A stretch of 64,000 nucleotides of DNA from a virus, in IMG/VR virus record IMGVR_UViG_3300009503_000022, positions 1 through 64,000 of that record; one strand, written 5' to 3'. The first letter of the stretch is position 1, and every line of letters starts with the position of its first letter. The position numbers were made by a program, and so were the translations under genes. Below the pieces are notes generated by a model, which saw nothing but the letters and a program-made list of their open reading frames with translations, made no database searches and was not told the origin of the DNA. Below, in pieces: positions 1 through 64,000 of the stretch.

Positions 1-1399
1 TAGCATCACCCCATATTTTAGATTTATCTCCTCTTACTCCTCCATCATGCATCAATCTTCTTTCTTGTGATTTTATTCTTAATGAAGATTTTAAGCTTGC
101 TATTCTTTTTAACCTATCAGGATGTTCTTTTAATAAATCTTCAATATTACCTTCTAAATCTGTTACATCTCCTGCTATATTTGTTACATCACCTCTTATA
201 TTAGATACATCTCCGTCTATATTAGAAACATCTCCTTCTATATTAGAAACATAACCTTCTATATTTGATACATCTCCTTCTATATTTGATACATCTCCGT
301 CTATATTAGAAACAAAACCTTTTATATTAGATACATATCCTTCTATATTAGATACATCTCCTTCTATATCAGAAACATCTCCAGTTATATTAGAAACATT
401 TCCTTTTATATTAGATACATATCCTTTTATATTAGATACATCTCCTTCTATATCAGAAACATCTCCTCTTATAGACGGAATACGATTTTCTATTTGTGAA
501 ACATCACCTTTTATATTAGATACATCTCCTCTTAGATATGAAACATCTCCTTTTATATTTGAAGCATCTCCATATATACCCTTAGCATCTCCCCATATAT
601 TAGACTTATCTCCTGTTACATTTTCATCATTAATTAATTCTTCCCGTGCTTTTCTATTTAACGAAGATTTTAACCAATACATATTTTTATACCTCCTTAA
701 ATTTGCTTCTACTTTTTGCTCAGATATTTCTTGAATAATTTCATTCAATTCTTCTTCAAAACGCACAAACATTCTTGGTAATCCCTTAAGCCAATCAACT
801 ATCCCTTTAAATACAGATTTAATTTTATCTATTAACGAAGCAGTAATTAATTTATATTTTGATTCCTTTATATGTTTTGGTGCTTCTATTAACAAAAGCT
901 CTTTCACCATTTCTTCTTTTTTTCCTAATTGAGCTTCGCTCCTACGCAAAAATTCCTCCGCCTCCTTACCATATCTCTCTAACAATTTTTTTAACTTTTC
1001 CCCAGTAGTATATTTAATAGGTACTTGCTCAACTAAATCTAAAATAGTTAATATCTTATCTTCTACTAACATCGCATGAGGTTCTACTGACTTAAGATAA
1101 TTAAATAATTCCTCTACTGCTTTATCTACTGCTTCTTGCTCAGCTTTATACCCTGCTTTTTCCAACTCAACTCTTTTTAATTCTTCTGCTGCCATCTCTA
1201 TCTTTTTTATATTATCCATTCCTTTTCTAATCTTATCTAATAACATTTTAGCAGTATCTGTAATTACAGGTATATTAGAAGGATATTCTATTTTGGGAGG
1301 TTTTTTTAATAACTCTCGATATTTAGGTTTAACCTTTTCTTGAGATTGTTTTTGAAGTTCAATTTTCTTTAAACCTTCAAATGCTTTAGTTAACCACAT
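1..1399 (-). CDS. Heptapeptide-repeat protein, 3' end outside window
   Basis: An open frame starts at ATG 1399 with a GGAGGAAT ribosome binding site and runs off the left edge without a stop (466 codons visible). Residues 1 to about 240 are charged and helical. From about residue 255 the protein becomes tandem heptapeptides of the form GDVSNIx (variants GYVSNIK, GNVSNIT, GDASNIK), about 20 in a row. A helical stretch follows, then a second block starts at the window edge with GDKSKIW, echoing GDKSNIW at the start of the first block. Val and Ile are spaced 3 and 4 apart as in a coiled coil, but a Gly in every heptad argues for a beta-solenoid or extended trimeric fibre. Function unknown. A virion or surface fibre role is inference only. 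Confidence 0.85.
   Translation of the reverse strand, partial: MWLTKAFEGLKKIELQKQSQEKVKPKYRELLKKPPKIEYPSNIPVITDTAKMLLDKIRKGMDNIKKIEMAAEELKRVELEKAGYKAEQEAVDKAVEELFNYLKSVEPHAMLVEDKILTILDLVEQVPIKYTTGEKLKKLLERYGKEAEEFLRRSEAQLGKKEEMVKELLLIEAPKHIKESKYKLITASLIDKIKSVFKGIVDWLKGLPRMFVRFEEELNEIIQEISEQKVEANLRRYKNMYWLKSSLNRKAREELINDENVTGDKSNIWGDAKGIYGDASNIKGDVSYLRGDVSNIKGDVSQIENRIPSIRGDVSDIEGDVSNIKGYVSNIKGNVSNITGDVSDIEGDVSNIEGYVSNIKGFVSNIDGDVSNIEGDVSNIEGYVSNIEGDVSNIDGDVSNIRGDVTNIAGDVTDLEGNIEDLLKEHPDRLKRIASLKSSLRIKSQERRLMHDGGVRGDKSKIWGDA
150..620 (-). repeat. 21-bp tandem coding repeats (GDVSNIx)
   Basis: About twenty degenerate 21-bp units inside the partial gene at the left edge. On the plus strand each reads like acatctccttctatattag. 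They differ mostly at the third base and at the variable seventh residue, so selection appears to act on the protein. Confidence 0.85.
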
Positions 1400-1523
1400 C
1401 TATTCCTCCTTGCTTCGTCTATTTTCTATAATTTTTTAATTACTATTAGTTATTTTTACTTTTAGTTTAATATCCCAAATATTTACAATTTTTTATCCAA
1501 TCTATATCTTTTCTTCTTTTTAA

Positions 1524-1856
1524 TTAAATTATTTCATCTCTACGAAGTCTTAAAAATTCTGCTCCTTTTTCTATATCTTCAAATGAATCAGGTAACAAAT
1601 TCTCATCGAATATTATCTTTTTCAAAGCTTCTAATTGATAAAAATCCTTAATCTTTTCAACATATCCTAAAACTTCTTTTCTTCTTTCATCTGTAAATAA
1701 AGGTTTAATTCCCTGAGAAATCGCTGTTTTTCTTTCCCAATCTATCATTGCATCTAAACACTTTACAAAATGACGTTTCATCAATTCTAAGCGTTTTTCA
1801 GGAATATTACTATAAATAAAATCAAAATCAGAATATAAAAACAAAGGTTTTGTCAT
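1524..1856 (-). CDS. Hypothetical protein, helical
   Basis: A 110-residue charged, helical protein starting MTKPLFLYSD. I chose ATG 1856 because AGGGG lies just upstream; an in-frame ATG at 1871 has no site. A sigma70-like promoter lies about 30 bases upstream of the first ATG. Not recognised. Confidence 0.7.
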   Translation of the reverse strand: MTKPLFLYSDFDFIYSNIPEKRLELMKRHFVKCLDAMIDWERKTAISQGIKPLFTDERRKEVLGYVEKIKDFYQLEALKKIIFDENLLPDSFEDIEKGAEFLRLRRDEII

Positions 1857-1884
1857 TACAATACCCCTCATATATATAAGCTAG

Positions 1885-1914
1885 AATATAACCGATCTGC
1901 GTCATTTTAATCAA
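1885..1914 (-). promoter_or_regulatory. Putative sigma70-type promoter
   Basis: On the minus strand TTGATT, an 18-base spacer and TATATT lie upstream of the gene at 1524-1856. The spacer contains ACGCAGATC, also found in the 101-bp repeats near 46.9 kb, so this 9-mer may be a shared operator. Confidence 0.45.
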
Positions 1915-1990
1915 TAAAAATCGTAAAAATAATATAATCTGCAATACCAAAAATAATTTTATTAATTTATTAATATAGGTCATAAATCTA

Positions 1991-2293
1991 TCAATTCTCC
2001 TTATATAAATCTTTTAATTTATCTGAACAAATTTTAAAATATTCAATAAATTTCGCCTGATTTGAACTTTTTACCATTAAAGATTTTAATTCCTCGATAA
2101 TATATTCAAAAAATTCTATAAATTCAGAAATCCTAAAATTTATATTAGTATTAGAACTAAACAAACAAAACATCGTTAAATAATAAATTATTTTTTTTAC
2201 ATCTTGCACTTCTTTTTGACTTATCGGTTTATCAAAATTATTATCCTTCTTTTTCGACTTATTCTGCTTAACAACCTTTTTCATTTTTTTCAT
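1991..2293 (-). CDS. Hypothetical protein
   Basis: A 100-residue protein with a lysine-rich start and a helical body. It starts at ATG 2293 behind AGGGAGGAAA. No family recognised. It lies in a run of small accessory genes. Confidence 0.7.
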   Translation of the reverse strand: MKKMKKVVKQNKSKKKDNNFDKPISQKEVQDVKKIIYYLTMFCLFSSNTNINFRISEFIEFFEYIIEELKSLMVKSSNQAKFIEYFKICSDKLKDLYKEN

Positions 2294-2306
2294 ATATATT
2301 TCCTCC

Positions 2307-2396
2307 CTAATGTTTATATCTACTATTTATCATTTCTAAAAATATAATAAATATAACTATAATTATAATGATTAAAGTTATAAACATTTTATTCAT
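2307..2396 (-). CDS. Possible 29-residue membrane peptide
   Basis: An ORF of 29 codons starting MNKMFITL. Residues 4-22 are almost all Ile, Val, Leu and Phe, consistent with one membrane helix. AGGTGATAGGA precedes the ATG. Too short to be sure. Confidence 0.4.
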   Translation of the reverse strand: MNKMFITLIIIIIVIFIIFLEMINSRYKH

Positions 2397-2409
2397 TCCT
2401 ATCACCTCT

Positions 2410-2571
2410 TTATCTTATCTTTATTCTTTTATATTTTTTTAAACATTTTTCACACAATCCTGCTGTTATTTTCCAATCTAATATATTCCTAATTAAACCC
2501 CCTAATCCTTCCTTTACATATAATTTTAATCCTAAAAATTTATTACATTTACTACATTTACGAATTAACAT
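2410..2571 (-). CDS. Small zinc-finger-like protein
   Basis: A 53-residue ORF with two CxxC pairs (KCSKC near the start, LCEKC near the end), as in a zinc ribbon. It starts at ATG 2571 with an upstream GGAGGAT and overlaps the end of the preceding gene by a few bases. Function unknown. Confidence 0.6.
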   Translation of the reverse strand: MLIRKCSKCNKFLGLKLYVKEGLGGLIRNILDWKITAGLCEKCLKKYKRIKIR

Positions 2572-2747
2572 TTTTTATCCTCCTTTTTATTTTTTTCTAA
2601 TATCTCTTCTCTTATCAATTTTGATAATGCTAATAAATCATCTATTAGTTTATAAATGTTATCACATATTCTATTTAACACTTCTATTTGTTCCTCTCTA
2701 CATCTATCTATTTCATCTACCACTCTTACAATTTTATCTGTTTTCAT
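2565..2747 (-). CDS. Small coiled-coil protein
   Basis: A 60-residue, almost entirely helical, charged protein with regular hydrophobic spacing. ATG 2747 follows GGAAGGTG. Not recognised. Confidence 0.6.
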   Translation of the reverse strand: MKTDKIVRVVDEIDRCREEQIEVLNRICDNIYKLIDDLLALSKLIREEILEKNKKEDKKC

Positions 2748-2780
2748 TTTTTCACCTTCCTTATTATTAAACTACCATTC

Positions 2781-3230
2781 TTATATTTTCCTTTTTATTA
2801 ACTTTCCTAAATATTCTATTGCATCATCATAATCTTCAAATACAACATCTGCTGCTTCTAACACAAATGCGTGTCTATGTATATTATCTTTCTCCATTAC
2901 AACAATTGTATGCTTATTTAAAATCTGCGCCCAAGCCAATTCCATTACACATCCTATAGAAATTGTTTTAGTTCCTAATAAATTTAAAAAAAGAATATCG
3001 CAATTCATAACCATCCATTTATCGCGTTCTGAAATAGCGTGATTTGTCGATACTGGATCGCCAAAACCTTCAGCTTTAAATTTCACTTCATTTCTCATAT
3101 AACCTTTTTCTACTATTGGATGAAAAACTTCATAACCAAAATCACTTAATCTTTCAACAACTTCATCATAATATTTTATTATTTCTTCTGCTTGTAATCC
3201 ACATATTGGATGAGCACAATATATTTTCAT
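2781..3230 (-). CDS. Nucleoside 2-deoxyribosyltransferase-like protein
   Basis: 149 residues, close to the usual size of the nucleoside 2-deoxyribosyltransferase-like fold. Visible family features are the YCAHPICG start, a central ERDKWMVMNCDILFLNL segment (the D of NCD is the expected substrate-side Asp), and SIGCVMELAWA carrying the conserved Glu. Relatives act on the N-glycosidic bond of deoxynucleosides or on phage nucleotide metabolism. The exact substrate cannot be read here. Confidence 0.7.
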   Translation of the reverse strand: MKIYCAHPICGLQAEEIIKYYDEVVERLSDFGYEVFHPIVEKGYMRNEVKFKAEGFGDPVSTNHAISERDKWMVMNCDILFLNLLGTKTISIGCVMELAWAQILNKHTIVVMEKDNIHRHAFVLEAADVVFEDYDDAIEYLGKLIKRKI

Positions 3231-3244
3231 TTTTCATCACCTCA

Positions 3245-3418
3245 CTATTTTAAAAATTTATCAAAAAATTTCTTAGCTTCTTTTTTATCATAACTTTTTA
3301 ATCTTAAATAAGCTTTTTGCAAACAATTTCTACAAATACTTTCTATACAACTATAAAAATTAGGTGTACTAATAGTTTTTATAAATCTTCCACATTTTTT
3401 ACAATACATAATATTCAT
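3245..3418 (-). CDS. Small zinc-ribbon-like protein
   Basis: A 57-residue ORF with YCKKCGR and ICRNC, the two CxxC pairs of a zinc ribbon, then a lysine-rich helical tail. The ATG at 3418 lacks a clear ribosome site, so the start is uncertain. Confidence 0.5.
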   Translation of the reverse strand: MNIMYCKKCGRFIKTISTPNFYSCIESICRNCLQKAYLRLKSYDKKEAKKFFDKFLK

Positions 3419-3465
3419 CGCACAACTATTTATAAAATCTAAATATTTCTTACTAGTTAAGTTTT

Positions 3466-3768
3466 TTATTTTATGCCTCCATTTTTATACATTTTAATCA
3501 CATCTAATTCTACAATTTTTCCATCTTTATACACGTCTATAGATACTTCATATTCGTGATGCTTACTATAATATTCACATAAACCTTCTCTAACTAAATA
3601 TAATAAAGTTCTCAATTTCTCAGCCCAATCTTTATCCCCAGGTTGAGTATTATCATTTAAAACAACTGCTTCTTGACAAAGACCATAGTCTGTTTGATAT
3701 TGAACTATCCAACCATTATCAATTTTTCCTATTAAAACCATCGGTTCTATTTGTATTTTCTTTTTCAT
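3466..3768 (-). CDS. Hypothetical protein
   Basis: A 100-residue mixed alpha/beta protein. ATG 3768 was chosen because AGAGGTGATAAAG precedes it; the GTG at 3777 has no site. No motif recognised. Confidence 0.65.
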   Translation of the reverse strand: MKKKIQIEPMVLIGKIDNGWIVQYQTDYGLCQEAVVLNDNTQPGDKDWAEKLRTLLYLVREGLCEYYSKHHEYEVSIDVYKDGKIVELDVIKMYKNGGIK

Positions 3769-3863
3769 CTTTATCACCTCTCTTCTCTTTCTAAAGACAT
3801 TTGCATCAACTTAAATAATTTTCCGTAATGGCATAACAATATAATAACCACCACAATTTATTT

Positions 3864-4136
3864 CTATTTCCCTTTCTTCATCTTAAATGGTAATACTTTT
3901 TCTATATTCTTCCTAACGTCGTCTATTGCTTTATTGTAACCAAAGACATAATCTTTACCAAACCACTTTTCTTTGAATGCATTCCAGGATTTTTCAAAAC
4001 TCTCTTCTGTTATATCACCACTTTTCCACCATTCCAAATCGTGTAACACATTCGACAAATCATTTATAAGTTCATCAAGTTCTTTATATTTTGCATCTAT
4101 GCGACCACAATAAATTTCTGATTTTAAAACATTCAT
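3864..4136 (-). CDS. Hypothetical protein
   Basis: A 90-residue helical protein starting MNVLKSEIYC. ATG 4136 has GGAGGAAG upstream with a slightly long spacer; the earlier in-frame GTG at 4154 has none. Not recognised. Confidence 0.6.
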   Translation of the reverse strand: MNVLKSEIYCGRIDAKYKELDELINDLSNVLHDLEWWKSGDITEESFEKSWNAFKEKWFGKDYVFGYNKAIDDVRKNIEKVLPFKMKKGK

Positions 4137-4154
4137 AATTAAAACTTCCTCCAC

Positions 4155-4544
4155 TCATTGCCATCCCTCCTTTACCTTTATTTTCTTACCTTTTCCTTCC
4201 TCGTCTTCTTTTATTTTTATCCTTTGGTTTTTTTGCTCTATTCTATTACTCTGCATAGTTTTTAAAACTTTTATCAAATTTTCTAATTCGATATCATCTA
4301 CTTTTCCACTCATCCATATAGGCATTTTGTTAGTTTGTATTTTAATAATAATTTCTTTTTCTTTTATATTCATTTTTTCACTCTCCCTTTTTAAAATTTC
4401 AATTGCCAATTGTATGTCTTTTAATTCTTCCTTAACTATCTGATAAAATTTCCAAACATAAGATTGTTTTTCTTCGCTTCGGTAGTTATCTAACCAATTT
4501 AATCTTTTTAAGCGTTCAAATTCAAGTATTTCTAATGTTTTCAT
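4155..4544 (-). CDS. Hypothetical protein, lysine-rich C-terminus
   Basis: 129 residues, helical first half and a very basic tail (KIKEDEEGKGKKIK). It overlaps the end of the upstream TSCPD-like gene by four bases (ATGA), so translation is probably coupled. No family recognised. Confidence 0.65.
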   Translation of the reverse strand: MKTLEILEFERLKRLNWLDNYRSEEKQSYVWKFYQIVKEELKDIQLAIEILKRESEKMNIKEKEIIIKIQTNKMPIWMSGKVDDIELENLIKVLKTMQSNRIEQKNQRIKIKEDEEGKGKKIKVKEGWQ

Positions 4545-4828
4545 TTTTCGCCTCGCTTTTTTAAAAACTTTGCAATACTATCAAAACAACTTCTATTTCC
4601 CGGTATCGCTTTTTCACAAATATAATGCTCCATTATCTTTATCGCTTTTTCTCTATCTATCTCATTTAATAACTTTGATATAACTTCCCACATTATACTA
4701 TTACACTCTCCCGACTTCCCAACTTTTATAAATAATCCTTCTTTACTATCTATAATAATAAGTTTAAGTCCACAACCTGCTTTATAATGATGGGTATATT
4801 CTTTATAATGATGGGTATATTCGCTCAT
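4541..4828 (-). CDS. Stand-alone TSCPD-like domain protein
   Basis: 95 residues. The body fits the TSCPD domain known as a C-terminal part of class II (NrdJ-type) ribonucleotide reductases: AGCGLKL near the start, GKSGECNS centrally and RSCFDSIAKFL at the end, with Cys at the expected places. No reductase large subunit is in this window, so it stands alone. The N-terminus carries a perfect duplication, EYTHHYK twice. ATG 4828 has AGGGAGGCAAGT upstream. Confidence 0.6.
   Translation of the reverse strand: MSEYTHHYKEYTHHYKAGCGLKLIIIDSKEGLFIKVGKSGECNSIMWEVISKLLNEIDREKAIKIMEHYICEKAIPGNRSCFDSIAKFLKKRGEK
4781..4822. repeat. Perfect 21-bp tandem duplication
   Basis: Two identical 21-bp copies (4781-4801, 4802-4822) encode EYTHHYK twice at the start of the TSCPD-like gene. 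Perfect identity suggests a recent event. Confidence 0.9.
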
Positions 4829-5033
4829 ACTTGCCTCCCTCTATAAACTTAACAAATTTTTTATTCCATTTTCTCTCTATTTTCTTGCACTCTTTTAATC
4901 TTCCATTTCTTAGAAATTTACCATATTTTATACAATAAAAAGGAGTAGCATCAGGAGATAATTCTCCTAAATTAACAAATGATTTACAATCTATCACCTT
5001 TCCACTTTTATTTATTCCAATACAATCTTTCAT
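4803..5033 (-). CDS. Small cysteine-containing protein
   Basis: A 76-residue protein, MKDCIGINKSGKVIDC onward, with four Cys that could bind metal. ATG 5033 is preceded by AGGAGGTATTT. The last 26 bases overlap the start of the next gene. Function unknown. Confidence 0.6.
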   Translation of the reverse strand: MKDCIGINKSGKVIDCKSFVNLGELSPDATPFYCIKYGKFLRNGRLKECKKIERKWNKKFVKFIEGGKYERIYPSL

Positions 5034-5043
5034 AAATACCTCC

Positions 5044-5676
5044 TCATATACTTCTTTTTGGATTCCTTGCATATTTCCATATTTTCTTATACAACGCTCT
5101 TAATGAATAAACATCTTCAACATTATGTTGCAAAATATATTTTATCGCTTTTTTAATTCTACTTTTATTACAACTAATCATCTCACTCCAAATCGTAGGA
5201 TCTAACTTATGCTTTTTAGCGGGTATATTAAATAGTTTACAAGCTGCCTCCAACCTATTACTATGAAGTCTAAACTTTGCTTTAAGAATATTATAAGTAT
5301 CTGTAATATAGTGAAATCCATACTCAGGAAAATGTATTCCCCATTTTACACATCTAGTTCTTAAAAATGGTATATCAAACTTCCCATCACTTCCATATTG
5401 AACTATAATTCTATCAAACTTTTTAATATCCTTAACAAATTGTTGCAATAACCTCTTATCCTGATAACCTTTAGTCAAATCTTCTACTGTTACATGCCTT
5501 TTAATAATCTTATCATTATCTAAAGGTAATATACAATACGTATAAACAATGCCAAAATCAGCATGAATATTACTAGATTCAATATCCAAAAATCCAATTT
5601 TTTCTTCCTCAGATCGTAACCTATTTATAATTCTTTGATAATATCGTATTTTCTGACGATTATCCATCTTATCCAT
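5044..5676 (-). CDS. DEDD-type 3'-5' exonuclease (RNase H fold)
   Basis: 210 residues with the ordered acidic motifs of DnaQ/YprB-type exonucleases: FLDIESS (DxE), YGSDGKFDIPFL (second Asp) and HNVEDVYSL (last Asp with preceding His). It may proofread for or assist the phage polymerase, which shows no separate exonuclease domain besides PHP. ATG 5676 follows GGGAGGGAAA. Confidence 0.75.
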   Translation of the reverse strand: MDKMDNRQKIRYYQRIINRLRSEEEKIGFLDIESSNIHADFGIVYTYCILPLDNDKIIKRHVTVEDLTKGYQDKRLLQQFVKDIKKFDRIIVQYGSDGKFDIPFLRTRCVKWGIHFPEYGFHYITDTYNILKAKFRLHSNRLEAACKLFNIPAKKHKLDPTIWSEMISCNKSRIKKAIKYILQHNVEDVYSLRALYKKIWKYARNPKRSI

Positions 5677-5925
5677 TTATTTCCCTCCCTTATACAAACA
5701 TTTGTTCTTTCTATAAAATTGCTCTCTTTCTATCTCAGCCTTTGCAAATGCAATCGCAGAATTTATTGAACTAACACTCTTATTTGGTGGAAAACAATAA
5801 TAAATCTCTCTTCTAGTTAACCCTTTCTTTAAAAGCATTTTTATTACTTCTTTATCATTTTGTTTTTTATTTGCTACTTCATCCAAATATTTCTTAATTA
5901 AATTTTTATTTATTTTAACATTCAT
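5677..5925 (-). CDS. Small helix-turn-helix-like protein, paralogue A
   Basis: 82 residues. The segment MLLKKGLTRREIYYCF looks like a helix-turn-helix, with a conserved C-terminal AKAEIERE helix. It is clearly paralogous to the product of 6693-6953, on the other side of the DNA methylase. It directly abuts the exonuclease gene. Possible transcriptional regulator. Confidence 0.65.
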   Translation of the reverse strand: MNVKINKNLIKKYLDEVANKKQNDKEVIKMLLKKGLTRREIYYCFPPNKSVSSINSAIAFAKAEIEREQFYRKNKCLYKGGK

Positions 5926-5926
5926 T

Positions 5927-6670
5927 CTAATTTCCTTTTTTCATTATAAATATATTATCTCCCGGAAATTTCCACAACCCATTTTTAAGCATTCTATAAT
6001 ACTGCAAATTACTTTCATTTTTATGTCCTTCTTTTGTTTCTCCATAATCCTTAGTTATTATACCTTTACATTTATAACCATATTTTCTTATAATTTCCAT
6101 ACAATGAAAACCTAAAGGTATATGTTCATTTTTATAATAAATATGACCACAAACTAATATTAAAAATCTTTCATTATCTAAATAATTAGTAACATTTGCT
6201 ACAACTTTCTCAAACTCTATTAAAAATTCTTGCAATTCTGAAATATTACTTAAATCTTCCTTTTTATCTGTAAATTTTATTATATTAAAATACGGCGGGT
6301 GCATAAAAACTAATTGAACATTTTGTTTTGGATCAAAACTTCTTGAATCGGCTATAATAATATCATTTCTTTTTGAATAAATATCGTTAGCAATCACTTT
6401 TCTATTTAATTTTTTACAAACATCAATAGTTGTTCCACTTCCTGCAAAACAATCCCAAACAGTTTCGCCCTTTTTTGTATACCTTAACACCATCTGGTAT
6501 ACTATTTCAGGAATAAAAATTCCATGAAATTCTTTGCTTTTTATATCATTAAATATATCTCTTTTAGGTATTTTCCACTTATCAGAACTATTAGATATCC
6601 ATATAGCATCTGTAGTTATATCATTCTTGTATTTTCTCCAATTTTTCAAATCTAAATCATTATATATCAT
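5927..6670 (-). CDS. Amino-MTase-type DNA methylase
   Basis: 247 residues with the SAM-binding motif WDCFAGSGTT and catalytic motif IV as MHPPYF (HPPY in place of the common DPPY). Both fit DNA methylases acting on exocyclic amines (N6-adenine or N4-cytosine). Order is motif I then motif IV, as in the gamma or alpha classes. No partner restriction enzyme is nearby, so self-protection from host restriction is the likely role. The gene sits between two paralogous helix-turn-helix genes. Confidence 0.75.
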   Translation of the reverse strand: MIYNDLDLKNWRKYKNDITTDAIWISNSSDKWKIPKRDIFNDIKSKEFHGIFIPEIVYQMVLRYTKKGETVWDCFAGSGTTIDVCKKLNRKVIANDIYSKRNDIIIADSRSFDPKQNVQLVFMHPPYFNIIKFTDKKEDLSNISELQEFLIEFEKVVANVTNYLDNERFLILVCGHIYYKNEHIPLGFHCMEIIRKYGYKCKGIITKDYGETKEGHKNESNLQYYRMLKNGLWKFPGDNIFIMKKGN

Positions 6671-6692
6671 TTTAAAATATCCTTTAATAACT

Positions 6693-6953
6693 CTATTTAT
6701 TTTTTCTTCCCATATATAAATGTTTATTCTTTTTATAAAAATTCTCCCTCTCTATTTCCGCCTTAGCTTGAGCGATAGAACTATTTATAGAATTAATACT
6801 CTTACTTGGCGGAAAACAATAATAAATTTCTCTTCTTGACAATCCTTTCTCTAAAAGCATTTTTATTATATCCTTATCTTTTTGTTTTTTCTTTGTTAAC
6901 TCCAATTCCTTTAAATATTTTTCTATCAATTTTGTATTTACTTTAACATTCAT
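6693..6953 (-). CDS. Small helix-turn-helix-like protein, paralogue B
   Basis: 86 residues. The core LLEKGLSRREIYYCFPPSKS nearly repeats paralogue A at 5677-5925. ATG 6953 was chosen for the strong GGAGGGTTAAA site; an upstream in-frame ATG (6983) lacks one. Probable DNA-binding protein of unknown target. Confidence 0.65.
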   Translation of the reverse strand: MNVKVNTKLIEKYLKELELTKKKQKDKDIIKMLLEKGLSRREIYYCFPPSKSINSINSSIAQAKAEIERENFYKKNKHLYMGRKNK

Positions 6954-7119
6954 TTTAACCCTCCTTTTTTTAAATTCTTTCATTACCTATTTTTATTTTT
7001 TCATTACTTTTTTATTACTATAATTTCTTAGCAATAATATCATTTTTATGCTTAATCTTTACTTCATCTATTTTATTTCATATAACTTTAATAAAATATC
7101 AAATTCTTTCCCTTTAATT

Positions 7120-7248
7120 TTACATAAAAAAAACTAATAAAATTAATATAATTATAAATAATACCAATATCTTAACAATTTGAATAAATCTTTCAGCTTC
7201 TAAATCTTGCTTCCTTTTTCTCTTTCTTTTTACCTTTTTAAATTCCAT
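7120..7248 (-). CDS. Small C-tail membrane protein
   Basis: A 42-residue ORF: a strongly basic N-terminus followed by one hydrophobic helix reaching the C-terminus. ATG 7248 has AAGGAGGAATAG upstream. The 160 bases between it and 6953 show no further gene. Confidence 0.5.
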   Translation of the reverse strand: MEFKKVKRKRKRKQDLEAERFIQIVKILVLFIIILILLVFFM

Positions 7249-7488
7249 CTATTCCTCCTTTAATTTTCTAATACAAATTACTGCAATAGTATTTTCATCT
7301 ATATAAAACTCCCCAATCTCTGCTTCACATAAAGAATATTTACAATCAAATTCATTACAAGAAAATGTTATCCCAAATTCTTTAAAAATCGGATTATCAA
7401 CAATTATTTTACCACATTTATCAAAACAATATTTATTAATTAATCCTTGTTGAGACTGATCTAAAGTAAATACTACAATCTTATTCAT
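7249..7488 (-). CDS. Hypothetical cysteine-rich protein
   Basis: 79 residues with six Cys (CFDKC, SCNEFDCKYSLC), suggesting metal binding. It overlaps the end of the preceding small zinc protein gene. Not recognised. Confidence 0.6.
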   Translation of the reverse strand: MNKIVVFTLDQSQQGLINKYCFDKCGKIIVDNPIFKEFGITFSCNEFDCKYSLCEAEIGEFYIDENTIAVICIRKLKEE

Positions 7489-7651
7489 CTAAATATCCTT
7501 TTACTTTATTATTTATATTTACTGCCTTAGTATATTTTATATCACAATCTTTACAACAATATATAAAATATTCCTCATATAAATCTATTTGTTTCTTTTC
7601 AATTAAATACAATCTATCACTATTACAATTAGGACATTTAACTTTATTCAT
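7481..7651 (-). CDS. Small zinc-ribbon protein
   Basis: A 56-residue ORF with CPNCNS near the start and CCKDCD later, two CxxC pairs spaced as in a zinc ribbon. ATG 7651 has an excellent AAAGGAGAAAT site. Function unknown. Confidence 0.65.
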   Translation of the reverse strand: MNKVKCPNCNSDRLYLIEKKQIDLYEEYFIYCCKDCDIKYTKAVNINNKVKGYLDE

Positions 7652-7688
7652 ATTTCTCCTTTAAATACATTTTTTACAACCAAAGCAG

Positions 7689-7931
7689 TTATATCTGCTT
7701 CGTTTCTGAATCGTTATCCCTATTATTATTATATTCTAAACCATCAGCTTTTTTTAACACGATCTGCTCGTATTTCTCTTTTATATGATATTCATTAAAA
7801 TCTAAACTATATTTAACCTTACATTCGTCACAAAAATTAACATCGATATTAAAAAATACTACTAATTTATATAAAGGAAATTCTCTATTACAAAAACTAC
7901 ATCTATCTATTTTATCAGCATCTAATATCAT
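7689..7931 (-). CDS. Small zinc-finger protein
   Basis: 80 residues with CSFC and FCDEC separated by about 20 residues, typical of a two-pair zinc finger. ATG 7931 has GAGAGGAATAA upstream. Function unknown. Confidence 0.65.
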   Translation of the reverse strand: MILDADKIDRCSFCNREFPLYKLVVFFNIDVNFCDECKVKYSLDFNEYHIKEKYEQIVLKKADGLEYNNNRDNDSETKQI

Positions 7932-8180
7932 TTATTCCTCTCTTTTTATATAATCTATTATCCTAAAACCAAATAATGTTATAGCTAATCTAGATATCTT
8001 TTCGTTCTTCTCTTTAAACCTATACATACTATATAAATTAAACATTCTAAATACAGTAGACCATTCAATTATCTTTAAATTAAACCCTTTACCTCTACGA
8101 ATATATATAATACCAAATACAAGAAACCCTTTCAAAAACCCAATCGTTTCTTTACATATTTGAAATGTAAAATACTTCAT
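7932..8180 (-). CDS. Hypothetical protein
   Basis: 82 residues, basic and aromatic, with a hydrophobic stretch near residues 14-27 that could be membrane-associated. It ends one base before the next start. Not recognised. Confidence 0.55.
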   Translation of the reverse strand: MKYFTFQICKETIGFLKGFLVFGIIYIRRGKGFNLKIIEWSTVFRMFNLYSMYRFKEKNEKISRLAITLFGFRIIDYIKREE

Positions 8181-8198
8181 ATTATCATCTCCATTTTT

Positions 8199-8561
8199 TT
8201 AATTCATATTTAATTTACTTTCTTCCTTTCTAACTGCTTCTTGAATCATCTTTATTGCCTCAATACATTGCTCTTTAGTTATCTCCTTATATTTTTTATT
8301 ACATTTAATATGCTCATAAATTTGTTCTGCATCGCATTCGTATGGCAAATTAGTATTCCAATTATCTTCTATTGCAAATCCAATCCCTATTGTAAAAAAT
8401 TTAGGGAAACCAATTATTGCTTGATCTTTAAAAAGCTTAACCCTATACTTCCAATAATCTTGATCAATCGGAGGAGTCGACAAACAAATCTTATTACCTA
8501 ATTTTGTAACTGAAGTTTTATCGTCTATATTATTATTTACTTCTAAAACTAATTTTTTCAT
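8199..8561 (-). CDS. Hypothetical protein
   Basis: 120 residues, a beta-rich first half and a helical second half. ATG 8561 has AAGGAGGTGG upstream. No motif recognised. Confidence 0.65.
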   Translation of the reverse strand: MKKLVLEVNNNIDDKTSVTKLGNKICLSTPPIDQDYWKYRVKLFKDQAIIGFPKFFTIGIGFAIEDNWNTNLPYECDAEQIYEHIKCNKKYKEITKEQCIEAIKMIQEAVRKEESKLNMN

Positions 8562-8575
8562 AATTAACCACCTCC

Positions 8576-8866
8576 TTATACTTTATAATGAACTACTTTC
8601 TTCGTTTTATATGCAAGAATTCTTTCTCTACAATCTAAACAATTACCTAACCAACCAATATATTTTATTTTACTAATTCCAAAACCATTTTTATTGCTAA
8701 CTTGAGATAAATCTCCAAAGCCAACAGGTATTTCATATTTTACTTTACCATCATACATTATTTCTCCACCGCATTTACATCTTTCATTCCCATCTTTATA
8801 TTTTATTACTTGTTTTATTTTCATATTATCGCCTTCTTTTTTATTTTTTTTATTTTCTTTTTCCAT
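8576..8866 (-). CDS. Zinc-ribbon protein with promoter-proximal leader
   Basis: 96 residues from ATG 8866 (GGAAGGG upstream) or 82 from ATG 8824 (GAAGGCGATAAT upstream); both sites look usable. The body has CKCGG and CLDC pairs. The first codons (MEKENK) and the promoter in front are nearly duplicated upstream of 9692-9967. Confidence 0.6.
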   Translation of the reverse strand: MEKENKKNKKEGDNMKIKQVIKYKDGNERCKCGGEIMYDGKVKYEIPVGFGDLSQVSNKNGFGISKIKYIGWLGNCLDCRERILAYKTKKVVHYKV

Positions 8867-8883
8867 TTTTCCCTTCCATTATT

Positions 8884-8913
8884 ATTATAACAAAATCTCT
8901 TCAGAAATTAATA
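8884..8913 (-). promoter_or_regulatory. Phage promoter, TATTAA -35 and TGT-TATAAT -10
   Basis: On the minus strand TATTAA, an 18-base spacer ending TTTTGT, then TATAAT. The same arrangement at the same spacing occurs at 10013-10042 and 37819-37848, with a variant at 46562-46591. Expected start is about 8877, just before the gene ending at 8576. Confidence 0.7.
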
Positions 8914-8918
8914 GTTAT

Positions 8919-9500
8919 CTATTTTGCATTTTCTTTTATATCTTTAACTACTGCTAAATTTTCTATTTGAAAACTCTTACCTAATACACAACGATTTTTT
9001 ATATCTTCTACATCTTCTCTATAATTCCAAATCTTAGCTTCAATTTTATCATAAGTCCAATATATTGCACGACTTGTAATCTTTTTACAATATACTTTAG
9101 TACCTTCATATAATTTACATAAAACAAATTTATCCTTAGGAAATTCACTTTTTAAAGCTTTTTTTAACAATTCTATAAATTCATCTTGTTTTTCTTGCTT
9201 ATTCTTTTCAGCTTCACTAAAATTAATCCTCCAATTAAACTTTCGATATTCAGGTAAATGTAATAAAATTATAAGAGCCTTAATATATTTATTTACCCCA
9301 CCACCATTTTGAAAATTACCAGACTCATATTCTTTTAATATCTCTATATCTAATGCTTCTTGTCCTTTTTCTTGAAATATTGAAGTTAAATAAGATATTT
9401 CTTTTTCCGTAAAAATTTTCGGATAAATATTACTTTCACTTGATTTAAGCCATACTTTACCATCTCTTATTTTAATACTTTTTACAATTTCATAACTCAT
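8919..9500 (-). CDS. Hypothetical protein
   Basis: 193 residues from MSYEIVKSIK. I prefer ATG 9500 (AGGTAATAGG upstream) to the ATG at 9539. Mixed alpha/beta with a tryptophan-containing C-terminal domain. Overlaps the preceding gene's stop. Not recognised. Confidence 0.65.
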   Translation of the reverse strand: MSYEIVKSIKIRDGKVWLKSSESNIYPKIFTEKEISYLTSIFQEKGQEALDIEILKEYESGNFQNGGGVNKYIKALIILLHLPEYRKFNWRINFSEAEKNKQEKQDEFIELLKKALKSEFPKDKFVLCKLYEGTKVYCKKITSRAIYWTYDKIEAKIWNYREDVEDIKNRCVLGKSFQIENLAVVKDIKENAK

Positions 9501-9678
9501 TCCTATTACCTTCTTTTTTATTTTTCTTATATAATTCATACTTTTCTTTAGCTAAATTCAATGCATCAACTGGATTATTCGAATTTCCTTCCCTAGCCCA
9601 CTCTAACTCTTCCTTTGATACATTTTCTAAATTACCATCGTACTTTAATAATAAATAATAATAATCTATCCAATCCAT
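9490..9678 (-). CDS. Small hypothetical protein
   Basis: 62 residues, acidic first part and basic tail. ATG 9678 has AAAGGGAGGCAA. Not recognised. Confidence 0.6.
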   Translation of the reverse strand: MDWIDYYYLLLKYDGNLENVSKEELEWAREGNSNNPVDALNLAKEKYELYKKNKKEGNRNEL

Positions 9679-9691
9679 ATTGCCTCCCTTT

Positions 9692-9967
9692 TTAATCTGT
9701 CCACCTTTTACAAATATACCCTATTTCTTTCCGTTCTTCATCACTATAACCACAACAAAAAGAAGGAGAAAAATCATTTAATCTTTTGCAATTATTACAA
9801 TTTTTCTTTGTATTTTTCAGCGCAACTTTTACTTTTTCTGCCATCAAACTATTTAATAAATTGCAAATATTCTTATTTAATTTATTTATATCTTTATCTT
9901 TATTCATCCTTACCTCTCTTTTTACTTCTATTTTTCCAAAATTTTTGATTTTCATTTTATCACCCAT
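9692..9967 (-). CDS. Small cysteine-rich protein
   Basis: 91 residues from ATG 9967. Internal ATGs at 9953 and 9905 (the latter with AGAGAGGTAAGG) are alternatives. The C-terminus has CNNC, CCG and YICKRW, possibly a metal site. Its promoter and leader resemble those before 8866. Confidence 0.55.
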   Translation of the reverse strand: MGDKMKIKNFGKIEVKREVRMNKDKDINKLNKNICNLLNSLMAEKVKVALKNTKKNCNNCKRLNDFSPSFCCGYSDEERKEIGYICKRWTD

Positions 9968-10012
9968 TTTCTACTTCTTTATTTTCTTTTTCCATTTTTC
10001 CCTTCCATTATT

Positions 10013-10042
10013 ATTATAACAAAATTTTTATAGAAATTAATA
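10013..10042 (-). promoter_or_regulatory. Phage promoter, second copy of the 8.9-kb promoter
   Basis: TATTAA, 18 bases ending TTTTGT, TATAAT on the minus strand. Identity with the 8884-8913 copy continues about 30 bases downstream through a GGAAGGGAAAA leader and a MEKENK start, here a short 11-codon ORF. Confidence 0.7.
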
Positions 10043-10146
10043 GCTAAGACAATTTTATATTTTTTATTACATCTTATTTGTTCTATTTCAAAAAATCTTT
10101 CGTCTCTCAACGTTTTTCTCAAACTTATAATGATAATTTTATACTA

Positions 10147-10320
10147 CTATTTTCTAAATAAACAGTTCGTTAGCAGTCGTTTCCCTTTACGTACTTTACA
10201 TATATTTCCTACATAACTAATACAATAAATCAACAAATATAATATAATTATTACCCCTACTATTAAACATATATAAAACAAAAAAAAGCCTAATATAATG
10301 CTATTTTTTAAATTATTCAT
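10147..10320 (-). CDS. Possible small membrane protein
   Basis: A 57-residue ORF with a hydrophobic run at about residues 8-36 and a basic C-terminus. There is no clear ribosome site before ATG 10320, so this is tentative. The rest of the stretch between 10043 and 10346 shows no other gene. Confidence 0.4.
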   Translation of the reverse strand: MNNLKNSIILGFFLFYICLIVGVIIILYLLIYCISYVGNICKVRKGKRLLTNCLFRK

Positions 10321-10346
10321 ATATTTATATTACAAAAATTTTATAT

Positions 10347-10832
10347 TCATACTTTATTTATATATTTTTCTACTAATTTTCTTGTATTTGGATGCAGAAT
10401 CATTTTATTTTTATTTTTCTTATACCATAATAATACATTAGGAGTTTTCTGAGCTTTTCCTGCTCCTTTCCAATCACAGATCATTTCCATTACATCTTCG
10501 TATTTCATTTCTAATACTTTATTATTTTTAAAATCAGGTTGGATCCACCATTGCCAATGATGTCTATTTCTTTTAGAGTGCAAATGCCAAGCAAAATCAA
10601 AATTTTTGTCTCCTGTATCAGTTGGTTTATAATAACCAGTATTATCTCTAATTTGTTTTAGACTTCCATCTTCATTATAAAAATATTTCGCATAAGGTAT
10701 AAATTCACTTAACAAAAATTTTGACATATCATGAAATAATCCTCTCCAAAATAACCCTACTTTCATACATTCTAAAAATACATACCATTTATGTTTACAT
10801 ATATACTGAAAATATCTTAAATATCTTTTCAT
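10347..10832 (-). CDS. DUF5662-like phage protein
   Basis: 161 residues matching the pattern I know as DUF5662: ICKHKWYVFLECMKVGLFWR, then LFHDMSKF, then HSKRNRHHWQWW. The His and Asp residues (HD, then H..K..HH) suggest a metal-dependent HD-like hydrolase, but no activity is established. Common in phage accessory regions. Confidence 0.7.
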   Translation of the reverse strand: MKRYLRYFQYICKHKWYVFLECMKVGLFWRGLFHDMSKFLLSEFIPYAKYFYNEDGSLKQIRDNTGYYKPTDTGDKNFDFAWHLHSKRNRHHWQWWIQPDFKNNKVLEMKYEDVMEMICDWKGAGKAQKTPNVLLWYKKNKNKMILHPNTRKLVEKYINKV

Positions 10833-10855
10833 TTTTCCTATTTTTTAAATTTAAT

Positions 10856-11545
10856 TTATTTAATTTCGTATTTTTTTATATCATATTTTTCTATAAAATC
10901 TTTAATCAAATAAATTCTATGCAAATCTGTATATCCATACTTTTTTATTGCTTCAAAATGAAATTTACTCCTATATCCAACATTTGTTTTCCAAGAAAAT
11001 TCAGGAAATATCTGATCCATTTTCAACATATATCTATCCCTAAGACATTTTGCTATTATACTAGCGGCTGCTACAGTTATAGATTTTGCATCTGCTTTAA
11101 CTATAGATTCATTTTCAAACTCTAATTCTTTATGCTTGAAATTCCCATCGATAATAACATAAAAATCACTTTTATTATATTTCTGTATTAAATTCAAATT
11201 TTTAATAGCTCCTATTCTTGCAATTTTTGCACATTTCATTATATTCTTAATTTTATTAATAGTATCTACATCAACGCTATAAAAACCGTAATCAATAACA
11301 CAAAACACCAATTCATTTAATAACTTATCCCTTTCTTGCCTATTAAATACTTTTGAATCATTTATTTTTAATACTTTTCTTTTTAATTTTATTTTAATTT
11401 TTTTAGCACATTCTAAATCTAAAATCACAGCACAAGCACAAATAAGTCCTGCAATTGCTCCTAATCCAACTTCATCTACACCAATTACATATTTATATTT
11501 TCCACCTTTTAATATTTTATTTTCAATGCGAACATTTGCAGACAT
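10856..11545 (-). CDS. rnhB: Ribonuclease HII
   Basis: 229 residues. It removes RNA from RNA-DNA hybrids such as primers or single ribonucleotides. The acidic residues fit the family: DE in GVDEVG, Asp in VIIDGNFK, Asp in KCLRDRYM. The usual G-R/K-G motif after DEVG is GLG here, losing the basic residue that reads the 2'-OH, so substrate preference may differ. Two unrelated genes follow. ATG 11545 has no strong site. Confidence 0.85.
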   Translation of the reverse strand: MSANVRIENKILKGGKYKYVIGVDEVGLGAIAGLICACAVILDLECAKKIKIKLKRKVLKINDSKVFNRQERDKLLNELVFCVIDYGFYSVDVDTINKIKNIMKCAKIARIGAIKNLNLIQKYNKSDFYVIIDGNFKHKELEFENESIVKADAKSITVAAASIIAKCLRDRYMLKMDQIFPEFSWKTNVGYRSKFHFEAIKKYGYTDLHRIYLIKDFIEKYDIKKYEIK

Positions 11546-11612
11546 TTTTTCAAACCACCTATTTATACTCCCATAAATATTTTAAACTCTGATTCTATAT
11601 TCCTATAATTAA

Positions 11613-14399
11613 TTATAAACTACTACCATTAATAAAAATCTCATCAGGATTATAACCAGAAATTATCTTTTCAATCATTTCTCTGTCTTTTTTCAAGTTA
11701 ATACCCTTCGTACATCGCCAAATAACAACAACTTTTTTATCTTCTTTTTCACCAAAAACAAATACATATTTTCTTCCATCCTCTATAAGAAACTTATACT
11801 TATTTATAGTTAATCCCAAAAGATAATTAAATGTTTCGATTAAATCTATATTAACAATTTCTTCTCCTTTGTTACCTGAAATAATTTTCATTTTATATTC
11901 AAAAGGATTTTCAAAATCCTGAATGTTTAATAATGATTGACAACATTCGATTTTATGCCTTAAAAAATATTTCATTAGATATTCATTTCCAAATAGTTCA
12001 AATGCACTCTGCCCTTTGTCTTTGTTTACAAATTCAATATTGTGTAATGTATCTTCATATTGTTCAAGATAATGATATTTTAAAAAAACTCCAATTCCAT
12101 CTATATCCTGTGGTTTCCCCTCTTTCCAATTAAAAGAATAAGCAATTTTTTTCATTCTTGGAATAATAATAGTATCAAAATAATCTGCCATCTCTACAAG
12201 AATAAATTTTCTTTTACCTCCATCTTCTTTATTGAGTTTCATAACTGCGTGTGCGGTTGTGCCTGAACCCGCGAAGAAGTCAAGGATAAAAATTTTATCT
12301 TCTTCAATCATACTGATCAGAAATTTTATAAAGTGTATCGGTTTAATTGATTGTAGAGATATAAGTTCCATATCCCTTATTATTTTGCTTTCATTATTCA
12401 TATCCTTCTCAAAATCGTAGAAATCAAAATAAGAAATTTCTGTTTGGGCACTATTTAATTCCTTTCTTATCTTTAAAGGAATTCCTTGATAATAGACAGT
12501 ATTTATTGTTCTCTCATCAGGATTTTTTATATATCTGAAACCAAAACCATCATCACCTATGCCATAAACTTTATATAAATAGTTATAATTTTTTTCTTTT
12601 TCGAATAATGGTCTTAAGTTTTCTTCGTAAAATTTTTCAGTAAATTGAGCAGTTTTTATTTTCCCTCTTATTGATATAGGTTTAACAATATAAAAATCAT
12701 TTATCTCACTACATTCAATTATCTCATATTGGTCGGGTCTGAAACATTCTATTTTATATTTACCAATTGTAAAAGTTTTGAAGGGTTTATCTTTTTCTAT
12801 AATTTTTAACTTATATTCTGAAAAATCGTAATCAACTTTTTTCTTTTTTATAGACATTTTTTCTGATTTTGAAAATACCAAACAATACTCTATTGATTTT
12901 TGAAAAATAGATTTCTGTGTTAGTTGTCTAGCTGGGTTTCTCATTTTTATTTTTAATTTTTCAACTTCAAAATAAAAACTTCTCATTATATTATAAAGAT
13001 TACTGACTTCATTATCATCAATACTTACAAAAATAACTCCATCGTCTCTCATCAATCTCTTTGCCAAACTCAATCTATTTTCCATCATAGTAAGCCAAGA
13101 AGAATGCTGGTATTTATCCTTATAGAGAAATTCATCATTTCCTGTATTATAAGGTGGATCAATGTAAATAGTCTGCACTTTATCTTTATACTTATTCAAA
13201 ATCAAATTTAATGCCTGATAGTTTTCGCTTTTAATCAAAACTCCATCTAATAATTCATCAATATTTCCTTTCTCTGATAATTTTTCTAATAATCTTTCTT
13301 TAAAATCCTGACTGAAATATTTTGTATCTATAGGTAGTTTTCTGCCTTTTATATCATTTTTATCTTTTATTTTGCCAAACCCTAACTCCTCCCATTCCTT
13401 TAATTGCTGATTATTCTTAAAAATCTCATCATAAAACTCTAAAGGTATCCTATCCATTGTAATTACATATTCGGTTTTTAAAACAAATTTCTTCTTCTCC
13501 CATAGTAGTTTCTGAAATTCTTCAATTTGAGCAAGAAATTTTATAATTCTCTTTGCAATTTCATCAACAACCTTTGCTCTAATAATATGTTTTGATTCTA
13601 AATTATTAAGGTCAACAATCTCTGTTTTTATATAATAATCGAGTTCTCTTTCTAAAAATCCTTTCAAGTCCTTATGAATAAAGAAATCACTAATTTCAAT
13701 ATGCATATATTTACAAAGATGTTTTTCTAAAATTGTTTTATTATCTTTTATTTTCGAAAAAATTTCTTTAAGTTCAATTTCGCTAATTTGTTCAACAATT
13801 TTATCTTTTATAATATTATTAAGCATTTTTTGCTTTATATCTGCTGTTATTTTATAATTCTTAATATCTTCATCAGACAAATATCTATACTCAAAATATA
13901 TAATACAACTTTTTTGTTCTTTATTAACCTTGATAAAATCATTTTCCTTTAAGAAAAAATATTTTCTCTTATTATTGATATTTCTCACTTCTATAAAAAC
14001 AGTTTTAAATATAATCCTCCATCCTTCCAAATCAAAACTATAATCTTTAAAAATCTCATTAGTATTTACATAATACTGATCAGAATTTATCCAATAAAGT
14101 TTTACATCTTCACCACTATGAGGAATAATACACTTTCTTGAAATAAAATTACCATTTTCATAATATCTTAAAAAAAATCTATAAAGATCATCAAAAATTT
14201 GATTTTGCATAAATTCATCAATCTGATATTTATACTTCTCAAATTCACCTTCTATTACCTGAACAAGTTCACCTTTAACAAAATCTTCTATCTTCTTTCT
14301 TTTATAATTCATAATTCGATAAATACCAAAATCAAATTCACTAATATCAAATTGACACAAAATTCTAAATAATTTTTCTAATCTTTCTATCATACCCAT
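11613..14399 (-). CDS. Type III-like (Mod) adenine-specific DNA methyltransferase
   Basis: 928 residues, longer than a typical type III Mod because of a roughly 370-residue helical N-terminal region beginning FDFGIYRIMN. The methyltransferase core has catalytic IDPPYNTGND before the SAM motif DFFAGSGTTAHAV, the beta-class order of type III Mod enzymes. No Res subunit is next to it, so it probably protects phage DNA. Its codons look less A+T-biased than its neighbours by eye, suggesting later acquisition. Confidence 0.85.
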   Translation of the reverse strand: MGMIERLEKLFRILCQFDISEFDFGIYRIMNYKRKKIEDFVKGELVQVIEGEFEKYKYQIDEFMQNQIFDDLYRFFLRYYENGNFISRKCIIPHSGEDVKLYWINSDQYYVNTNEIFKDYSFDLEGWRIIFKTVFIEVRNINNKRKYFFLKENDFIKVNKEQKSCIIYFEYRYLSDEDIKNYKITADIKQKMLNNIIKDKIVEQISEIELKEIFSKIKDNKTILEKHLCKYMHIEISDFFIHKDLKGFLERELDYYIKTEIVDLNNLESKHIIRAKVVDEIAKRIIKFLAQIEEFQKLLWEKKKFVLKTEYVITMDRIPLEFYDEIFKNNQQLKEWEELGFGKIKDKNDIKGRKLPIDTKYFSQDFKERLLEKLSEKGNIDELLDGVLIKSENYQALNLILNKYKDKVQTIYIDPPYNTGNDEFLYKDKYQHSSWLTMMENRLSLAKRLMRDDGVIFVSIDDNEVSNLYNIMRSFYFEVEKLKIKMRNPARQLTQKSIFQKSIEYCLVFSKSEKMSIKKKKVDYDFSEYKLKIIEKDKPFKTFTIGKYKIECFRPDQYEIIECSEINDFYIVKPISIRGKIKTAQFTEKFYEENLRPLFEKEKNYNYLYKVYGIGDDGFGFRYIKNPDERTINTVYYQGIPLKIRKELNSAQTEISYFDFYDFEKDMNNESKIIRDMELISLQSIKPIHFIKFLISMIEEDKIFILDFFAGSGTTAHAVMKLNKEDGGKRKFILVEMADYFDTIIIPRMKKIAYSFNWKEGKPQDIDGIGVFLKYHYLEQYEDTLHNIEFVNKDKGQSAFELFGNEYLMKYFLRHKIECCQSLLNIQDFENPFEYKMKIISGNKGEEIVNIDLIETFNYLLGLTINKYKFLIEDGRKYVFVFGEKEDKKVVVIWRCTKGINLKKDREMIEKIISGYNPDEIFINGSSL

Positions 14400-14408
14400 T
14401 TAAACATC

Positions 14409-14942
14409 TTACTCCTTTTTTAAATTACCAACAAAATCAAAATTATTAGGTTTACTATTCATTATTCTAATTACTTCTGATAAAGAAATTGGTGAAAAAT
14501 TATTACAATCCACACCTACATCCATTTGCTTCCCTTGAGGTTCTAATCTACCATGACTATGACCATATAATTGCCAAGAATTATAATGACTTCCCGGCCA
14601 AGTTCTCATTGCATAATGACATAACACTATAATATTATTAACGTTTGGAATATCTATTATTTTAATATCTGCTATCTCTTTAATTTTATCGCAAATCTTA
14701 ATTTTTTTATCATGAGATCCTCTTATAAAATAAATATCTCCATTTAATTTATTTAAATAATAATCAGGATCTCCCATACAAAAATCTCCTAAATAATAAA
14801 CAATATCGCCAGGTTTCACTTTACTATTCCAATTACGTATCAAAACTTCATCCATTTTTTCTACACTTTTAAATGGTCTATTACAATATTTAATTATATT
14901 AGTATGACCAAAATGACAATCTGAAATAAACCAATATTTCAT
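14409..14942 (-). CDS. Calcineurin-like metallophosphoesterase
   Basis: 177 residues with the full motif set of the superfamily: SDCHFGH, YLGDFCMGD, GSHD, a later LCHY and YGHSHG. Stand-alone phage members may act on nucleotides or phosphorylated ends; the substrate cannot be told. A weak TATAAT-like box lies in the short gap after terminase. Confidence 0.8.
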   Translation of the reverse strand: MKYWFISDCHFGHTNIIKYCNRPFKSVEKMDEVLIRNWNSKVKPGDIVYYLGDFCMGDPDYYLNKLNGDIYFIRGSHDKKIKICDKIKEIADIKIIDIPNVNNIIVLCHYAMRTWPGSHYNSWQLYGHSHGRLEPQGKQMDVGVDCNNFSPISLSEVIRIMNSKPNNFDFVGNLKKE

Positions 14943-14988
14943 AATTTAAAACCTCTATTTTAATTATATCTATATTTTTATAATAAAT

Positions 14989-17067
14989 TTACATCATATC
15001 TGTTATAATTTCGCCTGCTTGATATTCAATATTACTTTCTATAAATTCTCCTCCCTCTTTACTTTCTTTAAGTTCCTCTACAAATAACTGCTTAATTGCT
15101 CCAACAACAGTATCTGTCAAATCTTTTTCTCCTTCTTCTGTATGATCTACCTTACCATCTTCCTTTCTTTCTAATTGCTTAATTTCTGTTAACAACTCTT
15201 CTATATCTAATAATTCAATTCTTTGAGAATAAATAAATTCCATAAAATTATTATAATCTTTAACTGTTAACGTATATGCATCGGCTTTTATACCATCGTT
15301 CCTCAAATCTTGAATAAAAAGACTAGACTGCCAATGATCAAAAAATACTATAATATTTATTCTATTGGATATCTCTTTAATAATTTGTCTAATATTAGGA
15401 AACGATACTATATATCTTACTTTAGTTACTTTATCAATAGGTCTCCAAACAGTAGAACAATCGTGTATTGCTCTTGCACCTTCTCTATGAAAAATAGACA
15501 TTCCACATTTATCGTGCTTTTCCCCCAAATCTATAGTTAAAATATATGTAAAATCTTCTAATCCAATATTCCATTTCTTAATTTTTTTCTTAATCTCACC
15601 ATTTTCCATATAATCTTCAAATTCAACTATAGGTTTTCTAAATTCATTAACACAAGCATATAACTTATCTGGATATTCTATAAATGGTGATTGAGATCCA
15701 GGAGGCATACACATATACATTGACTTTGCCATTGTAGGATTACGATCAAAGGTTGATTTAAAATCTATAGGTATCTTATAAATTTTTTTAACATCATTAT
15801 TATTCTTATCCTTCACTATAACTTCAAAATCAAATGTAGGTCTATCTTTATATAATTCTTCTTTTACTTCCCAAGTAAACGCAGTATCTGCATATATATG
15901 CAAATCCGACTCTGCTAATTTAATTAATCGTTTAATAAATCCTGACTCTGTTCTTGGATAACTAATAACAAAACCTTTATATTTATTTCCAAATCTAGAT
16001 TCTGCAGACGTTTGAAGCATATTAAATATTTTATCTGCATTTCTCGTTTTAGTTTTATCTTTAAATGCATCTGCTTCATCCATAGTAAACATTAATAAAT
16101 TTAAACCTTCTGTACTCTCTTGTTCAGAATGCCTACTAAATAATCTTATTAAATTTGGAAATAATATAGCGTTTGTTCCAATTCTTATTTCATTTCTTAA
16201 TTCGACAATATCCTTTTCACTAATATATGAATTACTTATCTTAATATTAAAATACTGCTTAAACCATAAATTATTTATTACTCTTTGTTTTAATTTTTCA
16301 AAAAATACAAATTTTGCCTGTTCTCCTGAATATGCAACATTAACAATATCTATAGCTTCATTATCGGGTAATCCTAATAACTTCTGAGGATTATTACAAC
16401 ATAATAAAAAATAACAACAATATAAAGTCATAAGTGCACAAATTGTATCCTTACCTGAATTATGATGTAAAATATCATTTAAAATCATATTCTTATGTAT
16501 TGGAGAACAAAATCCATAAAATTCTTCTTCTCCAATCTCTTCTATACTTTCTATTTCATCAAATTCTAATATTTCATTTATTTTATATATATCATAATTA
16601 TATACGTGAAATTCTATATTCATCTTTTTTGCAAATTCTTTTGCAGCATTACATTTTATCTCGAATATAGGACTATTTTTAGTAAAATTACTTTTAATCT
16701 CTTCTATCCAAATTGAAGCATTTTCATTATCTATAACTAATAAATCTGGAATATAATTATGTTTAATTCCATCAATATAATACGGTATTTTCATAGGTTC
16801 GTGAAAAAATATATATCCATTATTATCTAATTCAATCATTCTTACTAATTCATAATTAGAATTATATTGTTGTATACCATTATTTTTAAATTTATATTTT
16901 CCACATTTTGCCTTACTCCTATTAAAAGTTTTATTTATAATTTTATTAGATATAGTTTCAGAATTATGTTCTTTATTCTTTTTAAATCTACATTTATCGC
17001 AATATTTTCTTCCATATACACTAATAAATAATGAATTACAATTTTTACATATCATTTCTTTTGGCAT
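14989..17067 (-). CDS. terL: Terminase large subunit, C-terminal part with intein C-half and nuclease
   Basis: 692 residues. Residues 1-203 are not terminase: a zinc ribbon (ICKNC, YCDKC), a PD-(D/E)xK-like nuclease segment (NYIPDLL, then IEEIKS), and an intein C-terminus ending ILHHN. From Ser204 the chain reads SGKDTICALM, the second half of a Walker A loop, then Walker B TMDEADAF and an RNase H-like nuclease with Asp in ILTIDLG, FFDHW and DLTDTVVG. The first half is in the overlapping upstream ORF. ATG 17067 has TAGGAGATAG about 12 bases upstream. Joining the halves gives WGKG-SGKDT. If active, this is the packaging motor and headful nuclease. Confidence 0.85.
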   Translation of the reverse strand: MPKEMICKNCNSLFISVYGRKYCDKCRFKKNKEHNSETISNKIINKTFNRSKAKCGKYKFKNNGIQQYNSNYELVRMIELDNNGYIFFHEPMKIPYYIDGIKHNYIPDLLVIDNENASIWIEEIKSNFTKNSPIFEIKCNAAKEFAKKMNIEFHVYNYDIYKINEILEFDEIESIEEIGEEEFYGFCSPIHKNMILNDILHHNSGKDTICALMTLYCCYFLLCCNNPQKLLGLPDNEAIDIVNVAYSGEQAKFVFFEKLKQRVINNLWFKQYFNIKISNSYISEKDIVELRNEIRIGTNAILFPNLIRLFSRHSEQESTEGLNLLMFTMDEADAFKDKTKTRNADKIFNMLQTSAESRFGNKYKGFVISYPRTESGFIKRLIKLAESDLHIYADTAFTWEVKEELYKDRPTFDFEVIVKDKNNNDVKKIYKIPIDFKSTFDRNPTMAKSMYMCMPPGSQSPFIEYPDKLYACVNEFRKPIVEFEDYMENGEIKKKIKKWNIGLEDFTYILTIDLGEKHDKCGMSIFHREGARAIHDCSTVWRPIDKVTKVRYIVSFPNIRQIIKEISNRINIIVFFDHWQSSLFIQDLRNDGIKADAYTLTVKDYNNFMEFIYSQRIELLDIEELLTEIKQLERKEDGKVDHTEEGEKDLTDTVVGAIKQLFVEELKESKEGGEFIESNIEYQAGEIITDMM
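16459..17067 (-). other. Terminase split-intein C-half with PD-(D/E)xK endonuclease
   Basis: Residues 1-203 of the downstream terminase ORF. The end matches intein blocks F and G (EEFYGFCSPIHKN, then ILHHN before Ser). The preceding 160 residues carry a zinc ribbon and a PD...EIK nuclease that probably acts as a homing endonuclease. Confidence 0.7.
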
Positions 17068-17650
17068 ACGCGATACTATCTCCTATTTTCAATTCCTTTA
17101 TTTTTTTCCAACCATTTTTAGTATACAATTTATGATTCTCATCAACTTCTATTATTTTACCTAATTTTGTTTTTATTCTGTATATTTTTGCTTTACCTTC
17201 TTTAAATATAGGTTTAATCGTAGTAATAACCTTTTTTCTTTTATGAAAATCAATAGCTTCTACATTTATTGGTTTTTTCAAACTTTCCCACTCTTCTACT
17301 GTATGTCTTTCTTTAGTAATTTTATCTTCTATAATAGTACCTTTCCGAAAACCTCCTTTCCCCCATTCTAAGACTGCCAAATTGAAAATTGGATTATCAA
17401 ATATATTCTTATTAATATTATTTTTGTTCTTTACATAATCATCATAAGTATATCCATATAACATTGCATAACAAGCATCTAATTGCCTTTTCGTTAATTT
17501 TATAAAATTACAAAATTCTTTATCTTCAACAAAATTTTTAAATTCAATAGGTTCAAATCCTTCTTTAAATATAGATACTTTTTTTATACCATCTATTTCA
17601 TTTTTTTTATCTTTTATTATCTTATTTAAATCACTGTAAAAATCCTGCAT
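17045..17650 (-). CDS. terL: Terminase large subunit, N-terminal part with intein N-half
   Basis: 201 residues. Residues 1-99 are the terminase N-terminus, ending LAVLEWGKG, the first half of Walker A. Residues 100-201 are an intein N-half: GFRKGTIIED (block A, with Gly where Cys or Ser is normal), IYRIKTKLGK, then VDENHKLYT (block B with its His) and LKIGDSIA. The ORF ends 23 bases inside the next one, in a different frame. It overlaps the small subunit gene upstream. ATG 17650 has AGGAGATG upstream. Deleting one A in the AAAA run near 17058 would fuse both frames, so a frameshift is the alternative to a natural split. Confidence 0.8.
   Translation of the reverse strand: MQDFYSDLNKIIKDKKNEIDGIKKVSIFKEGFEPIEFKNFVEDKEFCNFIKLTKRQLDACYAMLYGYTYDDYVKNKNNINKNIFDNPIFNLAVLEWGKGGFRKGTIIEDKITKERHTVEEWESLKKPINVEAIDFHKRKKVITTIKPIFKEGKAKIYRIKTKLGKIIEVDENHKLYTKNGWKKIKELKIGDSIAYAKRNDM
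17048..17353 (-). other. Terminase split-intein N-half (Gly1)
   Basis: Residues 100-201 of the upstream terminase ORF. The Hint-fold pattern is clear (FRKGTI, VEEW, GKAKIYRI, NHKLYTKNGW, IGDSIA). The first residue is Gly (GGT), whereas active inteins normally begin with Cys, Ser or Ala; the block B Thr is also replaced by Asp. Confidence 0.7.
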
Positions 17651-18221
17651 ATATTTTCATCTCCTCACTAAATTTATCCAATAATTGTTTTTTTATCTCT
17701 GGACTTAAAGATTCATAAAGTAAATTATCAATAGCAATCTTAACAACATCTTTTATTATTTTTCTAATATTATATTTAGCATCTAATTTTTCTAAATATT
17801 TATTTTTTAATTCTAATAATGATTGTACCCTAGCAATCAATTTTTCTAAAATATCTTCTCTATTACGAATATCTAAATCTGCAGAATAATATCTAATAAT
17901 ATCTATTTCGGTATTCAAAGACATAATATAAAAATTAATCTGTTCTAAAGTAGAACTATCTTTAGTAATTTTCTTTTTTAATTCAATAATCTTATTTTCC
18001 ATTTTAGCTCTATGAATTTTACAAATTTCTTCATATCTTTCTTTAAATCTTCCTTTAAAATATTCATAATAATAATTTAATTTTTGTTCAGTTACTTCAT
18101 CATATCCTAAATTTTTCAATTCTCTATACGCTTGATCTGGATTTAACCCATTCATATAAAGTTTTACCAATAACATTTCATACACAGACCCGCACGCTAA
18201 TGGACGTTTAGGTTTACTCAT
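17631..18221 (-). CDS. Probable terminase small subunit
   Basis: 196 residues, overlapping the start of terL by 20 bases, the standard position of terS. The N-terminus has a helix-turn-helix-like region (NGLNPDQAYRELKNLGYDEV) and the middle is a long coiled coil suited to ring oligomerisation. No sequence-level family match is seen by eye, so the call rests on position and architecture. Confidence 0.6.
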   Translation of the reverse strand: MSKPKRPLACGSVYEMLLVKLYMNGLNPDQAYRELKNLGYDEVTEQKLNYYYEYFKGRFKERYEEICKIHRAKMENKIIELKKKITKDSSTLEQINFYIMSLNTEIDIIRYYSADLDIRNREDILEKLIARVQSLLELKNKYLEKLDAKYNIRKIIKDVVKIAIDNLLYESLSPEIKKQLLDKFSEEMKIYAGFLQ

Positions 18222-18528
18222 TTTTATTCTCCTTTAAAATTTTACGAATTTTATTTAAACATCTTTTTAAACACATATTTACTCCAGCTTGAGTTATTTT
18301 TAAAATATTTGCTATGTGAGATTGTTTCAAATTATATTTATAATACATTAAAAATATCATTTTTTGCCTTTTTGTAAAATGTTTTTTTATTATCTTATTT
18401 ATTAATTCTATATTCTTTTCTATAAATTCGCTTCGCTCGCTATTCTCTTCCTCATTAATATAATCAATAAAAGACTTATAACTAGCTAACCTATTTAATA
18501 TATTATGATCAACATATATTATTTTCAT
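18214..18528 (-). CDS. Sigma-70 region 4-like DNA-binding protein
   Basis: 104 residues. The C-terminal half (FTKRQKMIFLMYYKYNLK, then QSHIANILKITQAGVN) is a region 4 helix-turn-helix; region 2 is absent. It could direct host RNA polymerase to late phage promoters or act as a small regulator. It sits between the NusG-like factor and terminase genes, overlapping both by a few bases. Confidence 0.65.
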   Translation of the reverse strand: MKIIYVDHNILNRLASYKSFIDYINEEENSERSEFIEKNIELINKIIKKHFTKRQKMIFLMYYKYNLKQSHIANILKITQAGVNMCLKRCLNKIRKILKENKNE

Positions 18529-19031
18529 AAAAAATTAATATCTTCAATCCTAAAATTAGCTTGTATCATACGACCAAATAATTTTAATGCTAATTTGACT
18601 TTATTATCACATACTTCTAAAACTTTTCCTTCTCTTCCAATAAAAGGACCATCTAAAACAACAGCTTTATCACTCTTAATATTATTTCTCAACCTATTAA
18701 GTATATTTATAGATTCTTCGATATGTTTCAAAATCATTTCTTCAGATATTGTATAAGGAACAACTACTTCAACTTCCTTATTGTTAATAATTGTTTTACA
18801 ACTATGAACTAATAAATAAATATTAGAAAAACTATTTTTTATTCTATTAAATATTTCCATATTTCTTAAAAATATATAATTTGGATATAATAATATTTCT
18901 TTTTCTACTTTTTTATTTCTTAAAATTTTAAAATCTTTATAGATAGGTATTAATACATCTGTAGAATTAACGATATATTTTATTTTTGTATAATCAATAT
19001 TACATATATAACATATTATCCATTTATTCAT
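18525..19031 (-). CDS. NusG/RfaH-like transcription elongation factor
   Basis: 168 residues, the usual NusG size. An NGN-like N-terminus (WIICYIC, then YPNYIFLR) is followed by a KOW motif (VVLDGPFIGREGKVLEV). Such factors bind RNA polymerase and set antitermination or pausing. An intrinsic terminator sits about 25 bases upstream of its ATG, where readthrough control or autoregulation would act. ATG 19031 has TAGGTAGGTAA. Confidence 0.75.
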   Translation of the reverse strand: MNKWIICYICNIDYTKIKYIVNSTDVLIPIYKDFKILRNKKVEKEILLYPNYIFLRNMEIFNRIKNSFSNIYLLVHSCKTIINNKEVEVVVPYTISEEMILKHIEESINILNRLRNNIKSDKAVVLDGPFIGREGKVLEVCDNKVKLALKLFGRMIQANFRIEDINFL

Positions 19032-19052
19032 AATTACCTACCTAATTTTAAA

Positions 19053-19095
19053 TAAAAAAAGATTATAAGGTAAATCTTAAACTATCTTATAATCT
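19053..19095 (-). terminator. Intrinsic terminator upstream of the NusG-like gene
   Basis: A perfect 10-bp stem (19086-19095 pairing with 19060-19069), 16-base loop, then seven U on the minus strand. It lies between the upstream small-gene operon and the NusG-like ORF, so it may be an attenuator. Confidence 0.75.
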
Positions 19096-19114
19096 CTTCT
19101 GATTTTTTCGGCCA

Positions 19115-19132
19115 GAAATTATTTATAATTTC
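19115..19132. promoter_or_regulatory. Perfect palindrome, possible operator
   Basis: GAAATTAT-TT-ATAATTTC: 8-bp arms around two bases, between two terminator-like hairpins ahead of the NusG-like gene. Could be a dimeric repressor site or a small hairpin. Confidence 0.35.
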
Positions 19133-19137
19133 AATAA

Positions 19138-19169
19138 AAATAAATTACAGTTTTCCTGTCAATTTATTT
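19138..19169 (-). terminator. Terminator-like hairpin after the histone-fold gene
   Basis: A 13-bp stem with one bulged G and a GAAAA loop starts right after the stop codon at 19170. The following U tract is short, so termination may be partial. Confidence 0.5.
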
Positions 19170-19364
19170 TTATTCATCATGAAAATCCTCAGAGCGAACA
19201 GTTTTCCTTTTTCTTAATCTAGCTTTATTACACGCATTTTTTATAATTTGTTTAAACAAATCATTTATTATACCATAACAATCCTTAGACATCATCATTC
19301 CTTCTTCTCTAATTAACTTATGTATATAAAATGGTCTAAATAGATATGTATGAAATTTTTTCAT
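19170..19364 (-). CDS. Probable histone-fold protein
   Basis: 64 residues, the size of archaeal and short bacterial histones. By-eye alignment: RPFYIHKLIREEG as helix 1, a short MMMS loop, a long central helix KDCYGIINDLFKQIIKNA, then KARLRKRKTVRSEDF, which matches the RKT(I/V)..ED end typical of histone folds. It would bind and compact DNA. Flanked by a tiny zinc-ribbon gene and a terminator. The long central helix is a few residues shorter than in archaeal histones, so this needs a structure prediction. Confidence 0.55.
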   Translation of the reverse strand: MKKFHTYLFRPFYIHKLIREEGMMMSKDCYGIINDLFKQIIKNACNKARLRKRKTVRSEDFHDE

Positions 19365-19495
19365 TTATTTTCTTTTTTAACTATTCTTATTATTCTTCCA
19401 CATTTATTACATTTATAAGTCTTTTCGTCAATCTTTTCCATTTCAGCATCTTTATTACATTTACAGCATATTTTTTTAACATTAAATTTATTCAT
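19361..19495 (-). CDS. Tiny zinc-ribbon protein
   Basis: A 44-residue ORF with CCKCN and CNKCG pairs, 20 residues apart. It overlaps the histone-like start by four bases (ATGA) and the end of the gene before it. Confidence 0.6.
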   Translation of the reverse strand: MNKFNVKKICCKCNKDAEMEKIDEKTYKCNKCGRIIRIVKKENK

Positions 19496-19788
19496 AAACT
19501 CCTCATTAAATTTATCTTTTTTTCTAATTTATCTAATTCTATTTCTATTGTATCAATAGCCACATCGAACATTTCTAAATCTTCTAAAAAAACTTCTTTT
19601 TCACTATCAGGTAATTTTTTAATTATTTCTTCGTATAACGATTTTCTTGCTTTTAATTTCAATAAATTATATTCTCTATCTCGTTTATATTCGATAAGAA
19701 AATTAATTTCATCGGATAATACTTTATTAAAATCTATACCTAAATATTCTTTTATCTTATCAGTCCAATATTTTATAATTTTATTCAT
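19492..19788 (-). CDS. Hypothetical coiled-coil protein
   Basis: 98 residues, nearly all helical and strongly charged. Sits between the J-domain and tiny zinc-ribbon genes. Not recognised. Confidence 0.6.
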   Translation of the reverse strand: MNKIIKYWTDKIKEYLGIDFNKVLSDEINFLIEYKRDREYNLLKLKARKSLYEEIIKKLPDSEKEVFLEDLEMFDVAIDTIEIELDKLEKKINLMRSL

Positions 19789-19789
19789 C

Positions 19790-20164
19790 TTAAAATTCCC
19801 AAATAAATTTTTTATTATTTTCGACTATTGCAGAATCAAATATATTTTCTATCCATTTATCTATTCCGTGTTTTATTATCGCAGGTTTTTCATATAATAA
19901 ATTTATATCATAAATTCCATAAAATATATGTCTATTAATATAAAGTTTAATATCAAACTCAATCCTTTTTTCGTATTTACTTCTTTCTAATTTATTACTC
20001 AAAATTTTATAAGCTTCTACTATTTCTTTAAACTTTTCTTCTGCGGTATCGCTTTTATTGATATCAGGATGATATTTTTTAGCTAATTCTAAATAAGCTT
20101 TTCTAATCTCAGATATCGAAGCATTTTTTTTTACTTTTAATATTTTATAATAATTTTCTTTCAT
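19790..20164 (-). CDS. J-domain (DnaJ-like) protein
   Basis: 124 residues. The first 65 are a complete J domain: [25 protein letters not shown] with the HPD triad, then EAYKILSN. The remainder (to KKFIWEF) is unlike DnaJ; no zinc or G/F region is present. It likely recruits host DnaK to a phage complex in replication or assembly. ATG 20164 is preferred over the TTG at 20176. Confidence 0.8.
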
Positions 20165-20165
20165 A

Positions 20166-20351
20166 TTAATTATCAATTCTTTTTTCTACTTTATCCATTA
20201 ATTTATTAAATTCATCGTATATTAAACCTATTTTAGCTTCTTTTTCATATCCACATTCGCATTTATATTTAGCAATAGTTGCACCAAATATTTTTTGTTT
20301 TGATGAAATATATTTCATTTCTTTACCGCATTTAGAACATTTTTTATTCAT
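20166..20351 (-). CDS. Small zinc-ribbon protein
   Basis: 61 residues, CSKCG and CECGY pairs about 25 residues apart, then an acidic helical tail. ATG 20351 is preferred to the upstream start at 20378 because GGAG lies ahead of it. Confidence 0.6.
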
Positions 20352-20568
20352 ATTTTTTATCACTCCAGTCCTTTTCAAAAATAAGATTCACCTGAGGTTT
20401 AATACTATGAATTAATCCTCTTTGTATCTGAATTGTTATTTCTCCATAACCAGGATATTGTTTCATCGCTCTTATCGTCGCAATAATCGCTAATTCTCTT
20501 TTATCTATCAATTTAGATAATTTTTCTGGTACATAATTTTTAATTTCTTCTTCATTTAATTCGAACAT
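20344..20568 (-). CDS. YezD/DUF2292-like small protein
   Basis: 74 residues. The C-terminal half, YGEITIQIQRGLIHSIKPQV, resembles the short beta pattern of YezD/DUF2292 proteins, whose role is unknown. ATG 20568 has AAAGGAGT. Confidence 0.45.
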   Translation of the reverse strand: MFELNEEEIKNYVPEKLSKLIDKRELAIIATIRAMKQYPGYGEITIQIQRGLIHSIKPQVNLIFEKDWSDKKYE

Positions 20569-20797
20569 TCATTACTCCTTTACTTTTTTTAAAATTTATA
20601 CATTTTAAAGAAACATTTTTAAAATCTATATTTTTAGGTTCATAATTAATACATATAGAAGGTTCATATATACTTTGCACAAAACCTTTACAACACTTAT
20701 ACCAAGGACAAAAAACTTTAGCACTAATTAATATAGATATTGGAAATCCTTCTCTAACTTTACTAAATTTCTTATTTTTAAATTTTAAATCATTCAT
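20552..20797 (-). CDS. Cysteine-containing small protein
   Basis: 81 residues with CPWYKCCKG, then C in SICINYEP and LKCINFKK: five or six Cys, a possible metal or Fe-S site. ATG 20797 overlaps the previous stop. Not recognised. Confidence 0.55.
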   Translation of the reverse strand: MNDLKFKNKKFSKVREGFPISILISAKVFCPWYKCCKGFVQSIYEPSICINYEPKNIDFKNVSLKCINFKKSKGVMNVRIK

Positions 20798-21008
20798 CTT
20801 TTTCAAAATTAAGTTTTAATTGTTCAGAAGTTTTTATATCGATTTCATCTTTTATTCTTGTCTCATTCTTTTCTATAATAAACTTCAATGAAGTATCTTT
20901 ACCATATATTTCGATCATTTGCTCTAACCAATCTTTAAATTCTTGAGAATCTAACTTACCCCAAAATATATGCCTTATATTTTCATTCTTCATATTAATT
21001 TTTCTCAT
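20790..21008 (-). CDS. Small hypothetical protein
   Basis: 72 residues. ATG 21008 was chosen because GGAGGAAAAT lies directly upstream. Overlaps the ruvC end. Not recognised. Confidence 0.6.
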   Translation of the reverse strand: MRKINMKNENIRHIFWGKLDSQEFKDWLEQMIEIYGKDTSLKFIIEKNETRIKDEIDIKTSEQLKLNFEKDE

Positions 21009-21570
21009 ATTTTCCTCCATTCTTATTATTATCTAATTCGTTAGTTTTAATCAAACTTTTTATTATTTCTTTTCGCATATTATTAATCTTAACATCTTTA
21101 CCATTTAACATACTTAAAATATATTCTCCTATTTTTGCTAATCCAAAAGCATCTGCAAGATTATTATCATTAAAATCCGCTTTCCAATATTTATATACTT
21201 CTTTTAACATCAAATCTTTTTCACAATTTCCTTTTCCTGTAACAAATTTTTTTAATTGAGTAGGAGAAACTTCAATTAAATTATAAGAATTTTGTATTAT
21301 AAAATATTTTATCACTCCACCCAATTCCCCTAAAGAAAAAGCCTGACCTTTTCTAGATAAAAAACTATATCCCTCTATAACAACTATATCAACAGATTTA
21401 TCTAAAAATTTCATTATATCATTTTTTATTTTTTCTATTCTTTTAATTCTATCATAAATATTTCTTCCTTCAAATGTTGTTTTTATATTCAATTGCTTAT
21501 TAATCTTACCATTCTTCAAACATATTAAACCAGTATTTGTCATAGAAAGATCTATTCCTACAGATAACAT
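20995..21570 (-). CDS. ruvC: RuvC-like Holliday junction resolvase
   Basis: 191 residues with RNase H-fold resolvase residues: SVGIDLSMTNTGL (first Asp), VVIEGYSF (Glu) and NNLADAFGLAKIG (last Asp). It would cut four-way junctions from recombination-dependent replication before packaging. It fits a block with RecA and Rad50/Mre11 upstream. Confidence 0.8.
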   Translation of the reverse strand: MLSVGIDLSMTNTGLICLKNGKINKQLNIKTTFEGRNIYDRIKRIEKIKNDIMKFLDKSVDIVVIEGYSFLSRKGQAFSLGELGGVIKYFIIQNSYNLIEVSPTQLKKFVTGKGNCEKDLMLKEVYKYWKADFNDNNLADAFGLAKIGEYILSMLNGKDVKINNMRKEIIKSLIKTNELDNNKNGGKYEKN

Positions 21571-21571
21571 A

Positions 21572-21832
21572 TTAGCTCCTATCTTTGTTTTTTAACCAAA
21601 TAATAAATGCTACTATTAATTTCAAATCCTTTATATTATTCAAATTGTTTAATATATAAAATTCTAAACTTTTCATATTTTTTTCCCATTCATTATATAA
21701 TGGATATAATGCACATTCTTTTTTATCAACACTAATAAAAAAATTTATACTATCACATTTTAAACCATTCATAAATATCTCGTTATTACAAAAATCAGAA
21801 TATTTACATTTTTCATAAATTGGCATTACCAT
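21572..21832 (-). CDS. Hypothetical cysteine-containing protein
   Basis: 86 residues with CKYSDFC, LKC and KKEC in the first half, possibly one metal site, then a helical C-terminus. Start at ATG 21832 or 21826. Not recognised. Confidence 0.55.
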   Translation of the reverse strand: MVMPIYEKCKYSDFCNNEIFMNGLKCDSINFFISVDKKECALYPLYNEWEKNMKSLEFYILNNLNNIKDLKLIVAFIIWLKNKDRS

Positions 21833-22472
21833 AAGAATATCTTACCACCTCTGCTTCACTATATCCTTTCTTTTTAACAATTCTTATAACTTGATCGGCT
21901 TCATCAATCACTTGTTCACGATGACTTATTAAAATAATTTGTATACCTAATTTATTAGATATTGTATTAAGAAAATTACCAAATTTTCCTTGCTTATCAT
22001 TACTTATCCATTTCCCTGCTTCATCTAATATCAATATCTTTGCTATATTAAATTGATATAAAAATATTACTCTTTGTAAAATACTAACGATATCTACTAA
22101 ACCTCCCCCGAATGAATTAATTATATCGTAATATGATTCTGTTATCTTATCATAAATTTGATATTTTGCCCCTATTACATTTCTCTTAGCTTCATATTGA
22201 ATAACAAATTTTAAATTATCTTCTTCTAAAATATCTGACAATCCTTTAGTTATTAAAGTTTCTATTCTCTCTATAGTATTTGTTTTCATTATATTACCTA
22301 TTTGTTGAAAAACATTAATCGATTCAGAATAAATACCTTCCAAAAAATCAATTTCTTTAATTTTATTATTAACATCTTTAATTTGCTTATTCAATATATC
22401 CCTTTTCCCTAATTCTTTTAATATACTATTATTAATACTACTGAATTTATCTTCTAAAATTTTTATATTCAT
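21813..22472 (-). CDS. Rad50/SbcC-like ATPase, C-terminal half
   Basis: 219 residues. It contains only the second lobe of an ABC-type ATPase: signature NSFGGGLVDIVS, Walker B ILILDEAGK and H-loop LISHRE. The first 80 residues are coiled coil. The lobe with Walker A is encoded separately at 23665-24666, so the active ATPase must form between two polypeptides. It partners the Mre11-like nuclease. Confidence 0.75.
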   Translation of the reverse strand: MNIKILEDKFSSINNSILKELGKRDILNKQIKDVNNKIKEIDFLEGIYSESINVFQQIGNIMKTNTIERIETLITKGLSDILEEDNLKFVIQYEAKRNVIGAKYQIYDKITESYYDIINSFGGGLVDIVSILQRVIFLYQFNIAKILILDEAGKWISNDKQGKFGNFLNTISNKLGIQIILISHREQVIDEADQVIRIVKKKGYSEAEVVRYSYGNANL

Positions 22473-22717
22473 AACATTAACTCATCTAATTTTTCAATTA
22501 ATTTATTATACTTTTCTTGATTTTCTTTTTTTAATTTTTCTATAGTATCATCTAAATCTTTATATGAAATATTATTTTCATTTAACAATTTTTGCAATTT
22601 TTGTTTTTCTTCTTCTAAATACTTTTGTTTAATTTTTAATTCAGATTTTAATGCAATCTTTCTTTCTCTTATATTATTAATTCTCTTTTTTAATTCATTT
22701 ATTTCAGATTCATTCAT
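22469..22717 (-). CDS. Coiled-coil protein, possible Rad50 arm segment
   Basis: 82 residues of uninterrupted coiled coil, no CxxC. Position between Mre11 and the Rad50 C-half suggests a displaced coiled-coil arm. Overlaps the next gene by four bases. Confidence 0.5.
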   Translation of the reverse strand: MNESEINELKKRINNIRERKIALKSELKIKQKYLEEEKQKLQKLLNENNISYKDLDDTIEKLKKENQEKYNKLIEKLDELML

Positions 22718-22718
22718 T

Positions 22719-22955
22719 TTATTCTCCTTTTTGTTTTTCTTTTAATCTTTTTAAAATTTCATTTTTTACTTCTACTCTAACCTTCATAGAATCTATTATT
22801 CTTTCAATTTCCTTTATTATATTTATATCTTGAATATTTATATTTTTTAACGAATTTATAAAATTATCAAAATTTACTTCTTTTTTCTCTTTATCCATAA
22901 CATTTCTAAAAATATCTTTAGATGCAGATTTCAAATTAATATATTTTATATTCAT
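22719..22955 (-). CDS. Hypothetical helical protein
   Basis: 78 residues, charged and helical. Lies within the Mre11-Rad50 cluster. No motif recognised. Confidence 0.55.
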   Translation of the reverse strand: MNIKYINLKSASKDIFRNVMDKEKKEVNFDNFINSLKNINIQDINIIKEIERIIDSMKVRVEVKNEILKRLKEKQKGE

Positions 22956-22958
22956 AAT

Positions 22959-23627
22959 TTAAATCTCCAATAAACAAATCTTTGGTTCTATTTTTGATTC
23001 GTTAATATTTTGTCTTGTAAACGGACCTGGATTTATAAATCTTTTTCCTTTAATTTCAACATCAAATTGAGAATGAATATGAGCACAAAAAATTATATCA
23101 GCATCAGTTACTTTAGCAATATCCTTTGCTAATAAATAATCATAAATTACAGGCTCCAAAACTATTGGATCATGACTAACAATTATCTTTATTTTATCTG
23201 TTTTCTGATCTATTCTATAATCATCTATAGAAAATCTCTTTCGAGCATTTATTCCTTTTATAATATAATTTTTATTACAAACTAATTGATCGTTTAATAA
23301 TCTAACAGCATCAACTTTAATTAATGTTCCTATTGCTGTTTTATTTAAAGTTTCTAAATTATATCCATATAAATCATGACTTCCACATATACCATATATT
23401 TCAGAATTTAAATTTATTATAAAATCTAAAATATTATTAAATAATTCATACGAAGGTGTTGGATTATCGAATAAATCACCACCAAAAATAACAACATTAA
23501 CTTTTTCATTTTCGCATATATCTTTCAATTCTTTCATTTTACTAAATTGAATATGATAAAAATCATCTAATCTATTAATCGGATTTGTATCTCTAAAATG
23601 AGAATCTGTAAGGTAAAGTATTTTCAT
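22959..23627 (-). CDS. Mre11/SbcD-like nuclease
   Basis: 222 residues with the five phosphodiesterase motifs: LTDSHF, FGGDLFD, CGSHD (N to S), VSHD and CAHIHSQ. It is shorter than cellular Mre11 because the capping domain is reduced. With the two Rad50-like genes it should form a DNA-end-processing nuclease, as in T4 gp46/gp47. Confidence 0.8.
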   Translation of the reverse strand: MKILYLTDSHFRDTNPINRLDDFYHIQFSKMKELKDICENEKVNVVIFGGDLFDNPTPSYELFNNILDFIINLNSEIYGICGSHDLYGYNLETLNKTAIGTLIKVDAVRLLNDQLVCNKNYIIKGINARKRFSIDDYRIDQKTDKIKIIVSHDPIVLEPVIYDYLLAKDIAKVTDADIIFCAHIHSQFDVEIKGKRFINPGPFTRQNINESKIEPKICLLEI

Positions 23628-23664
23628 AATTTAATAACCTCATTAAATTCTATATTTTTTAAAA

Positions 23665-24666
23665 TCATAATTCGCTTAAACATTTACTAATAGTTTTATC
23701 ATCTATATTGCTTCCACATATTGGACATTTTTTAATTTCTCTAAGATAATTTTCATATTTTTTAATATATTTTTTTTCAGATTCAATACAATCTTCTATT
23801 AATTTATTTATATTATCTATTTCTTTACTAAGATTAATAACCCTATTATAAAGTTCATAAATATTATTAAATGATTTAAAATCGTCTAATTGCTTAATCA
23901 TAATATCAACATCAATTTTTTCTAAATCTTCATATTCTTTTTCTAATTTCTGAATTTCACTTTTCTTTTGCTTCCAAATCTTAATATTATTTTGTATATC
24001 ACTTAAAATATTAAGTTTATCAATATCTGCTTTTAACTTATCGATCTCTAATTTAATAATATCAAGTTCGCCTTTCTTTTTTTCCAATTTATCATATTGC
24101 TTAACTTCTTCTTCTATATTAAATAAATCTTGTTTTAATTTATTTCTTTCTAAAATAATATCTCTTTTATCATTGTTTAAATCTTTAAGAATATTATCTA
24201 TAATATCTAAACCAGATAATTTATTTAATATTCTTGCTTTTACTGAATCAGACTCATTTACAAGAAATATAGAATCTAACTGATCTGAAAAATTAAGATT
24301 TATTTCCCTGTTATCATCTATTTTAATAGTATCAATGTTAACTAACGTTTTTATATCTGAAGGAATATTTGTACCAAAATTGTTATATACTTTATCATTA
24401 ATAATATATTGATTTATATTTTCGCCTTTCTTTCTTATAATCTTAACATTATTAGAAAATTCAATTTCTATTTGACAAAAATCACTATCATAATTTACAA
24501 AACTTTTTTCCCAAGGTTCACCAAATAAAACAAATTTCAAAGCTCTAATTATTGATGATTTACCTGCATCAGTCGATCCTATTATACAATTAAAATTCTT
24601 AGAAAATTCTATCTTCGTATTTTTATGAGATTGAAAATCGATAAGTTTAATACTTTTTATATACAT
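23665..24666 (-). CDS. Rad50/SbcC-like ATPase, N-terminal half with half zinc hook
   Basis: 333 residues. The N-terminal lobe is FQSHKNTKIEFSKN with Walker A GSTDAGKSS. The coiled coil runs from about residue 170 and ends in KKCPICGSNIDD, the CxxC of a zinc hook, 15 residues before the stop. The returning coil and second ATPase lobe are missing here and found in other genes downstream. This is a genuine break point, since the ORF ends cleanly. Confidence 0.8.
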   Translation of the reverse strand: MYIKSIKLIDFQSHKNTKIEFSKNFNCIIGSTDAGKSSIIRALKFVLFGEPWEKSFVNYDSDFCQIEIEFSNNVKIIRKKGENINQYIINDKVYNNFGTNIPSDIKTLVNIDTIKIDDNREINLNFSDQLDSIFLVNESDSVKARILNKLSGLDIIDNILKDLNNDKRDIILERNKLKQDLFNIEEEVKQYDKLEKKKGELDIIKLEIDKLKADIDKLNILSDIQNNIKIWKQKKSEIQKLEKEYEDLEKIDVDIMIKQLDDFKSFNNIYELYNRVINLSKEIDNINKLIEDCIESEKKYIKKYENYLREIKKCPICGSNIDDKTISKCLSEL

Positions 24667-25689
24667 TTATAATATATCCTCTTCCTTTCTATTTTCCTTC
24701 TGTTTAAGTTCTGCTTCAAATTCTAATGATTTAATTAATTCTTCCTTTAATTCATTTATATCTTTAATAGCATTCTTCATCTTTTCCTTTCCAATAAATT
24801 GCCATTTTTTAAATGTATAAGTTTTACCATTTAATTTAATTATTTCCTTAGATAAAGCAGCATCAAATATTTCACTATCATTATCTATTCCCGTATTAAA
24901 ATTTAATAAAAATTCTGCTTCTCTATATGGACAAGCACATTTGTTCTTAACAACTTCTGCATGAACTATATGACCTATTATATTACCATTTTTATCCGTT
25001 ATTGACGATTTACTCACTTTTTGAACTCTAATTCTCATAGATGAATAAAATTTTAATGCTCTTCCACCTGTAGTTATTTCTGGATTTCCCCACATCTGAC
25101 CTATTTTCTCTCTAATTTGATTTACAAATATAACTACAGTTTTACTTTTACTAGCTATACCTGTCAATTTTCGCATTGCTTTAGACATTAATCTAGCGTG
25201 TAAACCAACATTAGCATCTTCCATATTACCTTCTAATTCAGCTTTAGGCACTAAAGCAGTAACAGAATCAATAACAATAATATCAAAAGATTTAGTTAAT
25301 AATAATTTTTCTAATACGTTTAAAGCTTGTTCGCCATAATCAGGTTGATAAAAATATAATTCGTCTGTATTAACTCCCAATTTTTGAGCCCATTTTTTAT
25401 TAAGCGAATGTTCTGCATCTATAAATGCAGCAATTCCACCTGCTTTTTGAGCTTGAGCAATTGCTATTAAACTAAGAGTAGTTTTCCCTCCACTTTCTGG
25501 ACCAAATATTTCTATTATTCTACCTCTAGGATAACCATTAATTCCAGTAGCAATATTTAAAGTTATTGATCCTGTAGAAATAACATCATATTCACCATAT
25601 TTATCGTCTTTTAACTTTACTACTTTAATACCTAATTCTTCTAATTCTTTTACAGTTTTCTCTATCTTTTTTTCTTTTTCGTTTGACAT
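24667..25689 (-). CDS. recA: RecA recombinase
   Basis: 340 residues, near the bacterial RecA length, with Walker A GPESGGKT (residues 63-70), DAEHSL, Walker B IIVIDSV, VNQIREK and TTGGRALKFY. It is much closer to bacterial RecA than to T4 UvsX. It drives strand exchange with the neighbouring Mre11-Rad50 set and RuvC. Confidence 0.95.
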   Translation of the reverse strand: MSNEKEKKIEKTVKELEELGIKVVKLKDDKYGEYDVISTGSITLNIATGINGYPRGRIIEIFGPESGGKTTLSLIAIAQAQKAGGIAAFIDAEHSLNKKWAQKLGVNTDELYFYQPDYGEQALNVLEKLLLTKSFDIIVIDSVTALVPKAELEGNMEDANVGLHARLMSKAMRKLTGIASKSKTVVIFVNQIREKIGQMWGNPEITTGGRALKFYSSMRIRVQKVSKSSITDKNGNIIGHIVHAEVVKNKCACPYREAEFLLNFNTGIDNDSEIFDAALSKEIIKLNGKTYTFKKWQFIGKEKMKNAIKDINELKEELIKSLEFEAELKQKENRKEEDIL

Positions 25690-25712
25690 TTTAATTACCT
25701 CAAATATCTTAA

Positions 25713-26243
25713 TTATTCATCAGTTCCTATATTCAATTTTGTCCCTTTTGCATCAGGATTTATTTTCAATTCGCCTCTCATAAACATTATACCCAATGTT
25801 GAAATTAATCTAGAAATATTTTTATTTGTCGATTCAAGATTAGCATACCTTGATTTAACTTTTGATTCAAAATCTTTAGCATCCAATAAATGATTCCTAG
25901 CAATTCTTATTTTTTCTAACTTATCTTTTAATTTATTATTTAATGCAGCATTTCTTTTATCCTGAGAACTTAATTCTTGAATTTCTTTATCATTAATCAT
26001 TAATCTTTCTTTTTCGCGCTCAAATTCTTCTTCTAAATCATTTAATTTCTTTTCTAAAATATTTCTATTAGAAATTGCATCTTCATATATACTTTGAACT
26101 CTATCCTTATAAGATTGTATTTTAACTAATTTTTTATTTATTACTTCAGTAGGATAAGATGAAGGTTCTATTAATTTTACTGCATACGTTTTTAATTCTT
26201 CACTTAACTTTTCATAATCTAATATTTTAAATTCATCTGACAT
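25713..26243 (-). CDS. Coiled-coil protein next to recA
   Basis: 176 residues, mostly helical, with a central coiled coil and a conserved-looking C-terminal FMRGELKINPDA. Position suggests a recombination or replication accessory. ATG 26243 has GGGAGGTAAAT. Not recognised. Confidence 0.65.
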   Translation of the reverse strand: MSDEFKILDYEKLSEELKTYAVKLIEPSSYPTEVINKKLVKIQSYKDRVQSIYEDAISNRNILEKKLNDLEEEFEREKERLMINDKEIQELSSQDKRNAALNNKLKDKLEKIRIARNHLLDAKDFESKVKSRYANLESTNKNISRLISTLGIMFMRGELKINPDAKGTKLNIGTDE

Positions 26244-26260
26244 ATTTACCTCCCTATTTA

Positions 26261-27016
26261 TTATACAAAATCATCATCTTTTTTATTTTTATTCTTTCTA
26301 TTTTGTTCAAATTCATCGTCGTCGTCCTCTTCTATTTCTTCCTCTTTACTATCTTCGTTATCGTCATCATCATCTATGTCTTCGTCTTCATCTTTTTCAT
26401 TATCATCTGTATCTTCATCAACATCTTCACTTTTATTATTTCCATCATCTTCTTCTACATCTTCATCTTCCTCATCATCATCAATATCTTCATCATCTTC
26501 TTCTATATCTTCATCATCATTTTCTTTTTCATTTAATTTTTTAGCTTTTTTCATAGCCTGTTCGTTCTTTTCTATATTTAATTTTATTCTCTCGATCTCT
26601 TTTTCTAAAGATTCATCATCTATATTATATGGTAATATTTCCATAACAGTATTAAATGTTATATCACCTTTTTTAATAGGTTTAACATATATCTTATATT
26701 TTTCATTAATAGAATCATCTAAATCATAATCACTTAAATCTTTCCTACCTGCTAATCCATATAACATGTGCTCACTATCAAAACGTATAATAGGTCTTTC
26801 TTCGTCATCTAATATAGTCCATAAAGTACCAAAAGCCATTGCTCCTTTATATTTTTTATTTAAAATATCAAAAAATAATGTTATACCTCCAGCAATACCA
26901 TTTTTACCCTCATAAAAAAACTTTTTATACTTCTTAAATCTAGCAACATAAATCTTTTCTGGCAAAATCATAAACTTCTTATTCTTTTCTTTACCTTTAT
27001 TTACATATATTTTCAT
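26261..27016 (-). CDS. Acidic-tailed protein, possible ssDNA-binding protein
   Basis: 251 residues. Residues 1-130 look like a beta-rich OB-type domain; residues 165-245 are almost entirely Asp and Glu. An OB-like domain with an acidic tail next to recA and the polymerase is the usual design of phage SSBs (as T4 gp32 or T7 gp2.5), but the fold is not proven. ATG 27016 has GGAGGTAAAT and a promoter-like element upstream. Confidence 0.6.
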   Translation of the reverse strand: MKIYVNKGKEKNKKFMILPEKIYVARFKKYKKFFYEGKNGIAGGITLFFDILNKKYKGAMAFGTLWTILDDEERPIIRFDSEHMLYGLAGRKDLSDYDLDDSINEKYKIYVKPIKKGDITFNTVMEILPYNIDDESLEKEIERIKLNIEKNEQAMKKAKKLNEKENDDEDIEEDDEDIDDDEEDEDVEEDDGNNKSEDVDEDTDDNEKDEDEDIDDDDDNEDSKEEEIEEDDDDEFEQNRKNKNKKDDDFV

Positions 27017-27052
27017 ATTTACCTCCTTTTTTAAAATCTTTTTATATTATAA

Positions 27053-27082
27053 TTATATACAAAAATTCTATTTTTTTTAACA
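27053..27082 (-). promoter_or_regulatory. Weak member of the TGT-extended promoter family
   Basis: On the minus strand TGTTAA, 18 bases ending TTTTTGT, then ATATAA. Spacing matches the stronger copies; it would drive the SSB-like and recA genes. Confidence 0.35.
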
Positions 27083-27083
27083 T

Positions 27084-27566
27084 CTAAATCTTATTATATA
27101 AAGAAACAAATCCATCATTATATACATAAAGTTCTATAATATCTGCTTTAACTGTATTAAGTATATAATTATTCCCATATATTTCTTTAAAAACAATAGC
27201 TTTAACTCCTGCATTTATCAATTGACCTAAACATAAATTACACGGAGAAACAATACAATATAAAATAGTATCTTTAGTAGATATACCATTTTTAGCACAC
27301 ATTAATATTGCGTTTATCTCTGCGTGAACTGCAATACACAATTCTAAACTTTTACCTGATTCAATATTTTTCTTGATTCTTAAACATTCCTTACAATGAG
27401 GATATTTACTTGGTGCTCCATTATATCCTGTAGATATTATTCTGTTATCTTTAACTAAAACTGCTCCTGTCTGTCTTCTTAAACACGTAGACATTTTCGC
27501 CATTTTTTCTGCAACTTCCATAAATATTTTATTAAACTCACATTGTCTATCCGTATTTTCAATCAT
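27084..27566 (-). CDS. dCMP deaminase
   Basis: 160 residues. Zinc site residues are HAEINAIL and SPCNLC, and the substrate loop is TGYNGAPSKYPHC, as in T4 Cd. Converts dCMP to dUMP, feeding ThyX, encoded directly upstream. Four bases separate the two genes. Confidence 0.9.
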   Translation of the reverse strand: MIENTDRQCEFNKIFMEVAEKMAKMSTCLRRQTGAVLVKDNRIISTGYNGAPSKYPHCKECLRIKKNIESGKSLELCIAVHAEINAILMCAKNGISTKDTILYCIVSPCNLCLGQLINAGVKAIVFKEIYGNNYILNTVKADIIELYVYNDGFVSLYNKI

Positions 27567-27569
27567 ATT

Positions 27570-29015
27570 TTACTTTTCTTTCAAAAGTTTTATATCTATC
27601 GAAGATAATTCGTCACTTTTTAATTCATTTCTAATTTCTTCAGAAGTAGGAATATATATACCCAATTGCTTCATAATTTTTTCTCTATCAGAACAAACTG
27701 TATTTATAGATGCATAATCTGAAACATCATCATCAACTTTATTTCGACCACAAGGTTTAAATAAACGTCCAAAACAATTACTTAAATAATAAGATTTTGC
27801 ATATTCACATTTATTCTTTAAATCACATGACGGAAAAAGATATTTCGCTAATAATGGAAATACTTTTTCTACTTCTTTTCTACATAACCAAGCAAAAGCA
27901 ACTGTAGCATCTGCTTCGCAATTATGTAAAGCACAATTCATAGTACAATACGAATTATGTTCTTCGACTTCTAAATTATATACTTTACCTGTATATTTTG
28001 AATTAAACTTTATTATACCACAAATCTTACTAATTTCATATTTTTTTGTAAATTTTTTATCTTGATCTATAATCGGAAATGCTACGAAATCTCCTTTATT
28101 TAATTCTTCAACTTTAATAAAATCTAATTTATTGTATATCTCATTATTTGAAATTTTATTAATAACTTCTTTTTTAATACCATATACTTTATGATTTCCT
28201 GTAATATTAAATGTATATAATTTAAAATTAGATGTATAACTTATATTATATATATCCGAATAACAATCATTACTTATAGTCTCTATAACTTTTTTAAATT
28301 CTCCTAAATGAGTTAAAACCCTTTCACCTATAGATATATCTTCAATATTCTTTAACCCATTTTCTGTTATTATCTTTGTCCCGGGCATCAAACAAAATTT
28401 CATTCTTTTAGACAACATATTTTGCAAAGCAGCAAAATTACAAGAAAAACTAAATGCATGAGTATTTGAAATTGGAAGTATACTTCTAGCAGATTGCCAA
28501 TTAGATATTCCTTGTTCAACTATCTTTTTATAAACATCCTTACATTTTTTAGCAGCTTCAATAAAATCTTTTCTTAATTCTTCGTTTTCCCAAATATCAT
28601 CATGAACAAAAAATCCAGCATCTAAATGAGAATTATCTCTAGTACCTCTACTAGAAAAAACAATACCAACTCTAGCTCTAGCTATTTGATCAAATGCCCA
28701 GCGAGGAATATTTTCTACAGCAAATGTAAAATGAGGAGCTTCTAATGCTAACGGTAACGCATTTCTTGTAAGAACGGCTTTAATCACTTCATATTTACCC
28801 TCAAGCGAAGTATCTTCCCATTTATCAATTTTTTTACCCCAACAAGATGTAGCTAATACATACATTGCTTTATATGGATTTCTAGAATAATCAATCAATT
28901 TAACAGAATCTTTCATTCCTGTAACTCCATTATAAAAAACTGTTTTAAATTCAGGATCTTCATCTGGAAGCGTACCCATTATTTTTCTTAATTTATTAAT
29001 ATCATTTTTATTCAT
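27570..29015 (-). CDS. thyX: ThyX-like flavin-dependent thymidylate synthase with intein
   Basis: 481 residues, of which 158 are an intein (residues 208-365). The exteins match ThyX: ALEAPHFTFAVENI, then ARARVGIVFSSRGTRD in place of the RHR..S signature, AARSILPIS-type helix (SARSILPISNT) and LSKRMKF-CEADATV. His of RHR is Ala, so catalysis or substrate could differ from ordinary ThyX. The intein sits in the conserved region near the substrate Arg. ATG 29015 has AAAGGAGGATTTA. Confidence 0.8.
   Translation of the reverse strand: MNKNDINKLRKIMGTLPDEDPEFKTVFYNGVTGMKDSVKLIDYSRNPYKAMYVLATSCWGKKIDKWEDTSLEGKYEVIKAVLTRNALPLALEAPHFTFAVENIPRWAFDQIARARVGIVFSSRGTRDNSHLDAGFFVHDDIWENEELRKDFIEAAKKCKDVYKKIVEQGISNWQSARSILPISNTHAFSFSCNFAALQNMLSKRMKFCLMPGTKIITENGLKNIEDISIGERVLTHLGEFKKVIETISNDCYSDIYNISYTSNFKLYTFNITGNHKVYGIKKEVINKISNNEIYNKLDFIKVEELNKGDFVAFPIIDQDKKFTKKYEISKICGIIKFNSKYTGKVYNLEVEEHNSYCTMNCALHNCEADATVAFAWLCRKEVEKVFPLLAKYLFPSCDLKNKCEYAKSYYLSNCFGRLFKPCGRNKVDDDVSDYASINTVCSDREKIMKQLGIYIPTSEEIRNELKSDELSSIDIKLLKEK
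27921..28394 (-). other. ThyX mini-intein
   Basis: Residues 208-365: CLMPGTKIITENG (block A), ITGNHKVYG (block B with His), EVEEHNSYCTMN, ending CALHN before Cys+1. Too small for a homing endonuclease. Confidence 0.85.
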
Positions 29016-29043
29016 TAAATCCTCCTTTTAAAATCTATATTTT

Positions 29044-32000
29044 TTATTTCCTTAATTTAATTATATAATTTTCATACAATTTTTTTAAATCTAAAACTCT
29101 TTGATCTCCATTACATTGCAATATTGGAACTCTACCTTTATTATCCTTCTTTAATTTTAAAACAACAAATCTATCTTTTCGTAATAATTCTTTATTATTT
29201 TTATACTCTTTATCCCAAGCAAAAAATGTTATTTTAGAATAATCATCCATCAAACTTATTACATACATATTTTTATTCTTTTTAGTTTTTCGCATCAAAA
29301 CACTTTCTATCATACCATATACATACGATTCTCCTTCGGCTAATTTACAAAATTCAGTAATAGACATTATATTTAATTTCTTAAAACATTTTTTAAAATC
29401 ATCTTTAAATATCTTATCAGACAAATAAACTTTTAATGCGTCAATTTCTAATTTCATAAGATCTTTTTTACTTAATTCTACAAAATTTTCTTCACTTTTT
29501 TTAATACTATAATATTCTTTTAATAACTCATTTCTATCATCAAAAGAATCAAATGCTCCAGAATAAATCAAATATTCTACTTTAGTTTTATTACATTTAA
29601 CTTTATCTAAAAAATCTTTAAAAGATTTAAATGGCCTCTTTTTTATTATTTCTTGTCCTAAATTACCAATATTTTTTATATGATTAAACCCATATATTAT
29701 TGTATTATCATCTAAAATAGAAAAATCTAACTGTGATCTATTAATATCTGGGTTCAAAACATTTATACCATTAATTCTAGCATAATTAATATAATCAGCA
29801 AGAAAACTAGTTGTATTTTTTCCTTCTTTGCCTCTTGGAGTATTATTTATCAAAGCAGTCATAAATTCTATAAAATAATATTTTTTAAGCCACATTTCTT
29901 GATAACTTATCATTGCATAACCACAAGAATGAGAATTATGAACTACAAATTCATTAGCGATATAACAATGATTAATATCTTCTACTTCAATATCGTATGT
30001 ATGTCTTTTACCACAATATTTTATTTCTTTTACTACATCTAAATCAAATATATTAAAATCTCTTAAAAATATAGTTATTTCCATACCCTTTTCTAATTCG
30101 GACAATTTTAACCAATTTCTAAACACTAAAAATTTATGATCTGCAGAACTTATTATCTGTCTATTATCTCGAGTTTTTAATACATAACATTTTTTAATTC
30201 CAGTATCGTAAACATTTTTTATTTTTACAGGTTTAAGCTTTCCATCAATATACGAACATATATATATACTTTTATTAGATGAATGAAATTTTTTATACAA
30301 TTCGCATATTTCTATTTCATCAACAATTCCTTTTTTAACATTAGTATAATACAATACCTTAGAATTTCCTGCTAAACATTTATTAAATCCATATTGAGAA
30401 AATGATGCCATTTCTTTCCATAAATTTTCTGCTTGTTCTCTTGTAATAAATTTAGTAGCATTATTTATAAATTTATCTTTATATGATTCTACCTCTGCAA
30501 ATCTTTTAGATTCTACCTCTGCAGATCTACCATATTTAACTAATGCTTTTCTAAATCTATTTGCTTCAACTAAATCAAAATTCGCGATTTTTTGAGCAAT
30601 TAACATAATAGATTCTTGATAAACTATTATTCCATAAGTTTCTTTCAATATATCTTCTAAACATTTTGGTATAGTATATTTCCCAGTAAACTTTCTTTTA
30701 GCAAAATCTTCGTGCATTCCTAATCTTAAAGGACCCGGTCTTAACAATGCATTCGTCGCAATTAATTCATTAAAATTACTTGGTTTAATTTTAGCAATCA
30801 AATCTCTAGCAATCCTCGATTCAAATTGAAATATTCCTACAGTATCTCCATTCCATATCTTTTTATAAACATTTATATCATTCAAATCTATAGAATCTAA
30901 ATTAATATCTTTATTATATCTTTGTTTTATTAATTTTAAAGTATCTCTTATAACAGACAAATTAGTTAATCCCAAAATATCAAATTTAACAAATCCTAAT
31001 TTAGATAATTCGTGATAATCAGACCCTTCTTGCCAAGCACTTAATATATTATTTTTTTGTGTCATCAATGCAATATTTTCACTTAAATTTCTATCTGATA
31101 TAATTATTCCTGCTGCATGCCTACTTATATTTCTAATTTTTCCTCTTAACTTTTCCAATATTTTTTTAACTTCAGGATATTTATCAAAATAATCCTTAAC
31201 TTCAGGAAAATTATTTTCTATTTCCTCTATTGTCATATCGTCACTATCAGACGTCAATACATCTCTAGTTAATCTTAAAGATTCTATTAAAGGTATATTT
31301 AACACTCTACCTATATCTAAAATTGCACTTCTTGTTTTAAAAAATCCATAAGTACCTATTGCACAAGTTTTTTCTTTAGAAAATCTATTAAAAATATATT
31401 CAACAACTTTATCTCTATCATCAGAAGAAAAATCTACATCAATATCTGGAGGATCCTCTCTACCTTCGCTCATAAATCTTTCAAATAATAACCCATATTT
31501 AATAGGATCTAATCCTGTAATATTTAATAAATAACAAACAAGAGATCCTGCACCTGATCCTCGTGCTTTTCCTACATAAATATTATTTCTTTTAGCCCAA
31601 TTAATTATATCTTCTAAAATTAAAAAATAACCAACAAACCCTAATTTTTTAATAATCCCTTCTTCATATTTAACTCTATCTCTATATATTTTTTTAGTTT
31701 TTTCATCTAATTTATCAAAACCTTTTTCTTTCCAGCCTTTCACTAATTTATTATGAAAAATCTCTTCATCATTATCATATAATTTAGGTAATTTAATAGA
31801 AGTATCTAATTCGATATTTTCTACTTTATCAATTATTTCTCTTACGTTTTTAACAGAATCTTTATAAACTTCTTCTGTAAAATATTCATTTTCATAAAAA
31901 TCTTTAAATGATCTATACATTTCAAACTGATTTTTATAATATAAATCTTTAGACTTAAATTGCCATATTTCATCAGGATTTTTTTCTTTATCTTTCATCG

Positions 32001-33267
32001 TTTTATTATCTCTTATCATTAACAATATATCGTGAATTTTACTATCTTCTTTTTCGATATAATGACAATCATTAGTAATAACAGTTTTTATTCCAAGTTC
32101 TTTTGCTAATTTACACAATAATTTATTAATAATAATCTGTTCTTTTAAATCTATTAATAACAACTCTATATACAAATCATCTCCGAATATTTGTTTATAA
32201 TTTAATGCTATTTCTTTTGCCTTATCATAATTATTTTTTGATAACTCAGTAGATATCTCTCCACCTAAACAACTAGTTAAACAAATTAATCCTTCGGAAT
32301 GTTTCTTTATAAATTCTATATCAGTTCTTGGCTTAAAATAAAATCCATTAATCCAAGCATCTGAAGAAATCTTAATTAAATTATTAAAACCTATTTTATT
32401 TTTAACTAAAAGTATAATATGATTATTTTTTTTAAATAATTTATAATCTTCACTTTTAACATTATCCTTATATTCTAACTTATTACGATAATTATTTATA
32501 TATAATTCGCATCCAAAAATAGGTTTTATTCCATATTTTTTTGCTTCAAAATATTGTCTTATCCATCCACCAATTTGACCATGATCTGTTATACTACATA
32601 CATCTAACTTATTATTATAAGCAAATCTAACATATTCTTCAGGAGAACATAAACCATCTCTAATAGAATAAATACTATGACAATGTAATTGTACAAATTT
32701 ATTCCTATTATTTTTTATTTCGTCAATTTTATCTTTTATATTTAAAAGTTGTTTAGAATATTCTTCTATTTTCATTTTTCCATAATTACAAAAACTTGGA
32801 TGATAAATAGAATAATATAAAATACCTTTTTCTACTTTTAACTCATTATTTTCTTTTAATCCAAAATAATTAGAAGCAAATTTACCTACAGTTATTATTA
32901 TTTTAGGCCTAACTATTTCTATTTCTCTTAATAAAAAATCTTTACAATTTTCTAATATATCATCTGAAGGCATAACATTATTCTTAGTAGAACATTTTAC
33001 AAGATTAGTTACATAAATATCTTCAAAATCTAAACCTACATTTTTTAACATAGATTCAAATATTGGTCTTATTTTATCATCTAAAAAAATTTTATTATTT
33101 ATTCCTCTATTATCTCGATAACAAGAAGGATTCTGTGCTATAAACATTATATCTGCTTTTTCATTTCCAGAATATTCTACTATTTCTTCATTTACTTTTA
33201 TAGATATTTTAATTTTACATTTTTTACAATTTCTACATTCTTCGTATATATTTTTAATATCATTCAT
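29044..33267 (-). CDS. dnaE: DNA polymerase III alpha subunit with N-terminal UDG-like domain and intein
   Basis: 1407 residues. Residues 1-175 are a family 4-like uracil-DNA glycosylase domain: CRNCKKC, IAQNPS, VKC...ENC with 15 residues between, and YHPSF, the pattern of an Fe-S UDG. A PHP domain follows (QLHCHSIYSIRDG, SITDHG), then the polymerase core with catalytic PPDIDVDF (residues 606-613), and a C-terminal OB domain. Residues 964-1111 are an intein after YGFNK. No beta-clamp or tau genes are visible here, so the phage may use host ones. It overlaps the methyltransferase gene by four bases. Confidence 0.92.
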   Translation of the reverse strand: MNDIKNIYEECRNCKKCKIKISIKVNEEIVEYSGNEKADIMFIAQNPSCYRDNRGINNKIFLDDKIRPIFESMLKNVGLDFEDIYVTNLVKCSTKNNVMPSDDILENCKDFLLREIEIVRPKIIITVGKFASNYFGLKENNELKVEKGILYYSIYHPSFCNYGKMKIEEYSKQLLNIKDKIDEIKNNRNKFVQLHCHSIYSIRDGLCSPEEYVRFAYNNKLDVCSITDHGQIGGWIRQYFEAKKYGIKPIFGCELYINNYRNKLEYKDNVKSEDYKLFKKNNHIILLVKNKIGFNNLIKISSDAWINGFYFKPRTDIEFIKKHSEGLICLTSCLGGEISTELSKNNYDKAKEIALNYKQIFGDDLYIELLLIDLKEQIIINKLLCKLAKELGIKTVITNDCHYIEKEDSKIHDILLMIRDNKTMKDKEKNPDEIWQFKSKDLYYKNQFEMYRSFKDFYENEYFTEEVYKDSVKNVREIIDKVENIELDTSIKLPKLYDNDEEIFHNKLVKGWKEKGFDKLDEKTKKIYRDRVKYEEGIIKKLGFVGYFLILEDIINWAKRNNIYVGKARGSGAGSLVCYLLNITGLDPIKYGLLFERFMSEGREDPPDIDVDFSSDDRDKVVEYIFNRFSKEKTCAIGTYGFFKTRSAILDIGRVLNIPLIESLRLTRDVLTSDSDDMTIEEIENNFPEVKDYFDKYPEVKKILEKLRGKIRNISRHAAGIIISDRNLSENIALMTQKNNILSAWQEGSDYHELSKLGFVKFDILGLTNLSVIRDTLKLIKQRYNKDINLDSIDLNDINVYKKIWNGDTVGIFQFESRIARDLIAKIKPSNFNELIATNALLRPGPLRLGMHEDFAKRKFTGKYTIPKCLEDILKETYGIIVYQESIMLIAQKIANFDLVEANRFRKALVKYGRSAEVESKRFAEVESYKDKFINNATKFITREQAENLWKEMASFSQYGFNKCLAGNSKVLYYTNVKKGIVDEIEICELYKKFHSSNKSIYICSYIDGKLKPVKIKNVYDTGIKKCYVLKTRDNRQIISSADHKFLVFRNWLKLSELEKGMEITIFLRDFNIFDLDVVKEIKYCGKRHTYDIEVEDINHCYIANEFVVHNSHSCGYAMISYQEMWLKKYYFIEFMTALINNTPRGKEGKNTTSFLADYINYARINGINVLNPDINRSQLDFSILDDNTIIYGFNHIKNIGNLGQEIIKKRPFKSFKDFLDKVKCNKTKVEYLIYSGAFDSFDDRNELLKEYYSIKKSEENFVELSKKDLMKLEIDALKVYLSDKIFKDDFKKCFKKLNIMSITEFCKLAEGESYVYGMIESVLMRKTKKNKNMYVISLMDDYSKITFFAWDKEYKNNKELLRKDRFVVLKLKKDNKGRVPILQCNGDQRVLDLKKLYENYIIKLRK
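29935..30378 (-). other. DnaE mini-intein
   Basis: 148 residues: CLAGNSKVLYY (block A), SADHKFLVF (block B), YDIEVEDINHCYIANEFVVHN at the end, next residue Ser. The insertion is three residues after the Y-C junction used by the cyanobacterial split DnaE intein. Confidence 0.88.
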
Positions 33268-33992
33268 TTTTTTAAAAATATTTTAGGTCTATCATTCCAA
33301 AAACAAACTGGTAATTTATTACAATACATATTTATTTCTTTCAAAAATAACTTAGACATCTGTCTAGGACTATATACATTATTCGAATAATAATACTCTT
33401 TAAAATGACCATAAGCACAAAATTTAAACGTATTATTAATCACTAAATATTTATTACAAACATTTAATAATTGATGTAATAAATCTATAGGATATTCAAT
33501 ATGTTCAAACAATTCTAACAAAAAAATTACATCATATTTTCTTTCAAATACATCTTTTTCATTATTTAATATCTCTATATCATTATTTTTAATTTTATTA
33601 AAATATATTTTTTGTATAGAATTATCTAAATTATAATAATATACTTTTGAATTTTTAAAAAGATCACTTATTAAATTTGTAGTTAATCCAATTCCTACGC
33701 CATAATCTAATATAGATTTTATATCTTCATTTTTTAAAACACTATAAGTTTTTAATACAGTATCTTTAGAAAATCTAACAAAACATCTTAAAGCAGCATA
33801 TAAATAAATATCTTTAAAATATATACTAAAATCTTTATAACCATTACCTTTACACCAATAATCATCAATAGAATTTTCTAACTCTTCTACGTCTTTAATA
33901 CTCAAATTCTTATTTAAAAATATATTAATATTATTCAATAAGTCTTTATATTTATATTTATTTAAAATTTCGTTCATATTTATATCATTCAT
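33264..33992 (-). CDS. Class I SAM-dependent methyltransferase
   Basis: 242 residues from ATG 33992 (the TTG at 34010 is the alternative). SAM motif ILDYGVGIGLTTNLI and the following VIFLLELFEHI are clear; no DPPY motif, so not an amino-MTase for DNA. Its place at the end of the nucleotide cluster suggests a small molecule or modified base as substrate. Confidence 0.75.
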   Translation of the reverse strand: MNDINMNEILNKYKYKDLLNNINIFLNKNLSIKDVEELENSIDDYWCKGNGYKDFSIYFKDIYLYAALRCFVRFSKDTVLKTYSVLKNEDIKSILDYGVGIGLTTNLISDLFKNSKVYYYNLDNSIQKIYFNKIKNNDIEILNNEKDVFERKYDVIFLLELFEHIEYPIDLLHQLLNVCNKYLVINNTFKFCAYGHFKEYYYSNNVYSPRQMSKLFLKEINMYCNKLPVCFWNDRPKIFLKK

Positions 33993-34449
33993 ATTTATGT
34001 AATGATCCAAATATACATATTATATCATTACAATATTTTATTTTTAAAGATTTAGACAAATCTTTTAAAATCCAACTAACTATAGACACATCTTGTTTTA
34101 ATTTCTTAATATCACAACTTCTCCAATAACTTATAACTCTAAGTTTTTTTGAATCAAATATAAATTGTAAAAATGAAATACACATATATATATTTTTCTC
34201 ATAATCTAAAAATCTCAAAACACATTGTCTAGTATCTATATTATTCTTCAAAAAATTTACTAAATAATTTTTATTTTTTAAATATTGCGATTTAATAGAT
34301 TTAAATTCTCTTTTATCACCAACTACTTTATTAATAAGTTTTAATTTCGTACTATATCCTATAATTTCTTTAGTTAATAAATTATTCCTATATATATTAT
34401 TACCATAAAGTTCTAAATCATTATAAATAGATATATAATCTTTTTTCAT
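33985..34449 (-). CDS. Short ThyA-fold (thymidylate synthase/hydroxymethylase-like) protein
   Basis: 154 residues, against about 264 for ThyA. By-eye alignment with E. coli ThyA from Cys146 on is good: Cys90 then 20 residues to YWRSCD (QRSCD in ThyA), and GSLHKYE for the DTHLY end. Asn177 of ThyA, which selects dUMP, falls at Asp120 allowing one gap; Asp at this place is what marks T4 dCMP hydroxymethylase. The N-terminal third of ThyA is absent. It may methylate or hydroxymethylate a pyrimidine, or be a structural relic. Confidence 0.55.
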   Translation of the reverse strand: MKKDYISIYNDLELYGNNIYRNNLLTKEIIGYSTKLKLINKVVGDKREFKSIKSQYLKNKNYLVNFLKNNIDTRQCVLRFLDYEKNIYMCISFLQFIFDSKKLRVISYWRSCDIKKLKQDVSIVSWILKDLSKSLKIKYCNDIICIFGSLHKYE

Positions 34450-34455
34450 AATCTA

Positions 34456-34980
34456 TTATCCTATTATTTTATCTAAAATAGTTCTTAATTGACGCTTAGA
34501 ATAAGATAAATCATACGAATTATCAATAAAATACATCTTATCTTTATTTTTTTGATAATACATATTATAAGCATCATATAATTTATTATATATATTTATA
34601 TCGTTAATATTATGATCTTTTCTATTATAATATCTATTTAATAATACTTGACGATCAACATATATGTACAAATATATTATATTCTTAAATCTATAACTAT
34701 TAATATAAGAAATATCAGATTTTCTCTTAAATATTTTATGGTATATCACAAATGTAGGTATAAATCTATCTAATATTATATTTACATTAGCCCTATCTAT
34801 ATGTTTTAATAAATTAATTTCATTAATTTCTATAATATGTTGTAAATTCATCATATTTTCCCATTCTTTTTTATTAGTATATTTATATCTATTATATATA
34901 GGAATATTATATTTTCTACTTACATAATTAGCTAAAGTTGTTTTACCACAACAATCTATGCCTTCAAATACTATTATCAT
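34456..34980 (-). CDS. Thymidylate/deoxynucleotide kinase-like
   Basis: 174 residues with P-loop FEGIDCCGKTT and a later LDRFIPTF like the DRY/DRF motif of dTMP kinases. A small lid (YYNRKDHN) is visible. Probably phosphorylates dTMP or a modified dNMP made by its neighbours. Overlaps the dUTPase gene by four bases. Confidence 0.8.
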   Translation of the reverse strand: MIIVFEGIDCCGKTTLANYVSRKYNIPIYNRYKYTNKKEWENMMNLQHIIEINEINLLKHIDRANVNIILDRFIPTFVIYHKIFKRKSDISYINSYRFKNIIYLYIYVDRQVLLNRYYNRKDHNINDINIYNKLYDAYNMYYQKNKDKMYFIDNSYDLSYSKRQLRTILDKIIG

Positions 34981-35882
34981 TTTTCAAATCCTATAATATC
35001 TTTTAATGAATTTATTCTTATAATGTTCGTATTTATATATCCCTGATTATATTCATTATTCAATAAAAATACTCTATATCCTAAATTAGCTAAACTATTA
35101 GCATAATTCAAATCATCTTCTATTATAAAATTTGCTTGAGGTAAAATTTTAACAATCTTATCTGATTTATCTTCATCGAAAAACAATGCATCGCATTTTA
35201 AATTATTCTTATTAATCCAATACAACGTATCATAAAAAATTCTAACATATTTCTTATATGGTCTAGCACTTAATAAAACTATCTTATAACCTTTACTACT
35301 TAAATAATCTAACAACTCCTTTGCATAAGGCATTAATTCTAATTCTCTTTTAATTCCAGAAATTCTATATTTATGTTTCAAATCTTTATAATTTCGTAAT
35401 TTATGCAATTCGTCAAATTTATAATTTGCATTTAATTCTTTATTTACAAAATCAACAATCGCTTTATGATAATTTGCCAAAACTCCATCTATATCTACTA
35501 TACAAATTTTTTGTTCATCTTTAAGTAAATTTAATTTAATTTCTTGTTTCCATCTTTGGTATACAACTTCAGATTTATCTTTAAATTTTTGCTTAAAATC
35601 TTCAAATGAAAAACCCCATATTTGAAATAATCCTAAAAGAAACTTTTGACAATCAACCAATTCCTCTAATAAATTATCTAATATAACCTCTTTTTCTTCT
35701 TTGCGATGCATCTTCCAATTAATACTATTTAATACTTCAATTGTTTCAGATATAATACTCAAAATAATTTCTTTAGTCCAATATTGTTTTTGCTCTATAC
35801 TAAATTCATCCATACTAGTTCCACGATACTTATAAAATTCTTCATTAAACTTTTTTTGTATTTCCCAAATCTCATTATCCAT
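34977..35882 (-). CDS. Fusion of dimeric dUTPase/MazG-like domain and HAD phosphatase
   Basis: 301 residues. Residues 1-113 have the all-alpha NTP pyrophosphatase pattern (SETIEVL, NLLEELVDCQKFLLGL, with paired Glu and Asp). Residues 125-300 are a HAD domain: VDIDGVLA (nucleophile D130, D132), LLSARP, then FIIEDD, resembling 5'-deoxynucleotidases. The fusion could hydrolyse a dNTP to a dNMP and then to the nucleoside, emptying one pool. Could also be dUTPase plus repair phosphatase. Confidence 0.75.
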   Translation of the reverse strand: MDNEIWEIQKKFNEEFYKYRGTSMDEFSIEQKQYWTKEIILSIISETIEVLNSINWKMHRKEEKEVILDNLLEELVDCQKFLLGLFQIWGFSFEDFKQKFKDKSEVVYQRWKQEIKLNLLKDEQKICIVDIDGVLANYHKAIVDFVNKELNANYKFDELHKLRNYKDLKHKYRISGIKRELELMPYAKELLDYLSSKGYKIVLLSARPYKKYVRIFYDTLYWINKNNLKCDALFFDEDKSDKIVKILPQANFIIEDDLNYANSLANLGYRVFLLNNEYNQGYINTNIIRINSLKDIIGFEK

Positions 35883-35885
35883 ATT

Positions 35886-36773
35886 TTATATTCCTTTACT
35901 AATATCTATAGACTTTTTTATAACTTGATTTATTCTAATATTATGTTTCCACTCTGCATATCGTCCTAAATATATTATATCAGGGTTTTCTATTAATTTT
36001 AAATTTTCATTTATTATTTTTCCATATTTTTCAATATAAAATGCAATATAAGATTTATGCAAATAATCATTATATTTATCAAAATCATCACCTAAAAATT
36101 CTATAACAGAAATTTTATCATTTATTCTTGTTACTCTATAAAAAGGTATAATATTATCTATAAAATAAACAAAATCATATTTTTTTGGAAAAATTAAATT
36201 TATTACAAAAAATGAAATTGGTTTATAATAAGAAAATTCATTTTCGATAAATGTATTTGTTAATTTAATAAATACTATAGCGGGAATAGTAGAAACAATT
36301 TTATCGTATTTAAACGTTGTAGATTTTGTATATATCAATTTATTATTAATATCTATTGAAATAATATCATCTATAATTATATCTTTTTCGAATTTCTTAT
36401 AAAAAAATTCTATTAATTTTTCATAATCAAATTTCCAATATCTAAAAGTACTTTTACCACTATTCATTATCCCGTCGATATTTACATCTCTACTTGTTTT
36501 CTTAATATAATCTTTTATTACAGAATCATTAAGTTTATCATGAAAATCACCATTATAATAATATCCTATATTACATACAGATCGATGAAATTTAACAAAT
36601 CTACCAATATCTCTAACAAATCTATTAGAATATTTATCTAAATGCAAATATCGGGGACCTAATTGAAAATTCGATCTTAACTGGCCCCCGACATCTTTTG
36701 TTATTATTTTATATTCTGGGTTATAAAACTTAAATATTAACCCAGCAATACCACCACCTAAAATATATTTCAT
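35886..36773 (-). CDS. FAD/NAD(P)-binding amine-oxidase-like flavoenzyme
   Basis: 295 residues. N-terminal dinucleotide motif ILGGGIAGLIF, a substrate domain in the middle (VSTIPAIVF, typical of the amine oxidase/UDP-galactopyranose mutase superfamily) and a C-terminal YLGRYAEWKHNIR that would close the FAD site. Shorter than most members (about 400). Position within a nucleotide-handling operon suggests a base or sugar substrate. Confidence 0.7.
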   Translation of the reverse strand: MKYILGGGIAGLIFKFYNPEYKIITKDVGGQLRSNFQLGPRYLHLDKYSNRFVRDIGRFVKFHRSVCNIGYYYNGDFHDKLNDSVIKDYIKKTSRDVNIDGIMNSGKSTFRYWKFDYEKLIEFFYKKFEKDIIIDDIISIDINNKLIYTKSTTFKYDKIVSTIPAIVFIKLTNTFIENEFSYYKPISFFVINLIFPKKYDFVYFIDNIIPFYRVTRINDKISVIEFLGDDFDKYNDYLHKSYIAFYIEKYGKIINENLKLIENPDIIYLGRYAEWKHNIRINQVIKKSIDISKGI

Positions 36774-37783
36774 TTTTCAACCTTAATAGAATATTTTTCA
36801 CCATCTTTTATTATCTGAGCATTTTTTGGTTTATATTTATCTACATTTAAAATATAATGAATACGTTTTTTAATATAATTTTTATCATAATCGTACATTT
36901 TAGTATTAATAATTTTTTCAGCTACTTCATCTATTGTATATAAACCTTCACTAAAAATAGAAACTATAGTTTTAGATAAAGGTTTTCTCTTTACCTCGTT
37001 TGTTTTATTTTCGGTCATATTTACCTCCTTTTCATTTGTTTCAGTTAATTCATAATCAGGCGGAATTTTACATTCATCTATATATTTATTATCTAAACGT
37101 TTAAATATAAGCTCACCTCCTATATTAGATTTTAACGTTACTTTAGCTCCTTTCTTGGTCAAATATATTACGCCCATTTTAGCATCTTTTGCTAACACTT
37201 TATTCATATTATCTCCTCCTTTTATTATTATATTATATAATATATCACGAAATTTTCTCTTTTTTAACATACTAATCGACGCTTTGCTTCTTCTTATTCC
37301 AAATTGCGTTTTTAAACAATATTGTATATCTTTTAATTTATAACCCTCTAATCTTAACTTAAAAATATATGCCTCTATATCACTAAGACGTTTCGATATA
37401 AATTCTATAAGTTCATCATATTCTATTTTATCTATAATATCAGAATCAGATACAACTATTTTATCAAAAACTTCTTTACGAACATTTTTCCAATATGCGT
37501 GCGTTTTAACATCCTCGTCAAAATTTTTATCATCATTTTGATCTAAAGATTCAAAACATTTACTTTGATCATAAAGTTGTTTATATCTTCGGCGTAAACA
37601 AAAAGTGAGAAATGTTGAATATTTTGATATTTTAGAATTATACTTCTTATTTTTATATAATTCCCAACATTTTATCCTACCTTCTTGAACTAAATCTTCA
37701 AACGAATATCCTGGTATATTATAATTTTTAGCAATTGATTTTATCAATGGTTCTTCTTGTTTTAATAATTCTTCAAATGTCAT
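36770..37783 (-). CDS. Sigma-70-like factor with C-terminal extension
   Basis: 337 residues. Residues 1-185 carry sigma region 2 (YSFEDLVQEGRIKCWELY, TFLTFCLRRR) and a region 4-like helix (RLEGYKLKDIQYCLK). Residues 193-337 are a different domain starting MNKVLAKDAKMG, preceded in-frame by AAAGGAGGAGATAAT at ATG 37207. So either one fused protein or two products from nested starts. Preceded by a strong phage-type promoter. Likely directs middle or late transcription. Confidence 0.7.
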   Translation of the reverse strand: MTFEELLKQEEPLIKSIAKNYNIPGYSFEDLVQEGRIKCWELYKNKKYNSKISKYSTFLTFCLRRRYKQLYDQSKCFESLDQNDDKNFDEDVKTHAYWKNVRKEVFDKIVVSDSDIIDKIEYDELIEFISKRLSDIEAYIFKLRLEGYKLKDIQYCLKTQFGIRRSKASISMLKKRKFRDILYNIIIKGGDNMNKVLAKDAKMGVIYLTKKGAKVTLKSNIGGELIFKRLDNKYIDECKIPPDYELTETNEKEVNMTENKTNEVKRKPLSKTIVSIFSEGLYTIDEVAEKIINTKMYDYDKNYIKKRIHYILNVDKYKPKNAQIIKDGEKYSIKVEK

Positions 37784-37818
37784 AATACCTCCTCTCAGTA
37801 AGATTTTTTCCTATATAT

Positions 37819-37848
37819 ATTATAACAAAAAATGCGTAAAAATTAATA
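37819..37848 (-). promoter_or_regulatory. Phage promoter before the sigma-like gene
   Basis: TATTAA, 18 bases ending TTTTTTGT, TATAAT on the minus strand, just inside the short gap after primase. The gene behind it has GAGAGGAGGTATT. Confidence 0.7.
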
Positions 37849-37849
37849 C

Positions 37850-38797
37850 CTATTTTATTATCTCCTTATTCTTATAAGATACTTTTAATTCTAAACGACT
37901 ACATTCATCAGGATCTTTACCTTCTGGCAATTTCATTATATATATATTATCAAAATAATATTTTAATTTACTAGCAAATTTTAACGATGCTTTATAACCC
38001 CAATTTTCTTTTTTATTAGAATCATTATCAAAACAAAAAACAATATTTCTTACATTTTTATCTATAAGCAATTTAATTTGCTCATTACTAATAGATATAC
38101 CAAAAATACATAAAGCATTTTTAAATCCTTTTTCCCATAAAGACATTGCATCAAACGGACCTTCAACTAATATTACTTCTTTATTTTTAATAAATCTTTT
38201 AGAAAAATCTAAATTATCATAATTAAATAAAGTTTCTTTAACCTTAAAATTTAACGGAAAAATATAAGGTTTTTCTAGACTATTAGAATAATCTCTAGCA
38301 ACAAATCCTTTTATTTTTTTCTTTAATATGATAGGTATTATTATTCTATTTTTAAAATATCCTTCTTCACATTTACCTAATTTAAAAAATTTAATAGTTT
38401 TCCATTCTAATCTATTCAATAAATATTTTGGACAATCTTTTATACTTTCTATCTTTTTAAATTCTTTCGGTAATTCAATAATAACATCATTTCTTTTCTT
38501 TTCTTTTATATGTTTCTTTTCTATTAAATTTATCCTAAAAAATTTCTGTTCGCCATATATTATTTTTCTAGCTTCATCAAAACTACAATTTCTTAATTTA
38601 GCTACAAAGCTAACTATACTTCTACCACCAATTTCTTCAGTAAAACAATGCCATTTACCATTATATTTATTTATAGAAAATGATACTTTTTCATCATCAT
38701 GAAATGGACAATAACAACCAATTTCTTTATTATTTTCGTATGCTATTTTAACTTTAAATCTTTCTAAAATATTATGTATAAGCTCATCTTGTCTCAT
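37850..38797 (-). CDS. dnaG: DnaG-like DNA primase
   Basis: 315 residues, phage-sized. N-terminal CHC2-type zinc finger CYCPFHDD with WHCF, but the fourth Cys of CFxC is Glu (CFTE); Cys28 might replace it. The TOPRIM core has VILVEGPFDAMSLW and FCFDNDSN. No separate C-terminal helicase-interaction domain. Two bases downstream of the DnaB-like helicase gene. Confidence 0.88.
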   Translation of the reverse strand: MRQDELIHNILERFKVKIAYENNKEIGCYCPFHDDEKVSFSINKYNGKWHCFTEEIGGRSIVSFVAKLRNCSFDEARKIIYGEQKFFRINLIEKKHIKEKKRNDVIIELPKEFKKIESIKDCPKYLLNRLEWKTIKFFKLGKCEEGYFKNRIIIPIILKKKIKGFVARDYSNSLEKPYIFPLNFKVKETLFNYDNLDFSKRFIKNKEVILVEGPFDAMSLWEKGFKNALCIFGISISNEQIKLLIDKNVRNIVFCFDNDSNKKENWGYKASLKFASKLKYYFDNIYIMKLPEGKDPDECSRLELKVSYKNKEIIK

Positions 38798-38798
38798 C

Positions 38799-40196
38799 TT
38801 AAAAATCTTCTACTTTCATTCGTGAAAACATTTGTTTAATCGGTATAATACTCTCTTCAGTATGTCTATGCTTAGTCAATTCTAATCTAATTCTTCCTAA
38901 AATTTTATCTTCTTCATTTACTTTAAAACCAATTAAATAATCAGCTTCTTCAGCTAACATTCTAGCATATTTAATATGCTCTGTTGTAATCTTTTCTCCA
39001 GGTTTTACAACACCTAATTGTGCCGCTGTTAATATTGTTATATTATAATTTCTAGCCAAACCTTTGAGTTGTCTAGCAATCATACCTAAATCTCGCCAAT
39101 AATCCTTTGTACGAAAATCAGGCTCCATTCTATTTAAATGATCAATTATAATTAAAGGACAATCGTGCTTCTTCAAAATATTCTTAATCTCCAATTCAAT
39201 TAACTTTACAGTACATCCTCTTGGAATATCATATATATAAAATTTTTCTTTTCTCATTTTAAATTTATTTTGTATTTCTTTATCTAATTCACAAATATCT
39301 ATTTTATTTATATCTATATCCTTAAACCATTTTTTAAATTTCTCTTTATCTTCTTTATCTATTAATCTTAAACATATTTTTTTATAATATTCTCTCTTTT
39401 CTTCATAAGTCAATAATTGATTTCTAATTTTATGATAATTAATACCCGTAACTAATGAATGATATCGTTCAATCTCTTGCTCATAAGACATCTCTAATAC
39501 AAACAATGCTACATTTATTTTAGAAATTTTATTCGCATTTTCTCCAAAATTTAATAAAAGAGCAGATTTTCCTTCACCAGTAACTGCACTTATAATTATC
39601 AATTCCCCTGGACGCCAACCACCTGTTAATTCATCTAATTTTTTTATACCTGTCAATATACCTTTAACAGAATTCGTTTTTTGATCATAATACTTTAATC
39701 TTTCTGCTAACATACTATTAATTTCGAATTTTCTAAAATTCTGAATCTCAATCATTTTTTTAGTTGAAAAAATAATATCTTCAATATTATCATACGCTTT
39801 ATGTATATCAGAAATATTTTTAACATTAGTATTTAATGTTATTATTAATCGACGACTTAAATATAAATATAATAATTTATCTAATATAAAATTAAATTCT
39901 TCAGGATTTATTTGCTTATTTTTCAATTGTTTAATAAATAACATTATATCTTGAAATTTAGATTGATCGTCAGAATAAATATCAGAAAAGATATTTTCGA
40001 GAATATTTAAAGTAGGAAATGTTAAATATCTACAATAATATTTTTTAATATGAGAAAATACCTCTTTACATTTTTCGTCAGAAAATACATTATCATCTAT
40101 TATTCTATCAATCGCTATTTTTATATATTTCTCATCATTAAGTATAAAAGATAACAAATCCTTTTCTAATGATAAATCACTTAATATTAGATCCAT
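38799..40196 (-). CDS. dnaB: DnaB-like replicative helicase
   Basis: 465 residues. N-terminal helical domain (residues 1-160), then a RecA-fold motor with Walker A SAVTGEGKS (204-211), Walker B LIIIDHLNRM and a TAAQLGVV motif. Unwinds DNA at the fork; encoded with its loader, initiator and primase. An insertion between residues 250 and 320 is unusually lysine-rich. Confidence 0.9.
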   Translation of the reverse strand: MDLILSDLSLEKDLLSFILNDEKYIKIAIDRIIDDNVFSDEKCKEVFSHIKKYYCRYLTFPTLNILENIFSDIYSDDQSKFQDIMLFIKQLKNKQINPEEFNFILDKLLYLYLSRRLIITLNTNVKNISDIHKAYDNIEDIIFSTKKMIEIQNFRKFEINSMLAERLKYYDQKTNSVKGILTGIKKLDELTGGWRPGELIIISAVTGEGKSALLLNFGENANKISKINVALFVLEMSYEQEIERYHSLVTGINYHKIRNQLLTYEEKREYYKKICLRLIDKEDKEKFKKWFKDIDINKIDICELDKEIQNKFKMRKEKFYIYDIPRGCTVKLIELEIKNILKKHDCPLIIIDHLNRMEPDFRTKDYWRDLGMIARQLKGLARNYNITILTAAQLGVVKPGEKITTEHIKYARMLAEEADYLIGFKVNEEDKILGRIRLELTKHRHTEESIIPIKQMFSRMKVEDF

Positions 40197-40410
40197 CGAT
40201 AATCCCCAAATATTTATGATTTAAATACTTTGAATATATAATTTTTCTACATTCTCTACAACGAATAATATTTTTATCATCGCCTCTATTATAAGTATTA
40301 CTATATCTAATCTTCATACCTGGATAAGGTTTTTCCTTATAATAAAATGCTATCTTATTACAATATGGACATATTTGATAATATATTACTTTTTTATTTT
40401 TTTTAACCAA
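40177..40410 (-). CDS. Small zinc-ribbon protein
   Basis: 77 residues with CPYCNK and CRECRK. The start is a TTG at 40410 supported by AGAGGTGAAATATT. It overlaps the helicase start by 20 bases. Confidence 0.6.
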   Translation of the reverse strand: MVKKNKKVIYYQICPYCNKIAFYYKEKPYPGMKIRYSNTYNRGDDKNIIRCRECRKIIYSKYLNHKYLGIIDGSNIK

Positions 40411-40428
40411 AATATTTCACCTCTTTTA

Positions 40429-41349
40429 TTAATTATAAATTTCTTCCCAACCTTCTACTCTTTCGAGCATATTCAAAAATGTTTGATCCCAATGACCTTT
40501 ACCTGATATATCCATTTTATCTTGAATCCTCTTATCGTCAATTAAATATCTCATATAAATATTAATTTCAGGATCTAATGCCCAACGATTCATTTTTGGA
40601 TTCCACAACCCCAATTTATACAATTTATCAAAACACCATTTCAAATTACAATCATTTACTTGTTGCCATCCCCAATCTTTAGTTGTTTTAATTAATCTAT
40701 GTTCATTTCCTTTTATACTCTTAACTCTCGTTCCATTATTACCAATATAACCTCTTTCGTCTTTTGCATATTCAATCCCATTAACACCATACCAATTTAC
40801 TATCTTATTTTCGTTATTCTTAATCTCTTTATATCTTGTACCATCATTACATATATATCCATTCCTATCTTTTGCATAATTTTGATGAACTAAATCAGGA
40901 TTAAAATTACTTTCTACAGGTTGTTGAGCTAAACTTCTTAATGCACACTCTCTAATAGTTTTTCCATAAAATCTCAACTCACCCTTTTGCTTCAAAATTT
41001 CAGCACAACTAAAAGATAATCTTATAGCTAATTCAACATTAGCCTCGTCTTTATCGTTCATTTTCATTCCCCAAGCAGCATATCTACCTAAAATTCTATT
41101 TTTTAAATTCATAAAATAAACTCTTTTTTTATCTAATTTATTTTGTTCAATCTTAACTTTTAAATTTTCTAATTCTTTTTGAGCATTATCTAACGTTTCA
41201 TTTAAAACATTAATTTTATCTAATTCATAACTATATCTATTTTTTAAATTCTCTATATCATTTTTTATCTTAATAGAATATCTAATAATTATCATAGAAA
41301 TCAATATCGATATTGATATTATAATAATTACACGAGATTTTAATTTCAA
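40429..41349 (-). CDS. Membrane-anchored transglycosylase-like protein
   Basis: 306 residues if it starts at TTG 41349, which has AAGGAGG four bases upstream; the GTG at 41424 would overlap the previous gene by 65 bases and has no site. One membrane helix (residues 5-23), a coiled coil to about 75, then a soluble domain with SLAQQPVESNFNP and WGWQQVND, reminiscent of the SLT fold (catalytic Glu in ES). Residues around 150-210 contain an imperfect duplication (AKDRNGYICNDGTR and AKDERGYIGNNGTR). Likely acts on peptidoglycan. Odd to find in the replication block. Confidence 0.6.
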   Translation of the reverse strand: MKLKSRVIIIISISILISMIIIRYSIKIKNDIENLKNRYSYELDKINVLNETLDNAQKELENLKVKIEQNKLDKKRVYFMNLKNRILGRYAAWGMKMNDKDEANVELAIRLSFSCAEILKQKGELRFYGKTIRECALRSLAQQPVESNFNPDLVHQNYAKDRNGYICNDGTRYKEIKNNENKIVNWYGVNGIEYAKDERGYIGNNGTRVKSIKGNEHRLIKTTKDWGWQQVNDCNLKWCFDKLYKLGLWNPKMNRWALDPEINIYMRYLIDDKRIQDKMDISGKGHWDQTFLNMLERVEGWEEIYN

Positions 41350-41359
41350 AGAACCTCCT

Positions 41360-42082
41360 TTATTCTTTACTTTTAAGTAATTTATTCCAATTTTTACCTT
41401 GTTTTTCCCTAAAATCTTTACCACTTATTGTAATAAATTTAAAATTACTTTTCATAAGCGATGATAAAGAACTACCATATTTATTTTCTAAATCTTTCTT
41501 AGTTAAATTTGTAGTTATTATAGAAGGTAAACAATTTCTTCTTCTATAGCGAAATAATAGACTCATTTCAGAAACACAAAATGCTCCAAAATCTTTTGGA
41601 GTATATTCTTCTGATAAATCATCTAAAGCTAAAAAATCAATATTTTTAATTTCATCATATAATTTTATAGCATCAGAATCTTCTTCAGAAAAAGGCTTTT
41701 TAATCAATTTTAATAATTCAGCTAACGTTATAAAATATATCGTATATTTTTTAGCTAAAGCAGCTTTAAGTATTAATATAGACGCTAATGTTTTACCAAC
41801 ACCATGCGAACCACTCAATCCTAAACTTAAACCATATTTAAAAGCATTATCTATATTTTTAATATAATCTTCAATTACTCCTTTAGCAATCTTATCGCCT
41901 TTAAAATCATCTAAAGTAGAATCCCAATATTCTTCTTCAATACCTCTAAAAAATAAAGTAATATAATATTCAAATTTTTTCATACATCTACATTTTTTAT
42001 TATTTACAATACCCTTACCTTTACAAATTTTACATCTATTTAACATATCTTTTTTTAATCTTTCAAATCTTTCAATTATCAT
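41360..42082 (-). CDS. DnaC/IstB-like helicase loader
   Basis: 240 residues of AAA+ type: Walker A GSHGVGKT, Walker B FLALDDLSEE, sensor-like ITTNLT. The N-terminus has CKICKGKG and CRC, a zinc-binding site as in DnaC/DnaI loaders. Encoded right after the initiator-like gene with a four-base overlap, so it probably loads the DnaB-like helicase. Confidence 0.8.
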   Translation of the reverse strand: MIIERFERLKKDMLNRCKICKGKGIVNNKKCRCMKKFEYYITLFFRGIEEEYWDSTLDDFKGDKIAKGVIEDYIKNIDNAFKYGLSLGLSGSHGVGKTLASILILKAALAKKYTIYFITLAELLKLIKKPFSEEDSDAIKLYDEIKNIDFLALDDLSEEYTPKDFGAFCVSEMSLLFRYRRRNCLPSIITTNLTKKDLENKYGSSLSSLMKSNFKFITISGKDFREKQGKNWNKLLKSKE

Positions 42083-42966
42083 ATATTTTCATACCTCTTA
42101 TCAAATTTTTCTTCAAAATTTTTATAATCAGAATTAGTTAAACTATCTTTAGTTATATTTCTTTTTTCTAATTCTATTTCATAATTTTTCGCCCATTCTT
42201 CATTTTTGCTCCATTTTCCTTTAAGTTTACCAATTAAATAATACTTCAATTGTTCATCACTTAATTCTTCTGAATAATCTTCTTCTTTATATATTTTTTT
42301 ATCACGTCTTATATCTTTAAACATTTTATTTTGTATTATTATTTTATTTATTTTGCTTGGCAAAAATCTCAATAAATAACCAGATTCTTTTAAAAACTCA
42401 TCTTTCAATCTAAGAAAACCTTTAACAAAAAATTCTAAATCGTCCATATCATATTCTTTTACAGTACTTACATTTGCAAATATATCTTCTTTTTGTATTT
42501 TAGGTTTTCTTTTAAAAATCATTTCAAATTCATTAGCATATAATTCTATAAACTTTGTCATTTTAGCTTTTTCTCTTTTTGGTTTTTTATCTTCAATTTT
42601 TTTATCTTTTTCTTTTTTTTGATTTAATACAATAACATAAGAATCATCATTAACTTTCTTAATAAATTTATGTTTTTCTGCATCATCTAAAATTTCCTGA
42701 GCATAATCAGAAGGTATATTTAATAATTCAGCAATAGAATCTATAGAAATTTTTTCGTCTTTTTTCTTAAATTTACTAAGTTTATCAATCGCTAAAATAA
42801 GAGCTTTTAATCTTCTATTTTCTCTATTATTAACATCAATAATATTTGGAGATACATTAAATCTTTTAGTATATCGTTCTGCTTTTTTTATAAACGATTT
42901 TGGTATAACAATATATCCTCTATCGTATGGATATTCAAAAGTAAACTTAAATTCTTTAACTTTCAT
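42079..42966 (-). CDS. Replication initiator-like protein
   Basis: 295 residues with winged-helix character (residues 40-100: ISIDSIAELLNIP, YAQEILDDAEKHKFI), a basic linker and a helical C-terminus. Position directly before the loader matches DnaD-like/O-like phage initiators. No direct motif proves DNA binding. Confidence 0.6.
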   Translation of the reverse strand: MKVKEFKFTFEYPYDRGYIVIPKSFIKKAERYTKRFNVSPNIIDVNNRENRRLKALILAIDKLSKFKKKDEKISIDSIAELLNIPSDYAQEILDDAEKHKFIKKVNDDSYVIVLNQKKEKDKKIEDKKPKREKAKMTKFIELYANEFEMIFKRKPKIQKEDIFANVSTVKEYDMDDLEFFVKGFLRLKDEFLKESGYLLRFLPSKINKIIIQNKMFKDIRRDKKIYKEEDYSEELSDEQLKYYLIGKLKGKWSKNEEWAKNYEIELEKRNITKDSLTNSDYKNFEEKFDKRYENI

Positions 42967-42967
42967 A

Positions 42968-43285
42968 TTATTCTATTCCTTCATTTTTTATTATATTGTC
43001 TGATTCTTCAGAATATAATTCTTTATTGTTTTTTATCGCATCAATATATGCTTTAGATTCTAAATCATAATGATAATGTCTAGTAGACTTATCCAAAATT
43101 ATAGTTAACATCTCTAAAGGTATTTGCTTAGTTTTATCTTCAACATAATAATATTTTTTTAATAATCTTCTAGCAATTGATATATTCTTTTTTTCTGTTT
43201 GTTTTCTTACCTCCTCTACCTCTTCATCATTAAATTCTACTTTTACTATTCTATCTCCTACTTTAAATTCTATTATTTCAGACAT
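42968..43285 (-). CDS. Hypothetical protein
   Basis: 105 residues, charged. Starts the replication operon behind a sigma70-like promoter. ATG 43285 has AAGGAGGTTTAT. Not recognised. Confidence 0.6.
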   Translation of the reverse strand: MSEIIEFKVGDRIVKVEFNDEEVEEVRKQTEKKNISIARRLLKKYYYVEDKTKQIPLEMLTIILDKSTRHYHYDLESKAYIDAIKNNKELYSEESDNIIKNEGIE

Positions 43286-43317
43286 ATAAACCTCCTTAAA
43301 TTCTAACTCATTTTATA

Positions 43318-43346
43318 ATTATATCAATTTTATTAAAAACATTTAA
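43318..43346 (-). promoter_or_regulatory. Putative promoter for the replication genes
   Basis: TTAAAT, 17 bases, TATAAT on the minus strand, upstream of the gene at 42968. It does not have the TGT extension. Confidence 0.4.
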
Positions 43347-44721
43347 CATCTATTATATTATCAAATCCAAGTTTTTTATAATATTTTCTTCTATTTTTTT
43401 TCATATTTAATAACATTTCATTTCCTTCATCTACATAATCTTTAACTATAGGTTCTTTCTTCCCCTCGACAATTCTCCTAATTCTACCTATTCTTTGTTT
43501 AGTTAATTCAAAATTATTAGATGGAGTAACTAAATGAAGTGAAGAAAGAATAGGTATATTAGCTCCTTCACTTATTAAATTAGATGTTGCAATTAAAACT
43601 TTAATAATCTTAGAATTTATCTTATCAACAATTTTCTTTCTATCATCATATTTAACATCACTCGTCATAACCACACTATTTATTCCTTTTTGTTTTAACA
43701 TTTCATCTAATATATAACAATGCGCTTTACGATCACTTAAAACTAATACAGAATGATCGTTATTCACATCTTTTATTACTTCAGAAACAATTAATTCGTT
43801 TCTTTTTTTATTTTTTATCAATTTATCTAATATAAAATGCCAATCATTATTTTTAATTTTAAAATAATTACAATTCAAAAAATAAATTATAACAAATAAC
43901 GAACGTTTTATTTCTTTCATATCTTCTTCAGTTATTTCAACTTTTCTATGACTAATACAATCGTACATCAAAAATTGTTTTCCATCCTTTCTAGTCTTAG
44001 AAGCAGTTTCTCCATATCTATATTTTGCTTTAAATCTATTTATAACATTAAAAAACATAGAAGAAGGTACATGTTGACATTCTGAAACTATAACACAACC
44101 AAAATTATTATTTATTTTTTCCCATTCCAATTTTTTAAACCTCATTAACGTCTGAATCATTGCTACTGTTATCGGTTGTATATTTCTCTTCCCAAATCCA
44201 ATAATACCTATCTTCTGTTTATTCAAACTATTAGACAATTCGGAATACCAAGCTTTAAAAATCTCAGAAGTATGAACTATAATTATAGTTTTTTGTTTCA
44301 ATAATGACATCAAATAAATCATTGTTCTTGTTTTACCAGCGGCAGGAGGAGCTATAAACAATTGCTGAGAATATAAAGCTAATTCTAAAGCGGACTTTTT
44401 TTGTAAATCATAAAGACTTGAAGTAAAAATTATATTATCATAAGGACATACAACTCTATTATCAACTATACGATATTTAATATTATAAGAATCTAATATT
44501 TCTTTTAATATAGTTATACATCCTCTTGAAAGTATTAAATAATCAGAAATAATATTATACGTTTTAATATATCGCTTTTCGTTAGTATTAAATCCCATTC
44601 TTATAACTTTCCAATATTGAGGATTTGCATAAGTAAATTTATTCTCAATTATAGCTAAAAGTTTGGGTTTAATATCTTGTAACTTAATTCTTATAACATT
44701 ATCGACATATATTTTTATCAT
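43333..44721 (-). CDS. SF2 helicase (UvsW-like)
   Basis: 462 residues with superfamily 2 order: Walker A IAPPAAGKTR, motif II VIVSECQH in place of DECHH, motif III GETASKTRKDG, motif VI QRIGRIRR. Like T4 UvsW it would branch-migrate or restart forks. The Asp of DECH is Ser, which normally coordinates Mg, so ATPase activity is doubtful or relies on the Glu alone. Confidence 0.8.
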   Translation of the reverse strand: MIKIYVDNVIRIKLQDIKPKLLAIIENKFTYANPQYWKVIRMGFNTNEKRYIKTYNIISDYLILSRGCITILKEILDSYNIKYRIVDNRVVCPYDNIIFTSSLYDLQKKSALELALYSQQLFIAPPAAGKTRTMIYLMSLLKQKTIIIVHTSEIFKAWYSELSNSLNKQKIGIIGFGKRNIQPITVAMIQTLMRFKKLEWEKINNNFGCVIVSECQHVPSSMFFNVINRFKAKYRYGETASKTRKDGKQFLMYDCISHRKVEITEEDMKEIKRSLFVIIYFLNCNYFKIKNNDWHFILDKLIKNKKRNELIVSEVIKDVNNDHSVLVLSDRKAHCYILDEMLKQKGINSVVMTSDVKYDDRKKIVDKINSKIIKVLIATSNLISEGANIPILSSLHLVTPSNNFELTKQRIGRIRRIVEGKKEPIVKDYVDEGNEMLLNMKKNRRKYYKKLGFDNIIDVKCF

Positions 44722-45568
44722 ATTTATCTAAACTATCAAAAACGTTCATTATATAATTTATATTCTCTAAAAATGATTTAAATTTCAATTTTTCGAAAAA
44801 CTTTACTAAATTATTTAAATCAAAATTATATTTTAATTCTTTATAATCATCTATTTCTATAATATGACTAATTAATCTTTTATTTTGTAATAATTTATCT
44901 TTATACTGCCTACATAAACTATCTTTTTCTATAACATTTTCTAAACTTCCATATTTTTGTATCAATTTACAAGCAGTTTTTATTCCAATTCTATCTATAC
45001 CTATTACATTATCTCCTTTATCGCCACAAATAGAATATACATCAACTAACTTAATAGGTTCAACTCCAAATTTATTTAAAATATCCTTTATAGTTAATAT
45101 TATATTATTTTTCATATCCTTAAGTAAACAAATTTTTTCATTAATCAATTGATAATAGTCATGATCAGAAGCATAAATCATTATATCTTCATCGTTATGT
45201 AATTTAATATATTTTGCTATAAGATCATCGGCTTCTATTTTATTTCCATACAATATAGTAACAGGTAAATATTTTAACATTTCTTTAACAATATCAAACG
45301 ATTCATATACCTCCTTAGACTTCTTTTCCCTATTAGTTTTATATATTTTAGAAATTTCTCTTTTTTTCTTACATCCAGTATCAAAAGCTATCACTATCTT
45401 ATTTATAGGATATTTTCTTAACAAAAATAATAAATCCCTAAAAAATCCAAATGCAGTTCCAACAACTTTTCCATTAACGACAAATTTTGTAAATGTATAA
45501 TATGATTTATAACATTCATACTGACCATCCATCAATAATGTTTTTTTAGATGAAATAGCAATTTTCAT
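44699..45568 (-). CDS. 5'-3' exonuclease (FEN1/PolI N-terminal type)
   Basis: 289 residues. Motifs: LMDGQYECYKSYY, IAFDTGCKKKREISK, EADDLIAKY, ASDHDYYQL and ICGDKGDNVIGIDRIG, the helix-hairpin-helix. Removes RNA primers and flaps. Overlaps the helicase gene by 23 bases. Confidence 0.88.
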   Translation of the reverse strand: MKIAISSKKTLLMDGQYECYKSYYTFTKFVVNGKVVGTAFGFFRDLLFLLRKYPINKIVIAFDTGCKKKREISKIYKTNREKKSKEVYESFDIVKEMLKYLPVTILYGNKIEADDLIAKYIKLHNDEDIMIYASDHDYYQLINEKICLLKDMKNNIILTIKDILNKFGVEPIKLVDVYSICGDKGDNVIGIDRIGIKTACKLIQKYGSLENVIEKDSLCRQYKDKLLQNKRLISHIIEIDDYKELKYNFDLNNLVKFFEKLKFKSFLENINYIMNVFDSLDKYDKNICR

Positions 45569-46092
45569 AATTTACTCCAATTCTCACTTTCTTCTTGACG
45601 AATAGCTAACATATCAGCAGCGTGAAGCAATATTGCATATCTATTCGGTTTAATCCAATCTCTTTTTAACGACCAACCACCATGATGATAAACAATCGCA
45701 TTTAATTCATCATCAGATAAAGTTATTCCTATAGATGATAATAATTGCAAAGTAAAAAACACATGATCAATATCGCTAGCATATTCTATTTTATCGCATC
45801 TTGTTCTTATATCTTTAGATATTCTATACACTTTTATTTTACCTAAATCGTGAATAAATGCTAAATACAACATCTCATCTAATTCATCATCTTTACATAA
45901 TTCATAACAATATTTCATCACATTATAAGTATGAACTGCTAATCCACCAATATAATTACAATGATTATTTCTAGCAGCAGGAGACATAGAAAAACCAATC
46001 TTAAATTTATCAAAAATCTTTTTAGTTTTTTCTAATATCTCTTTATCCTTTATTTTATTAATAGCATTTTCTAACTTATTTATCTCGTTCAT
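45565..46092 (-). CDS. HD-domain phosphohydrolase
   Basis: 175 residues with HTYNV, FIHDLGKI, VYHHGGW and LLHAADML, the metal ligands of the HD superfamily, in an arrangement like YhaM-type nucleases or dNTPases. First gene after the repeat region. Substrate not determined. Confidence 0.75.
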   Translation of the reverse strand: MNEINKLENAINKIKDKEILEKTKKIFDKFKIGFSMSPAARNNHCNYIGGLAVHTYNVMKYCYELCKDDELDEMLYLAFIHDLGKIKVYRISKDIRTRCDKIEYASDIDHVFFTLQLLSSIGITLSDDELNAIVYHHGGWSLKRDWIKPNRYAILLHAADMLAIRQEESENWSKL

Positions 46093-46141
46093 ATTTCTTC
46101 TGTAAAATAAATTTTACGAATAAACGTTTAGTAATAATATT

Positions 46142-46267
46142 TTAATATAATTTATCAATTTCTTTTAGTCTTCGCATCTGCTCGAATCTGAAATCGACTA
46201 CTATATCAACTGCATAATAACTTAATATCGTATCCCTATATTTTATATTATATTCAAAATTTTTAAA
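46142..46267 (-). pseudogene. Gene fragment without a start
   Basis: A 41-codon open frame (FEYNIKYRDTILSYYAVD, ending EIDKLY) with no start codon and preceded by a stop. It reads like the C-terminus of a real protein. The broken gene at 46313-46550 and the hairpins at 46296-46342 lie directly upstream, so the two may be halves of one decayed gene. Confidence 0.45.
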
Positions 46268-46295
46268 TTATTTAACTTAAATTCTCTAAAATTTA

Positions 46296-46342
46296 GTGAA
46301 CTACCTCTGTCTTTAGGCAGAGGCCTTCTTAGCATAAGAAGG
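46296..46342 (-). repeat. Paired hairpins with IS200/IS605-like end
   Basis: Two adjacent hairpins: an 8-bp stem with 3-base loop (46324-46342) and a 6-bp stem CCTCTG/CAGAGG (46304-46323) whose loop centre reads CTAAAG, followed on the minus strand by GTAGTTCAC. That last arrangement is typical of the right end of IS200/IS605 elements. No transposase ORF is present. Confidence 0.45.
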
Positions 46343-46525
46343 ATAAAAAATTATATTCTCCGATTTTACAATTTTTCCACCACATCTAATTACATTACCA
46401 TCTTTATCAACAACTAATTTTTTAATTCTAAAATTTATTCTATTTTTCGTAACATATAATTTCAAATCTTGAATAAAATTAACAAGCTCTTCATCACAAT
46501 AAACTTGTATTTTCAGGATTACCAT
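46313..46525 (-). CDS. Possible truncated or frameshifted small protein
   Basis: 70 codons from ATG 46525, but the better start is ATG 46550 (AAAAGGAGTAAAT upstream), reading MSIWKIEIDGNPE for 18 codons in another frame before a stop. The end (YPSYAKKASA) is encoded by the hairpin DNA. Most likely a decayed gene. Confidence 0.35.
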   Translation of the reverse strand: MVILKIQVYCDEELVNFIQDLKLYVTKNRINFRIKKLVVDKDGNVIRCGGKIVKSENIIFYPSYAKKASA

Positions 46526-46561
46526 CTATTTCTATTTTCCAAATACTCATATTTACTCCTT

Positions 46562-46591
46562 TTAATAACAAAAAAAAGTAGAAAATTAATG
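46562..46591 (-). promoter_or_regulatory. Variant phage promoter CATTAA / TGT-TATTAA
   Basis: Same 18-base spacing and TTTTTTTTGT extension as the other family members, with one change in each hexamer. AAAAGGAGT starts immediately downstream, so the transcript leader would be very short. Confidence 0.5.
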
Positions 46592-46626
46592 GTCGCATCA
46601 ATTTTCGGCTCTTTTTTCTCTTTCTG

Positions 46627-46712
46627 CTCTTTTAAATAGTTATCTTCTCTCTACTCTTTTTAATAATAATTATTTTTTCTCTATTCTTTTAATAATTATC
46701 TTCTCTCTCTAC
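46627..46712. repeat. Three degenerate purine-rich repeats
   Basis: Units of roughly 30-35 bp resembling ataattatcttctctctactctttt occur about three times on the plus strand. Non-coding. Confidence 0.5.
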
Positions 46713-46792
46713 TAAATTATCTATTAGATCATGTACTTATCTTATTAGTATAATATAAATATATATATAATATATATAACGGAAGAGACGAA

Positions 46793-47196
46793 ATCTGCGT
46801 TTTTAGCGCAACGTATTTTTTTTAAATATTCAATAACTGCATAAAAGAACTTGAATAATACGAAAAGTGAGATCTTCATTTCTCAAATTTAAGATCTGCG
46901 TTTCTAATATAACGTATTTTTTTTAAATATTCAATAACTGCATAAAAGAACTTGAATAATACGAAAAGTGAGATCTTCATTTCTCAAATTTAAGATCTGC
47001 GTTTTTTGTTACTCGCGTTGCTTCTAAAAGTTAACTGCTGTATAAAGAATTTTTATAATTTAAAAGATGTGATTTTCATTTTTCGAAGACGAGACTTGTA
47101 TTTTTATTGATCAACACTACGTTTAAATGTTAATAACTGTATAAATAATTCACATAATTAAAAAAATGTAATTTTTACTTTTTAAAAGATAAAATT
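46793..47196. repeat. Four tandem 101-bp repeats, possible origin or control region
   Basis: Units begin near 46793, 46894, 46995 and 47095. The first two are about 92 of 101 identical; the third and fourth have diverged. Each contains ATCTGCGT and an AT-rich core with the inverted repeat TATTCAA/TTGAATA. No gene lies in it. It separates the lysis cassette from the replication genes. Confidence 0.8.
46906..46934 (-). promoter_or_regulatory. Promoter inside repeat unit 2
   Basis: TTGAAT, 17 bases, TATATT on the minus strand. Unit 1 keeps the -35 but its -10 reads TGCGCT, so only unit 2 looks functional. Confidence 0.5.
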
Positions 47197-47201
47197 CACT
47201 T

Positions 47202-47879
47202 TTATTCATTTGTACTACCTTTAATATCGACTATTGTATAAAGAAATTTAGATTCATATATAACTTTAGGCGTAACCCTATCACTATCTACATTAATTGC
47301 GAATTTTCTACCAACAACAGATACACATTGATCTACAAGAGAAGAACAATTCAAAGCATTTTCTTTACCTCTATAAACTTTAAATCTATCTGCTATTTGC
47401 AATCCTTTATTTCTACCAAAAATTAAACATAACAAATACATTATTGCTAATCCAATAAATTGCTTATAATCATATTTTTGTCCAACTAATTTATAAGCTG
47501 CTTTTTGAATTTTCATTTTTTCAGAAGAACTTAATGGAACTTTAAATCTACGAATTACAATTCTATTCTCTTCATCAAAATATTTTCTTATATCTTGTTT
47601 TTTAATACCATCAGCTAAAGCTTCTACTATTTCTCCTTCTTTACTAGTAACTATAAAACAATGAGCAACTTTACTTTTATCTCCTACCATACTTTCAAAA
47701 AATTCTATTCCATCTGAAAACAAACCTGTACCATCAATTAAACCAACGTCACCAATATCTAAATCTTTAAAAATAATATTCCAATTAGTTCTTTTTTTAA
47801 ATAACCATTTTAATAAAAATATATATTTAATTTTACTCCATAATTTATCTAACAAATCAAAAAATTTTTCTATTATCAT
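47202..47879 (-). CDS. Permuted papain-fold hydrolase (YiiX/NlpC-P60-like)
   Basis: 225 residues from ATG 47879 (TAGGAGGTAA upstream; the earlier GTG or TTG starts lack a site). GDVGLIDGTG, then KVAHCFIV (catalytic His first) and later ALNCSSLVDQ (Cys), the His-before-Cys order of circularly permuted papain-like enzymes. About 35 basic and hydrophobic residues precede the domain. Follows two small membrane proteins, so a cell-wall hydrolase of the lysis cassette is likely. Confidence 0.7.
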   Translation of the reverse strand: MIIEKFFDLLDKLWSKIKYIFLLKWLFKKRTNWNIIFKDLDIGDVGLIDGTGLFSDGIEFFESMVGDKSKVAHCFIVTSKEGEIVEALADGIKKQDIRKYFDEENRIVIRRFKVPLSSSEKMKIQKAAYKLVGQKYDYKQFIGLAIMYLLCLIFGRNKGLQIADRFKVYRGKENALNCSSLVDQCVSVVGRKFAINVDSDRVTPKVIYESKFLYTIVDIKGSTNE

Positions 47880-47880
47880 T

Positions 47881-48096
47881 TTACCTCCTACGAGTCTTCT
47901 TTTTATAATTATGATTATTTTCTCTCTTATAATTATTTTCATTAAAACCATTATTTTTAACTATAACAAGTAACGAATCTGCTTGTCTTTTAAATTCATA
48001 TAAAACATTATTGTTTTTATGTCTAAAACGATCTTCTAAAAACAATACTAATAAAAGTATTATTGTTAAAATCAAAATTCCTATAATAGATATCAT
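47881..48096 (-). CDS. Small membrane protein, possible holin or spanin partner
   Basis: 71 residues: one N-terminal hydrophobic helix (residues 2-19), then a basic soluble tail ending KKKTRRR. Overlaps the YvrJ-like gene by four bases and abuts the hydrolase gene. Confidence 0.5.
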   Translation of the reverse strand: MISIIGILILTIILLLVLFLEDRFRHKNNNVLYEFKRQADSLLVIVKNNGFNENNYKRENNHNYKKKTRRR

Positions 48097-48269
48097 TTTT
48101 TACCCCTACCATTTCTTTCTAATATAATTTTAATAGTTGTTAAAGTAGTATTAACTTCACTTAAAACATTTGTCATTTCTTTTAAACGTCTTTCATATCT
48201 CCATAATAAAAAAATAGCTACTGCTATTGGAAAACCTACTTGCTGTATTAAAGTAGTTAAATCTGACAT
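48093..48269 (-). CDS. YvrJ-family small membrane protein
   Basis: 58 residues. VGFPIAVAIFLLWRYE fits the YvrJ family (single membrane helix followed by a charged coil). Family function is unknown; in phages it sits near lysis genes. Confidence 0.65.
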   Translation of the reverse strand: MSDLTTLIQQVGFPIAVAIFLLWRYERRLKEMTNVLSEVNTTLTTIKIILERNGRGKK

Positions 48270-48299
48270 ATTATTTACGCCTCTCTTTCAAATAAATTT

Positions 48300-48896
48300 T
48301 TACAATATAAACTCAGCTATTACAATAAATTTTCTAGCGCTTCCTGCTGCTTTATAATACGTACATTTAACTTTACAACCAACGGGTATTTTCCCTGCTC
48401 CTGTTCCTTCAAACCATTGTATTGGAAGCGATCCATAAAGAGAAATTGTTTCGCCATATTTTGTTAACATCGCACTATCATCTGCAAGCCAAATTTCGAA
48501 TTCAACATAATCGCCCCATTGCGCATCAATACATATAGGTAAAACTTTATTTATATAAACATCAACATCAAAAACCCATTCACAACTTTTTTGTGTTTCT
48601 TCAGAAGTCATTTCAATTGTTCTACCAATAAATTTTGATTGACCTACTGTATTAGTATAAATAAGTGGTTGATTAGCAATTGGTTTGTAATTTGTTTCAA
48701 AATCATCTTTATTAGCTTGTTCTACTTCAGGATCTGATGCTAAATTAACATCTTTATAAATAGAAGTATTATACTTTACTGTATTATCAATTGCAAAAAT
48801 ATTATATTGTTTTGCATTTTCTGTATATTGCCATAACAATTTTTTACTATTAACTACATCTTTAAAATATGTATAATTCAAATCTATTTCAAACAT
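48300..48896 (-). CDS. Putative virion structural protein
   Basis: 198 residues, beta-rich, ending in an AEFIL strand. It sits in the tail gene cluster directly after the 340-residue beta-sandwich gene. Not recognised. Confidence 0.6.
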   Translation of the reverse strand: MFEIDLNYTYFKDVVNSKKLLWQYTENAKQYNIFAIDNTVKYNTSIYKDVNLASDPEVEQANKDDFETNYKPIANQPLIYTNTVGQSKFIGRTIEMTSEETQKSCEWVFDVDVYINKVLPICIDAQWGDYVEFEIWLADDSAMLTKYGETISLYGSLPIQWFEGTGAGKIPVGCKVKCTYYKAAGSARKFIVIAEFIL

Positions 48897-48897
48897 T

Positions 48898-49920
48898 TTA
48901 AATAGTTACCTCCCTACCATTTAAACCAACTTCATAATTTTTATCTCCTGTATCTAAATTAGTTACATAAAAATTAATGAGACTATTAGCATTAACAGGT
49001 ACGCTCGTAGGAAATAAATGTTGATGAGGAAAATAAGCATCACTATAAAAAAAATCTATTATCGAACTCGTACCTGCAACAATACCTTGCAAATTATCAA
49101 TTTTAATATCAACATTTTTCTTTAAATCAACATTTTCTAATATTTTAATTTCTATCTTAGAAATTGCTGTTCTATCAAAAGTTGTTATTTCATTCAAATT
49201 AAAAATTAATGTTGTCCAAGATGACGGATTAATATTAACATCTGTAAATTGATAAGAATTTGCGCCTTGAGTAAGTTTAATAGCAATAGATACATTAGGA
49301 TTTAACGGATCACCTTTTGCGTCTATTTTAAGTAAATCATAGCTAGACCAATCTACTGTTGGAGAATAAATTTTTGTTATTACAGCATCTGTCTGAATAC
49401 CTTTATCTTGAAACTTACAAGTTAATTTAAACGAATAAGAACCTTGAGTATGATCTGTATCTAAATTCCAAGACGTAATTCTAGCAGATTTAGACCATCC
49501 TGTTAAACTTTCAAAATCTTCTAATAATGTCTGAACTTCTTCAGAATCATTATAAGTTTCTAATTCATAAAATCCTTTACCTGTACCTGAACCATCCCAA
49601 GCTGTCAAATACCATTTTTTACCAGCAGGAACTCTAATTTGATAAACTAACGCTCTTGTTCCTGCTGTTACTATTGTATTCTTTTTTGGTTTACTTTCAG
49701 TTACATCAGAAATATCACTAAATTGCACTGGATTAGCAATTGTAATCTGTCCACCTAACGTAGTTAAAATATCTTCTAAAATTAGTTTATTTTTAATATC
49801 GTGAGTTAATAATTCTTTATCACTAGATACATCTGCACTATAATATTCTCCAGTTTGTGGATCTATAGTTTTTCCTTTAAGTCTTACATCTATGTCACCT
49901 TTTTCTTCTATATCTGCCAT
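48898..49920 (-). CDS. Virion protein with carbohydrate-binding-like jellyroll
   Basis: 340 residues. The middle (LLEDFESLTGWSKS, then YSFKLTCKF, WSSYDLLKID, KIDNLQG) follows the CBM11/CIA30-type jellyroll pattern. The N-terminal part is a short phage structural module. May help adsorb to surface glycans. Confidence 0.6.
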   Translation of the reverse strand: MADIEEKGDIDVRLKGKTIDPQTGEYYSADVSSDKELLTHDIKNKLILEDILTTLGGQITIANPVQFSDISDVTESKPKKNTIVTAGTRALVYQIRVPAGKKWYLTAWDGSGTGKGFYELETYNDSEEVQTLLEDFESLTGWSKSARITSWNLDTDHTQGSYSFKLTCKFQDKGIQTDAVITKIYSPTVDWSSYDLLKIDAKGDPLNPNVSIAIKLTQGANSYQFTDVNINPSSWTTLIFNLNEITTFDRTAISKIEIKILENVDLKKNVDIKIDNLQGIVAGTSSIIDFFYSDAYFPHQHLFPTSVPVNANSLINFYVTNLDTGDKNYEVGLNGREVTI

Positions 49921-49921
49921 T

Positions 49922-50143
49922 TCACTTCCTCGCTTTTAATAATTCTTTAATTGCTTTTAATTCATTTAATATCTGCAACGATATGTTACGATGATTTTCC
50001 ATAAGTTTAATCATTACTAACTCTATATTACCTCTTATTACTTCTACTCTATTTTCATCTTTATTTTCTGTTTGCTTAACAGATTGCGTTTGTTCATTTT
50101 CAGAAACAATTTTTCCTTTCTTATTTTTTATCAAATCAGTCAT
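49922..50143 (-). CDS. Small helical protein in the tail cluster
   Basis: 73 residues: polar N-terminus, C-terminal helix with regular hydrophobic spacing. Not recognised. Confidence 0.5.
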   Translation of the reverse strand: MTDLIKNKKGKIVSENEQTQSVKQTENKDENRVEVIRGNIELVMIKLMENHRNISLQILNELKAIKELLKARK

Positions 50144-50187
50144 ATTTATCCTCCATTTTTAAATTCTCTTAAATTTAATAATTTTTA

Positions 50188-51123
50188 TTATACTTCACTA
50201 CCCATAATAGTAGAATAAACATCTTGCGATTGACCTTCTCTATTTTTTCTTATAATTCTAATTTGTTCTGACCCACCTGCTTCAGTAATTTCTATAGGAG
50301 GATCGAATTCAAATATACAATTTGGATTTGCCATAGTTGTAAATTGAACTGCTTTAGTTACAAGACTTGACTCAGGTCCAACTTGAACTTCCCATTTACC
50401 AGCACCAGAAGCTGAACATATAATTCTAGTTAACAAAAATGTTTTACCTGATGTTACAAGACGAATATGATTACTTGTAGATCCCCCTGGAACATTAACA
50501 GCAGTATTATAATCACTTACTTCTGTTCCAGATACGTGTTTAACTACATATACATAAATAGGATTTGTTTCACTATTAGGATTAGAATCTTTAGAAATTT
50601 TAATTGCCGATAAACTTTGCTCTGCAATATCTACTTTTGCAGATCCACTACTAGTTATTTCTAATCTATTAGCATCATTTGAACCCGTCATTCTAACAAG
50701 TATTTTTCTATCAAGCGTCATTCTAGGAATACCAATATCGCCTTCATTAACACTATCAGGAGTAGTTTCATCGGCTAAAAATCCTATCGCATTTAATGTA
50801 TCTGTTTCAATAGTAAATGCACTATCGTCTTTATAAGATTTTAAAGAAATTTGTAATCTACCATTTTCGTCTGTCAATAATGGAGTTGCATCTCCATCCG
50901 AATATGTTGTTGGATTTGCTTCATATTTACCTGCAATAGCCAATGCAGTTGGAGTTGCTCCATAAGCACTATTTATTACTACAAAATCTAATGCATTAGT
51001 TTCATCTGTTATTTCAACATATATCGGATTATTTAAAGCATTTGCATTTAAATCTTTTGAAATCTTTACAGAATTCCCTTCGGATATACTATGTATTGGT
51101 AACGAAGCATTTTGATCTGCCAT
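50188..51123 (-). CDS. Putative tail or baseplate protein
   Basis: 311 residues, beta-rich. The C-terminal domain ends DVYSTIMGSEV and shows the same fold pattern as the end of 51355-52254 (FYATILGSR). Starts MADQNASLPIH. Confidence 0.6.
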   Translation of the reverse strand: MADQNASLPIHSISEGNSVKISKDLNANALNNPIYVEITDETNALDFVVINSAYGATPTALAIAGKYEANPTTYSDGDATPLLTDENGRLQISLKSYKDDSAFTIETDTLNAIGFLADETTPDSVNEGDIGIPRMTLDRKILVRMTGSNDANRLEITSSGSAKVDIAEQSLSAIKISKDSNPNSETNPIYVYVVKHVSGTEVSDYNTAVNVPGGSTSNHIRLVTSGKTFLLTRIICSASGAGKWEVQVGPESSLVTKAVQFTTMANPNCIFEFDPPIEITEAGGSEQIRIIRKNREGQSQDVYSTIMGSEV

Positions 51124-51140
51124 ATTTTAACCCTCCCTTT

Positions 51141-51338
51141 TTAAGCCTTAAGTGAATTTATCTCTTCTAAAGATTTCTTCAAACTTTCAATTTCATTATT
51201 GATTTTTATTTTTTCATCTTCTATTTCTAATATTCTTAACTCTAATTGTTGTATTCTTAACAATATTCTACTTTTTTCAACTTCTTTTCTTTTCTCTAAT
51301 ATTTTCATACTCGTCTCCTTATCTCCTATATCTGCCAT
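51141..51338 (-). CDS. Small coiled-coil protein
   Basis: 65 residues, a single coiled coil (residues 10-60). Likely a linker or scaffold in the tail cluster. Confidence 0.55.
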   Translation of the reverse strand: MADIGDKETSMKILEKRKEVEKSRILLRIQQLELRILEIEDEKIKINNEIESLKKSLEEINSLKA

Positions 51339-51354
51339 TTTTTAATTACCTCCT

Positions 51355-52254
51355 TTATCTGCTACCAAGAATAGTAGCATAAAAACTTCTATTTCCCGGA
51401 GCATAATGTTTAACTTTAACTTCTACTGTATCACCTGTATTTATTATCAATGGTTTATAAAAATTATGTTCTATATTCATATTTGCGGCCGTAGATCTTT
51501 TACCAATAACTATATTATTATTAATATAAAGAAAATATTCACAAGCAAAAGTTCCTGTTCCTACTATTGAATCTAAATAAAATAATGACCCTGTATTAAT
51601 ATAACTTACAACAGTCGTCAATGTATTAGGTGCTACAGATAATGCTTCATCATATACTATTACATTCTGACTTGGTCTATCTTTTACACTTATTGTTTTA
51701 GTATTTAGTAAATCATATATACTATCTAAAATACTTTGTGAAACAGTATCTGGATAATCTCCAGGAAAATTACTTACTGCTATACTACTAATCCAATTCT
51801 GTATTGATACTTTTATACTATCATTTAATTTATTTAAAATCGCGTCTAAAGTTTCTTCAGTTGCTGGATTTATCTGAATTCCATTTCTGTTCTTTAATGC
51901 ACATAAACAAAGTAAATGATATTTACTATTTATTTGTTGTAAATTTAATAATCTATTTTTACCAGTTTCATCTACTCCTAAAATATAAATACCTGCAGGA
52001 TAAGGTTCTACTAAATCAGAATCTAATACAATATCTAATTTAATATTCGAATCGTCGTTATCTTCTAACTTTACAGCACCAATATTTATTTGACCTGCTT
52101 CTACAGTTGCTGATATATCTAAAGACCAAGATCCATCTGAATTTTTCTTACATTTTAACGGAATTATTTCTTTCGTACCATCTTCTTTAAGTACGTATGT
52201 CGTCAAAACAACTGGATACTGATCTGGAAAATTTTGTATTTGAGCATCTGGCAT
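51355..52254 (-). CDS. Putative tail or baseplate protein
   Basis: 299 residues, beta-rich, with the repeated motif NFPDQYP and NFPGDYP and a C-terminal sandwich similar to that of 50188-51123. The pair probably arose by duplication. Confidence 0.6.
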   Translation of the reverse strand: MPDAQIQNFPDQYPVVLTTYVLKEDGTKEIIPLKCKKNSDGSWSLDISATVEAGQINIGAVKLEDNDDSNIKLDIVLDSDLVEPYPAGIYILGVDETGKNRLLNLQQINSKYHLLCLCALKNRNGIQINPATEETLDAILNKLNDSIKVSIQNWISSIAVSNFPGDYPDTVSQSILDSIYDLLNTKTISVKDRPSQNVIVYDEALSVAPNTLTTVVSYINTGSLFYLDSIVGTGTFACEYFLYINNNIVIGKRSTAANMNIEHNFYKPLIINTGDTVEVKVKHYAPGNRSFYATILGSR

Positions 52255-52266
52255 TTAAATTCTCCT

Positions 52267-52938
52267 TTAAAATAATTCATAAATCGAAATTCCTAAACTT
52301 AAACCTAATCTATTTATAAAAGTTTTATCGGATAATAAATTATACGAAACTCCTGTATCTATTGAAATATTTTCTATTAAATTTAATTTCAATCCTAATT
52401 CTATATCTTGTGCTACAAAACCTTCAAATGGTAATAAAGTTGTATAAATATATCCTCCAAATAATTTATGCCCTTTAATTGTTTTAATATCTTTTTCTTT
52501 AGTAATTGTTGTATCATCTTCTTTTTTTGTTTCATCTCTTTTATCAGTAATAATAGTAGTAGAAACTGATGTCGTATTGGTTTTTGTAGCAATATCAGTT
52601 TTTATAACTGTCTTATCGTCAGCAGTTTTCTTTATTTCTTCTTTTATTAGTTTACCTGTTATTGCGTCGTATGTTTTAATAATATCTTCTTTTGTTGATA
52701 TATTTTTAAGAACATCTTGTTGTTTAGCTATTTCTTTCTTTAACTCTATTTTTGTATTTGTCAGTTCCGTTTTAATTTGACTTATTTTATCATAAAAAGA
52801 TTTAACAATTTTAGTATCTAATGTTTTTATTTCTTTTACTTCAGGTTGTTTAAATAAAGCAAAAATCATAACAATAGTAACTATTAATGCATAAATTATT
52901 CCATATTTTATCCAAAATTCTTTTAATTTTTCAATCAT
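52267..52938 (-). CDS. Membrane-anchored coiled-coil protein, spanin-like layout
   Basis: 223 residues: one membrane helix (12-27), a Thr/Lys-rich coiled coil to about 160, and a C-terminal part with alternating strands (LGLKLNLIENISIDTGVS) like beta-hairpins that insert in an outer membrane. This could span the periplasm of a Gram-negative host, but no spanin match is seen. Confidence 0.5.
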   Translation of the reverse strand: MIEKLKEFWIKYGIIYALIVTIVMIFALFKQPEVKEIKTLDTKIVKSFYDKISQIKTELTNTKIELKKEIAKQQDVLKNISTKEDIIKTYDAITGKLIKEEIKKTADDKTVIKTDIATKTNTTSVSTTIITDKRDETKKEDDTTITKEKDIKTIKGHKLFGGYIYTTLLPFEGFVAQDIELGLKLNLIENISIDTGVSYNLLSDKTFINRLGLSLGISIYELF

Positions 52939-52942
52939 AAAT

Positions 52943-53074
52943 TCATCCTCCTTTTTTTTGAATTCTTAAAATTTTACCATTAATCATTTTTAAACCTTCA
53001 AAAGGTCTAATTGTTAAATGAACTTCCTTTTGTTTTTTATTATTATCTTTTACTTCTTGTTTTTCTTTTATCAT
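52943..53074 (-). CDS. Small hypothetical protein
   Basis: 43 codons starting MIKEKQEVKD, overlapping the lysozyme-like stop by ATGA and ending just before the membrane-protein gene. Its C-terminus (IRPFEGLKMINGK) is compact. Not recognised. Confidence 0.5.
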   Translation of the reverse strand: MIKEKQEVKDNNKKQKEVHLTIRPFEGLKMINGKILRIQKKGG

Positions 53075-53925
53075 ATCATTAATTCCTCTGGAAAAAATTG
53101 TTTAAAACAATTATAAAGAGCTTCTTGAGCTTTAATATGAGGCGTATAACGATACGCTGCCCAAGTAATAGCATTCTCTGGAATTATTACTTCTCCTTCT
53201 AAAGTAGTAATTGAAGTACCTGATTTCCATTCATTAAATCTATTATTTAAAGTCTGACAACAACCTACTATTTGATTCCTAAGACCATTAAATTTCGGAA
53301 TAATAGTACCATCGTCATAATAACCAACACCACAAGCGCCATCTAAAGGATATTTAACTCTAATAGATTTATAAAATTTAACTTCATCAACACTTTTTTT
53401 AGTTAATAAACTCTGTTCCTTTTGAAGTTTAACTAAAATTATTTTTTGATTAATATTTAAAGATTTACAAGTTTCGTTTATAATATCAGATACAGTAAAA
53501 AAGAACGTTTCGAGACTTTTATAATAATCTTCTACATTCTGACCAACTGTTTTACCATAAAGACTTGGCTTATCCCATAATTCTTTTAAAACATCATTTA
53601 AAGATTTACCAACAAAAGAATCACTCCAATATTGTTCTATAAATTCAGTAATACGATAAGAATTAAATTTATAATCGTAAAGAAAACAACCTATCTGTTT
53701 TAAATAAGTTTTAACATCAAAATTATCTAAATAACCTCTTAAACAAGAATCTGGCAATATTTTGGTTTTAGAAAATTGAAACATTTTTAACTTTTCTCCT
53801 TCTATATCTTTATCATTTTTAATCTGATTATTTTCAGATAAAATTTGTATATTATCTAATTGCTTTTCCGATGTTTTAAATAATATTTTAATTATTGTAT
53901 TAATAAATTCAATTATAAATTTCAT
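53071..53925 (-). CDS. Lysozyme-like predicted peptidoglycan hydrolase
   Basis: 284 residues from ATG 53925 (AAAGGAAT upstream; the TTG at 53970 overlaps the previous gene). After a hydrophobic start, the C-terminal domain has IILVKLQKEQSLL, GACGVGYYDDGT and NQIVGCCQTL, a pattern I know from predicted lysozyme-fold surface hydrolases of Gram-positive bacteria. The Glu of KEQ is the probable catalytic acid. Could be a tail-associated or free lysin. Confidence 0.55.
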   Translation of the reverse strand: MKFIIEFINTIIKILFKTSEKQLDNIQILSENNQIKNDKDIEGEKLKMFQFSKTKILPDSCLRGYLDNFDVKTYLKQIGCFLYDYKFNSYRITEFIEQYWSDSFVGKSLNDVLKELWDKPSLYGKTVGQNVEDYYKSLETFFFTVSDIINETCKSLNINQKIILVKLQKEQSLLTKKSVDEVKFYKSIRVKYPLDGACGVGYYDDGTIIPKFNGLRNQIVGCCQTLNNRFNEWKSGTSITTLEGEVIIPENAITWAAYRYTPHIKAQEALYNCFKQFFPEELMI

Positions 53926-53939
53926 TAAATTATTCCTTT

Positions 53940-55010
53940 TTATAATTCTGCATCTACTGCATAATTCCAAGAACCATTATATGCTCCTGTATTAGTACCA
54001 TCACAAGTTATCTCACCTGTTATCCCATATTCTGTTGAACTAACTATAGCCGTTATAGATGTTCCCCAAGTTATTGGTCCTACACCAATCTTATTACCAC
54101 CTGTATAAGATAAAAGAGATACAGTAGGATTTGAAAGTCTCTTCGGAATTTTATAACTAAGCGTAAAAGGGGCAGTAGTTGCTGCTATTATTTTAGAAGA
54201 AGTTACTCCACAATATCCTCTTTCATAATATCTATAACACAAAGTCAATTCTTCTCCAAAACTTCTTGGAATAAATGTTGCTGCCGTATCTCCTGCATTT
54301 AATACAACTTGAGCTATCATAATATTATTACCAGTAGAACCTGGTCTATATGTTTCTACTACTGTATCTCCTACATAAGTTGCCCAAGTTGTATCCCACA
54401 TATAATAAAATTTTAAACCTAAAAAATCATTATTATCTGTTCCAAAAGTTTTACCAACAAGAGTATTTGTAGTAAAAGTATGAGAATATCTTACCCAATT
54501 TGAAGTTAAAACAAAATACCTTCCATTAATTATTTCTGAAGGACTTGGAGAACCTCCAGTTCCATAATATTGTTCAAGACATATACCAAGTTTTTTGTTA
54601 GGTATATCTGATTTAGCATAAAAACTTACGGTTACTTTTTTATTTGTCCCGCATAGCATTCTTGTCCCAAATTCTATTCTTTGATCTAAACTACCTCTAC
54701 CATCAGATCCAACTGTTCCAGGACCACTTGTATATAAATTAGTGTAATAAAAACTATTTGGTATTTCTCCTGGAGACAATGATTGTCTACTACGCACTAA
54801 AATTGGTAAAGAACCTCCTGTTCCTGCATTATGATAATCAAACCATCTATCTGCACAATATTGAAAAGTTGCATTTACTATATTTACAGATGTGCCTCTT
54901 TGCCAAATATCAAAATTACTATTTATTAAAAAATTTTGTTGCGGTAAATTAGATCCACCAACTGGATTTCCAACATTATCTTGAAATAAAAGATTTCCTG
55001 GAATTCTCAT
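53940..55010 (-). CDS. Tail fibre protein
   Basis: 356 residues. NFLINSNFDIWQRGTS then the ADRWFDY pattern and a C-terminal beta domain, the common phage fibre module. Paralogue of 57745-58674. Confidence 0.75.
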   Translation of the reverse strand: MRIPGNLLFQDNVGNPVGGSNLPQQNFLINSNFDIWQRGTSVNIVNATFQYCADRWFDYHNAGTGGSLPILVRSRQSLSPGEIPNSFYYTNLYTSGPGTVGSDGRGSLDQRIEFGTRMLCGTNKKVTVSFYAKSDIPNKKLGICLEQYYGTGGSPSPSEIINGRYFVLTSNWVRYSHTFTTNTLVGKTFGTDNNDFLGLKFYYMWDTTWATYVGDTVVETYRPGSTGNNIMIAQVVLNAGDTAATFIPRSFGEELTLCYRYYERGYCGVTSSKIIAATTAPFTLSYKIPKRLSNPTVSLLSYTGGNKIGVGPITWGTSITAIVSSTEYGITGEITCDGTNTGAYNGSWNYAVDAEL

Positions 55011-55021
55011 TATTCTACCTC

Positions 55022-55423
55022 CTACAAATTATTGTATTCTTCTATTTTAGCATTTCTTAAAGCAATCAATTCATCTCTTTTAGCAATTATATCGGCTGTA
55101 TTTATAGTTGTATAAGTTAATAAATCTGCACAGGCATTAATTTGTTTTTGTAATTCTATAATAAAATCTCTTAATTTTATTTTATTTATAGCATTTATTT
55201 CTGGTTGTAATTCTTCTTGAGTTCTTTCTGTTATTTGACCATTTGACCATTTATATTTAAATACTCCAGGATACCCTGTAACATAAATTGGAATTGAATA
55301 ATTATCTTCATCAGCTTCACCAACTTGTATATCGCCTTCAATCGGCTGTTCTGTAGCATCACTAAAAGAATAAACTATCCTATTTTGTGCATCTATTCTT
55401 ATATATCTTTTATGTAAAGCCAT
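55022..55423 (-). CDS. Fibre-associated protein, copy 1
   Basis: 133 residues from MALHKRYIRIDAQNRI (ATG 55423, AAGGGAGGAAT upstream). N-terminal YorD-like strand pattern (FSDATEQPIEGD), C-terminal coiled coil with CADLLTYTTIN. Paralogue of 56897-57295. A fibre chaperone or linker role is inference. Confidence 0.6.
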   Translation of the reverse strand: MALHKRYIRIDAQNRIVYSFSDATEQPIEGDIQVGEADEDNYSIPIYVTGYPGVFKYKWSNGQITERTQEELQPEINAINKIKLRDFIIELQKQINACADLLTYTTINTADIIAKRDELIALRNAKIEEYNNL

Positions 55424-55436
55424 TTTTATTCCTCCC

Positions 55437-56876
55437 TTATAAATAAGCACAAATCGCTCTTATAACTAAAGTTACTTCTTGATTATAAATACTCATATAA
55501 CCTATACCGCTATCTATTGCTTTTTCTATTAAATAATAAGTTGTTTTACTTGATAAATTTAAAAATTTCTTAACATATATTGCTTCTCTAATTAATGGAT
55601 CATCTCCCGCTATTTCTGTTGTAAATTCTTTATCACTTTCAGAATTATTAGAAGTTGATAAACTTATTGCAGCCGATTTTGGATTTGTATAACTATTTAT
55701 TTGCAATGCACATTTATAAGATACATCCCAAACTCCAATAGGTATAGTTATTGCAAGACTTGCTAAATTATACCAAGTTCCAGCAACAGGATTAGATTGT
55801 TCTCTAAAAATCGTATCTGTTATTTTCACTTCCCACTTTGACGGATCTAATGGAAATCCGTATGGTGCTTTTTGAGTACTAAAATATGGATTAACTATAC
55901 TTGAATTTAATAAATCATAATCTGTTCCCATATACAAAGTTAAAAGCGTATTTGGAGAAGAATAATTTACATCTGTTATAATCCCATATTGAATATAATT
56001 ACTTAATAAAGTATATTGTAAATTTTCATCTGTAGTCTCTTTTGCTACTTGTAATGCAGTATTTCCATCTAAAACTACTCCATTATACAAAGCAAAATCA
56101 TCAATATAACCATCTAAAAAATTAGTATCTGTTCCTGTTAAATTTGCACAACCTAATCTAACATAATTAGTAGATGCATAACCAGGTGCATAAGGCCAGT
56201 AAGCACTATTTTCTAAAATACCATCTACATATATACTAAGTAAATTCCCATCCCAACAACATCTTATTGTATGCCATACACCATCGCAAATATTTTTTAT
56301 TCCACTTATTGATTTATAATCTACATTTTCAATTGTTCCAGTATTCCTTCCTGATAAAAACCATACTACACCTGTAGAAGTAGCAGCAGTAACTCTAATT
56401 CCAGATACATTAGGATTTTGAGAACCTGACCAAAATATCATACTATCTGCTGTAGGAATATTACTTCTTTTAAATCTAAATTCTATTGTAAATTTACCTG
56501 TTGGTTTCCAATCAGAATGATCAGTAAATGTTATTCTATCACTAGAACTTGAAACAAAAAATAAACCTCTATCTATATAACCAACATTATTTAAAATTGC
56601 TGATCTGCTTGCTGTACCATCATGATTATTACCACTATTATCAACTAAAGTAGTTCCAGAAGTTTCGTTACATTTAAACCAAGCTTTTAAATAAGAACTT
56701 AAATCTTGATTAAACTTAACCTTCATTCCTTTAGAATATTTACTACGTAAATCAGCATTTGCAATTGAAATAACGTATGTAGGATCATCAGCACTAGAAT
56801 AAACCCAAGTTTCTTTTGCGGGTATCCATGCAATATCTGCATTTATATTATTTCTACCAACTAATGTTTCTGTCAT
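55437..56876 (-). CDS. Tail fibre with LamG/concanavalin-like domain
   Basis: 479 residues. Residues 60-270 are a LamG-like jellyroll: AWFKCNETSGT, WKPTGKFTIEFRFK, CDGVWHTIRCCWDGN, GYIDDFALYN. Likely binds a host glycan. The rest is beta-rich. Confidence 0.75.
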   Translation of the reverse strand: MTETLVGRNNINADIAWIPAKETWVYSSADDPTYVISIANADLRSKYSKGMKVKFNQDLSSYLKAWFKCNETSGTTLVDNSGNNHDGTASRSAILNNVGYIDRGLFFVSSSSDRITFTDHSDWKPTGKFTIEFRFKRSNIPTADSMIFWSGSQNPNVSGIRVTAATSTGVVWFLSGRNTGTIENVDYKSISGIKNICDGVWHTIRCCWDGNLLSIYVDGILENSAYWPYAPGYASTNYVRLGCANLTGTDTNFLDGYIDDFALYNGVVLDGNTALQVAKETTDENLQYTLLSNYIQYGIITDVNYSSPNTLLTLYMGTDYDLLNSSIVNPYFSTQKAPYGFPLDPSKWEVKITDTIFREQSNPVAGTWYNLASLAITIPIGVWDVSYKCALQINSYTNPKSAAISLSTSNNSESDKEFTTEIAGDDPLIREAIYVKKFLNLSSKTTYYLIEKAIDSGIGYMSIYNQEVTLVIRAICAYL

Positions 56877-56896
56877 AACTTATCTCCTATTAAATT

Positions 56897-57295
56897 TTAT
56901 AAATTATTAAATTCCGCTATCTTACTATCTCTTTCGGCTATTAAAGCGTCTCTTTCTGCTATTATACTTGTTGTATTAACTGTTGTGTAAACTAAAAGAT
57001 TTGCACAGGCATCTATTCTTCTTTGTAAATCTATTATTTCTTGCTTTAAACCTTCTTTTCTTTTAGCATTTATTTCAGGTTGTTTTTCCTCTTGAGTTCT
57101 TTCAACAATTCCTGTTCCTTCAACCCATTTATATTTTAAAACCATATTTTCATCATAAAGTTGTAAATTATAATGCCTATTGTCACTTTCTTCTACTAAT
57201 TTATCTCCTTCTATTGGTTGCTCAAAAGCATCTGAAAAAGATTTTATCACTTTATTGTTTTCATCTATTCTTACATAGTGTTTGTAATTTGCCAT
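56897..57295 (-). CDS. Fibre-associated protein, copy 2
   Basis: 132 residues, starting MANYKHYVRIDENNKV and about half identical to 55022-55423, including FSDAFEQPIEGD and CANLLVYTTVN. It directly precedes the LamG-like fibre gene. Confidence 0.6.
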   Translation of the reverse strand: MANYKHYVRIDENNKVIKSFSDAFEQPIEGDKLVEESDNRHYNLQLYDENMVLKYKWVEGTGIVERTQEEKQPEINAKRKEGLKQEIIDLQRRIDACANLLVYTTVNTTSIIAERDALIAERDSKIAEFNNL

Positions 57296-57349
57296 TTTAA
57301 GTACCCCCTTATCTACATCTCTCTATCTACAATAAAAAACTTTTATTTA

Positions 57350-57736
57350 TTAAAAATCATTTATCAAATAAAGACATTGATTTTTATTACATTCATCTTG
57401 TATTATTTCTTTAGCTAATTGATCTTTAGTTTTACCCTCAATACTAATATTTCTTGCTATAGCATCTGTTTGAACTTCTTCTAATGTGTGAGCTAATAAA
57501 TGTAAATAATGTAATTTTTGAGCATTTTCATCTCCTGACATAGGATAAAAGCTTATCAATTGTCCATTTGTAACTTTAACTTTTAGTGTATTTTTAATAT
57601 CATTATTTTGTAAATCTTTAGCATGTTCTAAATTTAAAACAGAAACATTGCTTTCCGATAATGGATTTGATATATCTATTTCGGCTAAATCTACAGTTAA
57701 ATTTTGTTTATCAAAATTCGTAATAGAAACTAACAT
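57350..57736 (-). CDS. Hypothetical protein in the tail cluster
   Basis: 128 residues, mixed fold. Located between a fibre and its putative chaperone. Not recognised. Confidence 0.55.
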   Translation of the reverse strand: MLVSITNFDKQNLTVDLAEIDISNPLSESNVSVLNLEHAKDLQNNDIKNTLKVKVTNGQLISFYPMSGDENAQKLHYLHLLAHTLEEVQTDAIARNISIEGKTKDQLAKEIIQDECNKNQCLYLINDF

Positions 57737-57744
57737 ATTACCTC

Positions 57745-58674
57745 CTATAATTTATATTCTGCAGACCATTCATACATTCCAATTAACCCTAAAGTTCCTG
57801 ATCCATTTATAAGAAATCTTCCATTAAAATATTCTTTATTAACATTACCAAAAGAATCAAAATAACTACCAGTTCCCGCACTATTAAAATTATATACTGT
57901 CATCGTCGGCGTTCCTGCTTTCGTAACTTTAAAATTATATCTTTGTTCTATATAAGCATAAGATCCAATACTTGGACCATAAACATAACCTAAACCTCCA
58001 CCTCCATATTCATAATACCTTTGGCAATCTGTTAAATCTTGACTCTGTAATTTAGGAATATAATTTGCAGGTTGAGAACCTATTACTAACATTGCTTCGT
58101 CTACATAAAAAGTCATTGTTACATTTGTATTGTATTCTATACCTGCCATAACTGTTGTAATACCACTATTAGGAATAGTTCTTATCACAATAAGATTTTG
58201 AAATGTGTTATCTCCAGTATGATAATTAGAATAAGATACTCCGCTTCCATCATATATATAAGCTCTAACTTTATTAGAAACACTACATTTTACTTTAATA
58301 GAAAAAGATAAAGTTTTACCTTTATATTCTTCGAATTTTTCTAATGGTTGATAAAAATTACCAACTGCCGTTCCTGTAGTTGGAATTACAATCTTAGCAC
58401 TATATTTACCTGAAACAAAATTACCAGAACTACTTTCTTGTGAAATATTAGGTGCTGTTGCTCCTGGTTCATTATGAGTTTTCCACATATCAACTGTATA
58501 ATTTCCATCTGCTACATTATTAAAAATAGTTCCTCTCTGCCATATCTCAAATCCACCATTAATTAGTATATTAGAAGGTTGAGCAAGAGGTATTTGAGAA
58601 GATGCAATATAATCACTACTTCCTATTTCTCTTATTATTCCATCACTACTATAAACTGTTTTTCTTTCTACCAT
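57745..58674 (-). CDS. Tail fibre protein with carbohydrate-binding-like domain
   Basis: 309 residues. NILINGGFEIWQRGT, then a CBM-like jellyroll (KYSAKIVIP, LSFSIKVK, YIPKLQSQDL) and a C-terminal beta domain. Paralogue of 53940-55010. Confidence 0.75.
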   Translation of the reverse strand: MVERKTVYSSDGIIREIGSSDYIASSQIPLAQPSNILINGGFEIWQRGTIFNNVADGNYTVDMWKTHNEPGATAPNISQESSSGNFVSGKYSAKIVIPTTGTAVGNFYQPLEKFEEYKGKTLSFSIKVKCSVSNKVRAYIYDGSGVSYSNYHTGDNTFQNLIVIRTIPNSGITTVMAGIEYNTNVTMTFYVDEAMLVIGSQPANYIPKLQSQDLTDCQRYYEYGGGGLGYVYGPSIGSYAYIEQRYNFKVTKAGTPTMTVYNFNSAGTGSYFDSFGNVNKEYFNGRFLINGSGTLGLIGMYEWSAEYKL

Positions 58675-58689
58675 ATTAAACTCCTTTTA

Positions 58690-61600
58690 TTATGCTAAAA
58701 CTGTATATATATTATTAAAGTTAAAAACTACAGTAGTTGTATTTTTAGCATATCCTACAATTTGAACTACTTTACCAGAACCGCTTGGGGGAGTCTGCGT
58801 TAAACTTCCTGATGCTGACACATAAATTTTTCCACCTACTGTCCAATTCCAACTTGGATTACTTACTTCTCCAATAATTAAAGCATCACCAGTATTACCT
58901 ACTGCTAAATTTGTTAACATTATTCCACAAGCAGGCATTGTAGATTCTGAATTTGAATCGGCTTTACCATATTCGTCAGAATTAGTAGTTTTATAAATTA
59001 CATCATAAGTACTTAATCCACCTGTAGCAGCTTTAACCTTAATCGTAACATCACTTCTACCAGAACTACCTGTAATACAAATTACAGTTCCTGATTCTGG
59101 ACTTGCAAATGTTATAGTTAACTGATTAGTTGAATTATGTACTATTGAATTAGGTATTATAACAGCATTATTATTATCTATAACTTGAACTTGTGGATAA
59201 GCATTTAAATTATGATTAACTACTACAGTCGTTTGATTTGTAAATGATGTTTCTACTCTATTAGTCGAAGTTCCTACCATTACTCTAAATGTAACTTTTT
59301 CTCCAGCAATTCTACCAGTATTAAATGTTACTCTTGTTGAACTAGTTTCTACATAATCATCATTTACTCTTTTCAAAATACCATCACAAAATACTTGTAA
59401 ACTATTATCACCTTGTTGATAACTAAATGGTAAATCGAATACAGTTTGTCCTTCTGTTGCTATAAATGCTGCATATCTTGGTAAAACTCCTACTGTCCCT
59501 CCTGCTCCTCCACCACCAAGATTTAAAAACATACGAACATCTTTAATGTCATTTTCGTCTATTACTACTGTTCCCGTCTCTGTAATTGTAATTTCTGCTA
59601 ATACTTGTTTATTTGTAGGATAATTTTCTGGTAATGGTGAAGAATTTTCTGTTCCTGCTATCCTACTTAATACTCCTGCATCGTCAATACATAATAAATC
59701 AATTCTTGGATTTGTTGTAACAGGAGGAAATATAGGCGAATCTCCACCTGTAAATGTAACAGAACCAGTACCATCTGATTTAACAAATGTTCCCGGTCTA
59801 ACTGTAACTTTATTATCAGGAGTAGTTCTTGGAACTACTTTTAATTCATCAGTATTTCGTATATTAAGTCTTTTTAAATTAGACGAATCTGCACTACTTA
59901 TTAAACCATTAATATTTAAATTTCCTCCAACTATCAAATTATCGTCTGTTTTTAATGTATTTGCACTATCTCTATATAAATTAGTATCATTTTGCCAAAT
60001 AATTTTATTATTTCCTACAAACAAAAGATCTAAATCTACAAAATCTACTTCTCCAACTCCATTCTTTTTTCTAAAATAAGAATAACCATAAATATTTGCA
60101 TTACCATCATTTACTACTAATCCATTTTGAGCTATAATTTGACCATTTGCGATTATGTCATATTGAACTTCAAAATTATCATCTGTTTTTAATGTATCTG
60201 CAGCAGAACGATATAATTTAACATCAGCAGAAGAACCATAATAAATAGCTCCTTCTTCAAGATAAATATTAGCTCCATGCGTTGCAATTCCACTATCAGC
60301 ATTAATTATTCCTCCCATATAAAGAGAATTTAAATACATTCTTCCTGTCGATAAACCAGGAACACCATCTATTATATCTCTATATAAATTAACATCACTA
60401 CCAAATCTTAAAGGATATGTTACACTACTATCTTGTAACGTAACTAATCCTCTTATTGTAGTTGTATTTGTATTACCACTTCCTAATATACTATTACCAT
60501 TAACAGTTAATGTTAATCCAACTATTAAATTATCATCTGTCTTTAATGTATCGCTTCCATTACGATAAAGAATAATATCATCTGTTGAGCCAAAATATAT
60601 CGCAGCATTATCATTTTTTAAACGAATTATCCCAGTAGGGTTAACTATAACTTCTCCTGAAGAATATAAATTTCCATTAACATTTAAAGTATCATCTATT
60701 TTTAATACATTTGCACTTTCACGATATAAATCTACATCTGCTCCAAGTTTTAAAGTATGTGTTCCATCACTATCTATTAAAACAAGTGATCCTTTTATAG
60801 TTGTAGTATTTGAAATTGCATTCCCTAAAATTATAGTACCTGTAGCACTAAATATTGTATCATTTATAACTACATTTCCCCCTATAGATAATATATTTAA
60901 ACCATCTAACCAAATTTTAACACCAGGATTTCCTGAATAAAATAATTGAATTTCTCCATTATTTGTTAAATATAACTTAGTTGAACCCGCTACATCAAAA
61001 TACATATAATTATTAGTATGATTTATCCCTATTCTACCAATTGTAGCATTATCCGTATCTCCAAAATATAAATTAGAAAATCCTGAATTTCCTGCAATTA
61101 TACTAATAGAAGCTGATTTTCCAGAAGTTTCTGAATTATTTACTATAAAATCATCATCGGTTTTTAATATATTTTCTGCAAAACGATATAAATTAACATC
61201 GCTGTCAGTACCAAAATAAATAATACTATTATTTGATGCTAAATATAAATTATTTCCTATAACAAAAGAATCGTCTGTTTTTAAAACATTAACATTATTT
61301 CTATACAGATTAACATCATATAAATTCGAACCATCATACCACTCTATCTTACCATCATTTGTTATTCTCAATTTTATAGAATTTTCTGTTCCATTCCAAG
61401 TTCTAAAATAAGTATATCCTGTCGAACCAAATGTTATATAATTATCGTGATTACTACCATAATCAAATAAAATATCTCCATACGATCCAATATGCAAACT
61501 AGCAATCGGATTTACTTTTATACCAAGTTTACCATCTTTATCAAATACTAAAAATAAATTACTATTTTCGTCAATTATATTGATAATATTTCCAGTTTGA

Positions 61601-61830
61601 TTAGTAATTCTCTTTAAATTAAGCGTATTATCACCAATAATTTCAGATAAAATAGTGCTTTTAATAGATAATGTATTTGAAACATTACTTCCTAAAACTA
61701 AATTTCTCGCTAATTTAGAACTTACAACTGCATTATCTTGTATTTCAGAAGTCCCTACAGAATTAGATGCAAGATCAACATCTAATATTACATCTAACCC
61801 AATATCAGAACTTTGTATTTGAGTTAACAT
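58690..61830 (-). CDS. Large tail fibre protein with LYR repeats
   Basis: 1046 residues. From residue 150 to about 640 the motif DxxLYR occurs seven times, six followed by LKxDD, at spacings of 40 to 100 residues. The C-terminal third has two further beta modules (FIATEGQTVFDLPFS, then KIYVSASGSLTQTPP). Probable long fibre shaft. Confidence 0.8.
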   Translation of the reverse strand: MLTQIQSSDIGLDVILDVDLASNSVGTSEIQDNAVVSSKLARNLVLGSNVSNTLSIKSTILSEIIGDNTLNLKRITNQTGNIINIIDENSNLFLVFDKDGKLGIKVNPIASLHIGSYGDILFDYGSNHDNYITFGSTGYTYFRTWNGTENSIKLRITNDGKIEWYDGSNLYDVNLYRNNVNVLKTDDSFVIGNNLYLASNNSIIYFGTDSDVNLYRFAENILKTDDDFIVNNSETSGKSASISIIAGNSGFSNLYFGDTDNATIGRIGINHTNNYMYFDVAGSTKLYLTNNGEIQLFYSGNPGVKIWLDGLNILSIGGNVVINDTIFSATGTIILGNAISNTTTIKGSLVLIDSDGTHTLKLGADVDLYRESANVLKIDDTLNVNGNLYSSGEVIVNPTGIIRLKNDNAAIYFGSTDDIILYRNGSDTLKTDDNLIVGLTLTVNGNSILGSGNTNTTTIRGLVTLQDSSVTYPLRFGSDVNLYRDIIDGVPGLSTGRMYLNSLYMGGIINADSGIATHGANIYLEEGAIYYGSSADVKLYRSAADTLKTDDNFEVQYDIIANGQIIAQNGLVVNDGNANIYGYSYFRKKNGVGEVDFVDLDLLFVGNNKIIWQNDTNLYRDSANTLKTDDNLIVGGNLNINGLISSADSSNLKRLNIRNTDELKVVPRTTPDNKVTVRPGTFVKSDGTGSVTFTGGDSPIFPPVTTNPRIDLLCIDDAGVLSRIAGTENSSPLPENYPTNKQVLAEITITETGTVVIDENDIKDVRMFLNLGGGGAGGTVGVLPRYAAFIATEGQTVFDLPFSYQQGDNSLQVFCDGILKRVNDDYVETSSTRVTFNTGRIAGEKVTFRVMVGTSTNRVETSFTNQTTVVVNHNLNAYPQVQVIDNNNAVIIPNSIVHNSTNQLTITFASPESGTVICITGSSGRSDVTIKVKAATGGLSTYDVIYKTTNSDEYGKADSNSESTMPACGIMLTNLAVGNTGDALIIGEVSNPSWNWTVGGKIYVSASGSLTQTPPSGSGKVVQIVGYAKNTTTVVFNFNNIYTVLA

Positions 61831-61855
61831 AAATTATTCCTCCAATTAATTTTTT

Positions 61856-62242
61856 TTATGCTCCATTATGTCTATATATTACAAAAAAAGACGTCGTATT
61901 CGTATTCGGTATATAATTCATCGTTAATACTTTTCCTGAAAGAGTATAATCATTATCGCTTCCTATTCTTCTAACTATACCATTATGAATTACCCATATA
62001 GGTCCAATAGGAGTATAACTTAAATTAAAAATATTAGTCGTTCCATTTACTAAAGAAGTTAAATCATCATAACCCCAAAATAATCCAATATTAGACATTA
62101 TAGCATCTAAAATTGTCTGAGTACTATCGTGCTTTAACCTTAAATTTTCACCAGTAATAGAATCAGTAACATGCGTTGAATCAATTGTATGAAATTTTAA
62201 AGAATTCTCTTTTATATCCTCTGACTGTATTTTTCTTGCCAT
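61856..62242 (-). CDS. Small tail protein
   Basis: 128 residues, beta-sandwich pattern (PIWVIHNGIVRRIG, DYTLSGKVLTM) common in phage fibre knobs. Upstream of the LYR fibre. Confidence 0.55.
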   Translation of the reverse strand: MARKIQSEDIKENSLKFHTIDSTHVTDSITGENLRLKHDSTQTILDAIMSNIGLFWGYDDLTSLVNGTTNIFNLSYTPIGPIWVIHNGIVRRIGSDNDYTLSGKVLTMNYIPNTNTTSFFVIYRHNGA

Positions 62243-62254
62243 ATATATTACTCC

Positions 62255-62467
62255 TTATTCTTTATTTTGTGCTATAATACTTAACAATCTTGCAATATCA
62301 CCTAAAAAAATATTGTGTGCTTTTTGAACACACATTCCTTCTGATATAGTTTCACCTTTTTCATTTTTAGAATACAATACTACCCATAATGCACATTTTT
62401 CTTGAATACATTTTTTTCTAAATCCTAAAAAAGTTTTATCACATTTCAAATTCAATTTCTTTTCCAT
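62255..62467 (-). CDS. Small cysteine-containing protein
   Basis: 70 residues with C..CIQEKCALW and GMC, possibly a small metal site. Not recognised. Confidence 0.5.
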   Translation of the reverse strand: MEKKLNLKCDKTFLGFRKKCIQEKCALWVVLYSKNEKGETISEGMCVQKAHNIFLGDIARLLSIIAQNKE

Positions 62468-62478
62468 ATTTCCTCCCC

Positions 62479-62670
62479 TTACTGATTTAATAACTGTCCA
62501 GATATAATAATACTTCCATTAAATTTCTTACCAATAGGAACATTTTTATCATATAATATTGTTCCCGAAGGAATAGTATCTGGATTTACTATTATCAAAA
62601 TTTTTGATCCAGATGATATATTTTCTAATATTAAACTTTCACTTGTAATTGTTGCTTCTATATCTGCCAT
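62479..62670 (-). CDS. Small tail-cluster protein
   Basis: 63 residues, beta-rich (SGSKILIIV, FNGSIIISGQLL). Not recognised. ATG 62670 has GGAGGATAA upstream. Confidence 0.5.
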   Translation of the reverse strand: MADIEATITSESLILENISSGSKILIIVNPDTIPSGTILYDKNVPIGKKFNGSIIISGQLLNQ

Positions 62671-62685
62671 AATTTATCCTCCTTT

Positions 62686-64000
62686 TTAATATTTAATACA
62701 AACATATAACGTTAAAAATGGCGGAATATTAGATTCTGTACTTACTGTATGATTATGTGTTAAATTCTCACTATTAATTCCATGCTGGTGATTTACTGTA
62801 CCTGATATCGCTCCACTCGTTGTTCCAGAAAATGAATGAGTATGATGTTCTATCGCAAGATGAATATCTGTTCCTGTAGAATACCATCCTGAACGATTAT
62901 TAACATCACTAGTTTCTCCACTATAATAATGTGTATGATTTACATCGAAGAAATTAGTAGCACCACCATGCGAATGAGATCCTAATGCATTACCTGTTGT
63001 ATGCGAATGCGTTGCGCTTCCTCCTGTTAATCCTGGAGTATACGTAACTCCATCTTGCCCTATTATAAATCTTCCTTTTGCATTAGGTAAATATGCATTT
63101 GTATTTCCTGGTCCAATAAAAGGAGTTCCTAAACTTCTTAAATAAACTATTAAATCGTAATATTCTGGATTTGTAGTATAATCAATTAAACTCCCATCAC
63201 ATTCTAACCATCCTGATTTAATAGATAAAAATAATCCTATTTGTCCTACTACTCCACCAAAACTATCTCCTTCATAATATCTACCAAGTTGTAAATTATT
63301 TATCCCAATACTACCAAACTTTCTAAAATCTAATACTCCTTGAACTATAGGATCTGAATTAGGTATCTTAAATAAATATGACGGTGAACCTACCCATTCA
63401 GATGATCCTATTAAAAGAAAATTATTAGCTATAATAGTACTTAGAGATGTTGTATAATTTAAAACTCCACTAGAATCTAAATAAAAATAATAAATACCCG
63501 GAGTACTTCCAGATGTAAATATAAATTCTTGATAATCATCATTTGGCATTACATTTGCCGATATTATATTACTTCTTGTTATTCTATTACCTTTAACGTA
63601 TGCATATTCATCAGTAGCTAAATTATATATTCTTACTGTTTGAGCTCCAGAAAGCGTAATATATAATAAACTTAAAGTTGAATTTTTTCCAGCTGTTCCT
63701 GCTATAATATGATTTGAATGTTGTTCATTCCTATGACCAATCAAATCTTGTCCAGTATATCCTAAATCATAAATTGAAAGTCCATGTGGATTTTTATTCG
63801 TTATTAAATCAGGATTCCCGACTGCTTTTATATGATCTTCTAAACTATAACTTTTATTTTTAGAATACTCAACTGTAACATCAGTTAAATCAGTAGGATT
63901 TTTTACTTTTACTGCTAATGGAGAATGTTGATAATATTTTCTTATATGATTTACATCCTCATAAATAATATCATTTGATAATATAGGATTACCAATTCCA
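62686..64000 (-). CDS. Tail collar fibre, 5' end outside window
   Basis: The frame is open to the right edge (438 codons visible). The N-terminal visible part has NPHGLSIYDLGYTG, a widespread phage fibre motif. The C-terminal part is a tail-collar domain: SGWLECDGSL, FIIGQDG, many His in HSHTTGN-type repeats, ending IPPFLTLYVCIKY. The upstream start lies beyond 64000. Confidence 0.85.
   Translation of the reverse strand, partial: GIGNPILSNDIIYEDVNHIRKYYQHSPLAVKVKNPTDLTDVTVEYSKNKSYSLEDHIKAVGNPDLITNKNPHGLSIYDLGYTGQDLIGHRNEQHSNHIIAGTAGKNSTLSLLYITLSGAQTVRIYNLATDEYAYVKGNRITRSNIISANVMPNDDYQEFIFTSGSTPGIYYFYLDSSGVLNYTTSLSTIIANNFLLIGSSEWVGSPSYLFKIPNSDPIVQGVLDFRKFGSIGINNLQLGRYYEGDSFGGVVGQIGLFLSIKSGWLECDGSLIDYTTNPEYYDLIVYLRSLGTPFIGPGNTNAYLPNAKGRFIIGQDGVTYTPGLTGGSATHSHTTGNALGSHSHGGATNFFDVNHTHYYSGETSDVNNRSGWYSTGTDIHLAIEHHTHSFSGTTSGAISGTVNHQHGINSENLTHNHTVSTESNIPPFLTLYVCIKY

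What the first reader, a model, noticed from the sequence alone, without database searches (positions are those of the whole stretch)
14989..17650. Terminase large subunit split by an intein inside its Walker A motif
Two overlapping ORFs in different frames encode TerL. The first ends WGKG plus an intein N-half; the second starts with a zinc ribbon and PD-(D/E)xK nuclease, ends its intein with LHHN, and resumes at SGKDT. Splicing in trans would rebuild the P-loop exactly. Intein residue 1 is Gly instead of Cys or Ser, which would block the normal first step. The alternative is a one-base frameshift in an A run near 17058. Split inteins with a nuclease between the halves are known; the Gly1 and the nuclease fused to the C-half make this case unusual.
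Basis: partly seen in the sequence, partly recalled or inferred. Interest (0 to 1): 0.85.

Follow-up and report, generated by a model that had tools for sequence, protein, structure and literature searches.

The report
Split terminase intein lacking Cys1
A phage's DNA-packaging motor is encoded in two overlapping genes that a self-splicing protein element, one that carries its own DNA-cutting enzyme, must join back together, and this element has lost the amino acid that normally starts the splicing reaction and seems to have replaced it with a cysteine elsewhere in its active site.

Summary
ORF1 (17045-17650 -) carries the TerL N-extein ending WGKG plus a 102-aa IntN. ORF2 (14989-17067 -), in another frame, carries a TnsA-like PD-(D/E)xK nuclease, a ~38-aa IntC and SGKDT... 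TerL. Joining them rebuilds GKGSGKD, the P-loop of related intein-free TerLs. A second, near-identical assembly has the same frames, so random sequencing error is unlikely.

Scans of IMG/VR gave about 34 TerL genes with inteins at this site. In 26 of the 28 with both halves, residue 1 is Cys and C2:4 is Asp. Only the window and one divergent contig (L065) have Gly1. Both are split at the same place with overlapping ORFs, both fuse the nuclease to IntC, and both share Gly at C2:4, a new Cys at C2:6 and Asp at N3:7. Their inteins are sisters (100/98; 57-76% identical), but their TerL exteins are only 34-42% identical and are rejected as sisters (AU p about 1e-60). The Gly1 intein has therefore apparently moved between TerL genes, which a non-splicing intein in an essential gene should not do.

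Best reading: a mobile, naturally split, Cys1-less intein that works like class 3 but fails class 3's defining triplet (WCT). Trans-splicing and the Cys role are inferred, not shown.

The parts
17354..17650 (-). TerL N-extein (ORF1 aa 1-99, ending ...NLAVLEWGKG)
   Evidence: Aligns with N-terminal parts of intein-free TerLs up to GKG; 44% identical to the L037 N-extein
17045..17353 (-). Intein N-half (IntN, 102 aa plus stop), first residue Gly (codon 17353-17351), block B VDENHKL with His N3:10 and Asp N3:7
   Evidence: PDB inteins E 4e-8; Pfam PF14890 E 4.4e-7; family alignment
16573..17067 (-). TnsA-like PD-(D/E)xK nuclease domain (ORF2 aa 1-165), preceded by a Cys4 motif; catalytic E73, P107-D108, E123xK125
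   Evidence: Pfam PF08722 E 1.2e-5; invariant catalytic residues across nine nucleases; model best matches TnsA 1t0f/1f1z, E 4e-4 to 9e-4
16459..16572 (-). Intein C-half (IntC, ORF2 aa ~166-203), C2 motif FYGFCSPIHKN with Gly at C2:4 (aa 185) and Cys at C2:6 (aa 187, codon 16509-16507); ends HHN
   Evidence: Gapless alignment with 26 Cys1 relatives at the same site; 76% identical to L065 IntC
14989..16458 (-). TerL C-extein (ORF2 aa 204-692, starting SGKDT; stop codon included)
   Evidence: tblastn to phage TerLs, E down to 6e-33; no second TerL in the 110,355-base record
17045..17067 (-). Overlap of ORF1 end and ORF2 start (translational coupling proposed); AGGAG 12 nt upstream of the ORF2 ATG
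   Evidence: Sequence; L065 has an ATGA overlap at the same place

Best explanation
This is a naturally split, mobile intein in the P-loop of a phage terminase large subunit. ORF1 (N-extein + IntN) and ORF2 (nuclease + IntC + C-extein) are translated as two proteins, probably coupled through their overlap. IntN and IntC associate, and the intein joins WGKG to SGKDT to make a working TerL. The nuclease is the homing enzyme that spreads the element into intein-free TerL genes, and it stays on the IntC after splicing. Because residue 1 is Gly, the class 1 first step cannot occur. The proposed route is class 3-like: the cysteine of the IntC C2 motif (YGFC, position C2:6) attacks the N-scissile bond, passes the N-extein to Ser+1, and Asn cyclization (HHN) releases the intein. 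Shown from sequence: the split, the insertion site, Gly1, the co-varying active site and the horizontal spread. Inferred: trans-splicing, the role of the Cys, translational coupling and the homing activity.
For: Joining rebuilds GKGSGKD exactly, and there is no other TerL in the record. The same frames occur in a second assembly. Divergent L065 has the same architecture: Gly1, a split at the same point with ATGA overlap, the nuclease fused to IntC, and YGFCSP. Among 28 TerL inteins at this site with both halves, Cys1 plus Asp C2:4 occurs in 26 of 26 others; G1, Asp N3:7, Gly C2:4, Cys C2:6 and Ser C2:7 occur only in the Gly1 pair. The Gly1 inteins are sisters (100/98; trait columns left out). 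Their exteins are not: L065 pairs with Cys1-bearing L070 (100/100), and a Gly1 extein clade is rejected with dlnL 92, p-AU 1.3e-60. Placing either intein with its extein partner is also rejected (p about 1e-4). Identities are IntN 57, IntC 76, nuclease 52 against exteins 34-42%. Codon-position-3 differences exceed positions 1 and 2 in IntN, nuclease and IntC. Nuclease catalytic residues are intact. Class 3 inteins with Asp at N3:7 are functional (PMC7891396). Class 2 needs Asp F:4 and Thr B:7 (PMC4031507), and both are lost here.
Against: There is no experimental evidence of splicing. The Cys is at C2:6, two residues past the class 3 position, and in a model of a Cys1 sister it lies just beyond the strand that ends at C2:4, so reach to the scissile bond is unproven. 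Trp N3:12 and Thr C1:5 of class 3 are absent (here Leu or Phe, and His). In the AceL NrdHF class 3 intein, Ala1 to Gly abolished splicing (PMC7891396). The Gly1 type rests on two lineages only. Ser+1 could in principle attack directly.
Confidence: 0.62

Rival explanations
1. Split intein that splices by a class 2-like route: with Gly1, Ser+1 attacks the N-scissile bond directly and the C2 cysteine is structural or redox-regulatory.
For: Gly1 with intact His N3:10, penultimate His, Asn and Ser+1. [quoted passage not shown]
Against: Known class 2 inteins use Cys+1 and require Thr B:7 and Asp F:4 (PMC4031507); here +1 is Ser, and Asp and Gly replace the two helpers. The Cys arose together with Gly1 and is kept in both lineages.
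Confidence: 0.18
2. Degenerate intein: Gly1 has killed splicing, and the two polypeptides are a broken TerL or work as a non-covalent pair.
For: Residue 1 and Asp C2:4, both invariant in the other inteins examined, are lost. A1G kills AceL NrdHF.
Against: The same changes recur in a divergent virus. The intein and nuclease are more conserved than the exteins and have apparently moved between TerL lineages. Selection on protein sequence is visible. There is no second TerL, and unspliced P-loop halves could not bind ATP normally.
Confidence: 0.12
3. Cis intein read through by programmed +1 frameshifting, or a one-base sequencing error, so that TerL is a single precursor.
For: The frames overlap in a stretch open in both, with an AAAA run.
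Against: Two assemblies agree. The divergent L065 shows ORF1 TGA and ORF2 ATG overlapping as ATGA with a different local sequence, and no shared slippery site. ORF2 begins with its own ATG. Other inteins at this site are also split.
Confidence: 0.06

Closest known systems
AceL NrdHF split class 3 intein (PMC7891396)
   Same: Phage-like fractured gene, naturally split at the usual site, no nucleophile at residue 1, Cys in the C2 motif, Ser+1, homing nuclease at the locus.
   Different: Different host gene (ribonucleotide reductase) and a separate GIY-YIG nuclease gene. Its Cys is at C2:4 with Thr C1:5, and residue 1 is Ala (Gly is not tolerated). Here residue 1 is Gly, Cys is at C2:6, C1:5 is His, and the nuclease is fused to IntC.
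Class 1 (Cys1) inteins at the same TerL site (this study: L037, L046, L048, L049, L061 and others; cis forms in Erwinia Alexandravirus phages)
   Same: Same insertion point (GKG|SGKD or AGQR|SGKS), homologous splicing domain, often split, often PD-(D/E)xK nuclease.
   Different: All have Cys1 and Asp C2:4. In the split ones examined the nuclease (PD-(D/E)xK, or HNH in L045) is fused to IntN, not IntC.
Class 3 inteins (MP-Be DnaB, MchDnaB1; PMC5222942, PMC7664689)
   Same: No residue-1 nucleophile; a Cys in the C2/F block; Asp or Gly at N3:7 tolerated.
   Different: Defining WCT triplet (Trp N3:12, Cys C2:4, Thr C1:5) not met: Leu/Phe, Gly, His here.
Class 2 inteins (Mja KlbA; PMC4031507)
   Same: No residue-1 nucleophile.
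   Different: Ala1, Cys+1, Thr B:7 and Asp F:4 needed; here Gly1, Ser+1, Asp B:7 and Gly F:4.

Membership tests
Split intein (HINT) | Two separate ORFs, each an extein plus a complementary part of the splicing domain | tested here: met
   ORF1/ORF2 in different frames in two assemblies, and the same split in L065
Split intein (HINT) | Block A/B and F/G motifs with His N3:10, penultimate His, terminal Asn, Ser/Cys/Thr+1 | tested here: met
   VDENHK ... LHHN|S; PDB intein matches
Split intein (HINT) | Trans-splicing activity | not testable with these tools
   Needs expression of both halves
Class 1 intein | Cys1, Ser1 or Thr1 | tested here: not met
   Gly at residue 1 in the window and L065; Cys in 26 of 26 other site members with both halves
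Class 3 intein | No nucleophile at residue 1 | tested here: met
   Gly1
Class 3 intein | Cys at C2:4 (F:4) | tested here: not met
   Gly at C2:4; Cys at C2:6 in a gapless alignment; a register shift cannot be fully excluded without a structure
Class 3 intein | Trp N3:12 and Thr C1:5 | tested here: not met
   Leu (Phe in L065) and His
Class 3 intein | Branched thioester on the C2 Cys as first intermediate | not testable with these tools
   Biochemistry needed
Class 2 intein | Cys+1 with Asp F:4 and Thr B:7 | tested here: not met
   Ser+1, Gly F:4, Asp B:7 (requirement from PMC4031507)
TnsA-like PD-(D/E)xK nuclease | E ... PD ... ExK core in the TnsA N-terminal fold | tested here: met
   E73, PD107-108, E123xK125 invariant in nine homologues; Pfam E 1.2e-5, 0.3 bit under cutoff; fold match to TnsA at E 4e-4
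Homing endonuclease | Cuts intein-free TerL and drives copying | not testable with these tools
   Only indirect: the intein and exteins have different trees

The most novel reading that the evidence does not exclude
The Gly1 inteins are an independent, fourth catalytic arrangement: a class 1 intein at one TerL site lost Cys1 and Asp C2:4 and gained an internal nucleophile at C2:6, giving a splicing-competent, mobile split intein outside classes 1, 2 and 3. This would be a natural class 1 to class 3-like conversion, which has been called improbable (PMC7664689).
Probability: 0.45. Interest if true: 0.85.

Novelty: new variant of a known kind. Interest (0 to 1): 0.74.

Why it matters
[quoted passage not shown] Here a Cys1-less type sits among Cys1 inteins at a single insertion site, so the change can be studied with close relatives on both sides. 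In AceL NrdHF, Gly at position 1 abolished splicing, so a Gly1 intein that splices would widen the known chemistry. The literature searched describes a single natural split class 3 intein, and split inteins are in demand as protein ligation tools; one that needs no nucleophile at its N-terminus could be a useful addition.

Tried and rejected
Sequencing error: rejected by the second assembly and by L065. Programmed frameshift: no shared slippery site, and ATGA in L065. A Gly left in the N-extein (WGKGG|F): rejected because related exteins have one Gly between Lys and Ser. A second, intact TerL in the record: none found. Typical class 3 membership: WCT not met. Searches by single proteins found only the near-identical contig or nothing, and alignment A1 was too diverse to scan; degenerate DNA patterns across the splice junction worked. 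Further scans for YGxCxPxHKN and YGFCxPxHxN in viral and cellular contigs and for WG[KE]GG...HK at the N junction gave no third Gly1 intein; the remaining hits were unrelated proteins or spurious ORFs, apart from Cys1-bearing L114. Folding IntN and IntC together was not possible because they are not one open frame; a Cys1 sister (L061) was modelled instead.

Full report
OBSERVATION. The window is the first 64 kb of a 110,355-base IMG/VR virus record. ORF1 (17045-17650, minus) and ORF2 (14989-17067, minus) lie in different frames and overlap by 23 nt. ORF1 holds the TerL N-extein (99 aa...NLAVLEWGKG) and a 102-aa intein N-half; its best PDB match is the Ssp DnaB mini-intein (E 4e-8). ORF2 holds a nuclease, the intein C-half ending LHHN, and the rest of TerL from SGKDT. 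Against intein-free TerLs of Rhodococcus, Streptomyces and Brevibacillus phages the joined exteins give an ungapped GKGSGKD P-loop, so the intein's first residue is Gly. No second TerL was found in the record.

NOT A SEQUENCING ERROR. A second IMG/VR contig (IMGVR_UViG_3300027863_001052) matches 12,634 bases with four substitutions and no indel, so the frames are the same there. The stretch open in both frames contains nothing longer than AAAA. More decisively, a divergent relative shows the same split (below).

RELATIVES. A degenerate DNA pattern for HN-SGKD-x8-Y-xx-Y found 36 stretches in viral contigs. All but one (L050, a chance match) encode a TerL with an intein at this same P-loop position. 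Some repeat one another in the stretch examined. Both halves could be read in 28 loci. Erwinia Alexandravirus phages carry a cis Cys1 intein at the homologous place, AGQR|C...HHN|SGKS. The site is therefore an intein hot spot, with cis and split forms and with PD-(D/E)xK, HNH or (by eye) LAGLIDADG-like nucleases. In the split Cys1 forms examined the nuclease is fused to IntN.

THE GLY1 TYPE. Twenty-six of the 28 have Cys1 and Asp at C2:4. Two do not: the window (represented by L059) and L065 (contig IMGVR_UViG_3300028887_003666). Both have Gly1, Asp at N3:7, Gly at C2:4, Cys at C2:6, Ser at C2:7, and His-Lys in place of the usual residue pair there. None of these states occurs in the 26 others. 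The C2 alignment is gapless against close Cys1 relatives (FYDLEIPETHNYIAQDIVHHN against FYGFCSPIHKNMILNDILHHN). In L065 ORF1 ends and ORF2 begins with an ATGA overlap, and ORF2 again begins with the nuclease and continues into IntC and TerL. The nucleases keep E...PD...ExK, and the window's nuclease model matches TnsA best.

MOBILITY. With the trait columns left out, the Gly1 inteins are sisters (100/98) inside a tree that is otherwise all Cys1. Their TerL exteins are not sisters: L065 pairs with Cys1-bearing L070 (100/100), and a Gly1 extein clade is rejected (dlnL 92, p-AU 1.3e-60). Placing L065's intein with L070's or the window's with L037's is also rejected (p about 1e-4). The window and L065 are 57% (IntN), 76% (IntC) and 52% (nuclease) identical, against 42 and 34% for the exteins, with differences concentrated at codon position 3 in IntN, nuclease and IntC. 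The simplest reading is horizontal spread of an intact, splicing-competent Gly1 intein with its nuclease. This argument is indirect. It assumes TerL is essential and that spread needs splicing.

MECHANISM. Shown: loss of the residue-1 nucleophile together with Asp C2:4, and gain of Cys at C2:6, in both lineages. Inferred: that this Cys makes the first attack, as Cys C2:4 does in class 3 inteins (PMC7891396; PMC5222942), followed by transfer to Ser+1 and Asn cyclization. Class 2-like direct attack is less likely because known class 2 inteins use Cys+1 and need Asp F:4 and Thr B:7 (PMC4031507). The open problem is geometry. In a confident model of the Cys1 sister L061 (pLDDT 89), C2:4 is the last residue of its strand and C2:6 lies two residues beyond (the model resembles Ssp DnaB). 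Gly1 also abolished splicing in AceL NrdHF.

PLACE AMONG KNOWN SYSTEMS. It is a split intein by architecture. It is not class 1 (no Cys1), not class 2, and fails two of three class 3 signature positions outright and the third by position. It works most like a split class 3 intein, of which the literature searched reports one natural case, AceL NrdHF (PMC7891396). A structural study held that class 3 inteins could not evolve directly from class 1 (PMC7664689). The nested position of the Gly1 type would bear on that if splicing is confirmed.

LIMITS. Two lineages only; metagenome collections could not be scanned; no two-chain structure could be made; no biochemistry. The N-junction scan was limited to WG[KE]GG and one spacing range. 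The Cys4 'zinc ribbon' is not supported by a significant family match. Literature was limited to open-access papers.

Noticed in passing
window 29044-33267 (-), aa ~963-1110: The DNA polymerase III alpha gene contains a second intein with Cys1 (CLAGNSKVLY...FVVHN|S), in frame and without an obvious nuclease.
   Followed up: partly
window 27570-29015 (-), aa ~208-365: A thymidylate synthase (ThyX-like) gene contains a third intein with Hint matches (Cys1 ... CALHN|C); three inteins in one phage.
   Followed up: partly
window 29044-33267 (-), aa 34-167: A uracil-DNA glycosylase domain (PF03167, E 7e-18) is fused to the N-terminus of the PHP/DNA polymerase III alpha protein.
   Followed up: no
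L043 9177-9734, L061 2071-2529: Cis mini-inteins whose sequence runs from IntN straight into the start Met of the split relatives' IntC (NTMIKFDEIESI / TTIMIKFDEIESI), as if a split intein had been re-fused by loss of the nuclease.
   Followed up: no
L114 (minus strand): Intein at a position shifted by about one residue: WGEGG|CVSGN...NHN|SKDF, leaving an unusual GEGGSKD P-loop if spliced.
   Followed up: no
L036 (minus strand): TerL with what looks like a second intein downstream of the P-loop one (FSKH|CVSGDTLILTPFGWKK...).
   Followed up: no
window 11613-14399 (-): 928-aa N6/N4 DNA methyltransferase (PF01555, E 1e-29), apparently alone, two genes downstream of TerL.
   Followed up: no
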